The notes under the pieces are model-generated. The model did not search any database and had not been told where the DNA came from. It worked only from the letters and a program-made list of their open reading frames with translations. Shown here one piece after another: positions 1-64,000 of a DNA stretch of 64,000 bases. The position numbers and the translations under genes were made by a program. The stretch comes from an uncultured Phycisphaerales bacterium (GTDB lineage: Bacteria > Planctomycetota > Phycisphaerae > Phycisphaerales > UBA1924). Positions within the stretch are counted from its first letter, which is position 1, and every line of letters begins with the position of its first letter. The stretch spans positions 1-64,000 of the forward strand of contig CALMPG010000075.1 of the NCBI GenBank assembly GCA_937871915.1, given 5' to 3'.

Positions 1-1509
1 CGTACGAGCGAGCACCATGTGGCGAGCCACAACCCGGCGCGCCCGGAACAGATCGTGTGGTCGGGGCATGCGAGCCTCGAGCATGTGGACGCGGCCGTCG
101 CGGCGGCCCGCGGGGCGTTTCCCGGGTGGGCGGCGTGGGGTCGGGACAACCGGTTCCGCGTGCTCAAGCGGTTCGCCGAGTTGTGCAAGCAGCGGGCCCC
201 GCAGGTGGCGGAGTTGATCTGTGATGAGACGGGGAAGGTGATGTGGGAGGCCAAGGGGGAGGCGATGGCGCTGGCGAGCAAGGTGGACATCACGCTCGAC
301 GCATCGCCGATCGGGGGCTTGAACCGGGTGCAGGGGTTCGAGTTCGAGATGGGGCCGCAGAAGTACGGGCGGACGTGGTTCAAGCCGCACGGGGTGATGG
401 CGGTGCTCGGGCCGTTCAACTTCCCGGCGCACCTGCCCAACGGGCACATCATCCCCGCGCTGGCGATGGGGAACACGGTGGTGTTCAAGCCGAGCGACAA
501 GACGCCGGGGGTGGGGCAGATTCTGACCGAGTTGCTGCAGGATGCGTTGATGCTCGAGGGTGCGCCGCACAAGGGCGCGGGCGTGGTGAACCTGGTGCAG
601 GGCGGCGCGGAGACCGCGGCCGCGCTTTCGGGTCATGCCGATCTGGATGGGATCCTGTTCACGGGGTCGTGGCCGGTGGGGCGGAAGATCATGCAGGCGA
701 ACCTGGACCGGCCGGGACGGATTCTCGCGCTGGAGATGGGGGGGAACAACGCGGCCGTGGTGATGCACGATGCGGACCTCCGGCAGGCGGCGATCGAAGT
801 CGTGCGGTGTGCGTTCAACACGACCGGGCAGCGGTGCACCTGCACGCGTCGGTTGGTGGTGCACACGCTGGTGGCGGACAAACTGATCCCGGCGATCGTG
901 AAGGCGGCGGAGGGGCTGGTGATCGACTCGCCCCGCGCGGCCAAGGCCGGGGGCGTGTTCATGGGGCCGATCATCAGCGAGGCGGCCCGCGAGACGGTGC
1001 TGAGCGCCCAGAAATCGTGGAGTAAGAAGAGCAGTGGGGGGGAGGTGGTGTTGGAAGCAAAGGCGATCGACCGGCCGGATAAGGGGTGGTACATCTCGCC
1101 GGGGATCTTGAAGGTACCGAAGTTCGTCGCCACCGAGACGAAGGACGCGGGGAGCGACACGGAGGTGTTCGGGCCGTTGCTACGGATCTCGATCGCCAGA
1201 GACCTCGGCGAGGCGATCGAGCAGGCCAACGCGACGCGGTTCGGGCTGGCGGCGAGCATCTTCACCAGCGACCTGAAGGCGGCGGAGCGGTTCATGTTCG
1301 AGTCGCGGGCGGGATGCGTTAACGTGAACACGGGGACGGCCGGGGCGAGCAGCAAGCTGCCCTTCGGCGGGCTGGGGCTGTCGGGAAACCATCGGCCGGC
1401 GGGGTCGTTCTCGCTGGACTACTGCGCGTACCCGGTGGCGGGGATGCTGGAGCGCGGATCGGCCGCGGCGATCGCGGAGGGGATGAAGTGGGAGGATCGG
1501 TGGTTGTGA
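1..1509 (+). CDS. astD: N-succinylglutamate 5-semialdehyde dehydrogenase (5' end outside window)
   Basis: This enzyme oxidises N-succinylglutamate semialdehyde to N-succinylglutamate with NAD(P), a late step of the AST route of arginine breakdown in the cytosol. The frame is open to base 1. The first visible start is GTG at 19, but AstD proteins normally carry 15-20 more residues before the NP...VW.G segment seen here, so the true start is probably outside the window. Numbering from GTG 19, the aldehyde dehydrogenase motifs are in order: FGPFNFPAHLPNGH, LEMGGNN with the general-base Glu239, TTGQRCTC with the nucleophile Cys273, EVFGPLLR, and PFGGLGLSGNHRP near the C-terminus. The GHLPNGH and GNHRP signatures favour AstD over other aldehyde dehydrogenases. 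No other ast gene lies in the window, so the pathway context is unverified. Confidence 0.9.
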   Translation, partial: RTSEHHVASHNPARPEQIVWSGHASLEHVDAAVAAARGAFPGWAAWGRDNRFRVLKRFAELCKQRAPQVAELICDETGKVMWEAKGEAMALASKVDITLDASPIGGLNRVQGFEFEMGPQKYGRTWFKPHGVMAVLGPFNFPAHLPNGHIIPALAMGNTVVFKPSDKTPGVGQILTELLQDALMLEGAPHKGAGVVNLVQGGAETAAALSGHADLDGILFTGSWPVGRKIMQANLDRPGRILALEMGGNNAAVVMHDADLRQAAIEVVRCAFNTTGQRCTCTRRLVVHTLVADKLIPAIVKAAEGLVIDSPRAAKAGGVFMGPIISEAARETVLSAQKSWSKKSSGGEVVLEAKAIDRPDKGWYISPGILKVPKFVATETKDAGSDTEVFGPLLRISIARDLGEAIEQANATRFGLAASIFTSDLKAAERFMFESRAGCVNVNTGTAGASSKLPFGGLGLSGNHRPAGSFSLDYCAYPVAGMLERGSAAAIAEGMKWEDRWL

Positions 1510-1550
1510 ACGGCTTGCGTTGCACGTGACAGTTTGGTACGCTGCGTCTC

Positions 1551-1844
1551 GTGATGAACTTCCGCCAGTTGATGGTGACGGTAAGGATCTGTTGCCTGGC
1601 CCTTGCAACTCTCGCGCTGCCATCGTTGCTGTTGGGACTGCACACGGTCGCACCATGGGTGCAAACACAGCTACCGGGCCACTCTCGATGGGAAGTGCAA
1701 GACCCGGACCGTTCGGAGTCTGCCGCGAAACGAATGATGCCGGAACTTGTGGGAGCGTCTGTCTCGCTGGCTTGTCTGGTCGCAGCTTTTCGACAGAGTA
1801 GATCGGTTGCCCGATGGATTAGTCGAGGACACACCAATGAGTGA
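1551..1844 (+). CDS. small hypothetical membrane protein
   Basis: The product is 97 residues from GTG 1551 (or 95 from ATG 1557-adjacent codon 2). I do not recognise a family. There is one clear hydrophobic segment near residues 12-32 and a weaker one near 66-82, separated by a polar stretch, so a two-pass membrane protein is plausible. It is supported as a gene mainly by its 8-base overlap with the next gene, whose ATGAGTGA carries both the new start and this stop. An extended -10-like TGGTACGCT lies at 1535-1543, with TTGCGT 17 bases before its TACGCT core, which would make the message nearly leaderless. Confidence 0.5.
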   Translation: MMNFRQLMVTVRICCLALATLALPSLLLGLHTVAPWVQTQLPGHSRWEVQDPDRSESAAKRMMPELVGASVSLACLVAAFRQSRSVARWISRGHTNE

Positions 1845-2211
1845 GTTCGCCTGGTGCAGGCCGTTGCTACGCATCCTTGGGGTATTGCTCGTCGGGCTCT
1901 CCCTTCCGACGGTGATCACCTACTCGGCCCAGCTTGTTCAGACCACGTGGGAATACAAGTCGATGGGCTGGATGTTTGGCGGCGACCGAATCGTCTGGTT
2001 CCTGCTGTACTGTCTCGGGGCGTATGTCCAGCTGGCCATCGGCGTGTACTTGATTGTCAATGGGCGCGGTGTACTGCGATGGGTGCTACGCGGGGTTGAC
2101 TCGTGCTGCGAGCGTTGCGGGTACGAACTGGCCGGAACCATCGGCGACAAGTGCCCCGAGTGTGGGCTGACCAGGGACCGAGGTTCCCCCGGGGACTCGC
2201 CAACGGCCTGA
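1837..2211 (+). CDS. membrane protein with C-terminal zinc-ribbon
   Basis: The product is 124 residues. Two hydrophobic segments (about residues 11-32 and 49-74) are followed by a C-terminal four-cysteine ribbon, CERCGYELAG...CPECG. This is the short zinc-ribbon tail often found on small membrane proteins of Planctomycetota; its function is unknown. The ATG at 1837 is preferred over an in-frame start at 1747 because it overlaps the stop of the upstream gene by 8 bases, implying translational coupling. The pair probably acts together in the inner membrane. No enzymatic motif is visible. Confidence 0.7.
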   Translation: MSEFAWCRPLLRILGVLLVGLSLPTVITYSAQLVQTTWEYKSMGWMFGGDRIVWFLLYCLGAYVQLAIGVYLIVNGRGVLRWVLRGVDSCCERCGYELAGTIGDKCPECGLTRDRGSPGDSPTA

Positions 2212-2314
2212 AGCGTGCGACTTCAGCGCCGGCGCCGTTACGGAAGGACGTGCGAGGCATCTTATTTGCATACGATTGTGCATGCCCCAGAAGCGCACCC
2301 AGAAGGGCTCCCGC

Positions 2315-3202
2315 GTGAGCACAGCAACCGCGAAGAAGCCGGTATCGGTATCGGCCCGCAATGGCGTTCATGGCAACGGCAAGGCCGCGGCGGGAATGCC
2401 GGATGTGCAGGGGAGCGGCGATACCCGCAATGTGGCGATCGATCGCGTCGGCGTGAAGGATGTGACGTATCCGATCCGGCTGAAGATCTCGCCGTGCTCG
2501 GTCGAGGGTGGGGGGGAGCAGACGACGGTTGCCAAGATCAACATGTACGTGTCGCTGCCGCACTACCAGAAGGGGACGCACATGTCCCGCTTTCTGGAGG
2601 TGCTCAACGACCATCGCGGGGCGATCTGTCCGTCGGATATTCCCGTGATCACCGAGGCGATCCGCGAGCGGCTCAACGCCGAGGAGGCGCACTTCCAGGC
2701 GGAGTTCACGTACTTCATCACCAAGCCCGCGCCGGTGACCGGGTCGCCGGGGCTGATGGACTATCGCGTGCGCTTCGAGTGCACCGCGAGCCGGACGGGG
2801 AAGACGGACGATTTCACGATCGCGGTGGCCGCGCCGGCGACGAGCCTGTGCCCGTGCTCAAAGGAGATCTCGGCGTACGGGGCGCACAACCAGCGGTGCG
2901 TGATCGAGGCGAAGGTGCGGACGCCGCCGGGGAAGATGCTGTGGATCGAGGAGCTGGCGCGGATCATCGAGCAATCGGCGAGCTGTCCGGTGTTCGCGGT
3001 GCTCAAGCGGCCGGATGAGAAGTATGTGACCGAGGCCGCGTTCGACAATCCGAAGTTCGTGGAGGACATCATCCGCGATCTGGCCCTTGGGCTCAACAAG
3101 GAGCCACGGATCGTGTCGTATGAGATCTCGAGCGAGAACTTCGAGAGCATCCACAACCACAACGCGTACGCGCAGATCTCGCGCGACCGGCGACGTCAAT
3201 AA
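2315..3202 (+). CDS. folE2: GTP cyclohydrolase I type IB (FolE2)
   Basis: FolE2 converts GTP to 7,8-dihydroneopterin triphosphate, the entry step for folate and for queuosine and other 7-deazapurines. It uses a metal other than the obligate zinc of FolE. Family marks are MPDVQ...IDRVGVKDV near the N-terminus, the PCSVEGG segment, YVSLPHYQKGTHMSRF, and the conserved CPCSKEIS...GAHNQR metal-site region. The start is not certain. GTG 2315 is preceded by AGAAGGG at 2302-2308, while in-frame ATG 2282 and TTG 2276 have no ribosome site and fall on a -10-like TACGAT (2271-2276). The gene ends 6 bases from the convergent hutH stop. queD lies about 25 kb downstream. Confidence 0.92.
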   Translation: MSTATAKKPVSVSARNGVHGNGKAAAGMPDVQGSGDTRNVAIDRVGVKDVTYPIRLKISPCSVEGGGEQTTVAKINMYVSLPHYQKGTHMSRFLEVLNDHRGAICPSDIPVITEAIRERLNAEEAHFQAEFTYFITKPAPVTGSPGLMDYRVRFECTASRTGKTDDFTIAVAAPATSLCPCSKEISAYGAHNQRCVIEAKVRTPPGKMLWIEELARIIEQSASCPVFAVLKRPDEKYVTEAAFDNPKFVEDIIRDLALGLNKEPRIVSYEISSENFESIHNHNAYAQISRDRRRQ

Positions 3203-3208
3203 TGCGGC

Positions 3209-4744
3209 CTATTGCCGTGGCGAGAACGCCCCGTCTTGGATGAGTCGCTCGATGATCGCGATGTCGGGAGCGGGGGGGCGGTCGGCGGTGAGCTTCCGCA
3301 CCTTCGAGCGGATGATCTCGTGGGCCCTTTCCACGCCGCGTCCGGAGCGGAGCGGGCGGTGGTGCTCGATCGCCTGCGCGGCGCAGAGGAGTTCGATGGC
3401 GACGACGCTGCGGCACAGGTCGAGGGCGCGCCGGGCCTTGGCCGCGCTTCGGGGGCCGAACGAGTTGTAGTCCTCCATGCCCGCGCTGGTGGAGATGTTG
3501 CTGACGCTGGCGGGGGTACAGAGCGTGATGATCTCGTTGCAGGCGGCGGCGGCGGTGTATTGGGCGATCATGAGGCCGGAGTGGAGGCCGGGCGAGGGGC
3601 TGAGGTAGGGGGGGAGACCGGCCTCGGGGTCGAAGGCGGAGAGCATGTGGTAGACGCGGCGTTCTGCGATGCCCGCGACATGGGAGCAGGCGATGGCGGC
3701 GAGGTCGAGAGGGATGGCCATGGCCATGCCGTGGAAGTTGCCGCCCGAAAGGATGTCGGCGGCACGCCGGCCGTCGAAGACGAGCGGGTTGTCGGTGACG
3801 GCGCCGAGTTCGGTCTCGACGCGGGATCGGACGTAGCCGAAGGCGTCCCACGCCGCGCCGAGGACTTGCGGGGCGCAGCGAAGGGAGTAAGGGTCCTGCA
3901 CGCGCGGGTCGTTGAGGGCGTGGGAGGGGAGGATGCGGCTTCCCTTGATGAGGGCGCGGAGGCGGGCGGCGATCTCGATCTGGCCGGGCTGGGTGCGGGC
4001 GGCATGGAGGCGCGGATCGAGGAATGCGTCGGTGGCGCGGCAGGCATCGATGGACATCGCGGCGGCGGCGAGGGCGGCGTCGAACACCCGCTCAAAGTCG
4101 CGGACGAAGAGCGTGGCCTGGGCGGCCATGAGATGGGTGCCGTTGATGAGGGCGAGGCCCTCCTTGGCGCCGAGGGTGACGGGTGAGATCTTGGCGCGGC
4201 GCATGGCCTCGGCGGCGGACATCTCGCGCCCGTTGTACTCGACACGGCCCTCGCCGATGAGGGCGAGGGCGACGTGGGCGAGGGGAGCAAGATCGCCGGA
4301 GGCGCCGACGGAGCCGGTCTCGGGAACAACCGGGGTGATTCCGGTGGGGGGCGCGTTGAGCATCCGTACGAGCGTCTGGAGCAGGATGGGGCGGATGCCG
4401 GAGTGGCCGCGCGAGAGCGAGCCGGCGAGGCAGAGCATCATGGCACGGACGACGTCGCGCGGCAGGGCGGGGCCGACGCCGGCGGCGTGGGAGCGGATCA
4501 GATTGCGCTGGAGCGACTGGAGGTCCGGAGTAGAGATGCGCTGGCGGGAGAACGAGCCGAAGCCGGTGTTGATTCCGTAGTGGGCCTCACCGTCGTTGAG
4601 CACGGATTCCAGGAGGGCACGGGAGCGGCGGACGGCGGCGGTTGCCCGCGAGCCGATGCGGACGGGGGCGGCGCGCCGGGCGACGGCCTCGACGGACTGG
4701 GTGGAAAGTGGGCCGGCGTTGAGCGTGACTACGGGTCGGGCCAT
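3209..4744 (-). CDS. hutH: histidine ammonia-lyase
   Basis: HutH removes ammonia from L-histidine to give urocanate, the first step of histidine degradation. The product is 511 residues, the usual family size. The prosthetic MIO group forms from the Ala148-Ser149-Gly150 triad inside GSVGASGDLAPL. The substrate-selectivity pair in LIRSHAAGVG is Ser-His, as in histidine lyases; tyrosine lyases usually show His-Leu and phenylalanine lyases Phe-Leu. The YGINTGFG catalytic loop is intact. Start choice is open: ATG 4744 begins right before the conserved region, whereas ATG 4792 would add a 16-residue Pro-rich leader. No hutU, hutI or hutG is nearby, so histidine breakdown genes are scattered or a different role is possible. 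Confidence 0.92.
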   Translation of the reverse strand: MARPVVTLNAGPLSTQSVEAVARRAAPVRIGSRATAAVRRSRALLESVLNDGEAHYGINTGFGSFSRQRISTPDLQSLQRNLIRSHAAGVGPALPRDVVRAMMLCLAGSLSRGHSGIRPILLQTLVRMLNAPPTGITPVVPETGSVGASGDLAPLAHVALALIGEGRVEYNGREMSAAEAMRRAKISPVTLGAKEGLALINGTHLMAAQATLFVRDFERVFDAALAAAAMSIDACRATDAFLDPRLHAARTQPGQIEIAARLRALIKGSRILPSHALNDPRVQDPYSLRCAPQVLGAAWDAFGYVRSRVETELGAVTDNPLVFDGRRAADILSGGNFHGMAMAIPLDLAAIACSHVAGIAERRVYHMLSAFDPEAGLPPYLSPSPGLHSGLMIAQYTAAAACNEIITLCTPASVSNISTSAGMEDYNSFGPRSAAKARRALDLCRSVVAIELLCAAQAIEHHRPLRSGRGVERAHEIIRSKVRKLTADRPPAPDIAIIERLIQDGAFSPRQ

Positions 4745-4825
4745 GGGACGGGAGTGTTGGAGGGCTCGGGGACCGGGGTTGGTCGGAGCCATTTCTGGCG
4801 AGTTTTGACCCCCCTGCTACGTCCT

Positions 4826-4854
4826 ATAATACATGTTATGTAAAACAGAACGAA
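4826..4854 (-). promoter_or_regulatory. promoter-like AT-rich patch upstream of hutH
   Basis: In an otherwise GC-rich gap, the minus strand reads TTCGTT (4849-4854), 17 bases, TATTAT (4826-4831), correctly placed for hutH. The plus strand of the same patch has a perfect TATAAT at 4825-4830 with TTGACC at 4805-4810, but only 14 bases apart. Direction is therefore uncertain. Confidence 0.35.
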
Positions 4855-4905
4855 TTGAAACCGGCGTTGGGACGATTTGGCGGGATTGCCGGCGCGATCG
4901 ATCCG

Positions 4906-5148
4906 CTACCGGCGAAGTTCGCGGTCGGCCTGGGAATACTCGATCGGGCGGAGATCCCGGGGCGTGCTGGCCCAGTATTCCACGCGTTCGTGCCTGTCGC
5001 GGGGTTGGGCGGCTTGGAGTCCGAGTTCCAGGGCGGCCTGCATCATGCCCTCGCACCCTGCGAGGGCGAGCACGAAGGCGGCCGCGGCGATTGATGCGGT
5101 GAAGCGAAGGCTCGTCTGGGCGGCGCCAAGTTTCGGGGCCGATTGCAC
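4906..5148 (-). CDS. small predicted lipoprotein
   Basis: The product is 80 residues from a GTG at 5148. Its N-terminus is a lipoprotein signal: a few charged residues, a hydrophobic Ala/Val/Leu core, then FVLALAGC with the lipidated Cys at residue 32. The mature part is only about 48 residues, begins Cys-Glu-Gly, and is charged with no family I recognise (for example RVEYWASTPRDLRPIEY). The frame extends far upstream across miaB on the other strand, but that part is an artefact; the signal peptide fixes the start. It may be membrane-attached. No partner gene is evident: it sits between hutH (same strand) and miaB (opposite strand). Confidence 0.6.
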   Translation of the reverse strand: MQSAPKLGAAQTSLRFTASIAAAAFVLALAGCEGMMQAALELGLQAAQPRDRHERVEYWASTPRDLRPIEYSQADRELRR

Positions 5149-5242
5149 AGACTGAGCATACCAGATGCCGGGGAAATGCCAGCGCCGACTCCGACTGGGT
5201 GCTCGCTTGGTCGTTTGGGCAAAGTTCGCATATCCTTGGGAA

Positions 5243-6982
5243 ATGTCCGTGCGCCGCGTGTATCTCGAGACCTTTGGCTGCCAGATGAACGAGCTCGACA
5301 GTGAGTTGGTGTCTGGGCAGCTCCGCGCGCTGGGGTACACGTTCACGGCGAGCCGGGATGATGCGGACGTGGTGTTGTACAACACGTGCTCGGTTCGGGA
5401 GCACGCGGAACAGAAGGTGTGGTCGCGGCTGGGGGAGGACAAGGCCCGGAAGGTGCGCCGACCGGCGATGGTCGTGGGCGTGCTGGGGTGCATGGCCGAG
5501 CGGGATGGCATGGACCTGATCCGGCGGATGCCGGTCGTGGACATCATGTGCGGGCCGGGGGAACTCGACAAACTTCCCGGGCTGCTCGACAACGCGGTGC
5601 GGACGCGCGAGTCGATCGCGGCCGATGCTCCCCCACCGCCGCCCGAGGCGTTTGAGGGGCCGGATCCGGAGGCGGATGAGGGGGAACTGACTCGGAGGCT
5701 GCGATCGGCTTCGCAGATTGCGCTGCAAGGGAACACATCGCGCCGGAGCGCGACGCTGGCCGCGGCGGCGGACAATCTGGAGATGCTCGATCTGTCGCGG
5801 TCGGTGTCGGCGGATGACCACTCGGGCTCGGCGTATGTGCGGATCACCCGCGGGTGCAACAAGTTCTGCACGTATTGCGTGGTGCCCTTTACTCGCGGGG
5901 CGGAGATGCATCGGCCGCCGCGCCACATCGTGGATGAGTGCAAGCGGCTGGCGGATGCGGGGGTGATCGAGGTGACGCTGCTGGGGCAGACGGTGAACCA
6001 CTACCGATTCGAGCACGGCGCGGCCGTGACGATCGGGGGCGTGGTGCAGCCGCAGAAGGGGCGGAGCTACACCGGGGGGCACTCGCGGGATCCGTTCGCG
6101 GGGGAGCGAACGACGACGTTCGCCGATCTGCTGGGGATGATCCACGATGAGGTGCCGGGGATTCGGCGGCTGCGATTCGTCACGAGCTACCCGCGCGACT
6201 TCGGCGACGATGTGTTGCAGATGATGCGGGACAAGCCACGGATCTGCCGGTACCTGCACGTGCCGGCGCAGAGCGGGTCGAACCGGATCCTGGAAAAGAT
6301 GAACCGGGGGTACACGGTCGAGGAGTACCTCGAGTTTCTGGATCGAGCGCGGTCGTACCTGCACGAGCCGGAGATCGGAAGACCGCTCACTGTGGCTGGG
6401 GACATCATCGTCGGGTTTCCGACCGAGACGGACGAGGACTACGCGGCGACGGTTCGGTTGGTGGAGCGAGCGCGATACAAGAACTGCTACATCTTCAAGT
6501 ACTCGTCGCGGCCGGGGACGATCGCGGATGAGAAACTGCCCGACGATGTGGCCGAAGGCGTGAAACGGCGGCGGAACAACGACCTGCTGGATGTTCAGCA
6601 GCGGATCAGCGCGAGCGTGAGCGCGGAGTTTGTCGGGCAGTCGATGGACGTGTTCGTGCAGGGGGTGTCGAAGCGGCACGCGAAGGCGGCGGCCGCGGCG
6701 AGGCCCGCGGCGGGTGCGGTTGCGCTGACGCTCGGGGGCAAGTCGCTCGTGAGCGGGGCTTCATGCTCGGAAGAGGCGACGCACGCGCACGAGGCGGATG
6801 GTTTCGCTGTAGTCCCCCCACGGTCGGCAGGGACGATCCAACTGTCCGCACGCACCGAGGGGGACATTATCGTGTTCTTCGATGCACCCGCGGGGGGCTC
6901 GCCGGACGACCTGATCGGGCGTGTAGTGCGGGTGAGGATCGATCGGACGGAGCCGCTGGCACTGCACGGACGGGCGGAATGA
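5243..6982 (+). CDS. miaB: tRNA-2-methylthio-N6-dimethylallyladenosine synthase
   Basis: MiaB is a radical-SAM methylthiotransferase that adds a methylthio group to i6A37 of tRNAs reading UNN codons. The N-terminal domain carries the three auxiliary-cluster cysteines (Cys13 in LETFGCQMN, Cys49 in LYNTCSVRE, Cys83 in VLGCMAE). The radical-SAM CxxxCxxC is CNKFCTYC at 205-212. A TRAM region follows. The 579-residue product is longer than the usual 440-480 owing to three insertions: about residues 125-185 before the radical-SAM motif, a loop after LLGQTVNHYRF, and a split C-terminal TRAM region. ATG 5243 is chosen because the conserved VYLETFGC begins there; an earlier in-frame ATG at 5165 would add 26 unrelated residues. 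Confidence 0.93.
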   Translation: MSVRRVYLETFGCQMNELDSELVSGQLRALGYTFTASRDDADVVLYNTCSVREHAEQKVWSRLGEDKARKVRRPAMVVGVLGCMAERDGMDLIRRMPVVDIMCGPGELDKLPGLLDNAVRTRESIAADAPPPPPEAFEGPDPEADEGELTRRLRSASQIALQGNTSRRSATLAAAADNLEMLDLSRSVSADDHSGSAYVRITRGCNKFCTYCVVPFTRGAEMHRPPRHIVDECKRLADAGVIEVTLLGQTVNHYRFEHGAAVTIGGVVQPQKGRSYTGGHSRDPFAGERTTTFADLLGMIHDEVPGIRRLRFVTSYPRDFGDDVLQMMRDKPRICRYLHVPAQSGSNRILEKMNRGYTVEEYLEFLDRARSYLHEPEIGRPLTVAGDIIVGFPTETDEDYAATVRLVERARYKNCYIFKYSSRPGTIADEKLPDDVAEGVKRRRNNDLLDVQQRISASVSAEFVGQSMDVFVQGVSKRHAKAAAAARPAAGAVALTLGGKSLVSGASCSEEATHAHEADGFAVVPPRSAGTIQLSARTEGDIIVFFDAPAGGSPDDLIGRVVRVRIDRTEPLALHGRAE

Positions 6983-7242
6983 TCGAGCGGTCGGGGGCTC
7001 GCGAGCCGGGGAGGAGCGGAAGGGCCCGAGTTTCGTCCGAGCCCCGTGTGGACCGCTATGCACGCCCAGAGCGAAGGAAAGGCCGCGCTGGGGGCGTGGT
7101 CTCCGGAGATCGCTGGAATACCCGCACGTTGGGCGAACGCGGGAGAGTTTGGCGGATAATGTCGGCTAACCTGCAAAACCAACAGGGATCGGCCAGTATG
7201 CGCCATTTGTGCCGGCTTTTTGTCAAATGCGACATATTCCTC

Positions 7243-7270
7243 TTGACAGTCCTGCGCCATCCTGTAGATT
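7243..7270 (+). promoter_or_regulatory. sigma70-type promoter of RNA candidate
   Basis: A perfect -35 TTGACA (7243-7248), a 16-base spacer and TAGATT (7265-7270, 4 of 6 matches) form one of the strongest promoter matches in the window. Transcription would begin near 7277. The inverted repeat TGTC-N6-GACA ends 9 bases upstream of the -35 box and could be an operator. Confidence 0.7.
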
Positions 7271-7276
7271 ACCTCT

Positions 7277-7475
7277 GCCTTTTCTGATTGCCCCTGAGCG
7301 CTCCATTGCCGAGTCTGTCTGCCTTCGGGTGGACCGGACGAGGCGCGAGAGAGAAATGGAGAGAGAGAGATAAAGGCCTCAGGGAGCAGTTGGAGTGAGA
7401 GAGAGGCGAGAGAGGGCAGATATGTCCTCCAACCCGGGTGTGAACTGACCGGTCACACCCGGGATTTTTATTTTT
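7277..7475 (+). ncRNA. candidate structured small RNA
   Basis: A consensus-like promoter and an intrinsic terminator bound a roughly 200-base segment with no credible coding frame. Hand folding gives an ordered structure. First, a UUCG-capped hairpin at 7308-7344: GCC/GGC, then tandem G-A/A-G mismatches, then about 11 pairs. Second, an enclosing helix CCCTGAG (7292-7298) with CTCAGGG (7378-7384). Third, a helix GTTGGAG (7389-7395) with CTCCAAC (7427-7433), whose 31-base loop is a purine-rich GA repeat. Fourth, the terminator stem. It lacks the SRP RNA GGAAG apical motif, and I could not match it to 6S, tmRNA or RNase P. It could instead be a long attenuated leader of the downstream ECF gene. 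Function unknown. Confidence 0.55.
7433..7475 (+). terminator. intrinsic terminator
   Basis: A perfect 11-base stem, CCCGGGTGTGA (7433-7443) with TCACACCCGGG (7453-7463), has a 9-base loop and is followed by ATTTTTATTTTT. The T-rich tail occurs only on the plus strand, so it stops rightward transcription. Confidence 0.88.
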
Positions 7476-7597
7476 GCGTTTCGCGGCTCTGAGGGGATTC
7501 GAGCAGGGTGGGCCGCGTCCGAGAATCGATTTTCCGGTACCTTCTGGTGAACGGCCCGGCGTTTACACGCTTTGTGGACGCCCGTGGGTGACCGGCC

Positions 7598-8224
7598 ATG
7601 AGTACCACGATGACCGACGATGCCCGCGACGCCCAGGCCGCCTTGGCGGCACGGAACGATTCCGCGGCCACGCCGGACGCTCATCGGGCGTTCGCCCGAA
7701 TCTACGACCGGCATTGCGCCGTTGTCCGTGCGCTGTGCCTGCGACATCTGCCGACCGACACCGACGCGGACGACGCATTGCAGGAGACATTCCTCCGTGG
7801 CTTCCGGCTGCTGCACGAACTCTCGGACCCCGACGGCCTGCGGCCCTGGCTCTACGCCATTGCCCGCAACGTGTGTGCGGAGCGGCGGCGCTCGGCGGCT
7901 CGCCGCAATAGGCACGAGCAGGCCGCGGCGGAGGAGCGCATCGTTATGAGCGGGCTTGCCTCGACCAACCACTCACCGCACACGGCCCGGCGTGAAACAC
8001 CGGTGCCGGACGCGGCCGAGAAGTCCGAAGTCCTGTCGCGCCTGACCGCGGCGCTCGATGAGCTTCCCGACGATGAGCGTCTTGCGATCCACCTGTACTA
8101 CCTGGAGCCCGACCCCGTCGCGGCCGCGGGGGCATCCCTTGGAATCTCCCGGAGCGGTTTCTACAAACTTCTGAGCCGGGCCCGTGACCACCTCGCCTCC
8201 ATCCTGGGACCAGTTGCCCCATGA
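7598..8224 (+). CDS. ECF-type RNA polymerase sigma factor
   Basis: The product is 208 residues with the two ECF core regions. Region 2 is around residues 28-95 (FARIYDRHCAVVRALCLRH, then DADDALQETFLRGF and RPWLYAIARNVCAERRR). Region 4 is around 150-205, ending in a helix-turn-helix (GASLGISRSGFYKLLSRAR). A polar linker of about 50 residues joins them. It should direct polymerase to a small set of promoters in response to a signal held by a partner. The stop overlaps the ATG of the next gene (ATGA at 8221-8224), so the membrane-bound VIT/vWA protein is the obvious candidate partner. No classical short anti-sigma gene is adjacent. ATG 7598 has only a weak GGGTGA upstream. Confidence 0.9.
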   Translation: MSTTMTDDARDAQAALAARNDSAATPDAHRAFARIYDRHCAVVRALCLRHLPTDTDADDALQETFLRGFRLLHELSDPDGLRPWLYAIARNVCAERRRSAARRNRHEQAAAEERIVMSGLASTNHSPHTARRETPVPDAAEKSEVLSRLTAALDELPDDERLAIHLYYLEPDPVAAAGASLGISRSGFYKLLSRARDHLASILGPVAP

Positions 8225-11200
8225 CCACTCCTCCCCGAAACCCCCACATTCCGACCAACGATGGCGCCGACGCCACCCCCCCACCGCCGGCGCGAGATGA
8301 GCTCGATGGACTGCTCCGCCAGTGGCACCTCGCGAACGCCGAGAAGGCCGCGGCCGGACGTGATCGGCTGGTGAGTGCACTGGCCAAGGAGAGCCATGGC
8401 GAGGCAGGCGACTCGGACCGTGGCCCGTTCCCGATCCACGGCGAGGACGCGGCGCGGGGTTGGATCACGGTTCGGTCGATCCTGTTCAACCGGTACGTGC
8501 CGTTGGCGGCGGCGGCGGTGATCGTGGCGGCGCTGTTGCCGTTCATGCTGCCGACCAGATCGGGCGTCGTCGCTCCTGTGCACGCGAAGCCGGACTCGAA
8601 CATCGTGATGGCGCCCGAGGGCGGTCGGCTGGATGCGCTGGACCGTGAGGGCAACCTGATGGGGCCGTGCATGCTGAAGCACACGGACGTGAAGGCGGAG
8701 ATCAGCGGGCGGTTTGCGCGGGTGACGGTGACGCAGCAGTATCACAACCCGTACCCGGACAAGATCGAGGCGGTGTACACGTTCCCGCTGAGCGACCGGG
8801 CGGGGGTGGACCGGATGAACATGACCATCGGCGATCGGGTGGTCGTCGGCGAGGTGAGGGAGCGGGAGGCGGCGCGTCGGGTCTACGAGCAGGCCCGGGA
8901 GGCCGGGCGCACGGCGAGCCTGCTGGAGCAGGAGCGGCCGAACATCTTCACGCAGTCGGTGGCGAACATCGACCCGGGCGCGACAGTCAACATCGAGATT
9001 TCGTACGTGGAGACCGTGGCCGAGCGGGACGGCGAGCTGGTGTTTGATTTTCCGACGGTGGTCTCGCCGCGCTACATCCCGGGTGCGGGCCTGGACAGCA
9101 AGCAGGAGATTCGGCCGCTGCCGGCGGGGACGAAGATGCGGGCGGGGGTGGTGCTGGCCGCGCCGGCGACGGTGGCGGATGCGAAGCGGCACGGGGCGAC
9201 ATCCGGTGATCCCGGCGAGCGCACGCCCGAGGCGCTGGAGATCATGCTTGCGAGGGCGACGCCGATCGCGACGCCCGAGGAGGACCCCACCGCGAGCACG
9301 GCGCCGTGGTATGACGTGGATGTGGCCTATCCGGACGGCTCGACCGAGCCGGCGGTGATTCTCGCGGACGGGCGCGGCGAGGTTGGGGGGCGGTGGTTCT
9401 ATTGCCCGGTGAGCCCCCCCACTGCCATTCCTGCTTCCGGCGAGCCATTCGCCCAGCCGACAGACACGGTGCCCGACGCGGATCGGATCACACCCATGCC
9501 GACGCGCCCGAACGTTCGGGCCGGGCACGACATCTCAATCTCGGTGACGCTGGACACCGGCGGGCCGGGGATCACGACGCTCGACTCGCCGCTTCACAAA
9601 GTCGTGCGGACGGATCTGGCGAGGAACGCGCTGGAGCAGCCGCGGCGCGTGTCGATCGCGCTGGCGAGCCTGAACGAGATTCCCAACCGGGACTTTGTGC
9701 TCAGGTGGAAGCAGACGGCGGAGACGATCACCCGGCGGGTGTTCACGCACACGGGCGAGCACGGCAACTTCTTTGCGCTGCAACTGGATGCGCCGGAGCG
9801 GGTGGACGACGTCGATGCGGTTCCGCGGGAACTGGTGTTTGTCGTGGATACCTCGGGATCGATGAACGGGCGGCCGATGGCGCTCTCGCGGGTGGTCATG
9901 CAGAAGGCGATCGACGCGATGCGGCCGCAGGACACGTTCAACATCGTCTCGTTCGCGGGGGAGACGAGGGTGCTGTGGGAGCGTCCGCGGCCGAACACGC
10001 CGGCGAATCGGACGGCCGCGCAGAGGTTTATCAAGACGTGGGAGGGCTCGGGCGGGACGGAGATGATGGCGGCGATCGATACGGCCCTGCGGCAAGCGCC
10101 GGCGGATGAGGGGGCGGGCGGAGTGACGCTTGCGCACTTGGCGAACCTGCCTGCGGATGGGCGGGCCGTGCGGGTGATCCTGGAGGATGGGGAGATCGAG
10201 ACCGACCGGATGGAAGCCGGGGGCCTGATCCGCTCGCCAAGACTCATCGTTCGCGAGGGTGTGCACATCAGGTGCACGGACTTCACGCTGCCGGAGCGGT
10301 TCCTCAAGCGGGCGGACCAGACGGTGGCGGACGACACGGTCACGCTTCGGGTGCTCGTGCAGGGAACATGGACGACCGAGAACGGGGAGCGGGTGCTCAG
10401 GGCGGACAAGGTCGGGGAGTTCTACGGCGACACGGGCGTGCGGCCGCTGCGGATCGTGATGTTCCTGACCGATGGAGAGGTGGGGAACGACATGGCGATC
10501 ATCGATGCGATCCGGCGCAACCGCGCGACCACGCGGGTGTTCTCCTTCGGCATCGGCAACAGCGTGAACCGGTTTCTCATCGACCAGATGGCGATCGCCG
10601 GGGGCGGGGAGCCGGAGTACGTGTTTGTCGCGCGGGACTCGGACGGCGACGCCGATGCCGCGGTGGAGCGGTTCAATCGTCGCACGCGGACGCCGGTGCT
10701 GACGGACGTGACGCTCACGTTCGATGGGGTGAAGCCCTTGGACATGCTGCCCGCGCCGGGGCAGATTCCGGACCTGTTCGACGATCGGCCGCTGACGTTT
10801 CTGGGTCGGTATACGGCGGCGGGCGTGGGGGCGGTGACGATCAAGGGGATGACGGCGCGGGGTCGGTGGGAGCGGACGATTCCGATCGCGTTCCCGGCGC
10901 AGGAGGAGCAGAACTCGAGCCTGCCGGTGCTATGGGCCCGGGCGAAGATCGATGCGGTGATGGCGCGGGACCTTGCTGGGATTCAGGCGGGGCATCCGAG
11001 TCCGGCGGTGCGGGCCGAAATCGTGAGCCTTGGCGAGACGTTCAACGTCATGTCGCCCTTCACATCGTTTGTCGCGGTGGACAAGTTGCGGGTGACGATC
11101 GCGGGCAAGCCGCGCCTTGTGCGCGTGCCGGTGGAACTGCCGGACCGGACGAACTGGGCGGGGTATTTCGGCGGCATTGCGCCTGACGTGCGGACCCGCG

Positions 11201-12702
11201 GGCCCGGTGATGCGGAGAAGCGAGACGACCGCTCCGGGAAGGACCTGGACGCTCGCGGCGCGGGGGACGCCGCGGAGTCGGCCGGCCGGATTCTGACGCT
11301 CAACGAAGTCGTGCTGTCCGAGTTGATCGCGTTCAACGACTCGTGCATGAAGCAGGAGGACGCGGCTCGCACTGGCGCGACGGGGGACAAGATGGTTGTG
11401 GGCGCGGAGTTGGGTTTGGCCACGGGCGTGCCGGTGTCGCCGACGTTCCCGCCCCCGCCTCCCCCTCCTGCACCGACCGCGGAGGAATCTCGAGATGTAC
11501 CGGCCAGGCCCGCGGGTGGGCAGAGTCCGTTTGTGAAGGCTCCTTCGGCCAAACCAGCGGACCAGCCTCGTGGAAGTTCGTCGCGTTCGGAAGTGGCTGA
11601 ATTCCGCGAAAAGACGAAGAAGGCGACGGAGGCCTCGAAGCTCGACGGCTCCGGCGTTCGCGAACCTGATGCAGGAGTGGACTTGCCGGAGATGCTTCGA
11701 GTCCGAAGGAGGCGGGAGCCCGGGCTGCCTTGGAGCCGGAGCGCAGATCCGGCGGATGTCCAGCCGACCCGGACCTTCGGCGGGTACGGCATGGAAGACG
11801 CTCGGCGCGAGGCGCTCGGCAAGGACGCGGCGAGCCCCATGCTGGTTCCCCCGCACATGATGGACTTTCCAACCGACTGGCCCGTCAAGACGTGGATGCG
11901 TGGCGAGTACGGCGGGTCGGTAGCGTGCGACTGGGATTTGCTCCTTGCGAACGTCGATGCTCCCGCGCCCGAGTCGCTGGTGGCGCTTGCCGCGGCCCAA
12001 CTCGCGGGCGAGGGTCGCTACGCCGAGGCGAAGTCGCTGGCGTGCTCGAACCTCGCCGGGAATCTCAACCTGGCGCTGGGCAATCGGGCCCAGGGGAACA
12101 CCTCCAACTTCGCCGGCAACCTTCAGCAAAGTGCCGCGCCGTCCTCCGTGTCGCAGGTGTGCGGGGCGCTGAGTTCGAAACTGCCCGAGGCGGAGAAACA
12201 GGCGGCGATCGAGCAGGCCCGCGTGCGGGCATCGACCGAGCTGTTGGAGGCGAGGAAGGCGGCGATGGTGTATCGCAAACTCGCCCCGGAGTTGTTTGCC
12301 CGCACCAATCGCGCCGAGAACACGGCGAGCATGGAGCAGGCACCCCAGACCGGGAACACCCGTTTGCCGCAATCCTCCGGTGCTGGTCCGAAGGTCGATT
12401 CGGTCGCGGCCACGAAGGACGTGGATGTGCCCGCGGCGGAGGCCAAGATCGTGGATCGGAAGGCAACGGAGACGGCGGTGCCGGCACCCGCGGCGGCAAC
12501 GCCCGGCGTTCTGGTCACGGTGCTGCTCGCCGATACGACAGCGGCGACGCTGGATGCGCTCAAGGCCATCGGCTTCACGATCGAGACTCTCAGGCCGGAG
12601 TTCGGGGTTGTCATCGGGCGGATTCCGGCGGACAAGCTCGAAGCGTTGGCGCTGTTGGCGGTCGTGCGGCGGGTGGAGCCCGTTCCCGACGGGGGCGGGT
12701 GA
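8221..12702 (+). CDS. giant single-pass membrane protein with VIT and vWA domains
   Basis: The product is 1493 residues. A roughly 90-residue cytoplasmic N-terminus (LLRQWHLANAEKAAAGRDRL) is followed by one membrane segment (about 92-111). Then come a VIT domain (about 130-262; TVTQQYHNPYPDKIEAVYTFPL) and a vWA domain with the metal-site motif DTSGSMN at 543. The vWA domain is split by about 107 residues (roughly 632-738) before it resumes at IVMFLTDGE. The distal 500 residues are low-complexity, with a Pro-rich run near 1075-1090, and a small conserved-looking C-terminus. VIT/vWA proteins generally bind other proteins through the metal site. The layout, cytoplasmic tail plus one helix plus large exterior, and the 4-base overlap with the ECF gene resemble an anti-sigma factor, but no known anti-sigma domain is visible. 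Confidence 0.88.
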   Translation: MTTPPRNPHIPTNDGADATPPPPARDELDGLLRQWHLANAEKAAAGRDRLVSALAKESHGEAGDSDRGPFPIHGEDAARGWITVRSILFNRYVPLAAAAVIVAALLPFMLPTRSGVVAPVHAKPDSNIVMAPEGGRLDALDREGNLMGPCMLKHTDVKAEISGRFARVTVTQQYHNPYPDKIEAVYTFPLSDRAGVDRMNMTIGDRVVVGEVREREAARRVYEQAREAGRTASLLEQERPNIFTQSVANIDPGATVNIEISYVETVAERDGELVFDFPTVVSPRYIPGAGLDSKQEIRPLPAGTKMRAGVVLAAPATVADAKRHGATSGDPGERTPEALEIMLARATPIATPEEDPTASTAPWYDVDVAYPDGSTEPAVILADGRGEVGGRWFYCPVSPPTAIPASGEPFAQPTDTVPDADRITPMPTRPNVRAGHDISISVTLDTGGPGITTLDSPLHKVVRTDLARNALEQPRRVSIALASLNEIPNRDFVLRWKQTAETITRRVFTHTGEHGNFFALQLDAPERVDDVDAVPRELVFVVDTSGSMNGRPMALSRVVMQKAIDAMRPQDTFNIVSFAGETRVLWERPRPNTPANRTAAQRFIKTWEGSGGTEMMAAIDTALRQAPADEGAGGVTLAHLANLPADGRAVRVILEDGEIETDRMEAGGLIRSPRLIVREGVHIRCTDFTLPERFLKRADQTVADDTVTLRVLVQGTWTTENGERVLRADKVGEFYGDTGVRPLRIVMFLTDGEVGNDMAIIDAIRRNRATTRVFSFGIGNSVNRFLIDQMAIAGGGEPEYVFVARDSDGDADAAVERFNRRTRTPVLTDVTLTFDGVKPLDMLPAPGQIPDLFDDRPLTFLGRYTAAGVGAVTIKGMTARGRWERTIPIAFPAQEEQNSSLPVLWARAKIDAVMARDLAGIQAGHPSPAVRAEIVSLGETFNVMSPFTSFVAVDKLRVTIAGKPRLVRVPVELPDRTNWAGYFGGIAPDVRTRGPGDAEKRDDRSGKDLDARGAGDAAESAGRILTLNEVVLSELIAFNDSCMKQEDAARTGATGDKMVVGAELGLATGVPVSPTFPPPPPPPAPTAEESRDVPARPAGGQSPFVKAPSAKPADQPRGSSSRSEVAEFREKTKKATEASKLDGSGVREPDAGVDLPEMLRVRRRREPGLPWSRSADPADVQPTRTFGGYGMEDARREALGKDAASPMLVPPHMMDFPTDWPVKTWMRGEYGGSVACDWDLLLANVDAPAPESLVALAAAQLAGEGRYAEAKSLACSNLAGNLNLALGNRAQGNTSNFAGNLQQSAAPSSVSQVCGALSSKLPEAEKQAAIEQARVRASTELLEARKAAMVYRKLAPELFARTNRAENTASMEQAPQTGNTRLPQSSGAGPKVDSVAATKDVDVPAAEAKIVDRKATETAVPAPAAATPGVLVTVLLADTTAATLDALKAIGFTIETLRPEFGVVIGRIPADKLEALALLAVVRRVEPVPDGGG

Positions 12703-12768
12703 GCGCTCGGACGATGCGAGTCGGCCTATCGTCGCGCACCCCCTGCCCCCCTCCCCGAGGAGCATCCC

Positions 12769-13347
<579 letters not shown>

Positions 13348-13426
13348 CGGCCGGATTGGCCGGGAGAGCCGGGGAACGTGCGATTGGGCATCCCGTGGCC
13401 GGTTCGCGGCGTAGGGTCAGGAGATC

Positions 13427-14686
13427 ATGCCGGGTCGACCCACCATGCCGCGCATACGCCGCCGATACCACTTCGGCGCGGGCGGCTTTCTCTATGTGTT
13501 TGTCACGCTGCTGATTGCGCTGGGCGCGTTCAACAGCGGGAACAACCTGCTGTATTGGACTTTCGGCTTTGCGCTGGCGTTGTTGATCGTGTCCGGGGTG
13601 CTCTCGGGCGTGATGCTCATGGGCGTTCGGGTGGAGCGGGAGTGGGCATCGGGGGCGGCCGTCGGGCAGACGGTTCAGATTCGGTACCGGGTTCGCAACC
13701 TGAGCCGCTTCATGCCGGCCTTTGCGCTGACGATCGAGGAGGCTGGATTTGAGCCGGTTTCCGGGACCGGGGGGTCGTGGTTGACCGTGGCGGGTCGAAG
13801 GAAGTCCGGCGCCGCGATTGGGACGCCGGCCCCGCAACGCATCGGCGCTCCCCGGACCTTTGTGGCCCATGTCGGCGCTCGCGAATCGGTGGTGGTGGAG
13901 GCGGTGGCCCGGGCGATGGTTCGCGGTCCAGTCCAGTTGCAGGCGATCCGCGTGAGCACGGGGTTTCCGTTCGGGTTGATGCGGAAGAGCCTGTCGTTCG
14001 AGCAGCACGGGTCGGGCGTGGTGACGCCGATGCCGGAGGCAGGGTTCGAGGGGGCGCTGCGGACGGCCGGGGCGCTCGCCCACGTGGGGACGGCCTCCCG
14101 ACGGGCTGGGCGGGGAGACGAGTTCTTTGCGCTGCGCGAGTATGTGCAGGGGGACAGCCCGCGGGATGTGGCGTGGCGTTCGAGTGCGCGGCGTGGAACG
14201 TTGCTGGTGCGACAGTTCGCCGCGCCGAGCCCACCGCGAGTGTGGATCGTGCTGCACCTGCGCACCCACCCGGGCTCGGAGGCGGCGGACGAGCGGGCGA
14301 TTCGGGTGGCGGCGGGGCTGGCGCGGGCGGCGGAGGCGCAGGGATTGGAGTACGGAGTGGCCGCGCCGCTGTGCCGGATGTTGATCCATCCGCGGCGCAT
14401 CGGTTCGGCGGGCACCGGGGGACAACTCTCGCGGGTCATGGTTGATCTGGGTTTGCTCGATCTCGGCGCCGACGATGGGCGAGGAGCCCGGAGCGCGTTT
14501 CCTGTTCATGCCGCCGCGGCCTCCGGCGGGTGCGTGGTGGTTCATGCCGGGCCGGTGGACGGGGCGTTTGCACCGCGAGCGGCGGGGGTCTTGAACATCT
14601 CGGTGGGGGCGGAAGGGCCGCCCGTGGGAGTGCCGGGTCCGGGGGAGACCGCGCTTTCGCGGCGAGTTGAGCACTCCATCGCCTGA
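13427..14686 (+). CDS. DUF58 family membrane protein
   Basis: The product is 419 residues (413 from the second in-frame ATG at 13445). Two adjacent membrane helices (about residues 20-65) precede a vWA-like cytoplasmic region with the family hallmark FFALREYVQGDSPRDVAW followed by RRGTLLVRQF. DUF58 proteins usually sit with a MoxR ATPase and a transglutaminase. Here the transglutaminase follows directly (their frames nearly touch), but no MoxR gene is in the window. AGGAG at 13419-13423 lies only 3 bases before the first ATG. The likely role is in envelope protein processing or assembly, inferred from family context only. Confidence 0.88.
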   Translation: MPGRPTMPRIRRRYHFGAGGFLYVFVTLLIALGAFNSGNNLLYWTFGFALALLIVSGVLSGVMLMGVRVEREWASGAAVGQTVQIRYRVRNLSRFMPAFALTIEEAGFEPVSGTGGSWLTVAGRRKSGAAIGTPAPQRIGAPRTFVAHVGARESVVVEAVARAMVRGPVQLQAIRVSTGFPFGLMRKSLSFEQHGSGVVTPMPEAGFEGALRTAGALAHVGTASRRAGRGDEFFALREYVQGDSPRDVAWRSSARRGTLLVRQFAAPSPPRVWIVLHLRTHPGSEAADERAIRVAAGLARAAEAQGLEYGVAAPLCRMLIHPRRIGSAGTGGQLSRVMVDLGLLDLGADDGRGARSAFPVHAAAASGGCVVVHAGPVDGAFAPRAAGVLNISVGAEGPPVGVPGPGETALSRRVEHSIA

Positions 14687-14696
14687 GAGCCACACG

Positions 14697-16976
14697 ATGT
14701 TGCTTGCCGAGCGTTTCAACTCCGTTCTTCACCTGTGCGTTGCGATCGCGGGGCTGGCGTTTGCGGCGGCGGACGATCGGCCGCTGCTCGCGGTGATCTT
14801 GTCGATCGCCGTGGGGGTGTGCTGGCTGGTCGCCCGGCGCCGGGTGGACCATCCACCCGCGCTGCCCCGGGCCGCGATCAACGCGCTGGTCCTGGTCGCG
14901 ATCCTCAATGCCGCGCTGAAGACCGGCGCCGGGCCGACGGGCGACTCGGTGGTCTCGACGCTGGGCCAGTTTCTGGTGTTCATCACGCTGATCAAACTCC
15001 TGGATCGGCGGGCGGCACGGGACGACGCGCAGGTGATCACGCTGGCGATCTTCGTGGCCATCGCGGCGATGCTGACGAGCGCGGACCTGCTCGTGGGACT
15101 CCTGCTGATCGTGTTCGTTCCCGTGTCCGTGGGAACGGCGATGCTCTGGCAACTGCGGGCGGGGCAGATCATGCTGACGAGGGCGGTCGCCGAGGGGACC
15201 GGCGCGACGGACGCCGGGGAGGGGCGCCGGGTTCTGCCGGTATCGGGCCGGCGGCCCCGCCGGGCGTTTCTGGGGGTGTGCGCGGCGGCGGTCTCGATCT
15301 CGTGTGCGATCGCCACGGGAGTGTTCGTCGTGATCCCGCGGGTGGGGGGAGAGTTTCTCGGTCGGTTCGGCGTGACGCGCCAGACGATGATCGGTTTTCG
15401 AGAGTCGGTGACGTTGGGGCAGGCGGGGCTGCTGAGCGAGGACCCGACGCCGGTGCTGGATCTGCTGGTGACCGATGCGAAGGGCGAAAACCTGGGATCG
15501 TCGTCGGTCACGCAGTATCTGCGCGGAGCCGCGCGCGATCAGTACGTTGCGTCCGAACGGGCGTGGAAGGATTCGTCGCAGAAAGCCCCGGGCCAGTTGG
15601 GGCCCCAGGGTCGTCAGCATTCGGTCGAATCGATCGGCGCGGGGTCGGCGTGGGGGCTTCGGTGGCCGGACCCGCCCGACGAGAGGACGCCGGAGCGGGT
15701 CAGAGAGCGGCGAATCGTGCAGAAAATCACCATGCGGTCGGACGCGAACAACCTGTTCTTCGTGTGGAGGCCGGAGACGATCACTCCCGACCGGGACGTG
15801 AAACTGTCGTTCCGACCGGAGACGGGCACGATTCGGCGGGAGGAGCCCTGGGGCCCGCGATTCACGTACACGGTGCGGTCGGTCACCGCCGAGGAGGCGT
15901 ACCCGCTTGCGGCGGCGCCGGGCGGGCGCGACGCGGCTCTCGGATTTCAAGAGGGGCCGGTCAAGGAACTCGCCGAGCGCATCGCGGGGCCGGGGCGTTC
16001 GGGCCGGCAGGTGGCGACGGTTATCCGCGACTACTTGCAGAAGGGGTTTGCGTACACCACCGAGATGGTCGCGCCGCCGGAAGGCCGGGACGCGATCGAG
16101 TTTTTCCTGTTCGATCGGAAGAGGGGCCACTGCGAGTACTTCGCCAGCGCGATGGCGGCGATGTGCCAATCGCAGGGGATTCCGGCGCGTGTGGTCACGG
16201 GGTATGTGGCGGCGGAGTTCAACGCCCTGACCGGGCAGTACACGGTGCGACAGTCCAACGCGCACGCGTGGGTTGAGGCGTTCATCGTCGCGGATTCCGA
16301 GACCGGGCGTGGGCGATGGGAGCGATTCGATCCGTCGCCGCCGGCGGAGATCGATCGGATCCACCACCCGGTGCGCGGCCTTCTGTCGAGCGCGCGGGCG
16401 TGGTACGAGACCCTGGAGTTCGGCTGGTCGAGTTCGTTTGTGGCGTTCGACAACCTGTCGAGCAAGCGACGCGGCGGCGGGATGTTCTCGGAAACCGATG
16501 TCACGCCCCAGCTGGTGGTGTGGGGCGATCGGTGGGTGGCGTGGGTCAAGACGATGGTGGCGGATCCGAGCCGCATGCCGTGGTGGCTGCGATGGTCGCC
16601 GGGGCTCGCTGTGGGGGCGATCGCGTTCATGCTGCTGGGCGGGTTGCTGTGGCGACGGTGGCGGCCGCGTCCGCGCTCTCCGCTGGCGCGCCAGTATGGG
16701 TATGTGCCGGAGCGTCCGTCGGGGGTGTACGCGAGGGCCCTTCGGGCGCTGGATCGGGCCGGGATTCCCAAGCCGGAGGTCGTGCCTCCGGCCAGGTTCG
16801 CCGTCTCGCTGGCGGGATCGGCGCCGCGGACATCGGGAGCACTGGCGCGGCTGGCGAGGTATCACTATGACGCGCGGTTTGGCGGGCGAGAACCGAGCAC
16901 GTCGGACGCGGCGGCGGCACAGGGGTCTTTGCGGGAACTGGACCGGGCCTTGCGCGAAGAGCGTCCGGGCCGATAG
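14697..16976 (+). CDS. membrane-embedded transglutaminase-like protein (TgpA type)
   Basis: The product is 759 residues. Several N-terminal membrane helices (within about 1-200, as in the DUF3488 region) are followed by a large exterior transglutaminase-like domain with the full triad: Cys479 in RGHCEYFASAM, His523 in NAHAWVE, Asp545 in RFDPSPP. A further membrane helix near 630-650 precedes a short cytoplasmic tail. TgpA-type proteins are thought to crosslink or cleave envelope proteins. ATG 14697 is preferred to a TTG at 14667 that lies inside the DUF58 gene. It forms a two-gene unit with the DUF58 protein. Confidence 0.9.
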   Translation: MLLAERFNSVLHLCVAIAGLAFAAADDRPLLAVILSIAVGVCWLVARRRVDHPPALPRAAINALVLVAILNAALKTGAGPTGDSVVSTLGQFLVFITLIKLLDRRAARDDAQVITLAIFVAIAAMLTSADLLVGLLLIVFVPVSVGTAMLWQLRAGQIMLTRAVAEGTGATDAGEGRRVLPVSGRRPRRAFLGVCAAAVSISCAIATGVFVVIPRVGGEFLGRFGVTRQTMIGFRESVTLGQAGLLSEDPTPVLDLLVTDAKGENLGSSSVTQYLRGAARDQYVASERAWKDSSQKAPGQLGPQGRQHSVESIGAGSAWGLRWPDPPDERTPERVRERRIVQKITMRSDANNLFFVWRPETITPDRDVKLSFRPETGTIRREEPWGPRFTYTVRSVTAEEAYPLAAAPGGRDAALGFQEGPVKELAERIAGPGRSGRQVATVIRDYLQKGFAYTTEMVAPPEGRDAIEFFLFDRKRGHCEYFASAMAAMCQSQGIPARVVTGYVAAEFNALTGQYTVRQSNAHAWVEAFIVADSETGRGRWERFDPSPPAEIDRIHHPVRGLLSSARAWYETLEFGWSSSFVAFDNLSSKRRGGGMFSETDVTPQLVVWGDRWVAWVKTMVADPSRMPWWLRWSPGLAVGAIAFMLLGGLLWRRWRPRPRSPLARQYGYVPERPSGVYARALRALDRAGIPKPEVVPPARFAVSLAGSAPRTSGALARLARYHYDARFGGREPSTSDAAAAQGSLRELDRALREERPGR

Positions 16977-17176
16977 CCGGGCTGGTCCGGCCCGCCCGCC
17001 GTCTGATAAGGCACCGTGGCCCTGCGTGGGCCACGCAGCCCCCCCACTCAGCGCCGTGAACGGCCATTCGTGCGCCGGTGCCAAAGCCCCCCACCTTCGG
17101 GGCCGATCCATCGCCAACGGCACGTCGCATTGGCGGCCGCGTTCAGCACCGACCACCCCTCATCGCGAGAACTCCC

Positions 17177-18070
17177 GTGCCAGCATCACGCTCCCGCACC
17201 GAACATTGGCGCGACTGCCTCCGCAAGGTCTACGAGCGCGGCGGTGCGCTGGAGATCACCGTTGACCGAGGCCTGGCCTTGGACGGCGGGGAGGGAGATC
17301 GCGGGTCCGACCTGGCGTGGCGCGTGAAGATCGTGCACTTGCGCGACGACGCGATCATCGTCGAGCCGCCGGCCGCCTGCGGATCGACGATCCCACTGTC
17401 GGCCAATATCCGGCTGATCGCCGCGATGACTGTCGGGCAGAACCGGTGGATGTTCCACACACGGACGATGGGTCACGCGGACGGTCCCCGGCTCGCGGGC
17501 GGGGGCGGCCGGCTGCTGGTGCTGCACATGCCTGACCATGTGGAGAGGTGCACCCGCCGAGGGTTTTACCGGACATCCACGGTGGACCTGCGGCTGCCTT
17601 CGGTGCAGTGCTGGCCGCTGATGGACCCGACATCGGTCGTCGCGGCCGAGGCCGCCAACCGGGCCCAGATCCGGGACCTGACGACCCGCGGGGACATCAT
17701 GGACTACGAGCTGGAAGACCCGGACTCGATCATGCTGCCCAAGGTTGGGCCCATGTTCAAGGCCAATCTGCTGAACATCTCGGGGGGCGGCCTGGGCCTG
17801 CTGCTCAGCCCGGATGAGGGGCGGGCGCTGGATGCCCGACCGTACATCTGGCTGCGGGTTGACCTGCGGCCGGACATCCCGGCCCCGATCGGGGTCACGA
17901 CCCGGCTTGCCCATACTCACATCGACTCGGCCCACAACCTCTACGCGGGTCTGGCGTTTGACTTTACCCATAACGCCTCGCACCGCCAGTTCGTGGTGGA
18001 CCTGTTCACGGAGTATGCCCAGCGGCTGCAAACCGCCCAACCCGTGGCCCCCATGTCCCGGGCGGCTTGA
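17177..18070 (+). CDS. PilZ-domain protein
   Basis: From GTG 17177 the product is 297 residues. An N-terminal YcgR-like beta domain precedes a C-terminal PilZ domain. The c-di-GMP contacts expected of PilZ are present: an RxxxR motif in RRGFYR and the NxSxxG motif in NISGGGLGLLL, with YAGLAFDF near the end. It is predicted to bind cyclic di-GMP and to act on motility, pili or secretion. The pseudopilin block about 12.8 kb away is a possible but unproven target. An in-frame ATG at 17078 would add 33 basic, Pro-rich residues that do not resemble the family, so the GTG is preferred; its ribosome site is weak. Confidence 0.78.
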   Translation: MPASRSRTEHWRDCLRKVYERGGALEITVDRGLALDGGEGDRGSDLAWRVKIVHLRDDAIIVEPPAACGSTIPLSANIRLIAAMTVGQNRWMFHTRTMGHADGPRLAGGGGRLLVLHMPDHVERCTRRGFYRTSTVDLRLPSVQCWPLMDPTSVVAAEAANRAQIRDLTTRGDIMDYELEDPDSIMLPKVGPMFKANLLNISGGGLGLLLSPDEGRALDARPYIWLRVDLRPDIPAPIGVTTRLAHTHIDSAHNLYAGLAFDFTHNASHRQFVVDLFTEYAQRLQTAQPVAPMSRAA

Positions 18071-18095
18071 CCTTTTCCTAACAACTTGCTCTAAT
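18067..18095 (+). promoter_or_regulatory. sigma70-type promoter for rny
   Basis: TTGACC (18067-18072, 5 of 6), exactly 17 bases, TCTAAT (18090-18095, 5 of 6). The -35 box overlaps the stop codon of the PilZ gene. Transcription would start near 18102, giving rny a leader of about 435 bases. Confidence 0.6.
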
Positions 18096-18101
18096 ACGCA
18101 C

Positions 18102-18537
18102 CACGCCCGGCACGTCGCCGGGTGTTTATTCACCACCTCGCGCGGCGTGTCTGCCGGGGCGGCTGTTTTCAGTGTTTTCGGGATCGAGCGCGTCGATGCG
18201 CTGTAGCGCTCCACGTCAGGCCCCGGAAACGCCCCGGTAGCGGGTGTTGCCCGACGCCGGGATAGATCGAGAGTGCACTTCCCTTGGCGCAGCGAGCAGT
18301 CATTCAGAACGATCGGACCTTCCCCGGAACCGCCCACGACGGCGGACCACCGGGTGTTGCCATCCGTCTCTCCGGGCGGGTGGACGCTGCCGCACTTCCT
18401 TGGACGCCGCACTCGATCTGAGAACGAGCCGACCTCGGGTCGTGGCCGCTCGCCGGCCATGATGCCCCAGCCCTCCGCGCGGGACCAGTCCCGCCCGCGA
18501 GCATTGCTCGCGCGCGTCTTTCGGAGGGCCCCTTTCG
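18102..18537 (+). promoter_or_regulatory. long structured 5' leader of rny
   Basis: This 436-base region has no credible gene. It would open with a hairpin at its very 5' end: CCCGGC (18106-18111) with GCCGGG (18117-18122). It closes with two tandem hairpins just before the ribosome site: GCGGGA/TCCCGC (18479-18494) and CGCGAGC/GCTCGCG (18496-18512). GGAGG at 18523-18527 is 10 bases before the ATG. If the promoter at 18067 is wrong, the first hairpin, followed by TGTTTATT, could instead be a weak terminator of the PilZ gene. Confidence 0.45.
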
Positions 18538-20160
18538 ATGCCCCAGCCTCTCACTGTGCTCCCGGTCACGCTCGCGGCAATCGACGGCCTGAGCATCGGG
18601 ATAGCCGCCGCCGCCCTGGTCGTGGGGCTGATCGTCGGTGCGTTTGTCGTCACGGCCATGCGAGGCCAGACGCTTGCTCGGGCCAAGTCCGAGGCCGCGG
18701 AGATCAAGTCGAGGGCCGAGTCGGAGGCGAAGACGATCGCGGAGCGGGCGAAGGTGGAAGGGGATCGGCTGGCGCTGGAGCGGAAGAGTTCCATCGACGC
18801 GGAGCAGGAGAAATCCCGGGCCGAGATGCGCGAGGCGGAAAAGCGGATAGCCAAGCGCGAGGACCTGATCGACAAGAAGCTGGAAACCCTGACCTCGAAG
18901 GAGGAGCAGGTGACGCGGCTGACGGAACAGTTGAAGGTCAAGGAGACCGGATTGGACGCGAAGGCGGCCGCGCTGGATACGAAGAACGAGGAGATCGAAC
19001 AGGTCCTGCAGCAGCAGAAGGACAAGCTGTTCCAGATCTCGGGGTGGACGCCGGAAGAGGCCAAGCGGGAGGTCTTGCAGCGGGTGGAAGATGACGCCCG
19101 GCACGAGACGTCGAAGATCGTCGCCAAGTTGGTGGAAGAGGCGACAGCCGAGGCGAAGGGAAAGGCCCAGGAGATCACGCTGATGGCGGTGCAGCGGTAC
19201 GCCAGCGAGCACACGGCGGAGAGCACGGTCCGCGCCGTTCCTATCCCCTCCGACGACATGAAGGGCCGCATCATCGGGCGCGAAGGCCGGAACATTCGGG
19301 CCATCGAGAAGGCCACGGGTGTGGACATCATCGTGGACGACACCCCCGGCGTCATCGTGGTCTCCTGCTTCGACAAGATCCGACAGGCCATCGCCGTAGA
19401 GTCCCTCAACCGGCTCATCGCCGACGGGCGCATGCACCCCACGCGGATCGAAGAAGTCGTCGAGAAGGTCAAGAGCGAGATGGAGGAGCGGGTCATCAAG
19501 TCCGGCAAGGACGCGGTGCTCGAGACCAACATGCGGGGGATCCACCCCAAGATCTCGGAGGCGATGGGGAAACTCTCGTTCCGCACCTCGTACGGGCAGA
19601 ACGTGCTGCGGCACTCGGTGGAGGTGGCGTACATCTCGCAGATGATCGCGGATCAGCTGGGCCTGGACGGAGCGCTGGCCCGGCGGTGCGGATTCCTCCA
19701 CGACATCGGCAAGGCGATGGACCACGAGATGGAAGGCGGGCATCCGAAGATCGGCATGGACTTCGCGAAACAGTTCGGGGAGAAGGAGGCCGTGCTGAAC
19801 GCCATCGGCGGGCACCACGGGGACATTCCCTCGACGACCTTCTACACGCCGATCGTCATGGCTGCGGATGCGATCTCCTCGGCGCGACCGGGCGCTCGCC
19901 GGGAGAGCATGGAGAAGTACATCCAGCGTCTCAACGAGCTGCAGGACATCGCGCTGCGGCAGCCGGGCGTGACGGAGGCGTTCGCGATCCAGGCCGGGCG
20001 CGAGGTTCGGGTGATGGTGGACGCCAAGCGGGTCAATGACGATGAGGCCCAGAAGATCGCGTTCGATATCGCCAAGAAGGTGTCCGAGGAGATGACGTTC
20101 CCCGGGGAGATCCGGGTGACGGTGCTGCGGGAGACGCGCGCGGTTGAGTTTGCCCGATAG
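18538..20160 (+). CDS. rny: ribonuclease Y
   Basis: RNase Y is a membrane-anchored endoribonuclease that starts mRNA decay in bacteria lacking RNase E. The product is 540 residues, close to the usual 520. In order: an N-terminal membrane helix (about 15-42), a long Glu/Lys/Ala-rich coiled coil (about 50-215), a KH RNA-binding domain (about 230-290, GRIIGREGRNIRAIEKATG), and an HD domain whose metal-binding pair is His388-Asp389 in FLHDIGKA. A C-terminal segment with EIRVTVLRETRAVEFAR ends the protein as in other RNase Y. The ribosome site GGAGG is well placed. The long leader with hairpins suggests control at the RNA level. Confidence 0.96.
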   Translation: MPQPLTVLPVTLAAIDGLSIGIAAAALVVGLIVGAFVVTAMRGQTLARAKSEAAEIKSRAESEAKTIAERAKVEGDRLALERKSSIDAEQEKSRAEMREAEKRIAKREDLIDKKLETLTSKEEQVTRLTEQLKVKETGLDAKAAALDTKNEEIEQVLQQQKDKLFQISGWTPEEAKREVLQRVEDDARHETSKIVAKLVEEATAEAKGKAQEITLMAVQRYASEHTAESTVRAVPIPSDDMKGRIIGREGRNIRAIEKATGVDIIVDDTPGVIVVSCFDKIRQAIAVESLNRLIADGRMHPTRIEEVVEKVKSEMEERVIKSGKDAVLETNMRGIHPKISEAMGKLSFRTSYGQNVLRHSVEVAYISQMIADQLGLDGALARRCGFLHDIGKAMDHEMEGGHPKIGMDFAKQFGEKEAVLNAIGGHHGDIPSTTFYTPIVMAADAISSARPGARRESMEKYIQRLNELQDIALRQPGVTEAFAIQAGREVRVMVDAKRVNDDEAQKIAFDIAKKVSEEMTFPGEIRVTVLRETRAVEFAR

Positions 20161-20276
20161 TCGAGGGGGCCCCCTGGGTGATCGCGGGTGGCACGGAGGC
20201 ACCGGGGAGCACTCCGGAGCTGACTCTGTGCGCCCGGACGCGCTCGATGGAATGAAGTCTGGCTGTAGGATTGCCC

Positions 20277-21473
20277 GTGATCCGTGTCGCGCTCCAGATG
20301 CTCTTCGGCGATGCCACCAAGTGTCTGGGCGTGGTGCTGGGCATCTTCCTGAGCACGTTTCTCATCTCGCACATGCTGGGGATGTTCAACGGGATGATGG
20401 AAAGGACGTACGCCCAGATCACGGACATTCCGCTGGCCGACATCTGGGTGATGGACCCGGCGGTGGAGTACGTGGATGGGCCGTCGGGGCTGTCCGCGAC
20501 CGCGCTGGATCGCGTGCGGGGCGTGGAGGGCGTGGAGTGGGCCACGCCGCTGATCTACATGACGCTGCCGGTGAAGCTCCCCGGCGGGGCGTTTCGCTCG
20601 GCGCTGGTGATGGGGCTGGACGATGCGACGTTTGTGGGCGCCCCGGCGAATGTCGTCGAGGGGAGCATCGAGTGTCTGCGGGCGCTCGACACCGTGATCG
20701 TGGACACACTGTCGGCGTCGAGCCTGCTCAAGACGCCGGAGGATCCGCGGGCCCATCCGCTGCCGGATCGGTCGTCGCCGCACGAGGCCCAGACGAGGCC
20801 GCTGGAGACCGGGGATGAGTTCTTTGTGAACGACCATCGGCTGGTTGTGGGCGGGCTGGCGAAACTGGGCCCGCAGTTTCTGGCCCGGCCGGTGTTCTTC
20901 ATGACGGCCAGTCGGGCGCTCACGATCGCCCCACCGCAGCGGAATCTGCCCTCGTACGTGCTCGTCCACGCCAAGCCGGGGGTGGACCACGCGGCACTGG
21001 CCGGGGCGATAAACCAGGCGACCGGTTTGCGGGCGCGGACCGCGAAGCAGTTTTCCGACGACACGTACTGGTACTTCGTGCGGACCACCGGGGTGGTCGA
21101 TCGGATCGCGTTCATGGTGGGGGTTGGGCTTGTTGTCGGCGTGTCGGTGAGCGCGCTGCTGTTCTACCTGTTCACCGCGGAAAACGCGTGGGCGTACGCG
21201 CTGTTGACGGCGATGGGGGCCCAGCGGGCGACCATCACGGGCATGGTGATCGTGCAGGCCATGGTGTGCGGGTCGCTGGGGTATGGGCTGGGCATCGGGG
21301 TCTCGTGTGCGATGGGCAAGTACATGCTGACCGACACGCTGCCGTACCTTGCCCTGTGGCAGTCGCTCGTGGGGGCGGGCGGGGCGGTTCTGGCGATCTG
21401 CGTGGTCGCGTCGATGCTGGGGCTTCGCCGGGTTTTCGGCGTGGAGCCGGCGATGACGTTTCGCGGGCGATAG
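20277..21473 (+). CDS. ABC transporter permease, FtsX/MacB-type
   Basis: From GTG 20277 the product is 398 residues. One membrane helix near the N-terminus (VVLGIFLSTFLISHMLGMF) is followed by a roughly 230-residue exterior domain and three more helices in the C-terminal third, the FtsX/MacB arrangement. Such permeases use an ATPase partner to move lipoproteins or to signal across the membrane rather than to import solutes. No ATPase or membrane-fusion protein gene is adjacent, so the partner must be elsewhere. TAGGA at 20266-20270 lies 6 bases before the GTG, better than for the TTG at 20271. Confidence 0.82.
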   Translation: MIRVALQMLFGDATKCLGVVLGIFLSTFLISHMLGMFNGMMERTYAQITDIPLADIWVMDPAVEYVDGPSGLSATALDRVRGVEGVEWATPLIYMTLPVKLPGGAFRSALVMGLDDATFVGAPANVVEGSIECLRALDTVIVDTLSASSLLKTPEDPRAHPLPDRSSPHEAQTRPLETGDEFFVNDHRLVVGGLAKLGPQFLARPVFFMTASRALTIAPPQRNLPSYVLVHAKPGVDHAALAGAINQATGLRARTAKQFSDDTYWYFVRTTGVVDRIAFMVGVGLVVGVSVSALLFYLFTAENAWAYALLTAMGAQRATITGMVIVQAMVCGSLGYGLGIGVSCAMGKYMLTDTLPYLALWQSLVGAGGAVLAICVVASMLGLRRVFGVEPAMTFRGR

Positions 21474-21509
21474 TTTGCCGGTGTTGCGACCGGCGCGGTT
21501 GGATTCGGT

Positions 21510-22514
21510 ATGATCCTGACCATGGGTCACAACGTCCTCGGGTCCGTCGCCGTGTTCGTGTCAGCCGCAGTCTTGGCCGGATGTTCTTCCGGTTCGGGAG
21601 ATCGCGTGTCCACCTCGCCCGGCGTGCCCGGTGGCGCGGCGGCGCGGTGCGATCTGAACAATCCGAAGGCCGGGGCCACTGGGCCGGCCGCATCGCATGC
21701 CTTGCACAACGTGCATCACATCGGATCCAAAGTGATCTCCGGGGCGGTTCCGGAGAGCGAAGCGGCGTTCGATGAGCTCAGGTCGATGGGTGTCCGGACG
21801 ATCATCTCGGTGGACGGGGCCTCGCCCGACGTTGAGCGGGCGGCCGCACGGGGCATTCGATACGTCCATATTCCGATCACGTACGCCGAGGCGACGCGTG
21901 AGCAACAACTGGAACTGGCGCGAGCGGTGCGGGACCTGCCCGGGCCGATCTATGTTCACTGCCACCACGGAAAGCATCGGAGCCCGGCGGCGGCGGCGGC
22001 AATCGCCGTGACGCTCGGGGAGGTCACGCCCGAGGAGGGCGTCGCGTTCATGAAGGCCGCGGGGACGGCCCCGAACTACACGGGGTTGTACGCGTGCGTG
22101 GCCCACGCGGTGGTGGCGAGTGTGGCGGCGCTCGACGGCGCGCCGGCCGATTTCCCCGCGGTTCGCAAGCCCGAGGGCATCACCGGGGCGATGGTGCAGA
22201 TTGACGAGGCCTTCGAGCACCTCGGGCAGATTCGCGCCGCGGGGTGGACCACGCCCGCGGACCACCCGGACCTGGTGCCCGCGGCCGAGGCGGGGCGGTT
22301 GGCGGACCAGCTGCGCTTCGGGGGCGAGGATGTGCGCGCTCAAAGGCTCGGGGACGAGTTTCGGCGCCGGCTGGCAGAGTCGATCGGGGCGGCAACGGCC
22401 CTGGAAGACGGGCTGGCCTCGCACGCGTCCGCCGAGCAGCTCGAGCGCCGGTGGAAACTTGTGGCGGTGTCGTGCAAGGAATGCCACGCAGCGTACCGGG
22501 ACGTGAAACGCTGA
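21510..22514 (+). CDS. lipoprotein: tyrosine-phosphatase-like domain plus C-terminal heme-c motif
   Basis: The product is 334 residues. A lipoprotein signal ends in VLAGC (Cys25). Residues about 65-205 resemble dual-specificity/tyrosine phosphatases: KVISGAVPESEAAFDEL, then GVRTIISVDG, and the signature YVHCHHGKHRSPAAAAA, a CX5R loop with Cys151 and Arg157. The rest is helical and ends in SCKECHAAYRD, a CxxCH heme-c site (Cys322, Cys325, His326) placed at the extreme C-terminus as in cytochrome c' and c556 four-helix proteins. Both active-site features are intact. The combination outside the cytoplasm is unusual. A -10-like TATGAT at 21509-21514 overlaps the first ATG, so translation may start at the ATG at 21522. 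Confidence 0.75.
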   Translation: MILTMGHNVLGSVAVFVSAAVLAGCSSGSGDRVSTSPGVPGGAAARCDLNNPKAGATGPAASHALHNVHHIGSKVISGAVPESEAAFDELRSMGVRTIISVDGASPDVERAAARGIRYVHIPITYAEATREQQLELARAVRDLPGPIYVHCHHGKHRSPAAAAAIAVTLGEVTPEEGVAFMKAAGTAPNYTGLYACVAHAVVASVAALDGAPADFPAVRKPEGITGAMVQIDEAFEHLGQIRAAGWTTPADHPDLVPAAEAGRLADQLRFGGEDVRAQRLGDEFRRRLAESIGAATALEDGLASHASAEQLERRWKLVAVSCKECHAAYRDVKR

Positions 22515-22853
22515 ACGTTGTCGAGCGAACGACGGGACACGGCCGGGAACAAGCGGACCCGGCGAACATTGAGAAGCCCGAATACCTTGACCGCCGAGTT
22601 CGCGGGTGGATGCGTGGCCAGCGGTTCTGAACTCTCGCGTCTGACCCGCGTGGTGCTCATCCGGTCCGGTGGCCTGAGGGTGTTCGGGCGAGCTCCGGCG
22701 ATGGAATGGTGACCCGCGCTGTGTATTGGTCTGATCCCTCGCGGATCAGCTGCTCGACCTGGCTGCTCCACAAAGAGATCGTATGAGTGTTGCGGCCCGC
22801 GGATCGCTCTGGCCACCCCTTGTCGGAACGCCGGCTGTGCCGCTCGACTCTGA
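22515..22853. other. 339-base convergent gap without gene
   Basis: This lies between two convergent genes. No coding frame with support, no RNA and no T-tailed terminator was seen. A perfect 14-base palindrome, ACTCTGATCAGAGT, at 22847-22860 overlaps the stop of the adenosine-deaminase-like gene; its role is unknown. Confidence 0.5.
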
Positions 22854-23945
22854 TCAGAGTTCTCTGGCCACGCCGTTCCAGCCAAACGCATGGTCGAACG
22901 CGGCCTTGTGGCAGGCCTCCATCTGGTGGAAGTCGATGATGTCGCGGACGAGGAGGTTCTCGAACTCCATGGGGAGGCGGACCTGGTGCATGCCGCTGTT
23001 GTCGGTGCAGATGGCGATGGGGACGCCGGCGTCGAAGCAGCGGGCGAGGACGACGCGGAGTTCGTCGTAGGCCTTGAGCGTGCCGGTGCGGATGTAGGTG
23101 GTCGGGCAGACCTCGAGGCACTGGCCGCGTTTGGCGACGTCGCGAAGGAGACCCGGGTGGCGGATGGGGATCTGGATGCCGTGGCCGATGCGGTCGAGGT
23201 GGGGAAGGAGCTCGGGGTGGAGCCCCTGAGAGGTCTCGAAGACGTGCCCGGTGGTGTGGAGGCCTCGCTTGCGGGCGAGTTTGAGGAGGGAGATGATCTC
23301 GGGCAGACGGGTGCGGTACAACTCGTCGGGCCCGGCGATGTCGATGGCGACGACGGGCGAGGTGGCAGCGCTGCGGCTCGTGGGTCGGGGCGCGTGGGCG
23401 ATGGCGAGGTCCACGATGGCCCGGTTGACACGAGGCGAGAGCTTGCTGTGGATGCAGAGGATCTGCCGGAAGACCAGCGGATACTCCGGCTGGCTGACGG
23501 CGGCCTCGGCGATGGTCTGGACGACCTCGTCCATCTGGCGGATCCGCTGGGCCTCGTCGAGGTGTCCGTCGGTGCGGAAGTAGGGCGTGTAGCGCAGTTC
23601 CATGTAGGCGAGATTGTCGAAGAGGACCGCGCCGCGGACGAGTTTCTGGATGAAGTAGCGGAGCGAGTGGGAGCGCTGGATCTCCTCCACGAGCGTGTGC
23701 ATGCGGAGGTAGTCGGTCAGCGACTTGTGCCTGCGGGCGAAGAAGGCCTCGAAGGTCTCGTGGGTGGGGAAGCGGCGGAGGAGCGGGTGCGTGCCGTTCT
23801 GGGCGCCGACCTGCCGGCGCAGATAGGAATAGAGGATGTTCGGAAGGATCGCCCCGCCGAGGTGCAGGTGCAGCTCGCTGTACACGCCGCGCGGCAACTG
23901 GGAACGTCGTGTGGCGGGTGGTTCGTTGGTCCGCTGCTTCGCCAA
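22854..23945 (-). CDS. adenosine deaminase-like amidohydrolase
   Basis: The product is 363 residues of the metal-dependent adenosine/AMP deaminase family, which removes an amino group from a purine nucleoside. Metal and catalytic elements are HLHLGG (His26, His28), TTGHVFET with the third metal His and the catalytic Glu, DRIGHG with the catalytic His, and TDNSG near the C-terminus. The last is usually TDDP, so the second Asp is replaced by Asn, and the CPTSN motif reads CPTTY. These changes suggest a substrate other than plain adenosine; aminodeoxyfutalosine is a candidate because mqnD is in the window. The start is TTG 23945 with GGAGG 4 bases upstream. Confidence 0.83.
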   Translation of the reverse strand: MAKQRTNEPPATRRSQLPRGVYSELHLHLGGAILPNILYSYLRRQVGAQNGTHPLLRRFPTHETFEAFFARRHKSLTDYLRMHTLVEEIQRSHSLRYFIQKLVRGAVLFDNLAYMELRYTPYFRTDGHLDEAQRIRQMDEVVQTIAEAAVSQPEYPLVFRQILCIHSKLSPRVNRAIVDLAIAHAPRPTSRSAATSPVVAIDIAGPDELYRTRLPEIISLLKLARKRGLHTTGHVFETSQGLHPELLPHLDRIGHGIQIPIRHPGLLRDVAKRGQCLEVCPTTYIRTGTLKAYDELRVVLARCFDAGVPIAICTDNSGMHQVRLPMEFENLLVRDIIDFHQMEACHKAAFDHAFGWNGVAREL

Positions 23946-23981
23946 GATGCCTCCGCTGGCCGAGGGGACTCGGGCGTGAGG

Positions 23982-26021
23982 CTATGGGCGATCGGCGGGA
24001 GTCGCGACGGAGTTTGCCGGGGCCTGTCGGATCAGTTTCTCGGTGCCGAGCTTGAATCGGCCGAGCACAGCCATGATGTCGCTGGCACGGCTGGCGAGCT
24101 GGGCGGCGATGGCCGCTGACTGAACGGCATCGGCACCGGCCTCACGCGCGGTCGTGGCGGCCGCGCGGGTGGCGCCGGCCACCTCGTGGGTGCGGCCGAC
24201 GATGCGGGCGAGGTCGTTGTTGGCGGTCTCGGCCTGCCCCGCGCCGTGGCGGGCGTGGATGGAGGTCTGGGTCGCCTGCTCGCGGACGACATGGGCCTCG
24301 GCGTCGAGCGACTCGACGGTGCGGGAGGCTTCGGCGACCGCGCTCTGGGCACGCTCGGCGACACGGCGGGCTTCCTCGGCGAGCTGGCCGAAGGGGCCGC
24401 TGGCGGCGCCGGAGCGGGAGGCTTCGACGGAGGCGTTGAGCGCGACGAGGTGGGAGCGGTCGGCGAGGTCTTCGATCAGCTGCACGAGCTTGGCGGTGCG
24501 ATCGGCGCCATTGAGGATGGCCTGAGCGCCCTGGGTCTGGTTGGACGCGATCTTGTTGACGCAGCGAATGTCGTCGGCGGTATCGCGGAGAGCCTCCTGG
24601 CCCTCGACGACGGCGAGGCTGGCGTCGGAGGCGGTCGTCGCGGCGTCGGAGCACTTCTGCATGACGGAACCGACGGAATCGGCCATCCGCTGCGAGCCGG
24701 AGGCGATCTGGTTGGCCGCGCCGGAGACGGCGGTGGTGGAGATGGCGACCTCGGTGAGGGCGTCTCGCACGGTCGCGGCGAGACGGTCGATGCCGCGGCA
24801 AAGTTCGCCGCACTCGTCGCGGGTGGTGGAGTTGAGGGGAGCGCGCAGCAGGTCGCCCGTGGCGATGGCGGCGACGGCCTCCGAGGCCTGGGCGATGGGC
24901 TCGACGAAGGCGGAGTAGAGCCACATCCAGAGCCCGATGGGAGCGACGATCGAGACGACGGCACAGGCGGCAATCTGCACGGCCCCCGAGACGCTTGCGA
25001 CCATCATGGCCGCGGCGAGGGCGCAGGCGGTGAGGCCGAGGGTGGCCATGGCGCCGAAGCCGAGTGTGAGGCGGGTGCGGAGCGTGAGCGAGCGGCGGGG
25101 TCGTCCGTTGCGATCGGTGGTGCGGGCGTGGGAGTAGGCGAGGCCGAGGGTCAGGAACCCCGCGCCGAAGGCCGCGACTCCGAGGGCGAGTCCGAGAAGG
25201 CCGGTCCAGACGGGGCGCTCTGCGGGGATGTGGATGGGCGCCATGGCGGCGGCGGCGGCCACGGGCTCGGGCTGTGTGTGCGCTACGGGCGGGACGGTCG
25301 TGGCGATGATCACGGAGGACGCAGGCTCCGGTTGCGGGCGCGGTTGGGTGGGTCCATCGCTCACGGCGAGCGGACGCGGGGTGGGGTCGCTCGATATGGT
25401 GGACGGGACGGTCGGGGTGCCGGCGACGGCGCCGGCGGGGACCGGGGCCTGGCAGACGTTGAGGGTCTGGAGATACGCGGCGGCCTGGGCTTCGGCCAGC
25501 TTCGCGGCCGTGGCACGCTTGGAAGAGTCGGCGAGAGAGCCGGTTCGCGATCTGCCGGGGGTGATGATGGAGACGATCGTCGGAGCGGAGATCGCCGCGA
25601 CGGTGGGCCGAGATTGTGTGGGCGCAGCGACGACGGTGGTCGTCTGCGTGAGCGTGAGGGGTTGGGCACTGTTCGGCCGGATCGAGTCGGGAGCCTGGAA
25701 GTGAGCCGGGGCGAAGAAGTCCACGATGGTCTGGCCGGCAGCGGGGCTCGGGCCCATGGCCCATGACCGAGTGTTGCCCTCGACGTCATCGATCGTCCAT
25801 TCCGAGCCGGTTGCGGCGCGCGGATTCCACGCGAGACCGTCGGGCGTGCCGTCGCCCTTGACGGCACGGCTCTGCGTGGTGGTTTCCATGCAGGAAGCAT
25901 CCAGCAGAGCGAACAACACCATGCCGGTGGCGACGACCCACGGTGTTGTCGAGCGCGGGCGGTCGCCGGTGGTTTCAGACTGGCATTCGAGACGGTTGAT
26001 CAGACGGGAAAACAACGACAT
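23982..26021 (-). CDS. methyl-accepting chemotaxis protein-like receptor
   Basis: The product is 679 residues. A first membrane helix (about 28-46) is followed by about 225 residues of Ala/Pro/Thr-rich sequence with no recognisable sensor fold, then three further helices (about 273-297, 319-343, 345-370), a HAMP-like segment (about 371-425) and a long Ala-rich coiled coil (430-650). The tip that normally binds CheA/CheW is recognisable but altered: IEDLADRSHLVALNASVEASRSG, here cited at 516-538, where most receptors have Gln-Thr-Asn before LLALNAAIEAARAGE. It may be a receptor with reduced or different kinase coupling. No che genes lie in the window. Confidence 0.78.
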   Translation of the reverse strand: MSLFSRLINRLECQSETTGDRPRSTTPWVVATGMVLFALLDASCMETTTQSRAVKGDGTPDGLAWNPRAATGSEWTIDDVEGNTRSWAMGPSPAAGQTIVDFFAPAHFQAPDSIRPNSAQPLTLTQTTTVVAAPTQSRPTVAAISAPTIVSIITPGRSRTGSLADSSKRATAAKLAEAQAAAYLQTLNVCQAPVPAGAVAGTPTVPSTISSDPTPRPLAVSDGPTQPRPQPEPASSVIIATTVPPVAHTQPEPVAAAAAMAPIHIPAERPVWTGLLGLALGVAAFGAGFLTLGLAYSHARTTDRNGRPRRSLTLRTRLTLGFGAMATLGLTACALAAAMMVASVSGAVQIAACAVVSIVAPIGLWMWLYSAFVEPIAQASEAVAAIATGDLLRAPLNSTTRDECGELCRGIDRLAATVRDALTEVAISTTAVSGAANQIASGSQRMADSVGSVMQKCSDAATTASDASLAVVEGQEALRDTADDIRCVNKIASNQTQGAQAILNGADRTAKLVQLIEDLADRSHLVALNASVEASRSGAASGPFGQLAEEARRVAERAQSAVAEASRTVESLDAEAHVVREQATQTSIHARHGAGQAETANNDLARIVGRTHEVAGATRAAATTAREAGADAVQSAAIAAQLASRASDIMAVLGRFKLGTEKLIRQAPANSVATPADRP

Positions 26022-26271
26022 GGCGTGGCTCCGATCTTTGGAGAAACGGGACAGGAGCTTTTCGGGCGGTTCCCGGACGGAGTGAAGCGGGCCCGCACGA
26101 ACTGCTCAGGGGACTCCACCGGGAGCCCGCTGGTTCGGGGGTGCACCGTTCGGAAATACATGGTGGTCCCGACGAGTTCGCCTCAAGTTGGGCCTGATCG
26201 AAGCGCGACCGCGAATGGTGTGCCCCCCCGATCTATCATCTCGGCCCCGACTCTCCATCAAGGAAACGGCC

Positions 26272-27792
26272 ATGACGACCCCGCCCACCTCGACCGCGCC
26301 AACGACTGTCAAGACCCGCACCGAAAAGGACACGATGGGGCCGATGGAGGTTCCCGCGGGGGCGTTGTACGGGGCTTCGACGCAGCGAGCGGTGCTGAAC
26401 TTCCCCATGTCAGGTCGGACGGTTCCGGCACAGATCATCCGGGCGTACGCGATCTTGAAGTCCGCGTGCGCGGCGGTGAACCAGAAGCTCGGGCGGTTGG
26501 ACGAGGCGAGGACGCGGGCGATCGGCGAGGCGTGCCGCGAGATCGAGGATGGGCTTCCGGCGATGGGCGGGCTGCCGCCGCACTTCCCGATCGACATCTT
26601 CCAGACCGGATCGGGCACCTCGACGAACATGAACGTGAACGAGGTGGTGGCGAACATCGTGTGCGTGCGGCTGCACAAGCCGATCGGTTCGTCGAAGGAC
26701 CCCGGGTATCTGAGGGAGGGCGGGGTCCACCCCAACGATCATGTGAACATGGGGCAGTCGTCCAACGACACGTTCCCAACGGCGATGCACATCGCCGCGG
26801 CCGTGATGATCCAGAACGAGCTGCTGCCGGCGGTGAAGAAGATCGCCGAGCGGTTGGAGCGTCACGCGAAGGCGTGGGACACCATCGTCAAGATCGGGCG
26901 GACCCACCTGCAGGACGCGACGCCGATCCGGCTGGGGCAGGAGTTCTCGGGATATGCCTCGCAGATGCGCCATGGGGAGGAGCGGCTGCATAGGGCGCTG
27001 CACGCGCTGTCGGAGCTGGCGATCGGGGGCACGGCCGTCGGCACGGGGATCAACGCCCACGAGCAGTTCGGAGCGATGGTTTCCGCGGAGCTCATCAAAC
27101 GCACGGGCGTTCACTTCCGCGAGGCCGCGAACCACTTCGAGGCCCAGCACGCCAAGGACGCGATCGTGGAGACCTCCGGGCAACTGCGCGTGATCGCGGT
27201 CAGCCTGTCGAAAATTGCCAACGACATCCGATGGCTTGGATCGGGGCCGCGCTGCGGGATCGGCGAGTTGATTGTGCCCGCGGTGCAGCCGGGTTCGAGC
27301 ATCATGCCGGGAAAGGTGAACCCGGTGATCTGCGAGGCGGTGATCATGGCCGCGTGCCAGGTCGTCGGGAACGACCAGGCCGTGTGCATGGGCGGATTCG
27401 GCGGAGTCGGCTCGCTGCTGGACCTGAACGTCGCGATGCCCATGATGGCCGCGAACCTGATCGAATCGATCCACCTGCTCACGCAATCGTGCCACGTGTT
27501 CACGGACAACCTGCTCGACGGCCTGGCCCCCGACGAGGCCCGCTGCAAAGGGTTGATCGAAGGATCGCTGGCGATGTGCACGAGCCTGGTGCCGGTGATC
27601 GGGTACGACAAGTCGGCCGCGCTGGCGAAGGATGCGTTCAAGCAGGGCAAGACCGTGCGGCAACTCGCCTACGAGACGGTCGTGGGACAGACCGACAACG
27701 CGGGGAAGGCGATCACGCGTGAGGACATCGACAAGTACCTCGATCCGTGGAGCATGACGCTTCCCGGGGGCGAGGGGAGCGCGGGGGGCTGA
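26272..27792 (+). CDS. fumC: class II fumarate hydratase
   Basis: FumC interconverts fumarate and malate in the citric acid cycle without an iron-sulfur cluster. The product is 506 residues, about 40 longer than usual because of a 25-residue Thr-rich N-terminal leader and short internal insertions. Family marks are GSGTSTNMNVNEV, PNDHVNMGQSSNDTFPT, TGINAHEQFG (replacing the usual TGLN), and the mobile active-site loop GSSIMPGKVNPV at 341-352. ATG 26272 has AAGGAAA 6-12 bases upstream; an in-frame start at 26188 lacks support. It is divergent from the chemoreceptor-like gene and followed 18 bases later by queD. Confidence 0.95.
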   Translation: MTTPPTSTAPTTVKTRTEKDTMGPMEVPAGALYGASTQRAVLNFPMSGRTVPAQIIRAYAILKSACAAVNQKLGRLDEARTRAIGEACREIEDGLPAMGGLPPHFPIDIFQTGSGTSTNMNVNEVVANIVCVRLHKPIGSSKDPGYLREGGVHPNDHVNMGQSSNDTFPTAMHIAAAVMIQNELLPAVKKIAERLERHAKAWDTIVKIGRTHLQDATPIRLGQEFSGYASQMRHGEERLHRALHALSELAIGGTAVGTGINAHEQFGAMVSAELIKRTGVHFREAANHFEAQHAKDAIVETSGQLRVIAVSLSKIANDIRWLGSGPRCGIGELIVPAVQPGSSIMPGKVNPVICEAVIMAACQVVGNDQAVCMGGFGGVGSLLDLNVAMPMMAANLIESIHLLTQSCHVFTDNLLDGLAPDEARCKGLIEGSLAMCTSLVPVIGYDKSAALAKDAFKQGKTVRQLAYETVVGQTDNAGKAITREDIDKYLDPWSMTLPGGEGSAGG

Positions 27793-27810
27793 TCGCGAGG
27801 TGTGTCGCCG

Positions 27811-28179
27811 ATGACTGTTTTCCGAGAGTTTCATTTCGAGGCGGCCCACAGCCTGCCCGAGGCCCCGCCGGGGCACAAGTGTCGGCGCGTGCATGGGCAC
27901 TCGTATCGGCTGGTGGTGCACGTGCGCGGGCGTGTGCAGCCGCGCACGGGCTGGGTCATGGACTTTGCCGATCTTCGGGCCGTGGTGGATCCGCTGATCA
28001 AGGAGCTCGACCACCAGTATCTCAACGATCTCGAGGGGCTTTCGTGCCCGACGGCGGAGGTTATCGTGCGATGGTGCTGGCGGAGGCTCAGGCCCGGGCT
28101 GCCGGGGTTGAGCAAGTTGGAACTCTTCGAGACGGCTCGGTGCGGGTGTGCGTACGAGGGCGAGGACGAAGGGGGCTGA
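27811..28179 (+). CDS. queD: 6-carboxytetrahydropterin synthase (QueD)
   Basis: QueD makes 6-carboxy-5,6,7,8-tetrahydropterin from dihydroneopterin triphosphate, the second step toward the queuosine base preQ0. From ATG 27811 the product is 122 residues, the usual size. Zinc ligands are His13 (FEAAH), His28 and His30 (VHGHSY); the catalytic Cys24 sits in GHKCRRVHG. The ELDHQYLND and LFET segments complete the active site. GAGGTG at 27797-27802 is well spaced for this ATG, whereas GTG 27802 is not preceded by a ribosome site. It accepts the product of FolE2, encoded at 2315. It may be cotranscribed with fumC. Confidence 0.9.
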   Translation: MTVFREFHFEAAHSLPEAPPGHKCRRVHGHSYRLVVHVRGRVQPRTGWVMDFADLRAVVDPLIKELDHQYLNDLEGLSCPTAEVIVRWCWRRLRPGLPGLSKLELFETARCGCAYEGEDEGG

Positions 28180-28198
28180 CAGCCCGTGCCGCACAGGC

Positions 28199-29923
28199 CT
28201 ACTTTGTTGAAGTTCCCTTCACCGCACGGATCCCCAGGAACAGCGGGATCTCGAGCCGCGTTCGGTTCTCTTCGGGTGCGCGAGGGCCGGAGGTGGCCTC
28301 GCGCTGGCTCACCCACTCGCGCAGATCGGTGATGAGCAGGCCCGCGGCCACGAGGGCGCGGACGTACACGCCGATCGGGCGGTGGAAGGTGGGCGTGACG
28401 ATCTCGCCGCCGGACCTGCCCTGAGCCGCCTTCCCGGGGTGCATCTTCACGTCCTTGCGGAATGGCGTGAGGTACGCGTCGACTCGCCGGAACTGCCGCT
28501 TGGCCTTGTCGTCCCACCCCCAGTGGCTCTCGCCGGGGGCGCGGAACGCGGGGTGAACGATGACGGCCGCGAAGACGCCGCCGGGGCGCAACGCGTCGGC
28601 CACGCCGCCAAGGGCGACGTCGAGGGCGTCGATGTTGGAGAGGGCCATGACGCAGGCCGCGGCATCGAAACCGGAAAGACGCAGAGCGCCAAGCGAGCGG
28701 GCGTCGCCGGCGTGGTACTCGATCCCGGGCGAGCGGGCCCTGGCGGCCTCGATGAGTTTGGGCGCGGCGTCAACACCGGTAACCCTCGCGCCGGCGGCAG
28801 CGAGGCGACGGGCGAGGATGCCCTGACCGCAGGCGACGTCCAGCACGCGCTGCCCCGGCCGCACGCCGAGCAGGTCGAGCACACCGGGCAGGATCACCTG
28901 CTCGTAGTGGTCGCTGCCGCGGTCTTCGAGGAGTGTGTCGTACCACCCGGCGACCTCGTTCCAGGAGGTGTCGTGCTTGGGCTCGGGGTCGCCCGGTGCT
29001 ACGGCCCTGGTCTTTGTTGCGGGGAGAGCGTCCTTTCCCGCGGAGGTTCCGCTGCCCGCGTCGGCCGGTTTCAGGCCGACGGCACGGAAGAACCCGGGTG
29101 GGGCCGGCGAAACGTACCGCACGGGAGCGCCGGTGCCTGGGTGGTCGAAGCCCAACTCGGCCGCGTGGAGGCCGAGTCGATCGATCGGATTAGTCGTGGC
29201 CCCGAAGCGTCGATCGCCGACAAGGGAGTGGCCGAGTTCCTGCATGTGGATGCGGATCTGGTTCTTGCGGCCGGTTTCCAGCTGCACTCGCAGCAGCGAG
29301 CGGCCCTGGCCCACGCCCACGACCTGCCAGTGGGTGATCGCGGGGCGCTTGCCATCGTCGTGCTCGCGATCCCCGCTCCCGCCCCCCCGCACACTCTTTC
29401 GCGGTCCGGGGCCGCGGTCCTCGAAGATCATCGACTCACGCGTGCCGCTGGAGCGGGGCGGGCCGATCTCCCCCTCCGCGACGGCGTAGTAGACTCGGTG
29501 CGCGGCCTTGGTGCGGAACTGCTCCTTGAGCGAGTCGAAGGCCCGCTCGGACTTTGCGAACACGAGCAGGCCCGAGGCCTCCTTGTCGAGGCGGTGGATA
29601 ACCCAGACCCGTCCGGGCTGGGAGCGGCGGCCGAGATCATCGTTTCGGCGGCGCGACTTGCGGACGCCGATGTCGGAGCGGACGTGTTTCTTGACGTAGT
29701 CGAAGAGCGTGTCACCCTCGCGGGCGGACGGGCGGGCTCCGCTTCCGGGGGCGGCGGCCCGGGACGGGTCGGCGGTGACCATGCCCGTGGGCTTGTCCAC
29801 GACGATGAGGTCGTCGTCCTCGTGGATGAGTCGTACGCCGCGCGCGATGAATCGCTTCTCGCCCTCGGGCGAACGAGATGCCTGGCGTGGGCGATCGGAG
29901 TGTCCGGGGTGGCGGTCCTTCAC
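28199..29923 (-). CDS. fused RluA-type pseudouridine synthase and SAM methyltransferase
   Basis: The product is 574 residues in two parts. Residues about 30-275 are an RluA-family pseudouridine synthase: DDLIVVDKPTGMVT, then HRLDKEASGLLVFAKS with the catalytic Asp113, and LETGRKNQIRIHM. It carries an extra 40-residue polar loop near 155-195. After a linker (about 285-320), residues 325-570 form a class I methyltransferase with the SAM loop VLDVACGQG at 360-368 and an acidic motif II in TGVDAAPKL. The frame is continuous with no stop or shift. The first domain should isomerise a uridine in rRNA or tRNA; the methyltransferase substrate is unknown. GTG 29923 overlaps the coaB stop by 4 bases, so the two are coupled. 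Confidence 0.86.
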   Translation of the reverse strand: MKDRHPGHSDRPRQASRSPEGEKRFIARGVRLIHEDDDLIVVDKPTGMVTADPSRAAAPGSGARPSAREGDTLFDYVKKHVRSDIGVRKSRRRNDDLGRRSQPGRVWVIHRLDKEASGLLVFAKSERAFDSLKEQFRTKAAHRVYYAVAEGEIGPPRSSGTRESMIFEDRGPGPRKSVRGGGSGDREHDDGKRPAITHWQVVGVGQGRSLLRVQLETGRKNQIRIHMQELGHSLVGDRRFGATTNPIDRLGLHAAELGFDHPGTGAPVRYVSPAPPGFFRAVGLKPADAGSGTSAGKDALPATKTRAVAPGDPEPKHDTSWNEVAGWYDTLLEDRGSDHYEQVILPGVLDLLGVRPGQRVLDVACGQGILARRLAAAGARVTGVDAAPKLIEAARARSPGIEYHAGDARSLGALRLSGFDAAACVMALSNIDALDVALGGVADALRPGGVFAAVIVHPAFRAPGESHWGWDDKAKRQFRRVDAYLTPFRKDVKMHPGKAAQGRSGGEIVTPTFHRPIGVYVRALVAAGLLITDLREWVSQREATSGPRAPEENRTRLEIPLFLGIRAVKGTSTK

Positions 29924-30705
29924 GAGGGATTCGTCTCCGTGGGCCGAGAATCGGCGGCGTGTTTCGCGATGACGTCCAGCAACCAGGGCGCGAAGAGCTC
30001 TTTGGTCATCGAGCCCGGCGTGCGAGCGACGATACCCGCCGGGCCGACGACCGTCGCCTCCACTGCTGGAGCGTCCATGGTGTCCAATGCATTGGCGACG
30101 ATCAAGTCCACTCCCTTGCGGCGCAGTTTGGATTCCGCGGAGGCCAGCAGGGTTGCGCCCGGCTCAAGGGCAAAGCCCACGAGTATCTGATCGGCCCGGC
30201 GCGCCTTGGCACACCCCGCGAGAAGGTCCGGGGTGGGCTCGAGTTCCAGGGTGAGCCCGCCGCCGGCTCCGTCGTTGCGACGCAGTTTGGCCTGGGCACC
30301 CCCCACCGTTCCGGTCTTGGGACGGAAGTCGGCCACGGCCGCGGCCATGACAAGCACATCCGCCTCGTCGAGCTTGACCCGAAGGAGAGCCTCAAGGTCG
30401 GCGGTCGTCCGGAACCGAACGACCTCGACCCGCGAACTCTTGGGCGTCAGAGCGCTGGGGCCGAGCAGCAACGCCACCCGCCATCCACGGGCCGCGGCTT
30501 CATCGGCGAGGGCGATGCCCAGCCGTCCCGAGGACCGGTTTCCGATGTATCGCACGGCGTCGATCGGCTCGTGCGTGGGGCCGGCGGTGATAAGCAGGCG
30601 TTTTGGCCCGGCGATTCCGGCCGCGGTTGTAGATGATGGTGCGTTCAATCGTATTGCCCGACCCCTCCACCCCACGCCGGGTCTTCCAACCAATCCGAGG
30701 TGCAA
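29920..30705 (-). CDS. coaB: phosphopantothenate-cysteine ligase (CoaB domain alone)
   Basis: CoaB joins cysteine to 4'-phosphopantothenate using a nucleotide triphosphate, in coenzyme A synthesis. The conserved N-terminal motif RLLITAGPTHEPIDAVR and the NRSSGRLG nucleotide loop are clear, followed by DVLVMAAAVADFRP, LVGFALEPG and DLIVANALD. The usual bacterial protein is a CoaBC fusion; here the CoaC decarboxylase half is absent and must be encoded elsewhere. The start is uncertain: the frame begins with TTG 30705, but an internal TTG at 30648 is equally likely, since the family begins only a few residues before RLLITAGPT. It is divergent from the GspE/PilB gene. Confidence 0.82.
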   Translation of the reverse strand: MHLGLVGRPGVGWRGRAIRLNAPSSTTAAGIAGPKRLLITAGPTHEPIDAVRYIGNRSSGRLGIALADEAAARGWRVALLLGPSALTPKSSRVEVVRFRTTADLEALLRVKLDEADVLVMAAAVADFRPKTGTVGGAQAKLRRNDGAGGGLTLELEPTPDLLAGCAKARRADQILVGFALEPGATLLASAESKLRRKGVDLIVANALDTMDAPAVEATVVGPAGIVARTPGSMTKELFAPWLLDVIAKHAADSRPTETNPS

Positions 30706-30863
30706 TCCTAAGCGGAGTTGAATCGCGGACCGCTCGGCGTCGGGTTTGGTGGGTGATTGGTGCTAGGATCAAGGCTCCGGGCTCCGCGGACTCGATTCCG
30801 TGGTACGCTGGGTTCTTGTCAGTCTCGTTTTTCGGCCCGATCGCTTTGGTTCCCTCCCGTCCT

Positions 30864-32660
30864 ATGGCTCGATCTCGCAAGAAAATCGGTGAAATCCTCG
30901 TGGGCTGGGGCCTTGTCACCCAGGCGCAGCTCGACGAGGCCCTTGCCAAGAGCAAGTCGTCCGGCAAGCGCGTCGGCGAGACGCTCGTGGAGTTGGGCTT
31001 CGCCAAGGACGATCAGATCGCCAAGGCGCTGGCGAACCAGCACGGCATGGAGTATGTCGATCTGGCCGCGGCGAGCATGGCCGGGAAGGTCGATTCCAAG
31101 CTCATGCCCGAGGAGTTGATCAAGAAGCACCTGGTGCTGCCGCTGGCGAAGGCGGGCGGGCGGCTACAACTGGTGATCCATGACCCGACGGACATCGAAA
31201 CGCAGGATCTGCTCCGATTCCGGCTCAACACGGAGCTCGAGCCGCGCCTGGCGCCCAAGAGCCAGATCAAGTGGTACATCGAGAACAAGCTCAACGGGCA
31301 GGTTGCCGGCGGCGGGCAGGTGCCCAAGAAGAGCCTCATCGCCGACGACGTGAAGATGGTGGAGGCGGGCAAGTCGCTGGTCACGGAATCGATCGACAAG
31401 AGTGTGGACCGCTCGGTGGATCGCTCGGTGGACAAGTCGATCGACCAGGCGGCCGACGACGCCCCGATCGTGAAGCTCTGCACCCGCATGCTCATCGAGG
31501 CGGTGAAGATGCGGGCGAGCGACATCCACATCGAGCCGATGGCGGATCGGGTGCGGCTGCGGTATCGCATCGACGGCGTGTGCATCGAGCGAGACAACCT
31601 GCCCAAGCGCATGCAGAACTCGGTGCTCAGCCGGATGAAACTCATGGCGGGGATGAACATCGCCGAGAAGCGCGTGCCGCAGGACGGGCGCATCAAGATC
31701 ATGGTGGACGAGACGCAGGTGGACTTCCGCGTGTCGGCCTGCCCCGCGTACCACGGCGAGAGCGTGGTGCTGCGTATTCTGCGCCCCGACTCGGTGAAGA
31801 TCGGCCTGGTCAACCTCGGCTTTGAGGAGGACAACCTCGCGACCTTCAACCGCATCATCCGGCGGCCCAACGGCATCTTCCTGGTGACCGGGCCCACCGG
31901 CTCGGGCAAGACGACGACGCTGTATTCCGCGCTGGATGTGCTCAACCGGCCGGACAAGAAGATCATCACCGCCGAGGACCCCATCGAGTACAACTTCGAG
32001 GGGATCAACCAGGTGCAGATCAACGAGAAGATCGGCCTTACCTTTGGCATGGTGCTCCGCACCATGCTCCGCCAGGCGCCGAACATCATTCTGGTGGGAG
32101 AAATCCGCGACCGGGAGGTGGGCGAGATCGCCATCCAGGCCGCGCTCACGGGCCACCTGGTATTCTCCACGCTGCACACCAACGACGCCCCGAGTGCGAT
32201 CACGCGGCTGATCGACATGGGAATCAAGCCCTTCCTGGTCGCATCTTCGATTCAGGCGATCATGGCCCAGCGGCTCATCCGTGTGCTGTGCAAGCAGTGC
32301 AAGGCGCTGGACGACAATCCCGATCCGAAGTACATGCAGTTGTGCGACATCTCGAGCGACGAGGCCAAGGGCAAGATCATGAAGGCCGTCGGCACGCTTC
32401 CCACCGGCGAGGATTGCCCGAACTGCTCCAAGACCGGGTATCGGGGCCGGCAGGCCATCTTCGAGATGATGACCATGAACTCGGAAATCCGGGAGATGGC
32501 CTTCAATCTCGCACCGATCGATCAGGTCCGCAAGGCGGCCCTCGCCAACGGCATGAGGCCGCTGGTGGCCGATGGGAAGATCAAGGTTCTCAAGGGCGTG
32601 ACCACCCCGGGCGAGGTCGCCCGCATGGCCCAGATCGAAGGATCGAGCGACAGCAAGTAG
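30864..32660 (+). CDS. GspE/PilB-family assembly ATPase (first copy)
   Basis: The product is 598 residues from ATG 30864. An N-terminal MshEN-type domain (about 1-150, KIGEILVGWGLVTQAQLDEA) is followed by a linker with repeated (I/V)D(K/R)S units (about 175-195) and the secretion ATPase core: Walker A GPTGSGKTTT at 343, an Asp box around EDPIEY, Walker B ILVGEIRD, a His box STLHTNDA, and a zinc-binding four-cysteine element CKQC (476-479) with CPNC (518-521). The full four-cysteine element marks an assembly, not retraction, motor. It powers insertion of pilin-like subunits at the inner membrane. It starts a same-strand run to 48635. Confidence 0.93.
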   Translation: MARSRKKIGEILVGWGLVTQAQLDEALAKSKSSGKRVGETLVELGFAKDDQIAKALANQHGMEYVDLAAASMAGKVDSKLMPEELIKKHLVLPLAKAGGRLQLVIHDPTDIETQDLLRFRLNTELEPRLAPKSQIKWYIENKLNGQVAGGGQVPKKSLIADDVKMVEAGKSLVTESIDKSVDRSVDRSVDKSIDQAADDAPIVKLCTRMLIEAVKMRASDIHIEPMADRVRLRYRIDGVCIERDNLPKRMQNSVLSRMKLMAGMNIAEKRVPQDGRIKIMVDETQVDFRVSACPAYHGESVVLRILRPDSVKIGLVNLGFEEDNLATFNRIIRRPNGIFLVTGPTGSGKTTTLYSALDVLNRPDKKIITAEDPIEYNFEGINQVQINEKIGLTFGMVLRTMLRQAPNIILVGEIRDREVGEIAIQAALTGHLVFSTLHTNDAPSAITRLIDMGIKPFLVASSIQAIMAQRLIRVLCKQCKALDDNPDPKYMQLCDISSDEAKGKIMKAVGTLPTGEDCPNCSKTGYRGRQAIFEMMTMNSEIREMAFNLAPIDQVRKAALANGMRPLVADGKIKVLKGVTTPGEVARMAQIEGSSDSK

Positions 32661-32693
32661 TCTCAGGATTCACACTCACACCGGGAACTCCCC

Positions 32694-33848
32694 ATGTCTT
32701 CGATTCAGATTGACCGACTTCTCGACACCGTCATCAAGCTGGGCGCCTCCGACTTGCATCTCACGGTCGGACGGCCGCCGACCCTCCGCCTCCACGGCGG
32801 CCTGCGGAACCTCCAGACCAAGATCCTCGACTCCGACGACATGGTCTCGCTGATGAAGGCCATCACCAGCGAGAGGTCCCAGCAGGAGCTGCAGGAAGAG
32901 GGCGGGTGCGACTTCGGCTTTGCCTACGGCGACGCGGCCCGCTTCCGCGTGTCCATCTTCCGCCAGCGTGGCGATCTGGCGATTGTCTGCCGCCAGATCC
33001 CCAACCGCCTGCTGACGTTCGAGCAGATCGGCCTGCCGGAGATGTGCCGGGAACTGATCCGGCGTCCCCGAGGGATGTTCCTCGTGACCGGGCCGACGGG
33101 TTCGGGGAAAACCACCTCGCTGGCGACGATGATCGACTTTGTCAACGCGAATCTCGATCGACACATCGTCACGATGGAAGACCCCATCGAGTATTACCAC
33201 AAGCACAAGAAGTCGATCGTCAACCAGCGTGAGGTCGGCAACGACGTGCCGTCGTTCGCCGAGGCCCTCCGTCGCGTGCTCCGTTCGGACCCGGACGTGA
33301 TCCTCGTGGGCGAAATGCGAGACCTGGAGACGATCGAGGCGGCCGTGCGTGCCGCCGAGACCGGCCACCTGGTGTTTGCCACGCTGCACACCACCGGCGC
33401 GGCCAAGACGATCGACCGCGTGGTGGACGCCTTCCCCCAACAGCAACAGAACCAGATTCGCGTGCAGCTGTCCACGGCCTTGTTGGCGATCCTCTCGCAG
33501 GTGCTCCTGACCCGGGTGGACCAGCCGGGCATGGTTGCGGGATACGAGTTTCTCGTGGTAACCCCTGCGATCGCCAACCTCATCCGCGATAACAAGTCGT
33601 TCCGTATCGATTCGTCGATCCAGACCGGCAAACGGTTCGGTATGCAGTTGCTCGACGACCACCTGTGGGCGCTGTATTCCAAGGGGATGATCTCGGCCGA
33701 GGAGATGATCGACAAGAGCAAGAACCCCGGGGACCTTCGGGATAAGGTGCACAGGCTTGGTCGTACCGTCGGGCGCGCGGAGTGGGACATGGATGACAGC
33801 GACATGGGGGATGAGAAGAAGGGTGGGGCAGCCAGCAAGTCGGCCTAG
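32694..33848 (+). CDS. pilT: PilT-family retraction ATPase
   Basis: The product is 384 residues, the standard PilT size. It has ASDLHLTVGRPPTLRLHG at the N-terminus, Walker A GPTGSGKTT at 133, an EDPIEY Asp box, Walker B ILVGEMRD, a His box TLHTTGAAKTIDR, and AIANLIRDNK in place of the PilT-typical AIRNLIREGK. The four-cysteine zinc element of assembly motors is absent, as expected. PilT pulls pilin subunits back into the membrane, which is a type IV pilus activity and is not found in standard type II secretion. Its C-terminus carries an extra acidic/Lys-rich tail. It lies between two GspE/PilB copies. Confidence 0.93.
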   Translation: MSSIQIDRLLDTVIKLGASDLHLTVGRPPTLRLHGGLRNLQTKILDSDDMVSLMKAITSERSQQELQEEGGCDFGFAYGDAARFRVSIFRQRGDLAIVCRQIPNRLLTFEQIGLPEMCRELIRRPRGMFLVTGPTGSGKTTSLATMIDFVNANLDRHIVTMEDPIEYYHKHKKSIVNQREVGNDVPSFAEALRRVLRSDPDVILVGEMRDLETIEAAVRAAETGHLVFATLHTTGAAKTIDRVVDAFPQQQQNQIRVQLSTALLAILSQVLLTRVDQPGMVAGYEFLVVTPAIANLIRDNKSFRIDSSIQTGKRFGMQLLDDHLWALYSKGMISAEEMIDKSKNPGDLRDKVHRLGRTVGRAEWDMDDSDMGDEKKGGAASKSA

Positions 33849-34033
33849 GTCGCGTTCGGTTCGTATCGATTTGTTGCACAATCCAGATGACGAAACGATT
33901 GTGACGTACCCTGTTGGGTGGTTTATGGAACCGCGACCGACGCGGCTGCGATATCTTTCTAAGACGCCCCACGCGCGGTTTGGGTCCCGATCGCCCGGGA
34001 CTTGATTGGGTGTGGAGCGGGAGGTTCCGCTCG

Positions 34034-35785
34034 ATGCCAGTAGATCCCGCTGAACTCAAGGGTCGGAAGATCGGTCGCGTGCTCACCAAGCTGGGCAAGG
34101 TGACCCGCGAGCAGGTCCACGAAGCGCTGGCGATTCAGCAGACCCGAAGGTCGAGTTCGGGCAAGGTGCAGATCGGCCAGATTCTCATCGAGCTTGGCTA
34201 CTGCACGACGCGCGACATCTCCGAGGCGGTCGCAGGGCAGGCGGGGATGGCGTACACCGATTTGTCGTCGTTCACGATGCCCGACGATGTTCGGGATTCG
34301 CTCGCGGCCGAGACGGTGCAGTCGTACCAGATCGTGCCGATCGAGTACAACCCCCGGTCCAAGCGGCTCAAGGTGGCGATGAAGACCCCGGACAACTTCC
34401 GGGCCGTGGACGACCTTCGGCTGCTCATGGGCTTCAACGTGGAGGCGGTGGTTTCGGATGGCGCGCAGATCGAGGCGCTGATCAAGAAGCACTACGCCAA
34501 GGGCGAGGCCGTCGCCGACGTGGTGACCGAGCTGGCCAAGGACAAGAAGTTCGAGGCGCTCGTCGGCAAGTCGAACCAGTCGATCGATCTGGATGCGCTG
34601 AGCGAGGCGGCCGAGGACAACAAGGTCGTCAAGCTGCTGAACCTGGTGCTCTTGCAGGCGATCAAGGACCGGGCCTCGGACATCCACTTCGAGCCGTTCG
34701 AGCGCGAGTTCAAGATGCGATATCGCATCGACGGCGTGCTCTACGAGATGACCCCGCCCCCCAAGCACCTCGGCCCGGCGATCACCAGCCGCGTCAAGGT
34801 CATGGCGAACCTCGACATCGCCGAACGCCGCTTGCCGCAAGACGGACGCATCGAGCTGAACCTGGGCGGATCGCCGGTGGATCTGCGCGTGAGCGTGCTG
34901 CCGACGATGCACGGCGAGAGCGTCGTGATGCGCGTGCTCGATCGATCGAACGTGCAGCTCAAGCTCGACCGCATCGGCCTCCGCGAGGAGGACCTGACGC
35001 ACTTCCGGAAGCTGATCAACCGGCCCAACGGGATCGTCATCGTCACCGGCCCCACCGGCTCGGGCAAGACGACGACGCTCTACGCCGCGCTGGCCGAGCT
35101 CAACGACATGGAGACCAAGATCCTCACCGCCGAGGACCCGGTGGAGTACGACATCGACGGGCTGTGCCAGTGCCAGGTGAACGTGGAGACGGAGACGACG
35201 TTCGCGCGGTTGCTGCGGTCGTTCCTGCGTCAGGACCCGGACATCATCCTGGTGGGTGAGATCCGCGACCTGGAAACGGGCAACATCGCGGTGCAGGCCT
35301 CGCTGACGGGCCACCTCGTGCTGAGCACGCTGCACACCAACGACGCCCCGAGCAGCGTCCTGCGTCTGCTCGACCTGGGGATCGAGAACTTCCTGCTCAC
35401 GGCGACGATCGAGGGGATCGTGGCCCAGCGCCTGGTCCGCACCATCTGCACCAAGTGCAAGGAGCAGTACGAGCCGCGCGAGGAGGAGCTCATGGAACTC
35501 GGCCTGCTGCCCGAGGACATCGGGGGGCGCAAGCTCTTCCGGGGCAAGGGGTGCGAGAACTGCCACGGCTCGGGCTACAAGGGCCGGCTGGCGATCTTCG
35601 AGATCATGGCCATGAACGACACGATGCGCGACCTGATCATGAAGAAGGCGTCCACGAACGTGCTGCGGGATCAGGCCCGCAAGTTCGGTATGCGCACGCT
35701 GCGCGAATCGGGCCTGCTGGCCATCTACGACGGCCTGACCACCATCGACGAAGTCGTCCGCGAGACGATCGCGGAAGAGGGCTGA
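34034..35785 (+). CDS. GspE/PilB-family assembly ATPase (second copy)
   Basis: The product is 583 residues from ATG 34034; a further in-frame start at 33914 would add 40 residues without family similarity. It has a MshEN-type N-terminal domain (about 8-150), Walker A GPTGSGKTTT at 339, an EDPVEYD Asp box, Walker B ILVGEIRDLETG, a His box STLHTNDAPSS, and a zinc element CTKC with CENC. It is a paralogue of the protein from 30864, not a duplicate: the linker differs and lacks the (V/I)D(K/R)S repeats. It directly precedes the GspF/PilC gene and so is the likelier cognate motor of the pseudopilin operon. The ribosome site is weak. Confidence 0.93.
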   Translation: MPVDPAELKGRKIGRVLTKLGKVTREQVHEALAIQQTRRSSSGKVQIGQILIELGYCTTRDISEAVAGQAGMAYTDLSSFTMPDDVRDSLAAETVQSYQIVPIEYNPRSKRLKVAMKTPDNFRAVDDLRLLMGFNVEAVVSDGAQIEALIKKHYAKGEAVADVVTELAKDKKFEALVGKSNQSIDLDALSEAAEDNKVVKLLNLVLLQAIKDRASDIHFEPFEREFKMRYRIDGVLYEMTPPPKHLGPAITSRVKVMANLDIAERRLPQDGRIELNLGGSPVDLRVSVLPTMHGESVVMRVLDRSNVQLKLDRIGLREEDLTHFRKLINRPNGIVIVTGPTGSGKTTTLYAALAELNDMETKILTAEDPVEYDIDGLCQCQVNVETETTFARLLRSFLRQDPDIILVGEIRDLETGNIAVQASLTGHLVLSTLHTNDAPSSVLRLLDLGIENFLLTATIEGIVAQRLVRTICTKCKEQYEPREEELMELGLLPEDIGGRKLFRGKGCENCHGSGYKGRLAIFEIMAMNDTMRDLIMKKASTNVLRDQARKFGMRTLRESGLLAIYDGLTTIDEVVRETIAEEG

Positions 35786-35877
35786 GCCCGAGGGCCTCGG
35801 GGCGCGGGCCCCGGGCCACAGACCAGACGAGACACAATGCCCCGCGGCCTTCGCCCGGGGTTCTCTGGAGATCGACC

Positions 35878-37167
35878 ATGGCCACGTTCATGTACGAAGC
35901 CCTCAACGCCGCCGGCAAACCCCAGAAGGGCACCGTCGAGGCCGGCACGACCGAGGAAGCGATCCAGCGCATCAAGGGTCAGGGCTTCTTCCCCACGTCC
36001 GTGCGGGAGCAGAAGAACAAGCAGAAGGCCGCCGCGGCCGAGCAGGGGGGCACCAAGAAAAAGAAGAAGAAGGAACTCAACTTCTCCATCGGCGGCGTGA
36101 AGGCCAAGCACCTCACGACGTTCACACGGCAGCTCTCGACGCTGCAGGACGCGGGCCTGCCGCTGCTCCGCTCGCTGCAGATTCTCGAGGGCCAGCAGAA
36201 GCCGGGCAAGCTCAAGAACGTGCTCGAGGGCGTGTGCGAGGATGTCGAGGGCGGCACCTCGCTCTCGGACGCGATGGCCAAGCACCCCTCGGCGTTCAAC
36301 CGCCTGTACACGAAGATGGTGGCCGCGGGCGAGGTGGGCGGCGTGCTGGACATCATCCTGCAGCGCCTTGCGGAGTTCATGGAGAAGGCCGAGAGTCTGA
36401 AGCGCAAGATCCGGGCGGCGATGATCTACCCGATCGCGGTCGTGGTGATCGCGGTGCTGATCGTGGCGTTTATCATGGTGTTCATCATCCCGAAGTTCGA
36501 GGAGATCTTCCGCGACTTCGGCGTGGCGCTGCCCGCGCTGACGCGGGTGCTCATCAACATCTCCCGCTGGATGGCGGGCAACGGCGTGGGCCAGGTGGTG
36601 CCCGGCTGGGTGTACGTCATCTTCTCCCCGCTGATCATCTGGATTCTTTTCAAGCTCGCGAGGAAGAGCCCTCCCGGACGCGCGGCCCTGGACACGCTGG
36701 TGTTCTGGATGCCGCTGTTCGGCAACCTCATCCGCAAGACGGTGACGGCCCGCTTCACGCGGACGCTGGGCACGCTGATCTCGGCGGGCGTGCCCATCCT
36801 GGAGGCCATCCTGATCACCCGCGACACCTCGGGCAACTATGTGTTCGAGAAGGCCCTGACCAACGTGCATGACTCGATCCGCGAGGGCGAATCGTTCGCC
36901 GGGCCGCTCCGCGAGGCCAAGGTGTGCGACGCCATCGTGGTGAACATGATCGACGTGGGCGAGGAGACGGGCGACATGGACGTGATGCTGTTGAAGGTCG
37001 CCGATAACTACGACGAGGAGGTGGACGTGGCGGTGGGCGGTCTGATCAAGCTCATCGAGCCGCTGCTCATCGTGTTCCTGGGCGGGGCGGTCGGCACCAT
37101 CGTGGTGTCGATGTTCCTGCCGCTGGTGGCCATGATCGAGTCTCTCCAGCAGGGCGGTGCCGTATGA
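35878..37167 (+). CDS. GspF/PilC-family inner-membrane platform protein
   Basis: The product is 429 residues, close to the usual 400-410. It starts at ATG 35878 (TGGAG upstream) with MATFMYEALNAAGKPQKGTV, the GspF N-terminus, followed by a Lys-rich run near 60-66 that is not typical. Two GspF domains are each followed by membrane helices: about 180-212 (AVVVIAVLIVAFIMVFIIP), 240-262, and 395-422 at the C-terminus. It is the rotating platform that passes subunits from the motor to the growing filament. Its last four bases, ATGA, are also the start of the next gene. Confidence 0.93.
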   Translation: MATFMYEALNAAGKPQKGTVEAGTTEEAIQRIKGQGFFPTSVREQKNKQKAAAAEQGGTKKKKKKELNFSIGGVKAKHLTTFTRQLSTLQDAGLPLLRSLQILEGQQKPGKLKNVLEGVCEDVEGGTSLSDAMAKHPSAFNRLYTKMVAAGEVGGVLDIILQRLAEFMEKAESLKRKIRAAMIYPIAVVVIAVLIVAFIMVFIIPKFEEIFRDFGVALPALTRVLINISRWMAGNGVGQVVPGWVYVIFSPLIIWILFKLARKSPPGRAALDTLVFWMPLFGNLIRKTVTARFTRTLGTLISAGVPILEAILITRDTSGNYVFEKALTNVHDSIREGESFAGPLREAKVCDAIVVNMIDVGEETGDMDVMLLKVADNYDEEVDVAVGGLIKLIEPLLIVFLGGAVGTIVVSMFLPLVAMIESLQQGGAV

Positions 37168-38051
37168 GAACGACCATCCGGCGAGCCTTCACCCTGATCG
37201 AGCTGTTGGTCGTGCTGGGCATCATCGCCCTGCTGGGCTCGATCATCCTGCTGGCGATGGGCAGGGTCCGCAAGACGGGCGACGTCACGGCCGAGCGGGC
37301 GATGGTCGTCGCGCTCAAGAACGGCGTGGAGCAGTTCAAGCAGGAGTTCGGGTTTCTCCCGCCGCTGGTCATCGACGATCCGGCGGGCGGACCGGGCGGG
37401 GCGCCCGTGGATATCAACGGCACCATCTTCGTCTGGCCCACCACGGATCTCTACCTCCCCACCACCACGCTCAACGGCAGCACCGGCCCGACCGATCGGC
37501 GGTGCTACAGCCAGTACTCGCTGCCGTACTACCTGGCCGGATCGTGCGATGAGTTGTACGACGGTGTGGACGGGCTGGGGTTCACCGCCCCGAGCTCCAG
37601 CCACGACGGCACGTTTTCCAAGCGGGGCCGCAGGCACGAACCGATCGTGGACCCCACTCTGCAGAAGACCCGCTCGGGGCAGAACCGGCTCTCGCCCCGC
37701 GTGCCGATCACCGGGAACACTCCGGCCAATCAGCGCAGCCGCGCCGCCCACACGATCCTCGATCGGTGGTCCGACGGGACTGCGATCAACTCGCGGCCCA
37801 TTCGTTACTACCGGTGGCTGCCGGACTTCTGGCCGCAGTCCAACACGGCGCAGTCGGGGCAGGTGCACTATTGGAATATCCCGTTCGTCGTCGGCGGCGA
37901 TCCCACCAACCTGAATCCGCCGGCGAACATCGAGCTCAAGTCCGCCGAGTGGGCCATTGTTTCCGCCGGCCCCGATCGCCTCTTCGGCGATGAGGGCGGC
38001 GTGTACAACCCCGAGGCCGTAAAGGACAACATCGTGGAGGTCGGCCGATGA
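37164..38051 (+). CDS. GspG-like pseudopilin
   Basis: The product is 295 residues, about twice the usual major pseudopilin. The prepilin signal is short, cleaved between Ala8 and Phe9: RRA|FTLIELLVVLGIIALLGSI, with the methylation/assembly Glu at position 5 of the mature protein. The helix runs on to about residue 60, where VALKNGVEQFKQEFGFLPP resembles the GspG region after the helix. The C-terminal two thirds (disordered-looking, Gly/Pro/Asn-rich) match nothing I know. The first gene of the pseudopilin set overlaps both neighbours by 4 bases. It is the likely filament backbone, though identification as the major subunit is by order and N-terminus only. Confidence 0.8.
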   Translation: MRTTIRRAFTLIELLVVLGIIALLGSIILLAMGRVRKTGDVTAERAMVVALKNGVEQFKQEFGFLPPLVIDDPAGGPGGAPVDINGTIFVWPTTDLYLPTTTLNGSTGPTDRRCYSQYSLPYYLAGSCDELYDGVDGLGFTAPSSSHDGTFSKRGRRHEPIVDPTLQKTRSGQNRLSPRVPITGNTPANQRSRAAHTILDRWSDGTAINSRPIRYYRWLPDFWPQSNTAQSGQVHYWNIPFVVGGDPTNLNPPANIELKSAEWAIVSAGPDRLFGDEGGVYNPEAVKDNIVEVGR

Positions 38052-39175
38052 AACCACATCCACGCACATCCCGGGCCCGAGCGGCGTTCACGATCACCGA
38101 ACTGCTCGTGGTCATCACGCTCATCATCATCCTGGTGCTGATCGCGGTGCCGAGCTTCTCGGCGATGATCTACTCCTCCGAGGAGAGCCTGGCCGAGAGC
38201 CAGCTGCGGGCGGCGATGCGGGCGGCCCGCGACGCCGCGGTGCGCTCCAGCGGCGCGGCCGACGGCGCGGCGGTGTTCTTCTTCGAGCCGGGTGGCCGGC
38301 TGACCATCCTGCCGTGCGTGAAGGTGGGCGACCTGACCGACTGGACCGACCTTAACGCCGTGAACGCGCAGTCGGACGACCTGACCCGGCGCGAGGTGTT
38401 CGCGGCCGCGCCGGGATTCTCGGCGGTGACGCTCCCCAAGTTCTGGATGGTCCGCGGGTTTGCGCCGGCCAACTCGCTCACGGAGATGTGGTACGGCGCG
38501 GGCGGCCCGCGAACGGCGACCACGTACACGGCGACGACCGCCACGAATCGGCAGTGGGTGTTTCCCGAGACGGGGTTCTTCAACGTCGAGGGCGCGGCCG
38601 ACGGCTACCGCCGATCGACATTCATGGTCCGCTTTCGGGCGGGGACGGGGGAGCTCGTCGGCTCGTCCACGACGCCCGCGCTGGTGTTCTCCCCGCGAAA
38701 CTCATCGGCCAACCGCACGGGTCCGCTGGCCGCGGCGCGTGCGGACCGGGCCGAGGACCCCGTTCGATTTGTTCGCCAGGTGCTCTCGCAGGGAGTGTCC
38801 CCGGCGAGCCCCGCGAGCGACAAGCGGCGGGTGCTGGGGCGTGCGAGCTCCGACATGGTGCTGGCCCGTCCGGTGATGCAGGTTGCGTTGTACAACGAGA
38901 ACCGGCTCGCGGCGGCGCTCGGCCTTCGCGTGGATCGCGACACCGACAGTCTCTACATGGGACCGGATGTCTCGGGCGGATTGCCGGTGTACGCCACCTA
39001 CGTGCCGAAGTACGTGGGCGGGCAGACGGCCGCGTTGCTCGACAAGATCTCCCGCTTTGTTGAGGGGGATACGAACTTCGACAATCGGGTGGACGATCAG
39101 GACAGGCCGAACGCAAAGGTATTCGGTATCGATCGGTACTCCGGCGCGCTTCGCCGATTGGAGGTGCAGCCATGA
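38048..39175 (+). CDS. GspH-like minor pseudopilin
   Basis: The product is 375 residues, about twice the family size. The signal is cleaved after Ala13: RAA|FTITELLVVITLIIILVL, with Glu5 present. The helix is followed by EESLAESQLRAAMRAARDAAVR, a segment much like the post-helix region of GspH (which is often a LARSEAIRR type). The remaining 280 residues include a Thr-rich stretch and no recognised domain. The start and stop overlap the flanking genes by 4 bases each, so expression should be strictly coupled to the GspG-like and GspI-like proteins. Confidence 0.75.
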   Translation: MKPHPRTSRARAAFTITELLVVITLIIILVLIAVPSFSAMIYSSEESLAESQLRAAMRAARDAAVRSSGAADGAAVFFFEPGGRLTILPCVKVGDLTDWTDLNAVNAQSDDLTRREVFAAAPGFSAVTLPKFWMVRGFAPANSLTEMWYGAGGPRTATTYTATTATNRQWVFPETGFFNVEGAADGYRRSTFMVRFRAGTGELVGSSTTPALVFSPRNSSANRTGPLAAARADRAEDPVRFVRQVLSQGVSPASPASDKRRVLGRASSDMVLARPVMQVALYNENRLAAALGLRVDRDTDSLYMGPDVSGGLPVYATYVPKYVGGQTAALLDKISRFVEGDTNFDNRVDDQDRPNAKVFGIDRYSGALRRLEVQP

Positions 39176-40707
39176 GAACGGTCAACCGAATCGAGCATCC
39201 GCGGGATTCGTCGCAGAGCCTCCTCGTCCCGGGCGTGGTGCGCGGGGTGGGGCGCGCGTTCACGCTGGTGGAGATTCTGATCTCGATAATGATTCTTGCG
39301 CTGGGCGTGCTGGGGCTGGGCGTGCTCTTCCCGGTGGTGATCCGCGAGCAGCGGATGGGCGTGGACGCCTCCACCGGCGTGGTGGTGGCGGGCACGGCCA
39401 AGGACACGCTGACCGCGGCGCAGTGGTCGCGGGCGCTGCCGAGCGGTGGGCTCGCGGCCACACCCGCCCCGCCCGCCCCGCCACCGCTCCCCGCGCCGCA
39501 GCCGCGGCCCGGCGCGTGCTGCCGGCCCGTGACCAATCCCTCATGCACGATCATCACCGCCGCGCAGTGCGCGACGCAGAACGGGCACTTCTTCGGCGAA
39601 GGGACGGTTTGCCGCGCCGCCCCGTGCTCGCTGGGCCACCCGGCCATCGTGGCCTTCGGGGTGGACGGGGCGACGGAGTGGATGTGGGACATGCTCCGCA
39701 ACCGGGAGCGCTACTCGCCGACCTTCGCGGGGACGATCTCCGACGGCCTCGGGCGCGGGTACAGCGTCGGCTCGCGGCGGGCGACGGGGGTGTGGTACGG
39801 TGAGGGGCAGTGGTTCACTCGCCTGATCGAGCCGACGACGGGCGTGGCGAAGATCGGGTTTCCGAACTCGAACGCGCTGGTAACGGGCTTGCGCACGGTG
39901 ACGTTTGTCTCGCCGCCGGATGTGACGGCGTGCGTTGACCTTCCGGTGCAGCAGCGGTTGTATCCCCAGTCGGCCGACATCGATCCGCAGTTTGTGTGGG
40001 ACTTTGCCGTGCAGCGGGTCTCGGGCTTCAACTACATCAACCACCCTCCCCAGCTGGACGACCTGCGGGCGGTGGTCTTCGTTCGGCGCGTGGACTCGCG
40101 CATCCGCCCGCCGATCGACGGCGCGACGGGCCGTCCCAAGTCGGTACTCCGGGCGATTCTCGACGGGGACCGGCTGCCGATCGGCGAGGACGGCCCACTT
40201 CCCACGCCCGACGCGCCGAACTATGGCAATCCCACCTTCGACGGCACCAACGGCGCGGGGGGCCTGAAGTACTCGGGCATCCACTCCTGCGAGGTGGAGT
40301 TCTGGTACAACCCGGCGGTTCCGGCGATGAACCACACCGATCGCCTCTACATCCCCCTTGCGCTTGTGGACACGGGCCTCTCGGCCCAGCTCCCGATGCT
40401 GTTCGCGCAGATGAAGCAGCCGGGCCAGAAACTCGTGGACAATCTCGGCAACATCTACACGGTGATCGGCTTTGGCAACGAGCCGGGCGTGGCCGCGCAG
40501 ACGTTTGATGGCGTTGCCGGCGGGGACTACATCCGAGTCGATCCGCCGATCGGCATCGCACCCGAGCGGGCCGCGCCCGCGACGCAGATGGTCGGCTACG
40601 GCTCGCCCAACGGCGAGGTCCGGCGGGCGATGTGGTCGGTGAGTTTCACGCCCCAGGTGCCCGTGGCCGTCACGATCGTCGATCTCGTCCGGAGGAGCGG
40701 CCAGTGA
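39172..40707 (+). CDS. GspI-like minor pseudopilin with Cys-rich insert
   Basis: The product is 511 residues, about four times GspI. A 29-residue basic leader ends at GRA|FTLVEILISIMILALGVLG, with Glu5 and the small-residue helix characteristic of GspI. Residues about 114-152 form a Cys-rich module (GACCRP, then C...AQC, then GTVCRAAPC) resembling a repeated secreted-protein motif of Planctomycetota; it holds seven cysteines, probably disulfide-bonded. A Pro/Ala linker precedes it. The rest is unassigned. The last four bases, GTGA, provide the start of the GspJ-like gene, with GGAGGAG at 40691-40697. Confidence 0.75.
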   Translation: MRTVNRIEHPRDSSQSLLVPGVVRGVGRAFTLVEILISIMILALGVLGLGVLFPVVIREQRMGVDASTGVVVAGTAKDTLTAAQWSRALPSGGLAATPAPPAPPPLPAPQPRPGACCRPVTNPSCTIITAAQCATQNGHFFGEGTVCRAAPCSLGHPAIVAFGVDGATEWMWDMLRNRERYSPTFAGTISDGLGRGYSVGSRRATGVWYGEGQWFTRLIEPTTGVAKIGFPNSNALVTGLRTVTFVSPPDVTACVDLPVQQRLYPQSADIDPQFVWDFAVQRVSGFNYINHPPQLDDLRAVVFVRRVDSRIRPPIDGATGRPKSVLRAILDGDRLPIGEDGPLPTPDAPNYGNPTFDGTNGAGGLKYSGIHSCEVEFWYNPAVPAMNHTDRLYIPLALVDTGLSAQLPMLFAQMKQPGQKLVDNLGNIYTVIGFGNEPGVAAQTFDGVAGGDYIRVDPPIGIAPERAAPATQMVGYGSPNGEVRRAMWSVSFTPQVPVAVTIVDLVRRSGQ

Positions 40708-42584
40708 AGCACCCCCCCACCACTCGTCGGCCCTTCCAGCGTTTGCACACCGCCATGCGGATCGCGCGAGCGTTCACGCTCATCGAGATGCTCATCGCCG
40801 TGGGCGCGGTCGCGCTCATCGCGGTGGGGCTCTCCAAACTCTTCGCCTCCACCGGCGAGACGATCAAGGCGGGACGCCGGATCAGCGCGCTGAGCGAGGC
40901 CGCGAACACGCTGGAGCGCCAGATCCGCAAGGACATCGACGCGATCGCCAACGGCGGCGACGGATTCATGGTCATCCGCAACAAGCGGCTGTATGAGAAC
41001 GGCGTGGAGGGGCGGGAGATTCGGCTTTCCAACGACGACCGCAACCCCGCGCCGGGGGTCCGGCGCGTGGACGAGTTCATGTTCTTCGCGCACGGCTCGT
41101 ACACCTCGGCCCGCGAGCCGCAGTATCCCGGGCGCACGGCCGTCGGCGCGGCCGCCCGCATCTACTACGGGCACGGGATGCGGCTGGACTCCTACGAGGA
41201 CCTGACGATCCATTCCGATCCGATGTGGCACGACACCACCTCGCCGCGCATCTGGCAGGGCGCGGGCACCGGCGGGCTGGGGGAGAACGGGCCCAATCGC
41301 TTCGCGGGCACCTGGACGCTGCTGCGGCATGTCACCGTGCTGGCCCGCCCGCAGCGGACGGCCAACTCGGGCCCGGGGGCGGTGTTCCCCGGGTTGCTCG
41401 ACGCGACACGCTGGCCAGACTCGATCGTGCAGATCGGCCTGCAGCCCGCGGCGGCGAGCATCTTCCGCGTCGATCCGATCCGGCTCACCGCTCCCGACAT
41501 TCTTGGATGGGGCTACAAGGATCCGCCCAGCGGGGCGGGCGGTCCGACGGCGTTCCAGTTGACGCTGCCGCGAACCCGGGAGATCGCCCGTCCGGGCGAA
41601 ACGTCGGACTGGCCGTCGTTTGTCAACGGGATGGTGGACGTCGCCGCGGTGGACCTGAACCTGATCCGGGCCCGTGTGATCGGCGTGGGGCGCGATCCTC
41701 AGGCTTCGAATCAGGGCAATCTCCTCCCGAGCGATTTGTACTTCGAGCAGGGGTACACGCTGCCGCTCATCTCGCAGCCCACACCCAAGGCGATGATCAC
41801 CTCGACGCAGGTGCTCGACAACACCGTCCACGGGCAGAAGATGACCATGGCCGGCGCGATGCCCTCGAACGATCCGTGGCTCTTCGATCGCGGCACACTG
41901 GCGACGCCGGATCAGGGGCGCTCGGGCAATCAGGCCACGGCGTACAACGAGCAGCGGGTGATCTACGCCCCCGCGCCGCCGGACTTCACGGGCAACCTCA
42001 ACCCGGCCCACCTGGGCACGCCGTACCCAGCCAACGAGCCCTATCACCGCCAGGACCAGGCGATGCTCAGTTCCTCGGTGATCACCCCCGGGTGCACCGA
42101 GTTCATCGTGGAGTGGAGTTTCGGCGATGTTCACGCCGCGCCGCTCAACCAGACGCTCACACCCGGCGACGGCGGGATCATCTGGCACGGCCTGACTCGC
42201 GACGACGGCACGCCCTACGGGGTCCATCCGTACCGGGCCGTCTCCGCCTTCCCGGCAACGGGCGCCGTCGTTGACGAGCACTTCAATGGCGTGAACCGGG
42301 CCGTGCCGGCGGCGCTGATCCACTGGCCGATCCAGCAGAACCCCACCGGCACTCACCCGACGGACGTCGCGGGCCAGCGGCAGATGCCGCTCTACTCGTT
42401 CTTCGGCTACCAGGACCCGTCGTACATCCCGCAGGACGCGACGCGCGATCCATCAACGCTCGACTGGCCGTGGCCGCGCCTGCTCCGTTTCACGTACACC
42501 CTGACCGACCCATCCAACCCCGCCGTCGAGCAGACCTACCAGTTCGTGGTGCAGGTTCCCTCGCAGCAGCGCAAGCCGTCCTGA
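40704..42584 (+). CDS. GspJ-like minor pseudopilin
   Basis: The product is 626 residues from GTG 40704, about three times GspJ. The leader ends at Ala23: ARA|FTLIEMLIAVGAVALIAVG, with Glu5, and the helix leads into GETIKAGRRISALSEAANT, followed by a segment beginning LERQIRKDID, similar to the GspJ post-helix region (which often has LQRDLRQ). The rest is a long Pro/Gly/Asp-rich exterior. The GTG is fixed by the overlap with the previous stop and by GGAGGAG 6 bases upstream. A 27-base gap separates it from the next gene, the only non-overlapping junction from GspF onward. Confidence 0.75.
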   Translation: MKHPPTTRRPFQRLHTAMRIARAFTLIEMLIAVGAVALIAVGLSKLFASTGETIKAGRRISALSEAANTLERQIRKDIDAIANGGDGFMVIRNKRLYENGVEGREIRLSNDDRNPAPGVRRVDEFMFFAHGSYTSAREPQYPGRTAVGAAARIYYGHGMRLDSYEDLTIHSDPMWHDTTSPRIWQGAGTGGLGENGPNRFAGTWTLLRHVTVLARPQRTANSGPGAVFPGLLDATRWPDSIVQIGLQPAAASIFRVDPIRLTAPDILGWGYKDPPSGAGGPTAFQLTLPRTREIARPGETSDWPSFVNGMVDVAAVDLNLIRARVIGVGRDPQASNQGNLLPSDLYFEQGYTLPLISQPTPKAMITSTQVLDNTVHGQKMTMAGAMPSNDPWLFDRGTLATPDQGRSGNQATAYNEQRVIYAPAPPDFTGNLNPAHLGTPYPANEPYHRQDQAMLSSSVITPGCTEFIVEWSFGDVHAAPLNQTLTPGDGGIIWHGLTRDDGTPYGVHPYRAVSAFPATGAVVDEHFNGVNRAVPAALIHWPIQQNPTGTHPTDVAGQRQMPLYSFFGYQDPSYIPQDATRDPSTLDWPWPRLLRFTYTLTDPSNPAVEQTYQFVVQVPSQQRKPS

Positions 42585-42611
42585 TCGGGCCCGATACTCG
42601 GAGAGTTTCTC

Positions 42612-45600
42612 ATGCGAACACCATCCCCATCCCGCCGGCGCGAGCGCTGGGATCCGCGACTGGCGGCCCACATCCTGCTGCGATCGTCGCCGCGCGAGCG
42701 CGGCACGATCCTGCTCATGGTCGTCGGCGTGCTGGCGCTGCTGGCCATCATCGGGGTGGTGTACGCGACGCTGGGCAAATCGGATCGGAGCGCGGGCGCG
42801 ACCAACGTGAAGGCCGCCCGCTCGGCCGAGCAGGTCCAGGACGTCGGGGCGTACCTGGCGGGGATCATCGCGGACGCGACGTTCGCGACGTATCCGGAAC
42901 TCACCGGGCGCGGCATTCCGAGCAACCCGGGCGACGCGGAGTGGATCGATCGAGTTCGCGGGTACACCTTTCCGCTTGCCAGCCGGCACCAGATTTCGGT
43001 TCCTCCCGCCGACATCGCGCGCACGGGCCAGCCCAGCCCCCTCCAGCCGGGCGACACTCTGTTCGAGTACTCGCTCTTCTCTCCCACCGGCACGGGCATC
43101 CGGCTTGGCGATGCACCGACCGGCTCGGGCAGTGTGACGACCAACTGGGGCAGCTTCAACGCGCTGGATCCGCGTGAGTATGGAGATCCGTACCTGGCCG
43201 CGCTCGATCCGGAGTTTCTCGGCCTCTCGCAGATCATCAACTCCGCCGGGGATCTGGCCAATCGCCACGACTGGCGGAGCATCTCGAACTTCTCGCCGCG
43301 CGGGAACTTCGTGAACCTTGCCAACCTCCGCCCAAGCCGCGGCGGATTCAACGCCCGGCCGGGGTTCACGCAGAACATGATGTCGTACGGCCTGACGCTC
43401 TACAACCGCGACACCGGAGTGCCGCAGCCGGTGGGTCCGCAGATGTATCCGGACCTGGACTGGGCGACCGGCACGGTGACCATGCGCCAGGCCAACCCGC
43501 TCGTCCCTGCCCACTGGACGATGAATCAAGTTTGGGCCTTCCGTCCGGCGGTGGCCGACGAGGGCTACCAGCCCTCAGACTACGAGTACGCCTTCAACCA
43601 GTGGGCCGACGCAGACGGCGACGGCTTCTTCGACTCGCGTTGGTTCGAGATCGCCGACATCAAGGACCTCTTCGGCACGACGCCCTACGCCAAGGCGATG
43701 CTCTCGCCGCGCGGCCGGGCTCGGATCTTTGTCGCGGCCCGGTGCATCGACTCGTGCGCGATGGTGAACGTCAACACCGCGACGGACTTCACGTTGGGTG
43801 GCCAGTCCTTCTCGCCCACCGGCCCGGGGCTGACGCGTGATCTGGCCGTGCCCCCGGGCGCGAGCCCGGCGGAGATCAATGTTCGGCGCATCCTTCGAAC
43901 CTCGGATGTCTCCGCGGGCCTGTTCGCCTCGGGGGTTCCTCAGAATGACCTTCCGTACGTAGCACTGCCGCAACCCAGATCGACGACTTCGCCCGAGCTC
44001 GGCGCCGCCGACTACTCGGTCGCGGGCAACCCGTACAACTTCCCCGCGGCGATCCAGGTCGGCGGCTCGGCGTACACCGCGCTGCTGGACGGGCGTTCAC
44101 GGGGCCAGACCGAACAGGCCAACCACTATCCCGCGGGCGCGGTGGCCCTGTTTCCCTCCCGGAGGCTGAGCGGCTACTCGATCTATGCCTCTCCGGCCCA
44201 CGCGCAGCGGTACTTCGTCAATCCCACCACCGGCTACGGCTACTACGGCGCGCAGGCGCCCTTCGACCTTGCCGACGAGCTCGAGCTGCGGGCCTTCTTC
44301 GGCGTGAACGATTCCGACACGCTCTCGCGGCTGGAGGCCACGCTGGGCGGGCGGGTGCAGAACCCGGTCAAGTATCGGGACTACAGCCCGCTGCGCGACA
44401 ACCGGCCGCGCTCGCTGGAAATGGTCGGTCGCGACGAGTATGGCCCGACGCGCCTATTCACGGACTATGCCCCGAACACGCCCAGCGGCAACCGGTCCGC
44501 GCTGCTCTCGGTCTTCTCCGATGTTCGCCACCTGCTGACGACCGTCAGCAACGCCCGTCCGATCAAGGACGGATCGGTCGCGCCCGAGTTCAACCCCGAC
44601 GGCACGATCCCGTTCGGGGCGGCGTCCACGGACATCTCCGCCGCGCTGGCGGCGATCAGCAACTATGGGAGATTCGACCGTGCTCCGCGGGCGAGCGACC
44701 CGGAGCGGTATCCCAACGGCAACACCAGCGCGCTGCCGCTGGACTGGCGCCTGCCGGCCCGCGACGACTTCTTCAACTACCAGACGGCCGTGCGGCTGAT
44801 CTTCCGCCTGTATCTCAACTCGATCGCGCCGTACACGGACGAGTACTGGTACCCCGGCGTGTGGACCACCGTCAATGCGGGCAACGCGGCGTATCCCCCG
44901 CCGGGCAGCGCGGACGAGACGTTCCTGCAGGGGCTGGTGTACGGCGGCAACACGGAGCTTGCGGTGCAGATGGCCGCGCACATGACGGCGAACCTGATCG
45001 ACGCGTTCGATCGCGAGCGCGTGCTGGACCTGACTCCCCGCGCGGGCCTGCCCAGCGGGACGGGGCGGCCGGTGGTGGATGCGGGCGGTGTTGAGAACCG
45101 CGGCCGCGACCGGACCGAGCCCGTGGCGCTCGACCTGCAGCTGTGCCTCAATCCACAGTTGACGACCCCGCGAACAACCAACGCACACAAGGACGTGCAG
45201 GCGTTCCCCGCGACGGTGCCCATCGGCGCCCCGCAGGTCAGCGACGACCATCGTCTGGCCCCGAGCGTGGCCGACCTGAAGGCGAGGAATGCGTACCCGA
45301 CGGCGTCGGGGATGAAGAAGGTCTTCGGCATTGAGCCGCAACCGTTCATCACCGAGGTCGCGTGGTATGGGATCTACTCCGGCGATCCCGCCCAGGTGGG
45401 TGTCCCCGGCGGCGGCAACGGGAGCGACCTGCAGATTCCTCCGCAGGCACCGCCCCCGGGCAACTCGCTTCCGTTCGCGTCTCGCCAGCCCGGCCAGCCG
45501 AGCGTGCAGACGATCCGGATCGAGACCACGCCCGACCTGATGGGCAACCAGGACTTCATCGGCGAGATCATCGCCGTGCAGCTCAACAACCCGTTCGATC

Positions 45601-48600
45601 AGGACGTGGTGCTCTACGACCCGCGTCTTGGCCCTTCGGATGCGGAGGGTGCGGGCGAGCCGAGCCATCCCCCGGCCCCGTCCGAAACGCGCCGCGTCGA
45701 TCGATTCAAGTTCTACTTCGAGTTCGCCGGACGCTACTACGCGTTCGCACGCCAGAAGGTCTCCACCAACGCCGCGGAATACGCGTTCGCCGATGACCTT
45801 GAGGCACGGAACGATCCCGTGGTGCTTCGCGCCGGCGAGACGCGGGTGTTCTACTTCACCAATCCGGGCTCGCTGCAGGCCCTGACCGATCGGGCCAACG
45901 CCCGCGTGGGCGGATCGAGCACGTTCACCGTCGAGTCCATCGAGGAGTGGCTCGCGGGACGGTGGACCATGGACGGCAAGCCCGAGTTGAACACCAACAC
46001 CCCCTCGGGCAACGGCCAGTTGTTCTTCCGCAACGCTTTCAACGTTTCTTCGTCCACCTTCACGCAGCGCACCGACGGCGATCCGGCCAAGCCGCAGCCG
46101 ATCCTGCAGGTGTATCCGACGACGTTCAACGCTGTTGTCCCCGATGCGAGCCACGGCGCCGGCTTCGTGGACATGTGGGGCGTGTACTCGCGAGGCTCCG
46201 GCGACGAGACGCTCAAGCAGGCGGGATACTCCAACGGCGGCAATCCGGAGTTCGCCCCGTCCCGGCGCGTCGCCCACCTGTGGCGGACGCGCCGGTCCGA
46301 GTCCTCGTCGCAGGAGGCCCCCTACCGCCTCGGCGGCGATCTGCTGGGCGGTGCGAACCAGGATGTGAACGATTTCTCCAACGACTACCTCGCCGATCGT
46401 CTGCGAGATCCCGTCGGGGACACTCTCGACCCCAATCTCTCGCCGTCGCGCGGCAGCCTGTTCGAGCCTCGCGTGGCGCTCGAGAACGCCGGCACCGTGA
46501 CGATCACGCACACGGGCTCGCCGATTCCGTTCTCGCTCTCGTTCGTTGCGCACGGCCACGTTCGGCGGCCGACCGATACGGATATCGACCCGCAGGTTCC
46601 GCCCTTCGGGACCTATCCCATCGCCAAGGGAACCACGCGTATCGATCACTCAAACTCGCGGCGGATGGGCACCCTTCGCGGCGTGCTCCCCCCCTGGTGC
46701 CTCGAAGTGCGGTCCGACGACGACGTGGACTGGGGCATGACGCGACTGGCCAGCAAGTGGTCGCTGAATCTGGGCGAGTCCAACCCAACGGCCGGGACCA
46801 TCGCCAACTTCCGCGTGGACGGCCCGTATGTCGCGCCGCTCGCGGCCGCGGACACCTCCGACACGTCCACCTTCCCCCAGCCCATGCGCGAGCACTTCTC
46901 CTCGCTCGTCGATCTGTTCGGCTATCGCGGCCCGGTGAACACCGAGATCGGCAAGCCGTGCGAGCAGAAGATCGGCAACGACATCCACGTCAACCGCGAC
47001 CTGAAGGACTACAAGGACGTGGCGGTGGAGTACTACGACGTCGGCGAGGATCGCCTCGGCGGCGCGGGCGGGGAGTATGAGAGGATCACGACCTACATCG
47101 GCAACACGGTGGTGACGAAGACCGTTCCGGTGCGCCGCAGCCGCAACTCGGCCCTCTTCGGCCGGCGCGGCGACTTCCTGCTGCCCCTGGCCGTGGGGCC
47201 TTGGTACGACCCCTCGCGCGAGGGTGCGTCGCAGGGCGCGTTTGTCACGGCGTGGACGGGCAGCGATCCCGCGATCCTCGATCGCGAGGTGCAGTGGATG
47301 ACGCTCTCCGAGTCGCTGGCGCTCTCGACGGGCTACTACGGGCCGCGCGATACCAAGGACCCGTTCTGGCGGTTCGGCCAGGACGACCCCACGATCAACC
47401 GCAAGCCCCGCACCGACCGGGGGCACCTGGCGATCGATCGCTTCTCTCCGTACCTGAAGAAGGGCGCGATGGAAGCGCAGCCGCTCGGCTCGGGCGTGCC
47501 GTTCGCCCTCGGCGTGATCGATCAGTTCCGCACCACCCCGGGTGTCTCAACAACGCCCATCGCGACCACGCGCAACTCCGGAGCCCCAAACACCGTGCCG
47601 CACTACCCGCCCGGTCCGGAGGGCCTGGCCTCGTCGAACGCCTTCGGCGGCGGCAACGCCGCGACGACGGGGGCCGTCTCGCCCAGCCCGGATCGCCTGT
47701 CGAACGTGACGGCGATTCCCGGCCCGATCAACGCGAACACCATGACGCGGAACGTCGCGGCAACCATCCCGATGCTCAATCCGAACGCGAGCGAAGATGT
47801 CTGGATGACCCTTGGCGTTCCCGCCTATGTCGATGGGAACGTGAACTACTTTGGGCTGCTGAACACGGTCGAGTCGTATCGCAACAACACGCTGCGCGTA
47901 CCCTCCACGTCCGGGCTGTGGCCCGCCCACGCCATGGCCAATCAGCGGGTGTCTCGTGGCGATCCGAGCGCCAGCAACGTCGAGTTCGTGCGCACCGCCC
48001 GCGGCATCAAGAGCCTCGGCGAGTTCGGCGTGATGAACTACCACTACGCCAGCGGCGGCGTGGCCCAGGGAGTCTTCCCGCTCGCGAGCATGCTCACCTA
48101 CACGGTTCCCGAGCCGACCCAGCCCAGCGTTCCCAACCCCAACGGCGGCATGGCGATTCAGGCCCCGCGTCTGAGCGCCCATCCCGAGGTGGCCTCCGGC
48201 GGGCACTACGACCGTCGCCCGGACGGGCGCATCCAGGACGGTGCGCTCGCCGCGTGGCAGATGGCGACGCCTCCATCGAGCCCGCAGACCGCCCGCAAGT
48301 GGTTCCAGCAGGACGGCACCGTGGTCACGACCCCGCAGCCGGCCACCCCATACAACATCCTGCAGGCCCTCGGCTCTCCGCAGGTCGAGCACAACTACCA
48401 GGACAAGCTGGCGATCCTGAACACCGTGACCGGCGCGGCGAGCGTCCGCTCGGACGTGTTCACCGTGTACTTCCTCGTGCACGCCTACACGCCCGAGGAT
48501 GTGGATGTTCCGGACTCCCAGCCGATGGTTCCCAGCATGGCCAAGCGGTTTGTGATGGTCGTCGATCGGTCCAACGTCAAGAGCCTGGGCGACAAGCCCA

Positions 48601-48635
48601 AGGTCCTGTTGCTCAAGGAAGTGCCGACGAACTGA
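42612..48635 (+). CDS. giant GspK-like tip pseudopilin
   Basis: The product is 2007 residues; a usual GspK has about 320. After a 31-residue basic leader comes RERG|TILLMVVGVLALLAIIG, the GspK form of the signal: Gly at -1 and no Glu at mature position 5. In type II secretion this lack marks the subunit that caps the filament tip. Around residue 333 is an EF-hand-like loop, DADGDGFFDSRW; known GspK binds calcium. The remaining roughly 1600 residues are a large exterior region rich in Pro, Asn, Thr and Gly, with no domain I can name. ATG 42612 follows GGAGAG by 6 bases. By position and N-terminus it is the last pseudopilin; whether it is a tip adhesin, a secretion component or a competence factor is unknown. 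Confidence 0.78.
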   Translation: MRTPSPSRRRERWDPRLAAHILLRSSPRERGTILLMVVGVLALLAIIGVVYATLGKSDRSAGATNVKAARSAEQVQDVGAYLAGIIADATFATYPELTGRGIPSNPGDAEWIDRVRGYTFPLASRHQISVPPADIARTGQPSPLQPGDTLFEYSLFSPTGTGIRLGDAPTGSGSVTTNWGSFNALDPREYGDPYLAALDPEFLGLSQIINSAGDLANRHDWRSISNFSPRGNFVNLANLRPSRGGFNARPGFTQNMMSYGLTLYNRDTGVPQPVGPQMYPDLDWATGTVTMRQANPLVPAHWTMNQVWAFRPAVADEGYQPSDYEYAFNQWADADGDGFFDSRWFEIADIKDLFGTTPYAKAMLSPRGRARIFVAARCIDSCAMVNVNTATDFTLGGQSFSPTGPGLTRDLAVPPGASPAEINVRRILRTSDVSAGLFASGVPQNDLPYVALPQPRSTTSPELGAADYSVAGNPYNFPAAIQVGGSAYTALLDGRSRGQTEQANHYPAGAVALFPSRRLSGYSIYASPAHAQRYFVNPTTGYGYYGAQAPFDLADELELRAFFGVNDSDTLSRLEATLGGRVQNPVKYRDYSPLRDNRPRSLEMVGRDEYGPTRLFTDYAPNTPSGNRSALLSVFSDVRHLLTTVSNARPIKDGSVAPEFNPDGTIPFGAASTDISAALAAISNYGRFDRAPRASDPERYPNGNTSALPLDWRLPARDDFFNYQTAVRLIFRLYLNSIAPYTDEYWYPGVWTTVNAGNAAYPPPGSADETFLQGLVYGGNTELAVQMAAHMTANLIDAFDRERVLDLTPRAGLPSGTGRPVVDAGGVENRGRDRTEPVALDLQLCLNPQLTTPRTTNAHKDVQAFPATVPIGAPQVSDDHRLAPSVADLKARNAYPTASGMKKVFGIEPQPFITEVAWYGIYSGDPAQVGVPGGGNGSDLQIPPQAPPPGNSLPFASRQPGQPSVQTIRIETTPDLMGNQDFIGEIIAVQLNNPFDQDVVLYDPRLGPSDAEGAGEPSHPPAPSETRRVDRFKFYFEFAGRYYAFARQKVSTNAAEYAFADDLEARNDPVVLRAGETRVFYFTNPGSLQALTDRANARVGGSSTFTVESIEEWLAGRWTMDGKPELNTNTPSGNGQLFFRNAFNVSSSTFTQRTDGDPAKPQPILQVYPTTFNAVVPDASHGAGFVDMWGVYSRGSGDETLKQAGYSNGGNPEFAPSRRVAHLWRTRRSESSSQEAPYRLGGDLLGGANQDVNDFSNDYLADRLRDPVGDTLDPNLSPSRGSLFEPRVALENAGTVTITHTGSPIPFSLSFVAHGHVRRPTDTDIDPQVPPFGTYPIAKGTTRIDHSNSRRMGTLRGVLPPWCLEVRSDDDVDWGMTRLASKWSLNLGESNPTAGTIANFRVDGPYVAPLAAADTSDTSTFPQPMREHFSSLVDLFGYRGPVNTEIGKPCEQKIGNDIHVNRDLKDYKDVAVEYYDVGEDRLGGAGGEYERITTYIGNTVVTKTVPVRRSRNSALFGRRGDFLLPLAVGPWYDPSREGASQGAFVTAWTGSDPAILDREVQWMTLSESLALSTGYYGPRDTKDPFWRFGQDDPTINRKPRTDRGHLAIDRFSPYLKKGAMEAQPLGSGVPFALGVIDQFRTTPGVSTTPIATTRNSGAPNTVPHYPPGPEGLASSNAFGGGNAATTGAVSPSPDRLSNVTAIPGPINANTMTRNVAATIPMLNPNASEDVWMTLGVPAYVDGNVNYFGLLNTVESYRNNTLRVPSTSGLWPAHAMANQRVSRGDPSASNVEFVRTARGIKSLGEFGVMNYHYASGGVAQGVFPLASMLTYTVPEPTQPSVPNPNGGMAIQAPRLSAHPEVASGGHYDRRPDGRIQDGALAAWQMATPPSSPQTARKWFQQDGTVVTTPQPATPYNILQALGSPQVEHNYQDKLAILNTVTGAASVRSDVFTVYFLVHAYTPEDVDVPDSQPMVPSMAKRFVMVVDRSNVKSLGDKPKVLLLKEVPTN

Positions 48636-48724
48636 ACGGGCATGCACCGGCGGCGCGGGCGGATCGGCCCGTGCCGCTGATGTCCTCGCGGAACTCGGGG
48701 GCCGCACGCATACCATCGATCGCC

Positions 48725-48798
48725 CAGGGTGTAGCTCAGTTTGGTAGAGCGCGTGGTTTGGGTCCACGAGGCCGCAGGTTCAAATCCTGTCACCCTGA
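48725..48798 (+). tRNA. tRNA-Pro (anticodon TGG)
   Basis: A 74-base cloverleaf: acceptor CAGGGTG with CACCCTG, D stem GCTC/GAGC, anticodon stem CGTGG/CCACG with loop TTTGGGT (anticodon TGG, reading CCA), T stem GCAGG/CCTGT with TTCAAAT, discriminator A. CCA is not encoded. CTTTTT directly follows and may stop transcription. It lies between the pseudopilin block and the ECF gene. Confidence 0.96.
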
Positions 48799-49032
48799 CT
48801 TTTTCGAGATCAAGCCCTTCGGCGAGCACGTCGAACAGCCTTGTCGTTGTGGGGACCAGACTTACCTGCCATGACAACGAGTTCAATCGATTGCCACATT
48901 GCAGCCGGAGAGCGGCCGTTGGAAGCCGACTCCTGACGGGATTTGAACCGATCGCAGCTCGCTGTGCTGGCTTGCACGCGTGCGGACAGCGGCACGCCTG
49001 TTGAGTGTGTGGCGAGAGATTACCATTCGCTC

Positions 49033-49629
49033 ATGTCGGCCACACCCCCGCAACCCGAAGACGCCACACTGCTCATGGTCGCTGCGGCGGGCGGGGACAA
49101 GAGGGCCGCCGATCGCCTTTTGCCGCTTGTCTATGAGCAGTTGCGCAAGTCGGCCCAGCTTGGCTTGGCGGGTGAGCGAGCGGGGCACACCCTCTCGGCG
49201 ACGGCGCTGGTTCACGAGGCCTACTTGAAACTCGTTGGTCCCCGCGAGGTGGCATGGGCGAGTCGAGGCCACTTCTACGCCGCGGCGGCCGAAGCGATGC
49301 GTCGCATCCTCATCGATTACGCCCGTACCCGAGGTCGCCGTAAGCGTGGCGCGACCCCGGTGCCGCTCGAAGGTGCCTCGGTCCTGCTCAGCGTGGCCGA
49401 TCTGGTGTTGGAAGCACATTCTGACCAAATCGTGAGGCTGGATGAAGCCGTCCGACGCTTGGAGGTTGAGGATCCCGATGTGGCCCAGGTCGTTCGGCTT
49501 CGGTTCTACGCCGGGTTGAGCGGCGAGGAGACCGCATCAGCCCTGGGCAAGTCTCCGGCCACGGTGGACCGTGACTGGTCGTGGGCTCGAGCGTGGCTCT
49601 TCCGGCAACTGCGGCCAGCGGGCTCATAG
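49033..49629 (+). CDS. ECF-type sigma factor (Planctomycetota kinase-linked type)
   Basis: The product is 198 residues from ATG 49033. It resembles the ECF group that in Planctomycetota and Acidobacteriota is paired with Ser/Thr kinases: LLPLVYEQLRKSAQ, then THTLSATALVHEAYLKL-like sequence (here HTLSATALVHEAYLKLVG), RRILIDYARTRGRRKRG in region 2, and a region 4 with GLSGEETASALGKSPATVDRDWSWARAWL, cited here as residues 160-190. The kinase gene begins 26 bases after its stop, so the pair is probably one operon and the kinase, or its signal, controls the sigma factor. The longer frame from 48943 is rejected because the conserved part starts after 49033. Confidence 0.9.
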   Translation: MSATPPQPEDATLLMVAAAGGDKRAADRLLPLVYEQLRKSAQLGLAGERAGHTLSATALVHEAYLKLVGPREVAWASRGHFYAAAAEAMRRILIDYARTRGRRKRGATPVPLEGASVLLSVADLVLEAHSDQIVRLDEAVRRLEVEDPDVAQVVRLRFYAGLSGEETASALGKSPATVDRDWSWARAWLFRQLRPAGS

Positions 49630-49655
49630 GTGCGAGGTAGCGTGCGGAGATGAAC

Positions 49656-52600
49656 ATGAGCGGCAATCGCGAACAAATGCGGGACATCTTCGACCAGGCA
49701 CGTCGTCTGCCCAAGCCCGAGCGCGCGGCGTTCCTGAACGGAATGGCGGTGGTCAATGGCCCGATGCGGACGCAGATCGAAGACATGCTCGCGGCCCTGG
49801 ATGAGGCGGGGCCATTCCTCTCCGAACCGACTCAGGGGCACGGCGACGCCTCGCCCACGGCCGACTCCGCGGCCGCTGTGACCACGGCCGCGCCGTTGCG
49901 CGAAGGCCCGGGCACGCGGATCGGTCCGTACAAGCTGCTCCAACTCATCGGCGAGGGCGGCTTCGGCTCGGTCTTCATGGCCGAGCAGGAGAAGCCGGTC
50001 TCCCGCAAGGTCGCGCTGAAGATCATCAAACTTGGAATGGACACCCGCCAGGTTGTGGCCCGCTTCGAGCAGGAGCGGCAGGCGTTGGCGATGATGGACC
50101 ACCCCAACATCGCGCGGGTGCTGGATGCAGGGGCGACGGAGACGGGGCGGCCGTTCTTCGTGATGGAGCTGGTCAAGGGCGACCCGATCGTCGAGTACTG
50201 CGACAAGAACAACCTGAGCATTCAGGACCGGTTGGAGTTGTTCGCGCAGGTGTGCAACGCGATTCAGCACGCCCACACCAAGGGGATCATCCACCGGGAC
50301 ATCAAGCCGTCGAACATCCTGGTCTCTACGCAGGACGGACGGCCGCACACAAAGGTGATCGACTTCGGCATCGCCAAGGCGACGGCGAGCAAACTCACCG
50401 AGAAAACGCTCTTCACCGAGCACAAGGCCCTCATCGGCACGCCGGAGTACATGAGCCCCGAGCAGGCCGAGGGCAATCTCGACATCGACACCCGCACGGA
50501 CGTGTACTCGCTGGGCGTGTTGCTGTATGAACTCCTCACCGGCACGACGCCATTCAGTAGCAAGGAACTCCGCTCCGCCGCCTACGCCGAGATCCAGCGG
50601 ATTATCCGCGAGGTCGAGCCGCCAAAGCCCAGCACGCGCCTGAGCGCGAACACCGACACAATCGCGAACGTCGCCTCCCACCGCCGCACCGAACCAAAGC
50701 GTCTGGGCACGATCGTCCGCGGCGAACTCGACTGGATCGTGATGAAGGCGCTGGAGAAGGACCGCCAGCGGCGGTACGAGACGGCCAATGGGCTGGCATT
50801 GGACATCCGCCGATACCTTGCGGGCGAGGCGGTGCTGGCCGCGCCGCCGAGCACGGCGTATCGGTTCAAGAAGTTCATCCGGCGTAACAAGGGAACGGTC
50901 GCCGCGGCGGCGGCGGTGTTGGTGGTCTTGCTCGCCGGATTGGCCGGAACGTTGTGGAAGGCCGATGAAGCACGGCGAGAAGCGAACCGAGCGAACATCG
51001 AGGCCGCGGCCGCCCGCAATGCCGAATCTGAGCAGCGCCGGCTCGCCGAGTCCGAAGGAAAGGCCCGCGTGCTTGCGGACAGGAAAACGGCCGAAGTTGT
51101 AAAGGCCAGCGAGACGATCGAGTACAACTCGTACATCGCAAACATGGAGATGGCAGGCGCCGCGATGGACTCCCGACAGTTCGATCGCGTGCGTCGGCGG
51201 CTGGACGCGTGTCCGGAGCGTCTGCGCGGGTGGGAGTGGGGCTGGTTGGATGCGTGCGCCGACCGTTCCCTCTTGGTGCTCAGGGGGCACACCGACCTCA
51301 TCACCATCGTCATGTTCAGCCCAGATGGAAAGCGATTTGTCACGGCGTCGGCGGACGGGACCGCGCGGGTGTGGGACGCGGCCACGGGCGCAAGCATCGC
51401 TGAACTCAAGGGTCACACCCGCGCGATCGAGTCCGCGCAGATGAGCGCCGACGGCACGCGAATTGTCACGGCGTCGTGGGATGGAACAGCACGCGTGTGG
51501 AACGCAACGACCGGGGCGACTGTCGCCGAACTCAAAGGGCACACGATAGAGGGGCACACAGCAGCCGTGTTTAGCGCCGCCTTCAGTCCTGATGGCAAAC
51601 GGGTCGTCACGGGCTCGCACGATCGCACCGCGCGGGTGTGGGATGTGGCGACGGGAGCGGCCATTTTCGAACTCAAAGGGCACTCCCAGGGGGTCCGCGT
51701 CGTCGCGTTCAGCCCCGACGGCACCCGGATCTTTACAGCTTCGCTGGAGGGCGCCGACCTCAACAACGCCCGTCTCTGGGATGCGGCAACGGGCGCGAGC
51801 ATTGCCGAACTCAGAGGTCACACGCGCGGCATGTGGACGGCCGAATTCAGCCGCGATGGCACACGACTCGTCACGCCCTCGCTCGACTCGACGGCGCGGG
51901 TGTGGGATGCGACAACCGGAGCGAGCGTTGTCGAACTCAAGGGCCACGCAGGCGGCCTGCGGTCCGCCGCGTTCAGCCCAGACGGCACGCGGATCGTCAC
52001 GGCGTCGTTTGACAAAACGGCGCGGGTCTGGGACGCGGCATCCGGAGCGACCCTGGCCGAACTCAAGGGCCACACGGGCGCGGTCCTCTCCGCCTCGTTC
52101 AGCCCCGACGGCGCCCGAATTGTCACCACGTCGGTGGACAAGACCGCGCGGGTGTGGGACGCCGCGACTGGGGCAAGCCTCTCCGAACTTCGGGGCCACA
52201 CCAGCGACGTCTTCTCCGGCGCGTTCAGCCCCGACGCGAGGCGGATCATCACGGTCTCAGGCGACCATACTGCCCGGTTGTGGGACGCACGAATGGACGC
52301 CGTTCGCTTAGAACTCACCGGTCACACGGACTACGTGGACACGGCCGTGTTCAGCCCGGATGGTCGGAGAATCCTCACGGCCTCCCGAGACAACACGGCG
52401 CGACTATGGGATGTCGACACCGGCGCGAGTTTTACCCAACTCAAGGGGCACACGGGCATGGTCCTCTCCGCCGACTTCAGCCCTGACGGCCGGCGGATCA
52501 TCACCCTTTCGGATGACAAGACCGCACGGGTGTGGGATGCGGCGACCGGCGCGAGTCTCGTTGTTCTCGATGCAGCCCCCTCGCCAGTGAGCGCCGCAGC

Positions 52601-53366
52601 GTTCAGCGCCGACGGTGCACGCATCGTCACGGGTTCAACCGACACAACCGCACGCGTCTGGGATGCGACCACCGGGTCGAGGCTGGTTGAACTGAAAGGA
52701 CACACCGCCGAGGTTGTCTGGGCCGCGTTCAGCCCTGACGGCACGCGGATCGTCACCGCGTCGTTCGACAGCACGGCGCGGGTGTGGGACGCCGCCTCAG
52801 GGGCAAGCCTGGCAGAACTGAAGCACCCCGCTCATGTCCGGCGCTCCGTGTTCAGCCCGGACGGCGCTCGGATCGTCACCGCGTCATACGACGGCACAGC
52901 CCGCGTGTGGGACGCGACCACCGGGGCCAGCCTCGCCGAACTCAGGGGTCACGACCGCAGGCCCGAGGGGTTTGGCATGTTCCCGTCGATCGCATTCAGT
53001 CCCGACGGCAAGCGGCTGGTCACGGGCTCCACCGCCCCGGACGGCCCCGCCCGGGTGTGGGACACAACAACGTGGAGAAAGGTCTTCGAAATCAGGTGTG
53101 ACGCCGGGGAGGTCTACCCAGTCACGTTCAGTCCCGACGGGGCCCGGATTGTCGGCTGCAACGACACGGCCGTTCGAGTATGGGACGCGGTAACCGGGGC
53201 CAGCCTAGCGGAACTCAAGGGACACACGTCCCACGTCCGCACCGCCTCCTTCAGTCCCGACGGCACGCAGATCGTCACTCCGTCAGCGGACAAGACCGCC
53301 CGAATCTGGGACAGTGTTCCCTACCGCGAGCGGCTCAAGGAGCGTCAGGCCAAGGCCCCCCACTGA
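49656..53366 (+). CDS. membrane Ser/Thr protein kinase with 16 WD40 repeats
   Basis: The product is 1236 residues from ATG 49656 (GGAG at 49646-49649 is 6 bases upstream; ATG 49650 is too close to it). An N-terminal helical region (REQMRDIFDQARRLPKPERAAFL) is followed by a complete kinase domain from about 90: the Gly loop GEGGFGSV, VALKII, HRDIKPSN with catalytic Asp215, DFGIAK with Asp236, GTPEYMSPEQ and DVYSLGVLLYELLTG. One membrane helix (about 415-434) leads to an exterior coiled-coil linker and 16 WD40 repeats by my count (about 546-1222), probably two propellers. It would sense an outside ligand and phosphorylate proteins inside, with the ECF sigma factor as natural target. All catalytic residues are present. 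Confidence 0.94.
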   Translation: MSGNREQMRDIFDQARRLPKPERAAFLNGMAVVNGPMRTQIEDMLAALDEAGPFLSEPTQGHGDASPTADSAAAVTTAAPLREGPGTRIGPYKLLQLIGEGGFGSVFMAEQEKPVSRKVALKIIKLGMDTRQVVARFEQERQALAMMDHPNIARVLDAGATETGRPFFVMELVKGDPIVEYCDKNNLSIQDRLELFAQVCNAIQHAHTKGIIHRDIKPSNILVSTQDGRPHTKVIDFGIAKATASKLTEKTLFTEHKALIGTPEYMSPEQAEGNLDIDTRTDVYSLGVLLYELLTGTTPFSSKELRSAAYAEIQRIIREVEPPKPSTRLSANTDTIANVASHRRTEPKRLGTIVRGELDWIVMKALEKDRQRRYETANGLALDIRRYLAGEAVLAAPPSTAYRFKKFIRRNKGTVAAAAAVLVVLLAGLAGTLWKADEARREANRANIEAAAARNAESEQRRLAESEGKARVLADRKTAEVVKASETIEYNSYIANMEMAGAAMDSRQFDRVRRRLDACPERLRGWEWGWLDACADRSLLVLRGHTDLITIVMFSPDGKRFVTASADGTARVWDAATGASIAELKGHTRAIESAQMSADGTRIVTASWDGTARVWNATTGATVAELKGHTIEGHTAAVFSAAFSPDGKRVVTGSHDRTARVWDVATGAAIFELKGHSQGVRVVAFSPDGTRIFTASLEGADLNNARLWDAATGASIAELRGHTRGMWTAEFSRDGTRLVTPSLDSTARVWDATTGASVVELKGHAGGLRSAAFSPDGTRIVTASFDKTARVWDAASGATLAELKGHTGAVLSASFSPDGARIVTTSVDKTARVWDAATGASLSELRGHTSDVFSGAFSPDARRIITVSGDHTARLWDARMDAVRLELTGHTDYVDTAVFSPDGRRILTASRDNTARLWDVDTGASFTQLKGHTGMVLSADFSPDGRRIITLSDDKTARVWDAATGASLVVLDAAPSPVSAAAFSADGARIVTGSTDTTARVWDATTGSRLVELKGHTAEVVWAAFSPDGTRIVTASFDSTARVWDAASGASLAELKHPAHVRRSVFSPDGARIVTASYDGTARVWDATTGASLAELRGHDRRPEGFGMFPSIAFSPDGKRLVTGSTAPDGPARVWDTTTWRKVFEIRCDAGEVYPVTFSPDGARIVGCNDTAVRVWDAVTGASLAELKGHTSHVRTASFSPDGTQIVTPSADKTARIWDSVPYRERLKERQAKAPH
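51280..53315 (+). repeat. 16 tandem WD40-coding repeats
   Basis: About 126 bases per unit, repeated through the C-terminal half of the kinase gene. Each unit carries near-identical stretches such as GCGCGGGTGTGGGACGC and CGAACTCAAGGG. The similarity is visible at DNA level, not just in protein, which points to recent unequal crossing-over or gene conversion. One unit has an insert (51750-51775) and one begins with a duplicated GHT segment (51541-51560). Confidence 0.85.
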
Positions 53367-53556
53367 GTGAGGTCCGCTTCCTGACAGCGCTCCCCGCACC
53401 CGGGTGGTCGCATTTCCAAGTTTGCGGTTTGACGACCACCAAGGCCCGCATTCCCGGCTCCCAACGCCGAACGCCCGCTAAGAAAAGTTCTATTGGCGTA
53501 CTGTCACCCTGATTTCGGTATTCGGCTTGGCACGCTATCGCTGTCCGGGAGAGCCC

Positions 53557-54213
53557 ATGGCCAACTCGAGTCTGCCCCCCGACCCCCCGGACCCGCTCGA
53601 TCTCGGGCCCGTCGATCGCGCGATTCGTATCAATGAGATTGAACAGCGGCTCGAGGACATGGGCGCTGAGTCCATGGGCGTGAGCGGCGATTGCCCTCCG
53701 GATATCCAGGAGCAGTTTCTCAGCGGGGTTCTCGCCTACGAGACCGCGCCTGTCTCATGCCAGTTCGACCGGCTCGTGCAAGACGGTATCGAACTCCCTT
53801 CTCCCGACAGCCTGGACGAGGCGGCCCTGCACGCCAAGCTGTGGGAGATCGTGCACGCGCTCGCGGCCCGGGATGTGTACCTCGAGCGAACGGACCACTT
53901 GAGCGATCGCGAGTTGTACGAGCATCTCTGGAGCGACTCGCTTCGGGAAGAAGTGCCGATCATGCCCGCCGGGTCCGGCTGGATCAACCACATCGACATT
54001 TTGGGCGGCTGCTCGGAGGAAGACATCCAACTCGCGCAGCGCTACTACGACGACGAGGAGACTCGCCGCCGCTGGGCGGAGGACTTTCCCGACGACACCA
54101 TCCCCCCGCACGAGGATCCGCCCTTCCAGCGTGATCGGCTCCTTCCCCGGCCGCCGGAACCGGGAGCGGGCGAGATGACTGACGACCCGGACGATGAGGA
54201 CCACGAGCCATGA
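53557..54213 (+). CDS. conserved hypothetical acidic protein
   Basis: The product is 218 residues from ATG 53557 (GGGAGAG upstream); the first 10 residues of a longer frame from 53527 are not needed. It is strongly acidic with no signal or membrane segment. Helix-rich stretches such as LHAKLWEIVHALAARDVYLE and HIDILGGCSEEDIQLAQRYY, followed by acidic YDDEETRRRWAEDFPDD, look conserved, but I cannot assign a family. The last bases, ATGA, carry the start of the lipoprotein-signal frame at 54210, so translation continues downstream. Confidence 0.72.
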   Translation: MANSSLPPDPPDPLDLGPVDRAIRINEIEQRLEDMGAESMGVSGDCPPDIQEQFLSGVLAYETAPVSCQFDRLVQDGIELPSPDSLDEAALHAKLWEIVHALAARDVYLERTDHLSDRELYEHLWSDSLREEVPIMPAGSGWINHIDILGGCSEEDIQLAQRYYDDEETRRRWAEDFPDDTIPPHEDPPFQRDRLLPRPPEPGAGEMTDDPDDEDHEP

Positions 54214-54383
54214 TGTCCGCCATATCACGGTGCATCATGGGGGCAATGGCCTGTTCCGTCGGCGGGTGCGCGGCCTCGCGCGCCCCCGCCCCCGGCCCCA
54301 TCCGCGGTGGCCGCTGCTCAGGCCGCTTCCACCCACTGGACCGTCGTTCACACACCGGGAGACGCCCCCATGAGACTTGGTAA
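54210..54383 (+). other. lipoprotein-signal frame, possibly the broken front of the VOC gene
   Basis: A 57-residue frame starts at ATG 54210, overlapping the previous stop by 4 bases. It begins with a lipoprotein signal ([19 protein letters not shown]). After a C-rich tract at 54275-54297 (runs of 5, 5 and 4 C) its sequence becomes nonsense. A one-base shift in the tract would join it instead to the VOC frame, giving a typical Pro/Ala-rich linker ([10 protein letters not shown]) and then the VOC domain. It may be a genuine frameshift, a sequencing error, or a real short lipoprotein coupled to the VOC gene. Confidence 0.4.
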
Positions 54384-54756
54384 CTTCTCGGTCAGCCTCG
54401 CCGTCAAGGACCTCGCCGCGTCGCGTGCGTTCTACGAGAAACTCGGGCTGAAGGTCATCGGGGGCGACCAGGAGCAAAACTGGCTGATCCTGCAGAACGA
54501 GACCAGCACGATCGGGCTCTTCCAGGGAATGTTCGAGAAGAACATGCTGACGTTCAATCCGGGATGGGACCGAACGTGCGCCACGCTGGGCGACTTCGAC
54601 GATGTGCGAGAGATCCAGCGCCGGGTCAAGGCCGCCGGGATCGTCCCCACCATGGCCGCGGACGAAGCAACCACCGGGCCGGCGAGCATCGTGCTGACCG
54701 ACCCGGACGGCAACCCGATCCTGATCGATCAGCACGTTGCGAGCCCGAAGAAATAG
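54370..54756 (+). CDS. VOC (glyoxalase/bleomycin-resistance fold) protein
   Basis: The product is 128 residues from ATG 54370, preceded by GGGAG (54357-54361) at a good distance of 8 bases. It has the beta-alpha-beta-beta-beta VOC modules: [25 protein letters not shown] at the start (cited as residues 5-29), then IGLFQGMF and a second module ending in [20 protein letters not shown] proteins bind a metal and act on small electrophiles or as binding proteins; the substrate is unknown. The same frame is open upstream to GTG 54307, and with a one-base shift reaches a lipoprotein signal, so the native protein may be longer and membrane-attached. Confidence 0.85.
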
Positions 54757-54922
54757 AGGGGCGGCCGGTCGTGCCCGGCGCCGGGCGGACACCGTTGAAA
54801 CCCTGACGTTTCCGGGCCGCGCGGCGACCATGGGATTCTCGCACCGATTGTGCTCCGTAGACTTGTGCCCGCCGTTCCGGGGGGGGTGGGGAAGCGGCGG
54901 GTGTGGTCCGGAGGCCCCGATC

Positions 54923-57900
54923 GTGCGATACATTCCGCTGCGCCTTGTTGCTGGTTCGTTCGTTCGTTCTCTGTCCAGCGCGGCGGTGCTTGCCACCGTC
55001 GGCCTCGGGGCGTCCGCCGGTCCCGCCGCAGCGGACTCGAAACCGGATGCACGGATGCTCCGGTACCCAACCATCAGCAGCTCGCAGATCGCGTTCGTGT
55101 ACGCGAACAACATCTGGGTCGTTTCTCGCGAGGGGGGCGTGGCGAGCCCGCTGGCCGCGCCGCCGGGGGCGTCATCGTTGCCTCGCTTCAGCCCGGACGG
55201 GAAGACCATCGCGTTCGTGGGCAACTACGACGGGAACCGGGATATCTACACGGTGCCTGTCGCCGGCGGCGTTCCGTTTCGCGTCACGCACCACCCGGGG
55301 GCCGAATCGCTGAGCGGATGGGCGAGCGCGGACACGCTGCTTTTCTTCACCGCCGGGGCGGTGAACATGGCCCGGCAGACGCAGATGTTCACGGTTTCCG
55401 CGCACGGCGGGCTGCCGACCAAAGTGCCGGTTCCCTACGGCGCGTTCGGCTCGTACGACGCGACGGGCGAGTGGCTGGCGTACACCCCCCACTCCATCGA
55501 CAATCGGACCTGGAAGCGGTATCGCGGCGGGATGGCCACGGATGTGTGGCTGCTCAACATGAGGGACCACACCAGCAAGCGCCTTACCGACTGGGAGGGC
55601 ACCGACACGCTTCCGATGTGGGGGTTCGGGCCGGCGGCGAAGACCGTGTACTACCTCTCGGACGAGGGGGAGCAGCATCGGCTGAATATCTGGTCGTGCG
55701 AGATCGAGTCGGGCAAGAGGACGCAGCTCACGTCGTTTGCTGACGATGACGTGCGCTGGCCGTCGATCGGGCCGGGCGCTGCCGCGGGTGGGCGAGGGGA
55801 GATCGTGTTCCAGCTCGGCAGCCGGCTCATGCTGCTGAATCTCGACGCCGGGACGTCTGCTCCGGTGGAGGTGGTCATTCCGGGCGCCAGGCCAAAGATC
55901 AAGCCAAAGTCGGTCGATGCGTCCGAGACCATCACCTCCTGGTCCCTCGCGCCGAGCGGCAAACGCGTGCTGATGGTGGGTCGCGGCAACATCTGGAGCC
56001 TTCCCGCCAAGGAGGGCGTGACTCGCAATCTGAGCCATTCCCCCGCGGTGTTCGAGCGGGACGCGGCGTGGTCGCCCGACGGCCGGTGGATCGCGTATTT
56101 CTCGGATCAGTCGGGGGAGTATGAACTCTGGGTCCGCCCGTCCGATGCACGCCGGGCCGAGAATGAGAAGAAGGATGGCAAGGGAGACGATAGCGACGCG
56201 AAGGCCGTCGAGACGGTTCCGGTCGCGGGCAGGGCGATCGCGCCCGCCCGCCTGACCACGCTCGGCCCGGGATTTCGATATAACCCGGCGTGGTCGCCGG
56301 ATTCCATGCGAATCGCGTTTACGGATCGTGCGGGGCGCATCCTTGTGGCCAGCCTCGCATGGGAGGGCGACAGCGCGTCGGCCGTGGTGCGGACGATCGA
56401 CAAGGACCCGCAGGGTGAGCCGACACTGTCGTGGGCCAACGACTCGAAGCACATCGCCTACACGCGCGGCGATGAGGACAACGAACACGGCTGCGTCTGG
56501 ATCGCGACCCTGGGCGAGGCCAACGCCGAACCGATCCGCACGCGGGTCACGCATCCGATGTTCGACGCGGCCAATCCCACCTTTGATCGGAAGGGGGACT
56601 TTCTGTACTACCGGGCGTCGAACCGCTTTGCGTCGCCGCGGTATTCCGACATCGACAGCGCGTTCATCTATGCCGGGACGCAGCAGATCATGATGGTGCC
56701 GCTGCGTGAGGATGTGAAGAACCCGCTGGGGCTGCGGAGCGATGAGGAGAGCATCAAGAAGGACTCGGCCGCCAAGAAGCCCGCCGAGAAGAGGGACGAG
56801 GGCGAGGAGAGGGACGACAAGGGGGAGAAGAAGAAGGGGGATGAGAAGATCGACGCCGAGGGGCCCGGGCCCGACGAGGATAGGAAGGGCGACGAGAAGA
56901 AGCCCGACGCCAAGAACGCGGACCACCCGCCCAAGAAAGAGCTGAGGATCGACTTCGACGGCTTCGAGCGAAGGGCGGTGGCGCTGCCGATCTCGAGCGG
57001 CAACTTCGGCCCTATGGCCGTCTCCGACGATGGGCGCTTGGTGTACATGCGGCAGGGCTCGCGCGGCGAGGAGGACGCGGGGAGCAAGCGGGGCCTGAAG
57101 ATCTTTGATCCCAGGGCTGTCGGCTCGGGCGAGAAGAAGGACGAGGAGACGATCCTTGAGGGAGTGGCGGGGTTCGACATGTCGGCAAGCGGCAAGAAGT
57201 TGCTGGTGCGGATGTCGGGCGGCGGCGCCAAGTACCGCATCGTCGACCCCGTGGCCGGGGGCGGGAAGGCCCAGGATGTTGTGACGACGGGCATGAGGCT
57301 CACGGTGGACCCGCGAGAGGAGTGGAAGCAGATCTTCCAGGACGCCTGGCGGGTGCAGCGGGACTTCTTCTACGTCGAGAACATGCACGGGGTGGATTGG
57401 GCGGCCATGCGCACGCACTACGGCGCGATGATCGAGGACGCGGCCAGCCGCGAGGATGTGCAGTACATCCTCGGCGAGCTCATCAGCGAGCTGAACATCG
57501 GGCACGCCTACGTGCAGGGCGCGGGCGATGTTGGTGATCAGGGGCCGAGCGTGTCGGTCGGCATGCTCGGCTGCGATTTCGAGCTCGACTCGGGTGCGTA
57601 TCGCATCAAGCAGGTCTACACGGGAGCGCCGTGGGACGCCGACGCCCGCGGGCCTCTCGCCGGCGCGGTGGACGCCTCCGGCAGACGGGTGAGCGTCGAT
57701 GCCGGGACCTACGTGCTCGCGGTCAACGGGATCCCCATGGATACCCGCCAGGACCCGTGGGCCGCGTTCGTGGGCATGGCCGATCGGGCCATCGCCATCA
57801 CGGTCAGCGATCGGCCCTCGCTGGACTCGCCCGGGGCGAAAGAGGTTCTCGTGAAGCCGATCGGGAGCGACACGGCCCTGCGATACCGGGCGTGGATCGA

Positions 57901-58612
57901 GCGCAACCGCGAATACGTCGAGCGGACCTCCGAGGGCAAGGTCGGCTATGTCCATGTCCCCGACACGGGGGTGAACGGCCAGAACGAGCTGTTCCGGCAG
58001 TTCTACGGGCAAAAAGGGCGTGCGGCGATGATCATCGACGAGCGTTGGAACGGGGGCGGGCAGCTTCCGTACCACTTCATCGAGCTGCTCAATCGCCCGG
58101 CGACCAACGCGTGGGCCCTGCGCGACTGGCAGGACTGGATCACCCCCAACGATGCGCACCAGGGCCCCAAGTGCATGCTGGTGAACGGCCTGGCGGGGAG
58201 CGGCGGGGACATGTTTCCGTGGCTGTTCAAGCACGACAAGATCGGGCCGGTGATCGGGCAGCGCACCTGGGGCGGCCTGGTGGGCATTTCCGGCAATCCG
58301 CAATTCATCGACGGCGGAACCATGACGGTCCCCCGATTCGGCTTCTACAAGCTCGACGGTACCTGGGGCGTCGAGGGGCATGGGGTTGACCCGGACGTGG
58401 TCGTCGTGGACGATCCGGCCCTGATGCTCGATGGGGCCGGCCCCGACGGTCCGCACGCGTCCATCGCGGGCGGGCGGGGCGGGGGCGATCCCCAGCTCGA
58501 CGAGGCCATCAAGATGATGGTGCGCGAGGCGAAAGAGCACCCGTTTGTCAAACCGGTTCGTCCCCCTTCGCCCGATCGGAAGGGCATGGGGATTCCGGAA
58601 AGGGACCGCTGA
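54923..58612 (+). CDS. secreted tricorn-type protease (S41 family)
   Basis: From GTG 54923 (GGAGG 8 bases upstream) the product is 1229 residues. A signal peptide of about 38 residues ends near AGPAAA. Beta-propeller regions with TolB-like repeats (about 50-320 and 320-600) are followed by a PDZ domain and the C-terminal S41 protease core. Residues matching the tricorn catalytic set are His861 in LNIGHAY, Ser1093 in LAGSGGDMF and Glu1151 in WGVEGHG; the Ser next to the His in tricorn is Gly here. A 60-residue Lys/Glu/Asp-rich insert (about 615-675) separates propeller and protease. It would degrade peptides outside the cytoplasm. In-frame codons from 54737 are ignored because the signal peptide fixes the start. 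Confidence 0.9.
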   Translation: MRYIPLRLVAGSFVRSLSSAAVLATVGLGASAGPAAADSKPDARMLRYPTISSSQIAFVYANNIWVVSREGGVASPLAAPPGASSLPRFSPDGKTIAFVGNYDGNRDIYTVPVAGGVPFRVTHHPGAESLSGWASADTLLFFTAGAVNMARQTQMFTVSAHGGLPTKVPVPYGAFGSYDATGEWLAYTPHSIDNRTWKRYRGGMATDVWLLNMRDHTSKRLTDWEGTDTLPMWGFGPAAKTVYYLSDEGEQHRLNIWSCEIESGKRTQLTSFADDDVRWPSIGPGAAAGGRGEIVFQLGSRLMLLNLDAGTSAPVEVVIPGARPKIKPKSVDASETITSWSLAPSGKRVLMVGRGNIWSLPAKEGVTRNLSHSPAVFERDAAWSPDGRWIAYFSDQSGEYELWVRPSDARRAENEKKDGKGDDSDAKAVETVPVAGRAIAPARLTTLGPGFRYNPAWSPDSMRIAFTDRAGRILVASLAWEGDSASAVVRTIDKDPQGEPTLSWANDSKHIAYTRGDEDNEHGCVWIATLGEANAEPIRTRVTHPMFDAANPTFDRKGDFLYYRASNRFASPRYSDIDSAFIYAGTQQIMMVPLREDVKNPLGLRSDEESIKKDSAAKKPAEKRDEGEERDDKGEKKKGDEKIDAEGPGPDEDRKGDEKKPDAKNADHPPKKELRIDFDGFERRAVALPISSGNFGPMAVSDDGRLVYMRQGSRGEEDAGSKRGLKIFDPRAVGSGEKKDEETILEGVAGFDMSASGKKLLVRMSGGGAKYRIVDPVAGGGKAQDVVTTGMRLTVDPREEWKQIFQDAWRVQRDFFYVENMHGVDWAAMRTHYGAMIEDAASREDVQYILGELISELNIGHAYVQGAGDVGDQGPSVSVGMLGCDFELDSGAYRIKQVYTGAPWDADARGPLAGAVDASGRRVSVDAGTYVLAVNGIPMDTRQDPWAAFVGMADRAIAITVSDRPSLDSPGAKEVLVKPIGSDTALRYRAWIERNREYVERTSEGKVGYVHVPDTGVNGQNELFRQFYGQKGRAAMIIDERWNGGGQLPYHFIELLNRPATNAWALRDWQDWITPNDAHQGPKCMLVNGLAGSGGDMFPWLFKHDKIGPVIGQRTWGGLVGISGNPQFIDGGTMTVPRFGFYKLDGTWGVEGHGVDPDVVVVDDPALMLDGAGPDGPHASIAGGRGGGDPQLDEAIKMMVREAKEHPFVKPVRPPSPDRKGMGIPERDR

Positions 58613-58624
58613 TCGAACCGGCGA

Positions 58625-60580
58625 CTACCACCCGTTGCAGCCGGCAAGCCAGCAGTTCAGGAAGTCGAAGATGTCCTGCACGTTGAGCGTGCCGTCGCTG
58701 TTGACGTCGCCGTCGCCGGCGAACCAGCTGTTGAGGAAGTCGAAGATGTCCTGGACTTCCAGTGCCCCGCTGTTGTTCCAGTCGCATCGGCAGCGGAGCG
58801 GCAGCGTGGCGGAGTCCATCTCCGCCGGAACGCTCTTGCCGTGGAGGACCCACTGGTCGTAGGCCGTCTGGCCGCGGGTGTTGGAGGTGTTGGCGTCGCG
58901 CAGGAACTCGACGTACTCCTTGCTGGTGGTCTGGTACAGCACGGAGACCCGGACCGAGCGGGCGCCGAGGGGAATCGCGAAACGGGTGTCGTCCCAGTAC
59001 TGGCCGTCGGCGTAGGTGTTGGCGGGCACGTGGCCGGCCTGCACGGCCGTGAACCCGGAGTTGGTGAATCCCATGGGCGGGATGCGGTTGTCCTTGTAGT
59101 ACTTGTTGCTGATCGCCAGTCGGAAGCCGGGCCCGGGGATCGTGCCGACAAGGGCCGCCACGGGCGCGTCCGGTCCCATTTTCGCCTCGTACACCTTGGT
59201 CGAGGCCGCGTCGAGCACCGCCGTTGTCGGGTCGTAGGCCCCGCGCTCGGCGATAACGTTGTTGCCGGCGTCGAAGAACTTCGCGTTGATCCACATCCGC
59301 CGGCCCTCGTTGTAGCCGGTGGGGAGCTTGTGGCCGGAGAAGTTGATGATCCGCACGTTGATGGCGCCGTGCGACTGCGCGACCTCCAGGTCGCTCGCCG
59401 CCTGGAGCATGGCGACGTTGCGGGCGATCGACTCGTTGGTGTACTGCTCGTTGAGTTCCGTTTCGTCGTCGGGATACAGGCTGCGAACGGCCTTGAGGAC
59501 CCACGTGTTGGAGCCGTTGAAGTTGTGCTGGGGCAACGGGATGGGCTGGGCCGCGGTGGGCCGGGTGGGCGGCTCGAGCGAGCATCCCTGGCCGGAGATG
59601 CCGGGCATGTGGCAGTCCTGGCAGCTGGCGTAGCTCGGGGACAGGCCGCCGAAGCGGCCGTTGAGATTCACCGGCCCCTGGGCGAAGAGACTCTCGGACC
59701 ACTCGCTGTAGGTGCGCTGCTCGGGGAACTGGTCGAGCTTGCTGGGGGCCGGCGTCTGGTCGATGGCGTTGATCGCGTATGTGCCGTCGGTCTGGCGCGT
59801 GAAATGGGGTGTGGAGACGTCGTGGCAGGTCGCGCAGAGCCGGGACGAAAGATGGAACGGCGACTGCAGGAAGGCGTGATACTGGAACCCGGGTGGGGTG
59901 ATCGTCGACCACTCGATGTCAAGGTTGAACGGACCCCGCCGGCGGTCCTGCGGATCGAGCACCATGCTGGCGTTGTGGGCCGAGGGCGGGACGCCGGTGG
60001 TGAGGCCGGCGAGGACGGTCTGATCCACCGGGGGGCTGACGCCCGGCTGGTAGATCGGGTCCACCATGCGGTGGCAGATGTGGCATGCGACACCGACCCG
60101 ATTGGCCGCCGAGAGCGGGAGCGTGGTCCCATAGCCGGGCGATTCGGTGTCGTTGTCGAACTTCACCAGGTTGCGCATCCATGTCATCGGCGCGTGGCAC
60201 CGCATGCACAGCTGGCCGGCGTACGACGCGTCCTGCTCGGTGATCGCCAGCGCGGCGTAGAAGATGGGGTCCCGGGCCGATTGGCCCATCAGCGAGTGGT
60301 TCCACCGGCTGTAGGGCTCCATCGACTCGTCGTAGAACCCGTGGCAGGCGGCGCACATGGATGGGTCGATCAACGGGTCTGCGTACTCGAGGGGCTGGGA
60401 GCCGGGGATGAAGAAGTTCTGCCTGGTGGTCTGGAGCGGCTGGGTCGCCGTGGCCACGCCGACCGCGCAGACGATGAGCGCGGCGACCCAAAGGGCCTGG
60501 GCACGCACGCGCCCCCGGCACCGCTGGGCGACGCGGGTGAGGACATGCCAACGGCTTCGTTCACGCGAGGTGTTCCCCAC
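58625..60580 (-). CDS. GC-type dockerin-anchored pentaheme cytochrome
   Basis: The product is 651 residues. An N-terminal signal/membrane segment (about 29-46) is followed by five heme-c motifs: CAACH (76), CMRCH (125), CHICH (166), CATCH (249) and CQDCH (320). A beta-rich middle part (about 330-590) includes HKLPTGYNEGRR, common in multiheme cytochrome families. The C-terminus is a two-repeat dockerin-like module, each repeat reading near VQDIFDFLNSWFAG with calcium-type Asp/Asn loops, known from Phycisphaerae as a surface sorting or anchoring tail. It should carry electrons outside the cytoplasm, bound to a surface partner. It is a single gene with no oxidase partner visible. Confidence 0.87.
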   Translation of the reverse strand: MGNTSRERSRWHVLTRVAQRCRGRVRAQALWVAALIVCAVGVATATQPLQTTRQNFFIPGSQPLEYADPLIDPSMCAACHGFYDESMEPYSRWNHSLMGQSARDPIFYAALAITEQDASYAGQLCMRCHAPMTWMRNLVKFDNDTESPGYGTTLPLSAANRVGVACHICHRMVDPIYQPGVSPPVDQTVLAGLTTGVPPSAHNASMVLDPQDRRRGPFNLDIEWSTITPPGFQYHAFLQSPFHLSSRLCATCHDVSTPHFTRQTDGTYAINAIDQTPAPSKLDQFPEQRTYSEWSESLFAQGPVNLNGRFGGLSPSYASCQDCHMPGISGQGCSLEPPTRPTAAQPIPLPQHNFNGSNTWVLKAVRSLYPDDETELNEQYTNESIARNVAMLQAASDLEVAQSHGAINVRIINFSGHKLPTGYNEGRRMWINAKFFDAGNNVIAERGAYDPTTAVLDAASTKVYEAKMGPDAPVAALVGTIPGPGFRLAISNKYYKDNRIPPMGFTNSGFTAVQAGHVPANTYADGQYWDDTRFAIPLGARSVRVSVLYQTTSKEYVEFLRDANTSNTRGQTAYDQWVLHGKSVPAEMDSATLPLRCRCDWNNSGALEVQDIFDFLNSWFAGDGDVNSDGTLNVQDIFDFLNCWLAGCNGW

Positions 60581-60783
60581 GTTGCACTCCGATCTTGTGG
60601 TGATGAAACGGGGGGACGAATGCCACCCGATAGAAGACTAACACTCCGTACGTCGCGAACCAACGATCGGGTGCATCGGGGGCGTGGTTTCGGCGGCGAC
60701 GGTCGGACAAACAAGAGAGGTCCACGGGAGTTGGTTATCGGATTTGCGTACCCCGTGCAGACCCTGGGCCTCGGCGGATCGGT

Positions 60784-61785
60784 TCAGGGGTCGGTGCGGT
60801 CTGGCTTGGCCAATTCGATCTCCCCGGGTGCCGGGCAGAGACCAAGAGCCGCACCCTCGTCGAGCAGGCGCTGGATGGCCGCGCTGCCGTTTTCCCCGGC
60901 GTCGAGGGTCAGGTCGCTGACATACATCTCGATGTACCGCTCGGCCTGTGCCCGGCTGATCTCGGGGGCGAAGTGCATCGAGTACTCGAGGGACCGTGCC
61001 CCATAGGCCAGAGCGTGAAGGATTGAGGCGTGCAGGATGTTCACCACGCGCCGGGCGGTTCCCATGCCGAGTCGAGCATCAAGATCACGTCGAATGGCGT
61101 TGCCGCCTAGAGGCAGCGGCAAGCCGGTGCGGGTGAGCCACCACTGCCCGACGTCGGCGACCAGATCCACGCCCATCTGTGCAAACGTGAGTTGCGATTG
61201 GTGGATGAGCAGGCCATGGGTGACCCCGCCACGGCCGCTCGCGACGGCGTCGAGGATGCGGTCGAAGGGCATCTCGATGGTGCGCAGGCGGGGGTGGGAG
61301 TCGCCGAGCATCATGGACAGCACCAGGAAAGCGGTGGTCTCTCGCCCGGGGATGGCCAGCAGGGCGTCGGGGTCGAGCAGTGCCGCAACGCCCAGGTCCA
61401 GCGGGGAGAGTTCGCCCGCGTAGCACGTCGCGGATGCGACCGTGGGGACGCCTCCGGCACGGGCGACGACCTTGGGCCCGTACCCATAGCCCATGGAAGA
61501 TCCGAAACTCGTGAGTTGGTACGTGGCCGCCACTCTCGCGTAGCAGTTCATGGACATCGCGGTGATGTCGAGGTCGCCGTGCTCGATGGCCCACCGGTTG
61601 AGCACGGAGATGTCGGCCGCGATGGGGACGAAGCGAAGGTCGCCGGTGTCGATTTCCGGGGCGGTCACGACGCAGGCGGGCTCGACGGCCTGGTGGGAGC
61701 CGGGCGGCTGGATCATGCCGGTGATCGGCCACCACATGAACACATCGTCGGGATCGGGGGAATGGGCGAGGTAAATGTCGGGCAT
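60784..61785 (-). CDS. mqnD: 1,4-dihydroxy-6-naphthoate synthase (menaquinone, futalosine route)
   Basis: MqnD turns cyclic dehypoxanthine futalosine into 1,4-dihydroxy-6-naphthoate. The product is 333 residues with the family hallmarks LAHSPDPDDVFMWW at the N-terminus, ITAMSMNCYARV, SFGSSMGYGYGP, THGLLIHQSQLTF, and WWLTRTGLPLPLGGNAIRRD. It has a two-lobe periplasmic-binding-protein-like fold used as an enzyme. It lies 31 bases downstream of purF on the same strand and is likely cotranscribed. The other mqn genes are not in the window; the adenosine-deaminase-like gene at 22854 could supply the deaminase of this pathway. Confidence 0.88.
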   Translation of the reverse strand: MPDIYLAHSPDPDDVFMWWPITGMIQPPGSHQAVEPACVVTAPEIDTGDLRFVPIAADISVLNRWAIEHGDLDITAMSMNCYARVAATYQLTSFGSSMGYGYGPKVVARAGGVPTVASATCYAGELSPLDLGVAALLDPDALLAIPGRETTAFLVLSMMLGDSHPRLRTIEMPFDRILDAVASGRGGVTHGLLIHQSQLTFAQMGVDLVADVGQWWLTRTGLPLPLGGNAIRRDLDARLGMGTARRVVNILHASILHALAYGARSLEYSMHFAPEISRAQAERYIEMYVSDLTLDAGENGSAAIQRLLDEGAALGLCPAPGEIELAKPDRTDP

Positions 61786-61816
61786 GCTCGCTCGACTCGC
61801 GGACGCGAGAGGGTTC

Positions 61817-63364
61817 CTAGAACATCTGCAACTGGCGCGTGGCGACCTCGTCGGTCACCGGGTGGTCCGGGTCGAGCCGGTAGTCCCCGGTGTAGCAGGC
61901 CGTGCACCAGTGCTCGCGGGGCTGCGTCTTCACGCACGAGAGCATGCCGTCGAGCGAGAGGTAGTGCAGGGAATCGACGCCGAGAAACACGCGGATTTCC
62001 TCGACGCTCTTCTTGTGGGCGATCAGCTGGTCGCGGCAGGCGAAGTCCACGCCGAAATAGCAGGGATGTCGGATCGGGGGGCAACTGATCCGCAGGTGGA
62101 TCTCCTTGGCCCCGGCCTCGCGAAGCTGGTTCATCTTCACCTGCGTGGTGGTGCCCCGCACGATGGAGTCGTCCACCACGATGAGCCGACCGCCCGCGAC
62201 GATCTCGCGGATCACGTTGAGTTTGAGGCGCACGGCCGCGTTCCGCTCGGTCTGCGTCGGCTTGATGAACGTCCGTCCCACGTAGCGATTCGGGACGATA
62301 CCCTCGCGGTAGGGGATGCCGCTGGCCCGCGCGTAGCCAGAGGCGGCGGACCGGCCGGAATCGGGCATGGGCATGACGCAATCGGCGTCAACCGGCGCCT
62401 CGATCGCGAGTTGTTCGCCGAGCCGCTCCCGCACGATCTGCACGTTCTCGCCGAACACCACGCTCGAGGGATTGGCGAAGTACACATGCTCGAAAACGCA
62501 GTGGGCTCGCCGAGGCGCGGGGTCGTCGAACCGGCGGCTGGTCACGCCCGCATCCGAGAGCGTCACGATCTCGCCCGGCTCGACTTCACGCACCAGCGCC
62601 GCTCCCAGCACATCCAGCGCGACGGTCTCGCTCGCGACCACGTGCCGGCCGTCCGGCAGCCGCCCGAGCACAAGCGGCCGCCATCCCCACGGGTCCCGCG
62701 CGGCCTCGATCCGGTCGGGGAACAGAAACACGAGGCTGTATGCCCCCTCCAGATGACGCAGCGTCGCGGCCAACGGATCGACCGCCCTCTGTTGCTCCGG
62801 CGAGGCGAGCAGGTGGATGATCACTTCGGTGTCACTGGTTGTGTGGAACAGGTGACCCGCTTCCTCGAACCGCTTCCGAAACGCGCCCGCGTTGATGAGG
62901 TTGCCATTGTGGGCCACCGCCACTTGCCCGCCGACGTAGCTCTCGAGCAGCGGTTGGGCGTTTCGCGGGAGCGAGCCTCCCGCGGTTGAGTACCGATTGT
63001 GTCCGATCGCTCCGCAGCCTTTGGTGTACGCCGACCCGTTCACGGGGGCCGCGTGCTTTCCATCGGCATGTTCGGGCCTGGCCGCCCGTTCGAGGGACTC
63101 GAGCACCGACCGGCGAAAAATCTCTGGAACCAATCCCATGCCCGTATGGGCTTCGAGGTGGGCGCCATTGCTGACGCAGATCCCAGCCGATTCCTGTCCG
63201 CGATGCTGCTGGGCGTACATGCCCAAGTAGCACAGCGTCGCCGGCTCGGGGCCGCCCCAGAGCCCGAATACGCCGCATTTGTCCTTTTTTTCCGGCAAAT
63301 CCCACTCGGCGCGGCCCGTCGCCGCGGGGAGGGACAGCACGGGAAGCGGAAGGCGGACGGTCAT
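61817..63364 (-). CDS. purF: amidophosphoribosyltransferase
   Basis: PurF makes 5-phosphoribosylamine from PRPP and glutamine, the first step of purine synthesis. The product is 515 residues. A 29-residue leader precedes the catalytic Cys30 of KCGVFGLWG, which needs removal of the leader; this is longer than the Bacillus propeptide. The glutamine amidotransferase domain (30-about 270) is followed by the PRPP domain with VVDDSIVRGTTT. Fe-S ligand cysteines of the Bacillus type are present (CVFEH, SCPPIRHP, CTACYTG near the C-terminus). No ribosome site precedes ATG 63364. It is followed by mqnD; the promoter region is shared with the divergent rpsD. Confidence 0.95.
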   Translation of the reverse strand: MTVRLPLPVLSLPAATGRAEWDLPEKKDKCGVFGLWGGPEPATLCYLGMYAQQHRGQESAGICVSNGAHLEAHTGMGLVPEIFRRSVLESLERAARPEHADGKHAAPVNGSAYTKGCGAIGHNRYSTAGGSLPRNAQPLLESYVGGQVAVAHNGNLINAGAFRKRFEEAGHLFHTTSDTEVIIHLLASPEQQRAVDPLAATLRHLEGAYSLVFLFPDRIEAARDPWGWRPLVLGRLPDGRHVVASETVALDVLGAALVREVEPGEIVTLSDAGVTSRRFDDPAPRRAHCVFEHVYFANPSSVVFGENVQIVRERLGEQLAIEAPVDADCVMPMPDSGRSAASGYARASGIPYREGIVPNRYVGRTFIKPTQTERNAAVRLKLNVIREIVAGGRLIVVDDSIVRGTTTQVKMNQLREAGAKEIHLRISCPPIRHPCYFGVDFACRDQLIAHKKSVEEIRVFLGVDSLHYLSLDGMLSCVKTQPREHWCTACYTGDYRLDPDHPVTDEVATRQLQMF

Positions 63365-63776
63365 CGAGAGGAGTGTAGGTGAAGCACGGAGCGAATCGGA
63401 CGCGAGAAGGTGTCGTTTGCCTGTTGGGCGTCCGGGAGAACGCGGGGGTCGCGAGAAGACCCTTGTGGGATTGCAGCTGACCAGTCGATGTTGCGAGCCC
63501 CACGCCCCTCAACGCGGGAGTCGAGGGAGGAACGGTCGGCAGACCCCGTCAAATCCCGGACAGGCACCGTCACTCTTGGATGAGAAACTTGACACCGACC
63601 ATTCCCCTGCCTTTACTCTCCGCCCCTGACATCTTGTTGATGCCCGGATCTCACCCAGCCGAACCGCAGCCGCGGCACCCGGCGCAGATCGTTCGCCCCC
63701 ACCACCCTTTGGGCGAACACGGCGGCCCAGTCCCGGACGTTTCCGGAGCCTGCGACCGCCCGACGGAAGGAGTCTC
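63365..63776. other. 412-base divergent region between purF and rpsD
   Basis: No protein gene is supported here. The first 220 bases would carry the purF promoter but show no good match. The rpsD promoter lies at 63589-63617, leaving an rpsD leader of about 150 bases in which S4 could act as autoregulator, as in other bacteria; I see no T-tailed terminator. Confidence 0.5.
63589..63617 (+). promoter_or_regulatory. sigma70-type promoter for rpsD
   Basis: A perfect TTGACA (63589-63594), 17 bases, TTTACT (63612-63617, 4 of 6). It resembles the promoter at 7243-7270 in its TTGACA box and C-rich spacer, consistent with a strong housekeeping promoter. Confidence 0.6.
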
Positions 63777-64000
63777 ATGGCTCGTTACACCGGTCCCAAG
63801 TTGAAGTTGTCCCGCCGCGTCGGCACGCCGATCGAGGATATCCCCAAGCACACGTCCAAGCGGACGCTCACGCCCCCCGGCATGCACGGGTATCGCGGTC
63901 GTCGCCTTCGCGACTTCGGTGTTCGCCTGAACGAGAAGCAGAAGCTGCGCCATCACTACCACGTGCTTGAGCGGCAGTTTCGTCGCTACATCGACGTGGC
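63777..64000 (+). CDS. rpsD: 30S ribosomal protein S4 (3' end outside window)
   Basis: The first 74 residues are present. [18 protein letters not shown] matches the S4 N-terminus, followed by [20 protein letters not shown] and [15 protein letters not shown], both conserved. S4 is a primary 16S rRNA binder that nucleates 30S assembly. The N-terminal zinc cysteines found in some S4 proteins are absent (Leu at the first position). AAGGAG at 63767-63772 is 4 bases before the ATG. The frame is open to the end of the window. Confidence 0.96.

Follow-up and report, generated by a model that had tools for sequence, protein, structure and literature searches.

Evidence for a small RNA family in Phycisphaerales with GA tracts resembling those at PEP-CTERM-like surface-protein leaders

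What is encoded between miaB and an ECF sigma factor gene in the genome of an uncultured Phycisphaerales bacterium? The DNA examined here, called the window, is a 64,000-nt stretch of contig CALMPG010000075.1 (GCA_937871915.1), in which a first-pass annotation had placed a probable new small RNA at positions 7243–7475. Upstream lies miaB (5165–6982, forward strand; TIGR01574 at 356.9 bits for a cut-off of 355.3, with Pfam UPF0004 and Radical_SAM), which ends about 260 nt before the proposed promoter. Downstream, the ECF sigma factor gene (7598–8224, forward strand; TIGR02937, Sigma70_r2/r4) is followed by a gene for a VIT/VWA protein (8221–12702; VIT).

The promoter and the terminator described in the first pass are both borne out. 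The sigma-70-type promoter (7243–7270, forward strand) consists of TTGACA (7243–7248) and TAGATT (7265–7270) separated by 16 nt, and is the only sigma-70-like match in 2.5 kb, where shuffled sequences predict 0.1; the form TTGACA-16-TANATT precedes all 12 homologues described below, with a spacer of identically 16 nt. The intrinsic terminator (7433–7475, forward strand) comprises a perfect 11-bp stem (7433–7443/7453–7463), a 9-nt loop, ACTGACCGG, and the U tract ATTTTTATTTTT. It was overlooked by an automatic terminator scan because the scan permits loops of 3–8 nt only. The small RNA gene delimited by these signals spans 7277–7475 on the forward strand, its 5′ end being set from the promoter and its 3′ end from the terminator. 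The fold of 7275–7475 has an energy of −89.8 kcal/mol (z = −5.6, a value owed in part to the terminator), and none of 200 dinucleotide shuffles is equally stable. The reported lack of a coding frame holds as well: stops occur in nearly every frame across the 12 homologues, whose lengths of 195–226 nt are out of phase, and a protein-coding gene is thereby ruled out. The locus is apparently a conserved non-coding RNA gene with independent transcription, from which an RNA of about 200 nt would be expressed.

BLAST with 7243–7475 retrieved ten more loci from the same family, and the twelfth homologue, in genome G044 (E = 2e-7), came from a search with a covariance model built on the 3′ part. The RNA is thus found in 12 of 163 family genomes, in eight genera, with 11 strong homologues; a BLAST search over 301 genomes of the order returned family members only. 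When 84,980 species genomes were scanned for an exact pattern, ten real loci emerged, all in Phycisphaerales and including Phycisphaerales bacterium UBA4658, of the same genus as the window, together with ten chance matches elsewhere that have neither promoter nor GA tracts. The covariance-model matches L064–L069 and L072 were set aside as weak, with no clear homologue among them. Two of these, L068 (G089:C35, ~448–524) and L066 (G095:C11), show GA-rich stretches with terminator-like hairpins after them; they come from genomes devoid of the small RNA, and are possibly other GA-tract RNAs.

Conservation is confined to the promoter, the initial ~10 nt of the RNA, its GA tracts, a 3′ hairpin and the terminator. 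Pairs of the 3′ hairpin (GAGGGCA/TGTCCTC; 7412–7429, forward strand) are kept in all homologues, with a both-side change in one pair and a one-side change in two, and the terminator stem has compensatory changes in five pairs; the 3′ element GGAGYGAGAGAGAGGCGAGAGAGGGC hardly varies among eleven of the homologues. The central rod displays a few compensatory pairs, among close relatives, but its stability beyond composition is modest, so that it deserves less confidence than the two 3′ hairpins. A UUCG-capped hairpin drawn in the first pass at 7308–7344 does form in the fold of this genome, but is unconserved even in the two congeneric genomes. The terminator loop (7444–7452 in the window, and its counterparts in the homologues) is invariantly UGACCGRU, in most cases together with the palindrome GACCGGUC. 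Such constancy above a co-varying stem points to an additional role for the loop, for instance in kissing or protein binding.

No Rfam family matches the RNA at gathering score, the only similarity being a chance snoRNA match (E = 4.2); a known RNA family is thereby ruled out. Searches of a literature library found no paper on Phycisphaerales small RNAs. Given homologues with compensatory changes, the Rfam result and a position partly independent of miaB and the ECF gene, the new small RNA proposed at this locus is, judged from sequence comparison, a real, narrowly distributed and previously undescribed family. That the RNA is a divergent form of 6S, binding RNA polymerase, is very improbable. 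The RNA does resemble 6S RNA (RF00013) in its size of about 200 nt, its rod shape and its own promoter, and no 6S RNA is recognizable in the 12 RNA-bearing genomes; yet the RF00013 covariance model matches neither the window nor anything else in those 12 genomes, the RNA has a patchy distribution (just 12 of 163 family genomes), and its GA-rich loops lie on one side only, which sets it apart from an open-promoter mimic.

Could the RNA instead act in cis as a leader or attenuator, with readthrough of its terminator setting the expression of what lies downstream, whether the ECF sigma-VIT operon or a redoxin-like gene? The next gene is co-directional with the RNA at 11 of 12 loci and is the ECF gene, directly preceding VIT, at seven; moreover, the RNA occurs in 9 of the 11 genomes that bear the ECF gene, a co-occurrence that may be owed to common descent. 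However, the two are decoupled in several genomes. A redoxin-like gene unrelated to ECF comes next at three loci, the ECF gene is about 3 kb away in G082, the next gene in G030 is convergent (with miaB beyond it), and in both G001 and G011 the ECF gene is present but no RNA was found. Every homologue also has a strong terminator, with no alternative antiterminator pairing evident. With no constant downstream gene, control in cis is unlikely, and the varied neighbours, together with the two genomes that have the ECF gene without the RNA, argue that the RNA gene is an independent unit.

All five exact copies of GAGAGAGA in the 64-kb window fall inside the RNA locus, and ensemble prediction leaves the GA tracts of the RNA largely unpaired, consistent with the exposed GA-repeat loop of the first-pass annotation. 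Tract 1 (CGAGAGAGA; 7345–7354, forward strand) has a mean unpaired probability of 0.97 and tract 2 (GGAGAGAGAGAGAT; 7358–7371, forward strand) of 0.78, and tracts 3 and 4 form a bipartite module, GGAGTGAGAGAGAGGCGAGAGAGGGC (7392–7417, forward strand), that is nearly invariant in 11 of the 12 homologues and absent in G044. These 11 homologues have 4–7 (GA)n tracts each, mostly single-stranded in predicted ensembles. The G044 homologue, L063 (G044:C77, ~16.9–17.1 kb), retains promoter, 3′ hairpin and terminator and adjoins the same ECF/VIT operon, and in the absence of GA tracts from its sequence it is a natural knock-out of them.

Where else do such tracts occur? Sites of the form (GA/CT)4.5 were taken from three genomes of the window's genus, G000, G050 and G091, and 35 of the 100 distinct sites among the matches listed precede PEP-CTERM-like (exosortase-sorted) surface-protein genes as part of their 5′ leaders, a few of these calls having doubtful start codons (for example the second site of locus L206). 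The class is assigned by a tail pattern such as VPTPGSAALLGLGGLLAARRRR, since NCBIfam PEP-CTERM/exosortase matches are sub-threshold for several products; nearly all products have a signal peptide. Of 801 positions drawn at random from the same loci, 35 fell in such leaders, as against 35 of 200 site orientations (either tract sense, among the sites listed), and this control is conservative because the control loci are themselves rich in PEP-CTERM genes. Among the matches listed, 24 of the 35 leader sites are GA-sense, adjoining the start codon, and 11 are CU-sense, the latter complementary to the RNA. A frequent form of the GA leaders is GGAGAGAGAG-ATG, in which the tract extends a Shine-Dalgarno-like GGAG, and CU leaders often have CUCUCUCUCGAAAGG followed by ATG. 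The 14-mer GAGTGAGAGAGAGG is common to the RNA and two G000 leaders, and the tract is kept in the orthologous G050/G091 leaders L174/L228, L195/L207 and L198/L224. In one PEP-CTERM gene present in all three genomes (L148, L173 and L206), the CU stretch appears to occupy the loop of a hairpin predicted for the leader, ahead of the start codon (GCGGCG-UCUCUCUC-CGCCGC; GACGG-CUCUCA-CCGUC). At L146 (G000:C21, locus 1085–1170), a pair of GA tracts, separated by 50 nt and by a hairpin, lies ahead of what may be a 20-residue hydrophobic peptide.

Across 163 genomes, the CU-leader patterns CTCTCTCGAA..ATG and CTCTCTCTCG..ATG are not significantly more frequent in RNA-bearing genomes of other genera (p = 0.085), the GAA pattern showing no excess. 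Unbiased 400-kb samples of other genera hold only a handful of PEP-CTERM genes, too small a number for a conclusion: GAGAGA is present in one to three of three PEP-CTERM leaders in G015, depending on the choice of start, and in none of three in the RNA-negative G051. GA/CU k-mers before all signal-peptide genes are not enriched in the 400-kb samples, an underpowered comparison in which a home-made gene caller undercalled genes. The link between the repeated element of the RNA and PEP-CTERM-like mRNA leaders is well supported in one genus, where it was found post hoc, and is firm only there.

A second GA-tract RNA-like element, unrelated to the small RNA, is observed at L232 (G050:C193, ~13.1–13.4 kb) and L233 (G091:C3, ~20.7–21.0 kb). 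It is located 150–230 nt 3′ of a PEP-CTERM gene, has its own strong terminator and shows the same bipartite module, as GAGAGAGTGGCGAGAGAG, within a hairpin loop closed by 9 bp.

Because the GAGAGAG element, present in many copies in the RNA, also marks ribosome-binding regions of PEP-CTERM-like genes in the genus, the RNA probably controls PEP-CTERM-like surface proteins. The reading that we favour, to which we assign a probability of about 0.38, is that it acts as a decoy, offering several sites to a factor that binds GA tracts, and so tunes exosortase-sorted surface proteins. A free-standing RNA of ~200 nt would be transcribed from its own sigma-70 promoter and fold as an imperfect rod, the 3′ strand of which displays 4–7 GA tracts, with a hairpin and intrinsic terminator at its end. 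The tracts would copy the one that overlaps the ribosome-binding region of PEP-CTERM mRNAs, compete for the factor controlling those leaders, and thereby tune the output of exosortase-sorted surface proteins. We infer the existence of such a factor, of the CsrA family or other, as well as the direction of regulation. The G044 homologue, with no GA tract at all, counts against this decoy, and a GA tract beside a start codon might be no more than a strong Shine-Dalgarno region.

The closest parallel to such a decoy is with CsrB, CsrC, RsmY and RsmZ. These, too, are free-standing small RNAs that have a promoter and a terminator of their own and repeat a short purine motif many times; here the motif likewise resembles the ribosome-binding region of the putative targets. 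CsrA (PF02599) is encoded in 149 of 150 family genomes, including every RNA-bearing one, and is by presence only a candidate partner. In contrast, the CsrB-type motif is GGA within an ANGGAN hairpin loop (PMC7652899), whereas the repeat here is (GA)n in one-sided internal loops, and similarity in sequence or to the Rfam models is absent. The 11 GA-bearing homologues have 4–8 GGA each, within GA-rich internal loops; GGA in ANGGAN hairpin loops, the hallmark of CsrB and RsmZ, was not found in the RNA. The GGA core that CsrA needs is missing from tract 4 and from about ten GA leaders, the tract CGAGAGAG has no GGA, and the G044 homologue is nearly devoid of it.

The CU leaders bear on another possibility, somewhat less probable, namely that the RNA is a base-pairing small RNA whose GA tracts (CGAGAGAG) anneal to the CU tracts (CUCUCUCG) of PEP-CTERM leaders just upstream of the ribosome-binding site, so that translation is blocked or remodelled. 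As in trans-encoded small RNAs with repeated seeds, exposed seed-like tracts recur that are complementary to the leaders of one gene class. The 11 sense CU tracts in PEP-CTERM-like leaders of the genus (among the sites listed) are predicted to form duplexes of −21 to −36 kcal/mol with the RNA of the same genome, although the sites had been picked for complementarity, and the hairpin-loop position of the CU stretch in the gene shared by all three genomes is also in keeping with pairing. On the other hand, GA leaders outnumber CU leaders (24 against 11 among the sites listed), and G066 has a PEP-CTERM-like gene with a CU leader in a genome where the RNA was not found. The seed would be a simple GA repeat; beyond the genus its complementarity to leaders is apparently not conserved, the genome-wide excess of CU leaders there being non-significant. 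Furthermore, Hfq (PF17209) was found in 2 of 150 family genomes, both without the RNA, by a search that was positive in five control genomes; an Hfq-binding AG repeat is ruled out, as Hfq was not found in RNA-bearing genomes. The decoy is favoured over pairing, not decisively, on account of how many tracts each RNA has, how much they resemble the GA leaders, and the second, unrelated RNA with the same module behind a PEP-CTERM gene.

A broader, tentative reading is that of a post-transcriptional regulon in Phycisphaerales, in which a (GA)n/(CU)n code would co-ordinate PEP-CTERM surface proteins through a dedicated protein that binds GA tracts or through RNA–RNA contacts. The code would span the dedicated small RNA, the second, 3′-UTR RNA, ribosome-binding regions and complementary leaders. 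Haft et al. described a regulatory motif upstream of PEP-CTERM genes that is confined to Proteobacteria, with more regulators and motifs left to discover (PMC1569441). That PrsK/PrsR sigma-54 control resembles the present case in having a common element upstream of many PEP-CTERM genes (PMC1569441). Theirs, however, is a DNA enhancer/sigma-54 site found in Proteobacteria only, whereas the GA/CU tract lies at the ribosome-binding region and is shared with a small RNA. If the repeat of the small RNA is a mark of PEP-CTERM leaders, their regulation becomes directly testable, which also suggests an RNA regulator of the decoy type that belongs to neither the Csr nor the Hfq paradigm.

Apart from the GA tracts, GGAG is more frequent upstream of signal-peptide genes than of other genes in the 400-kb samples of G000, G090 and G051 (59% versus 28% in G051, p = 1.4e-6), hinting that secreted proteins depend more on Shine-Dalgarno initiation.
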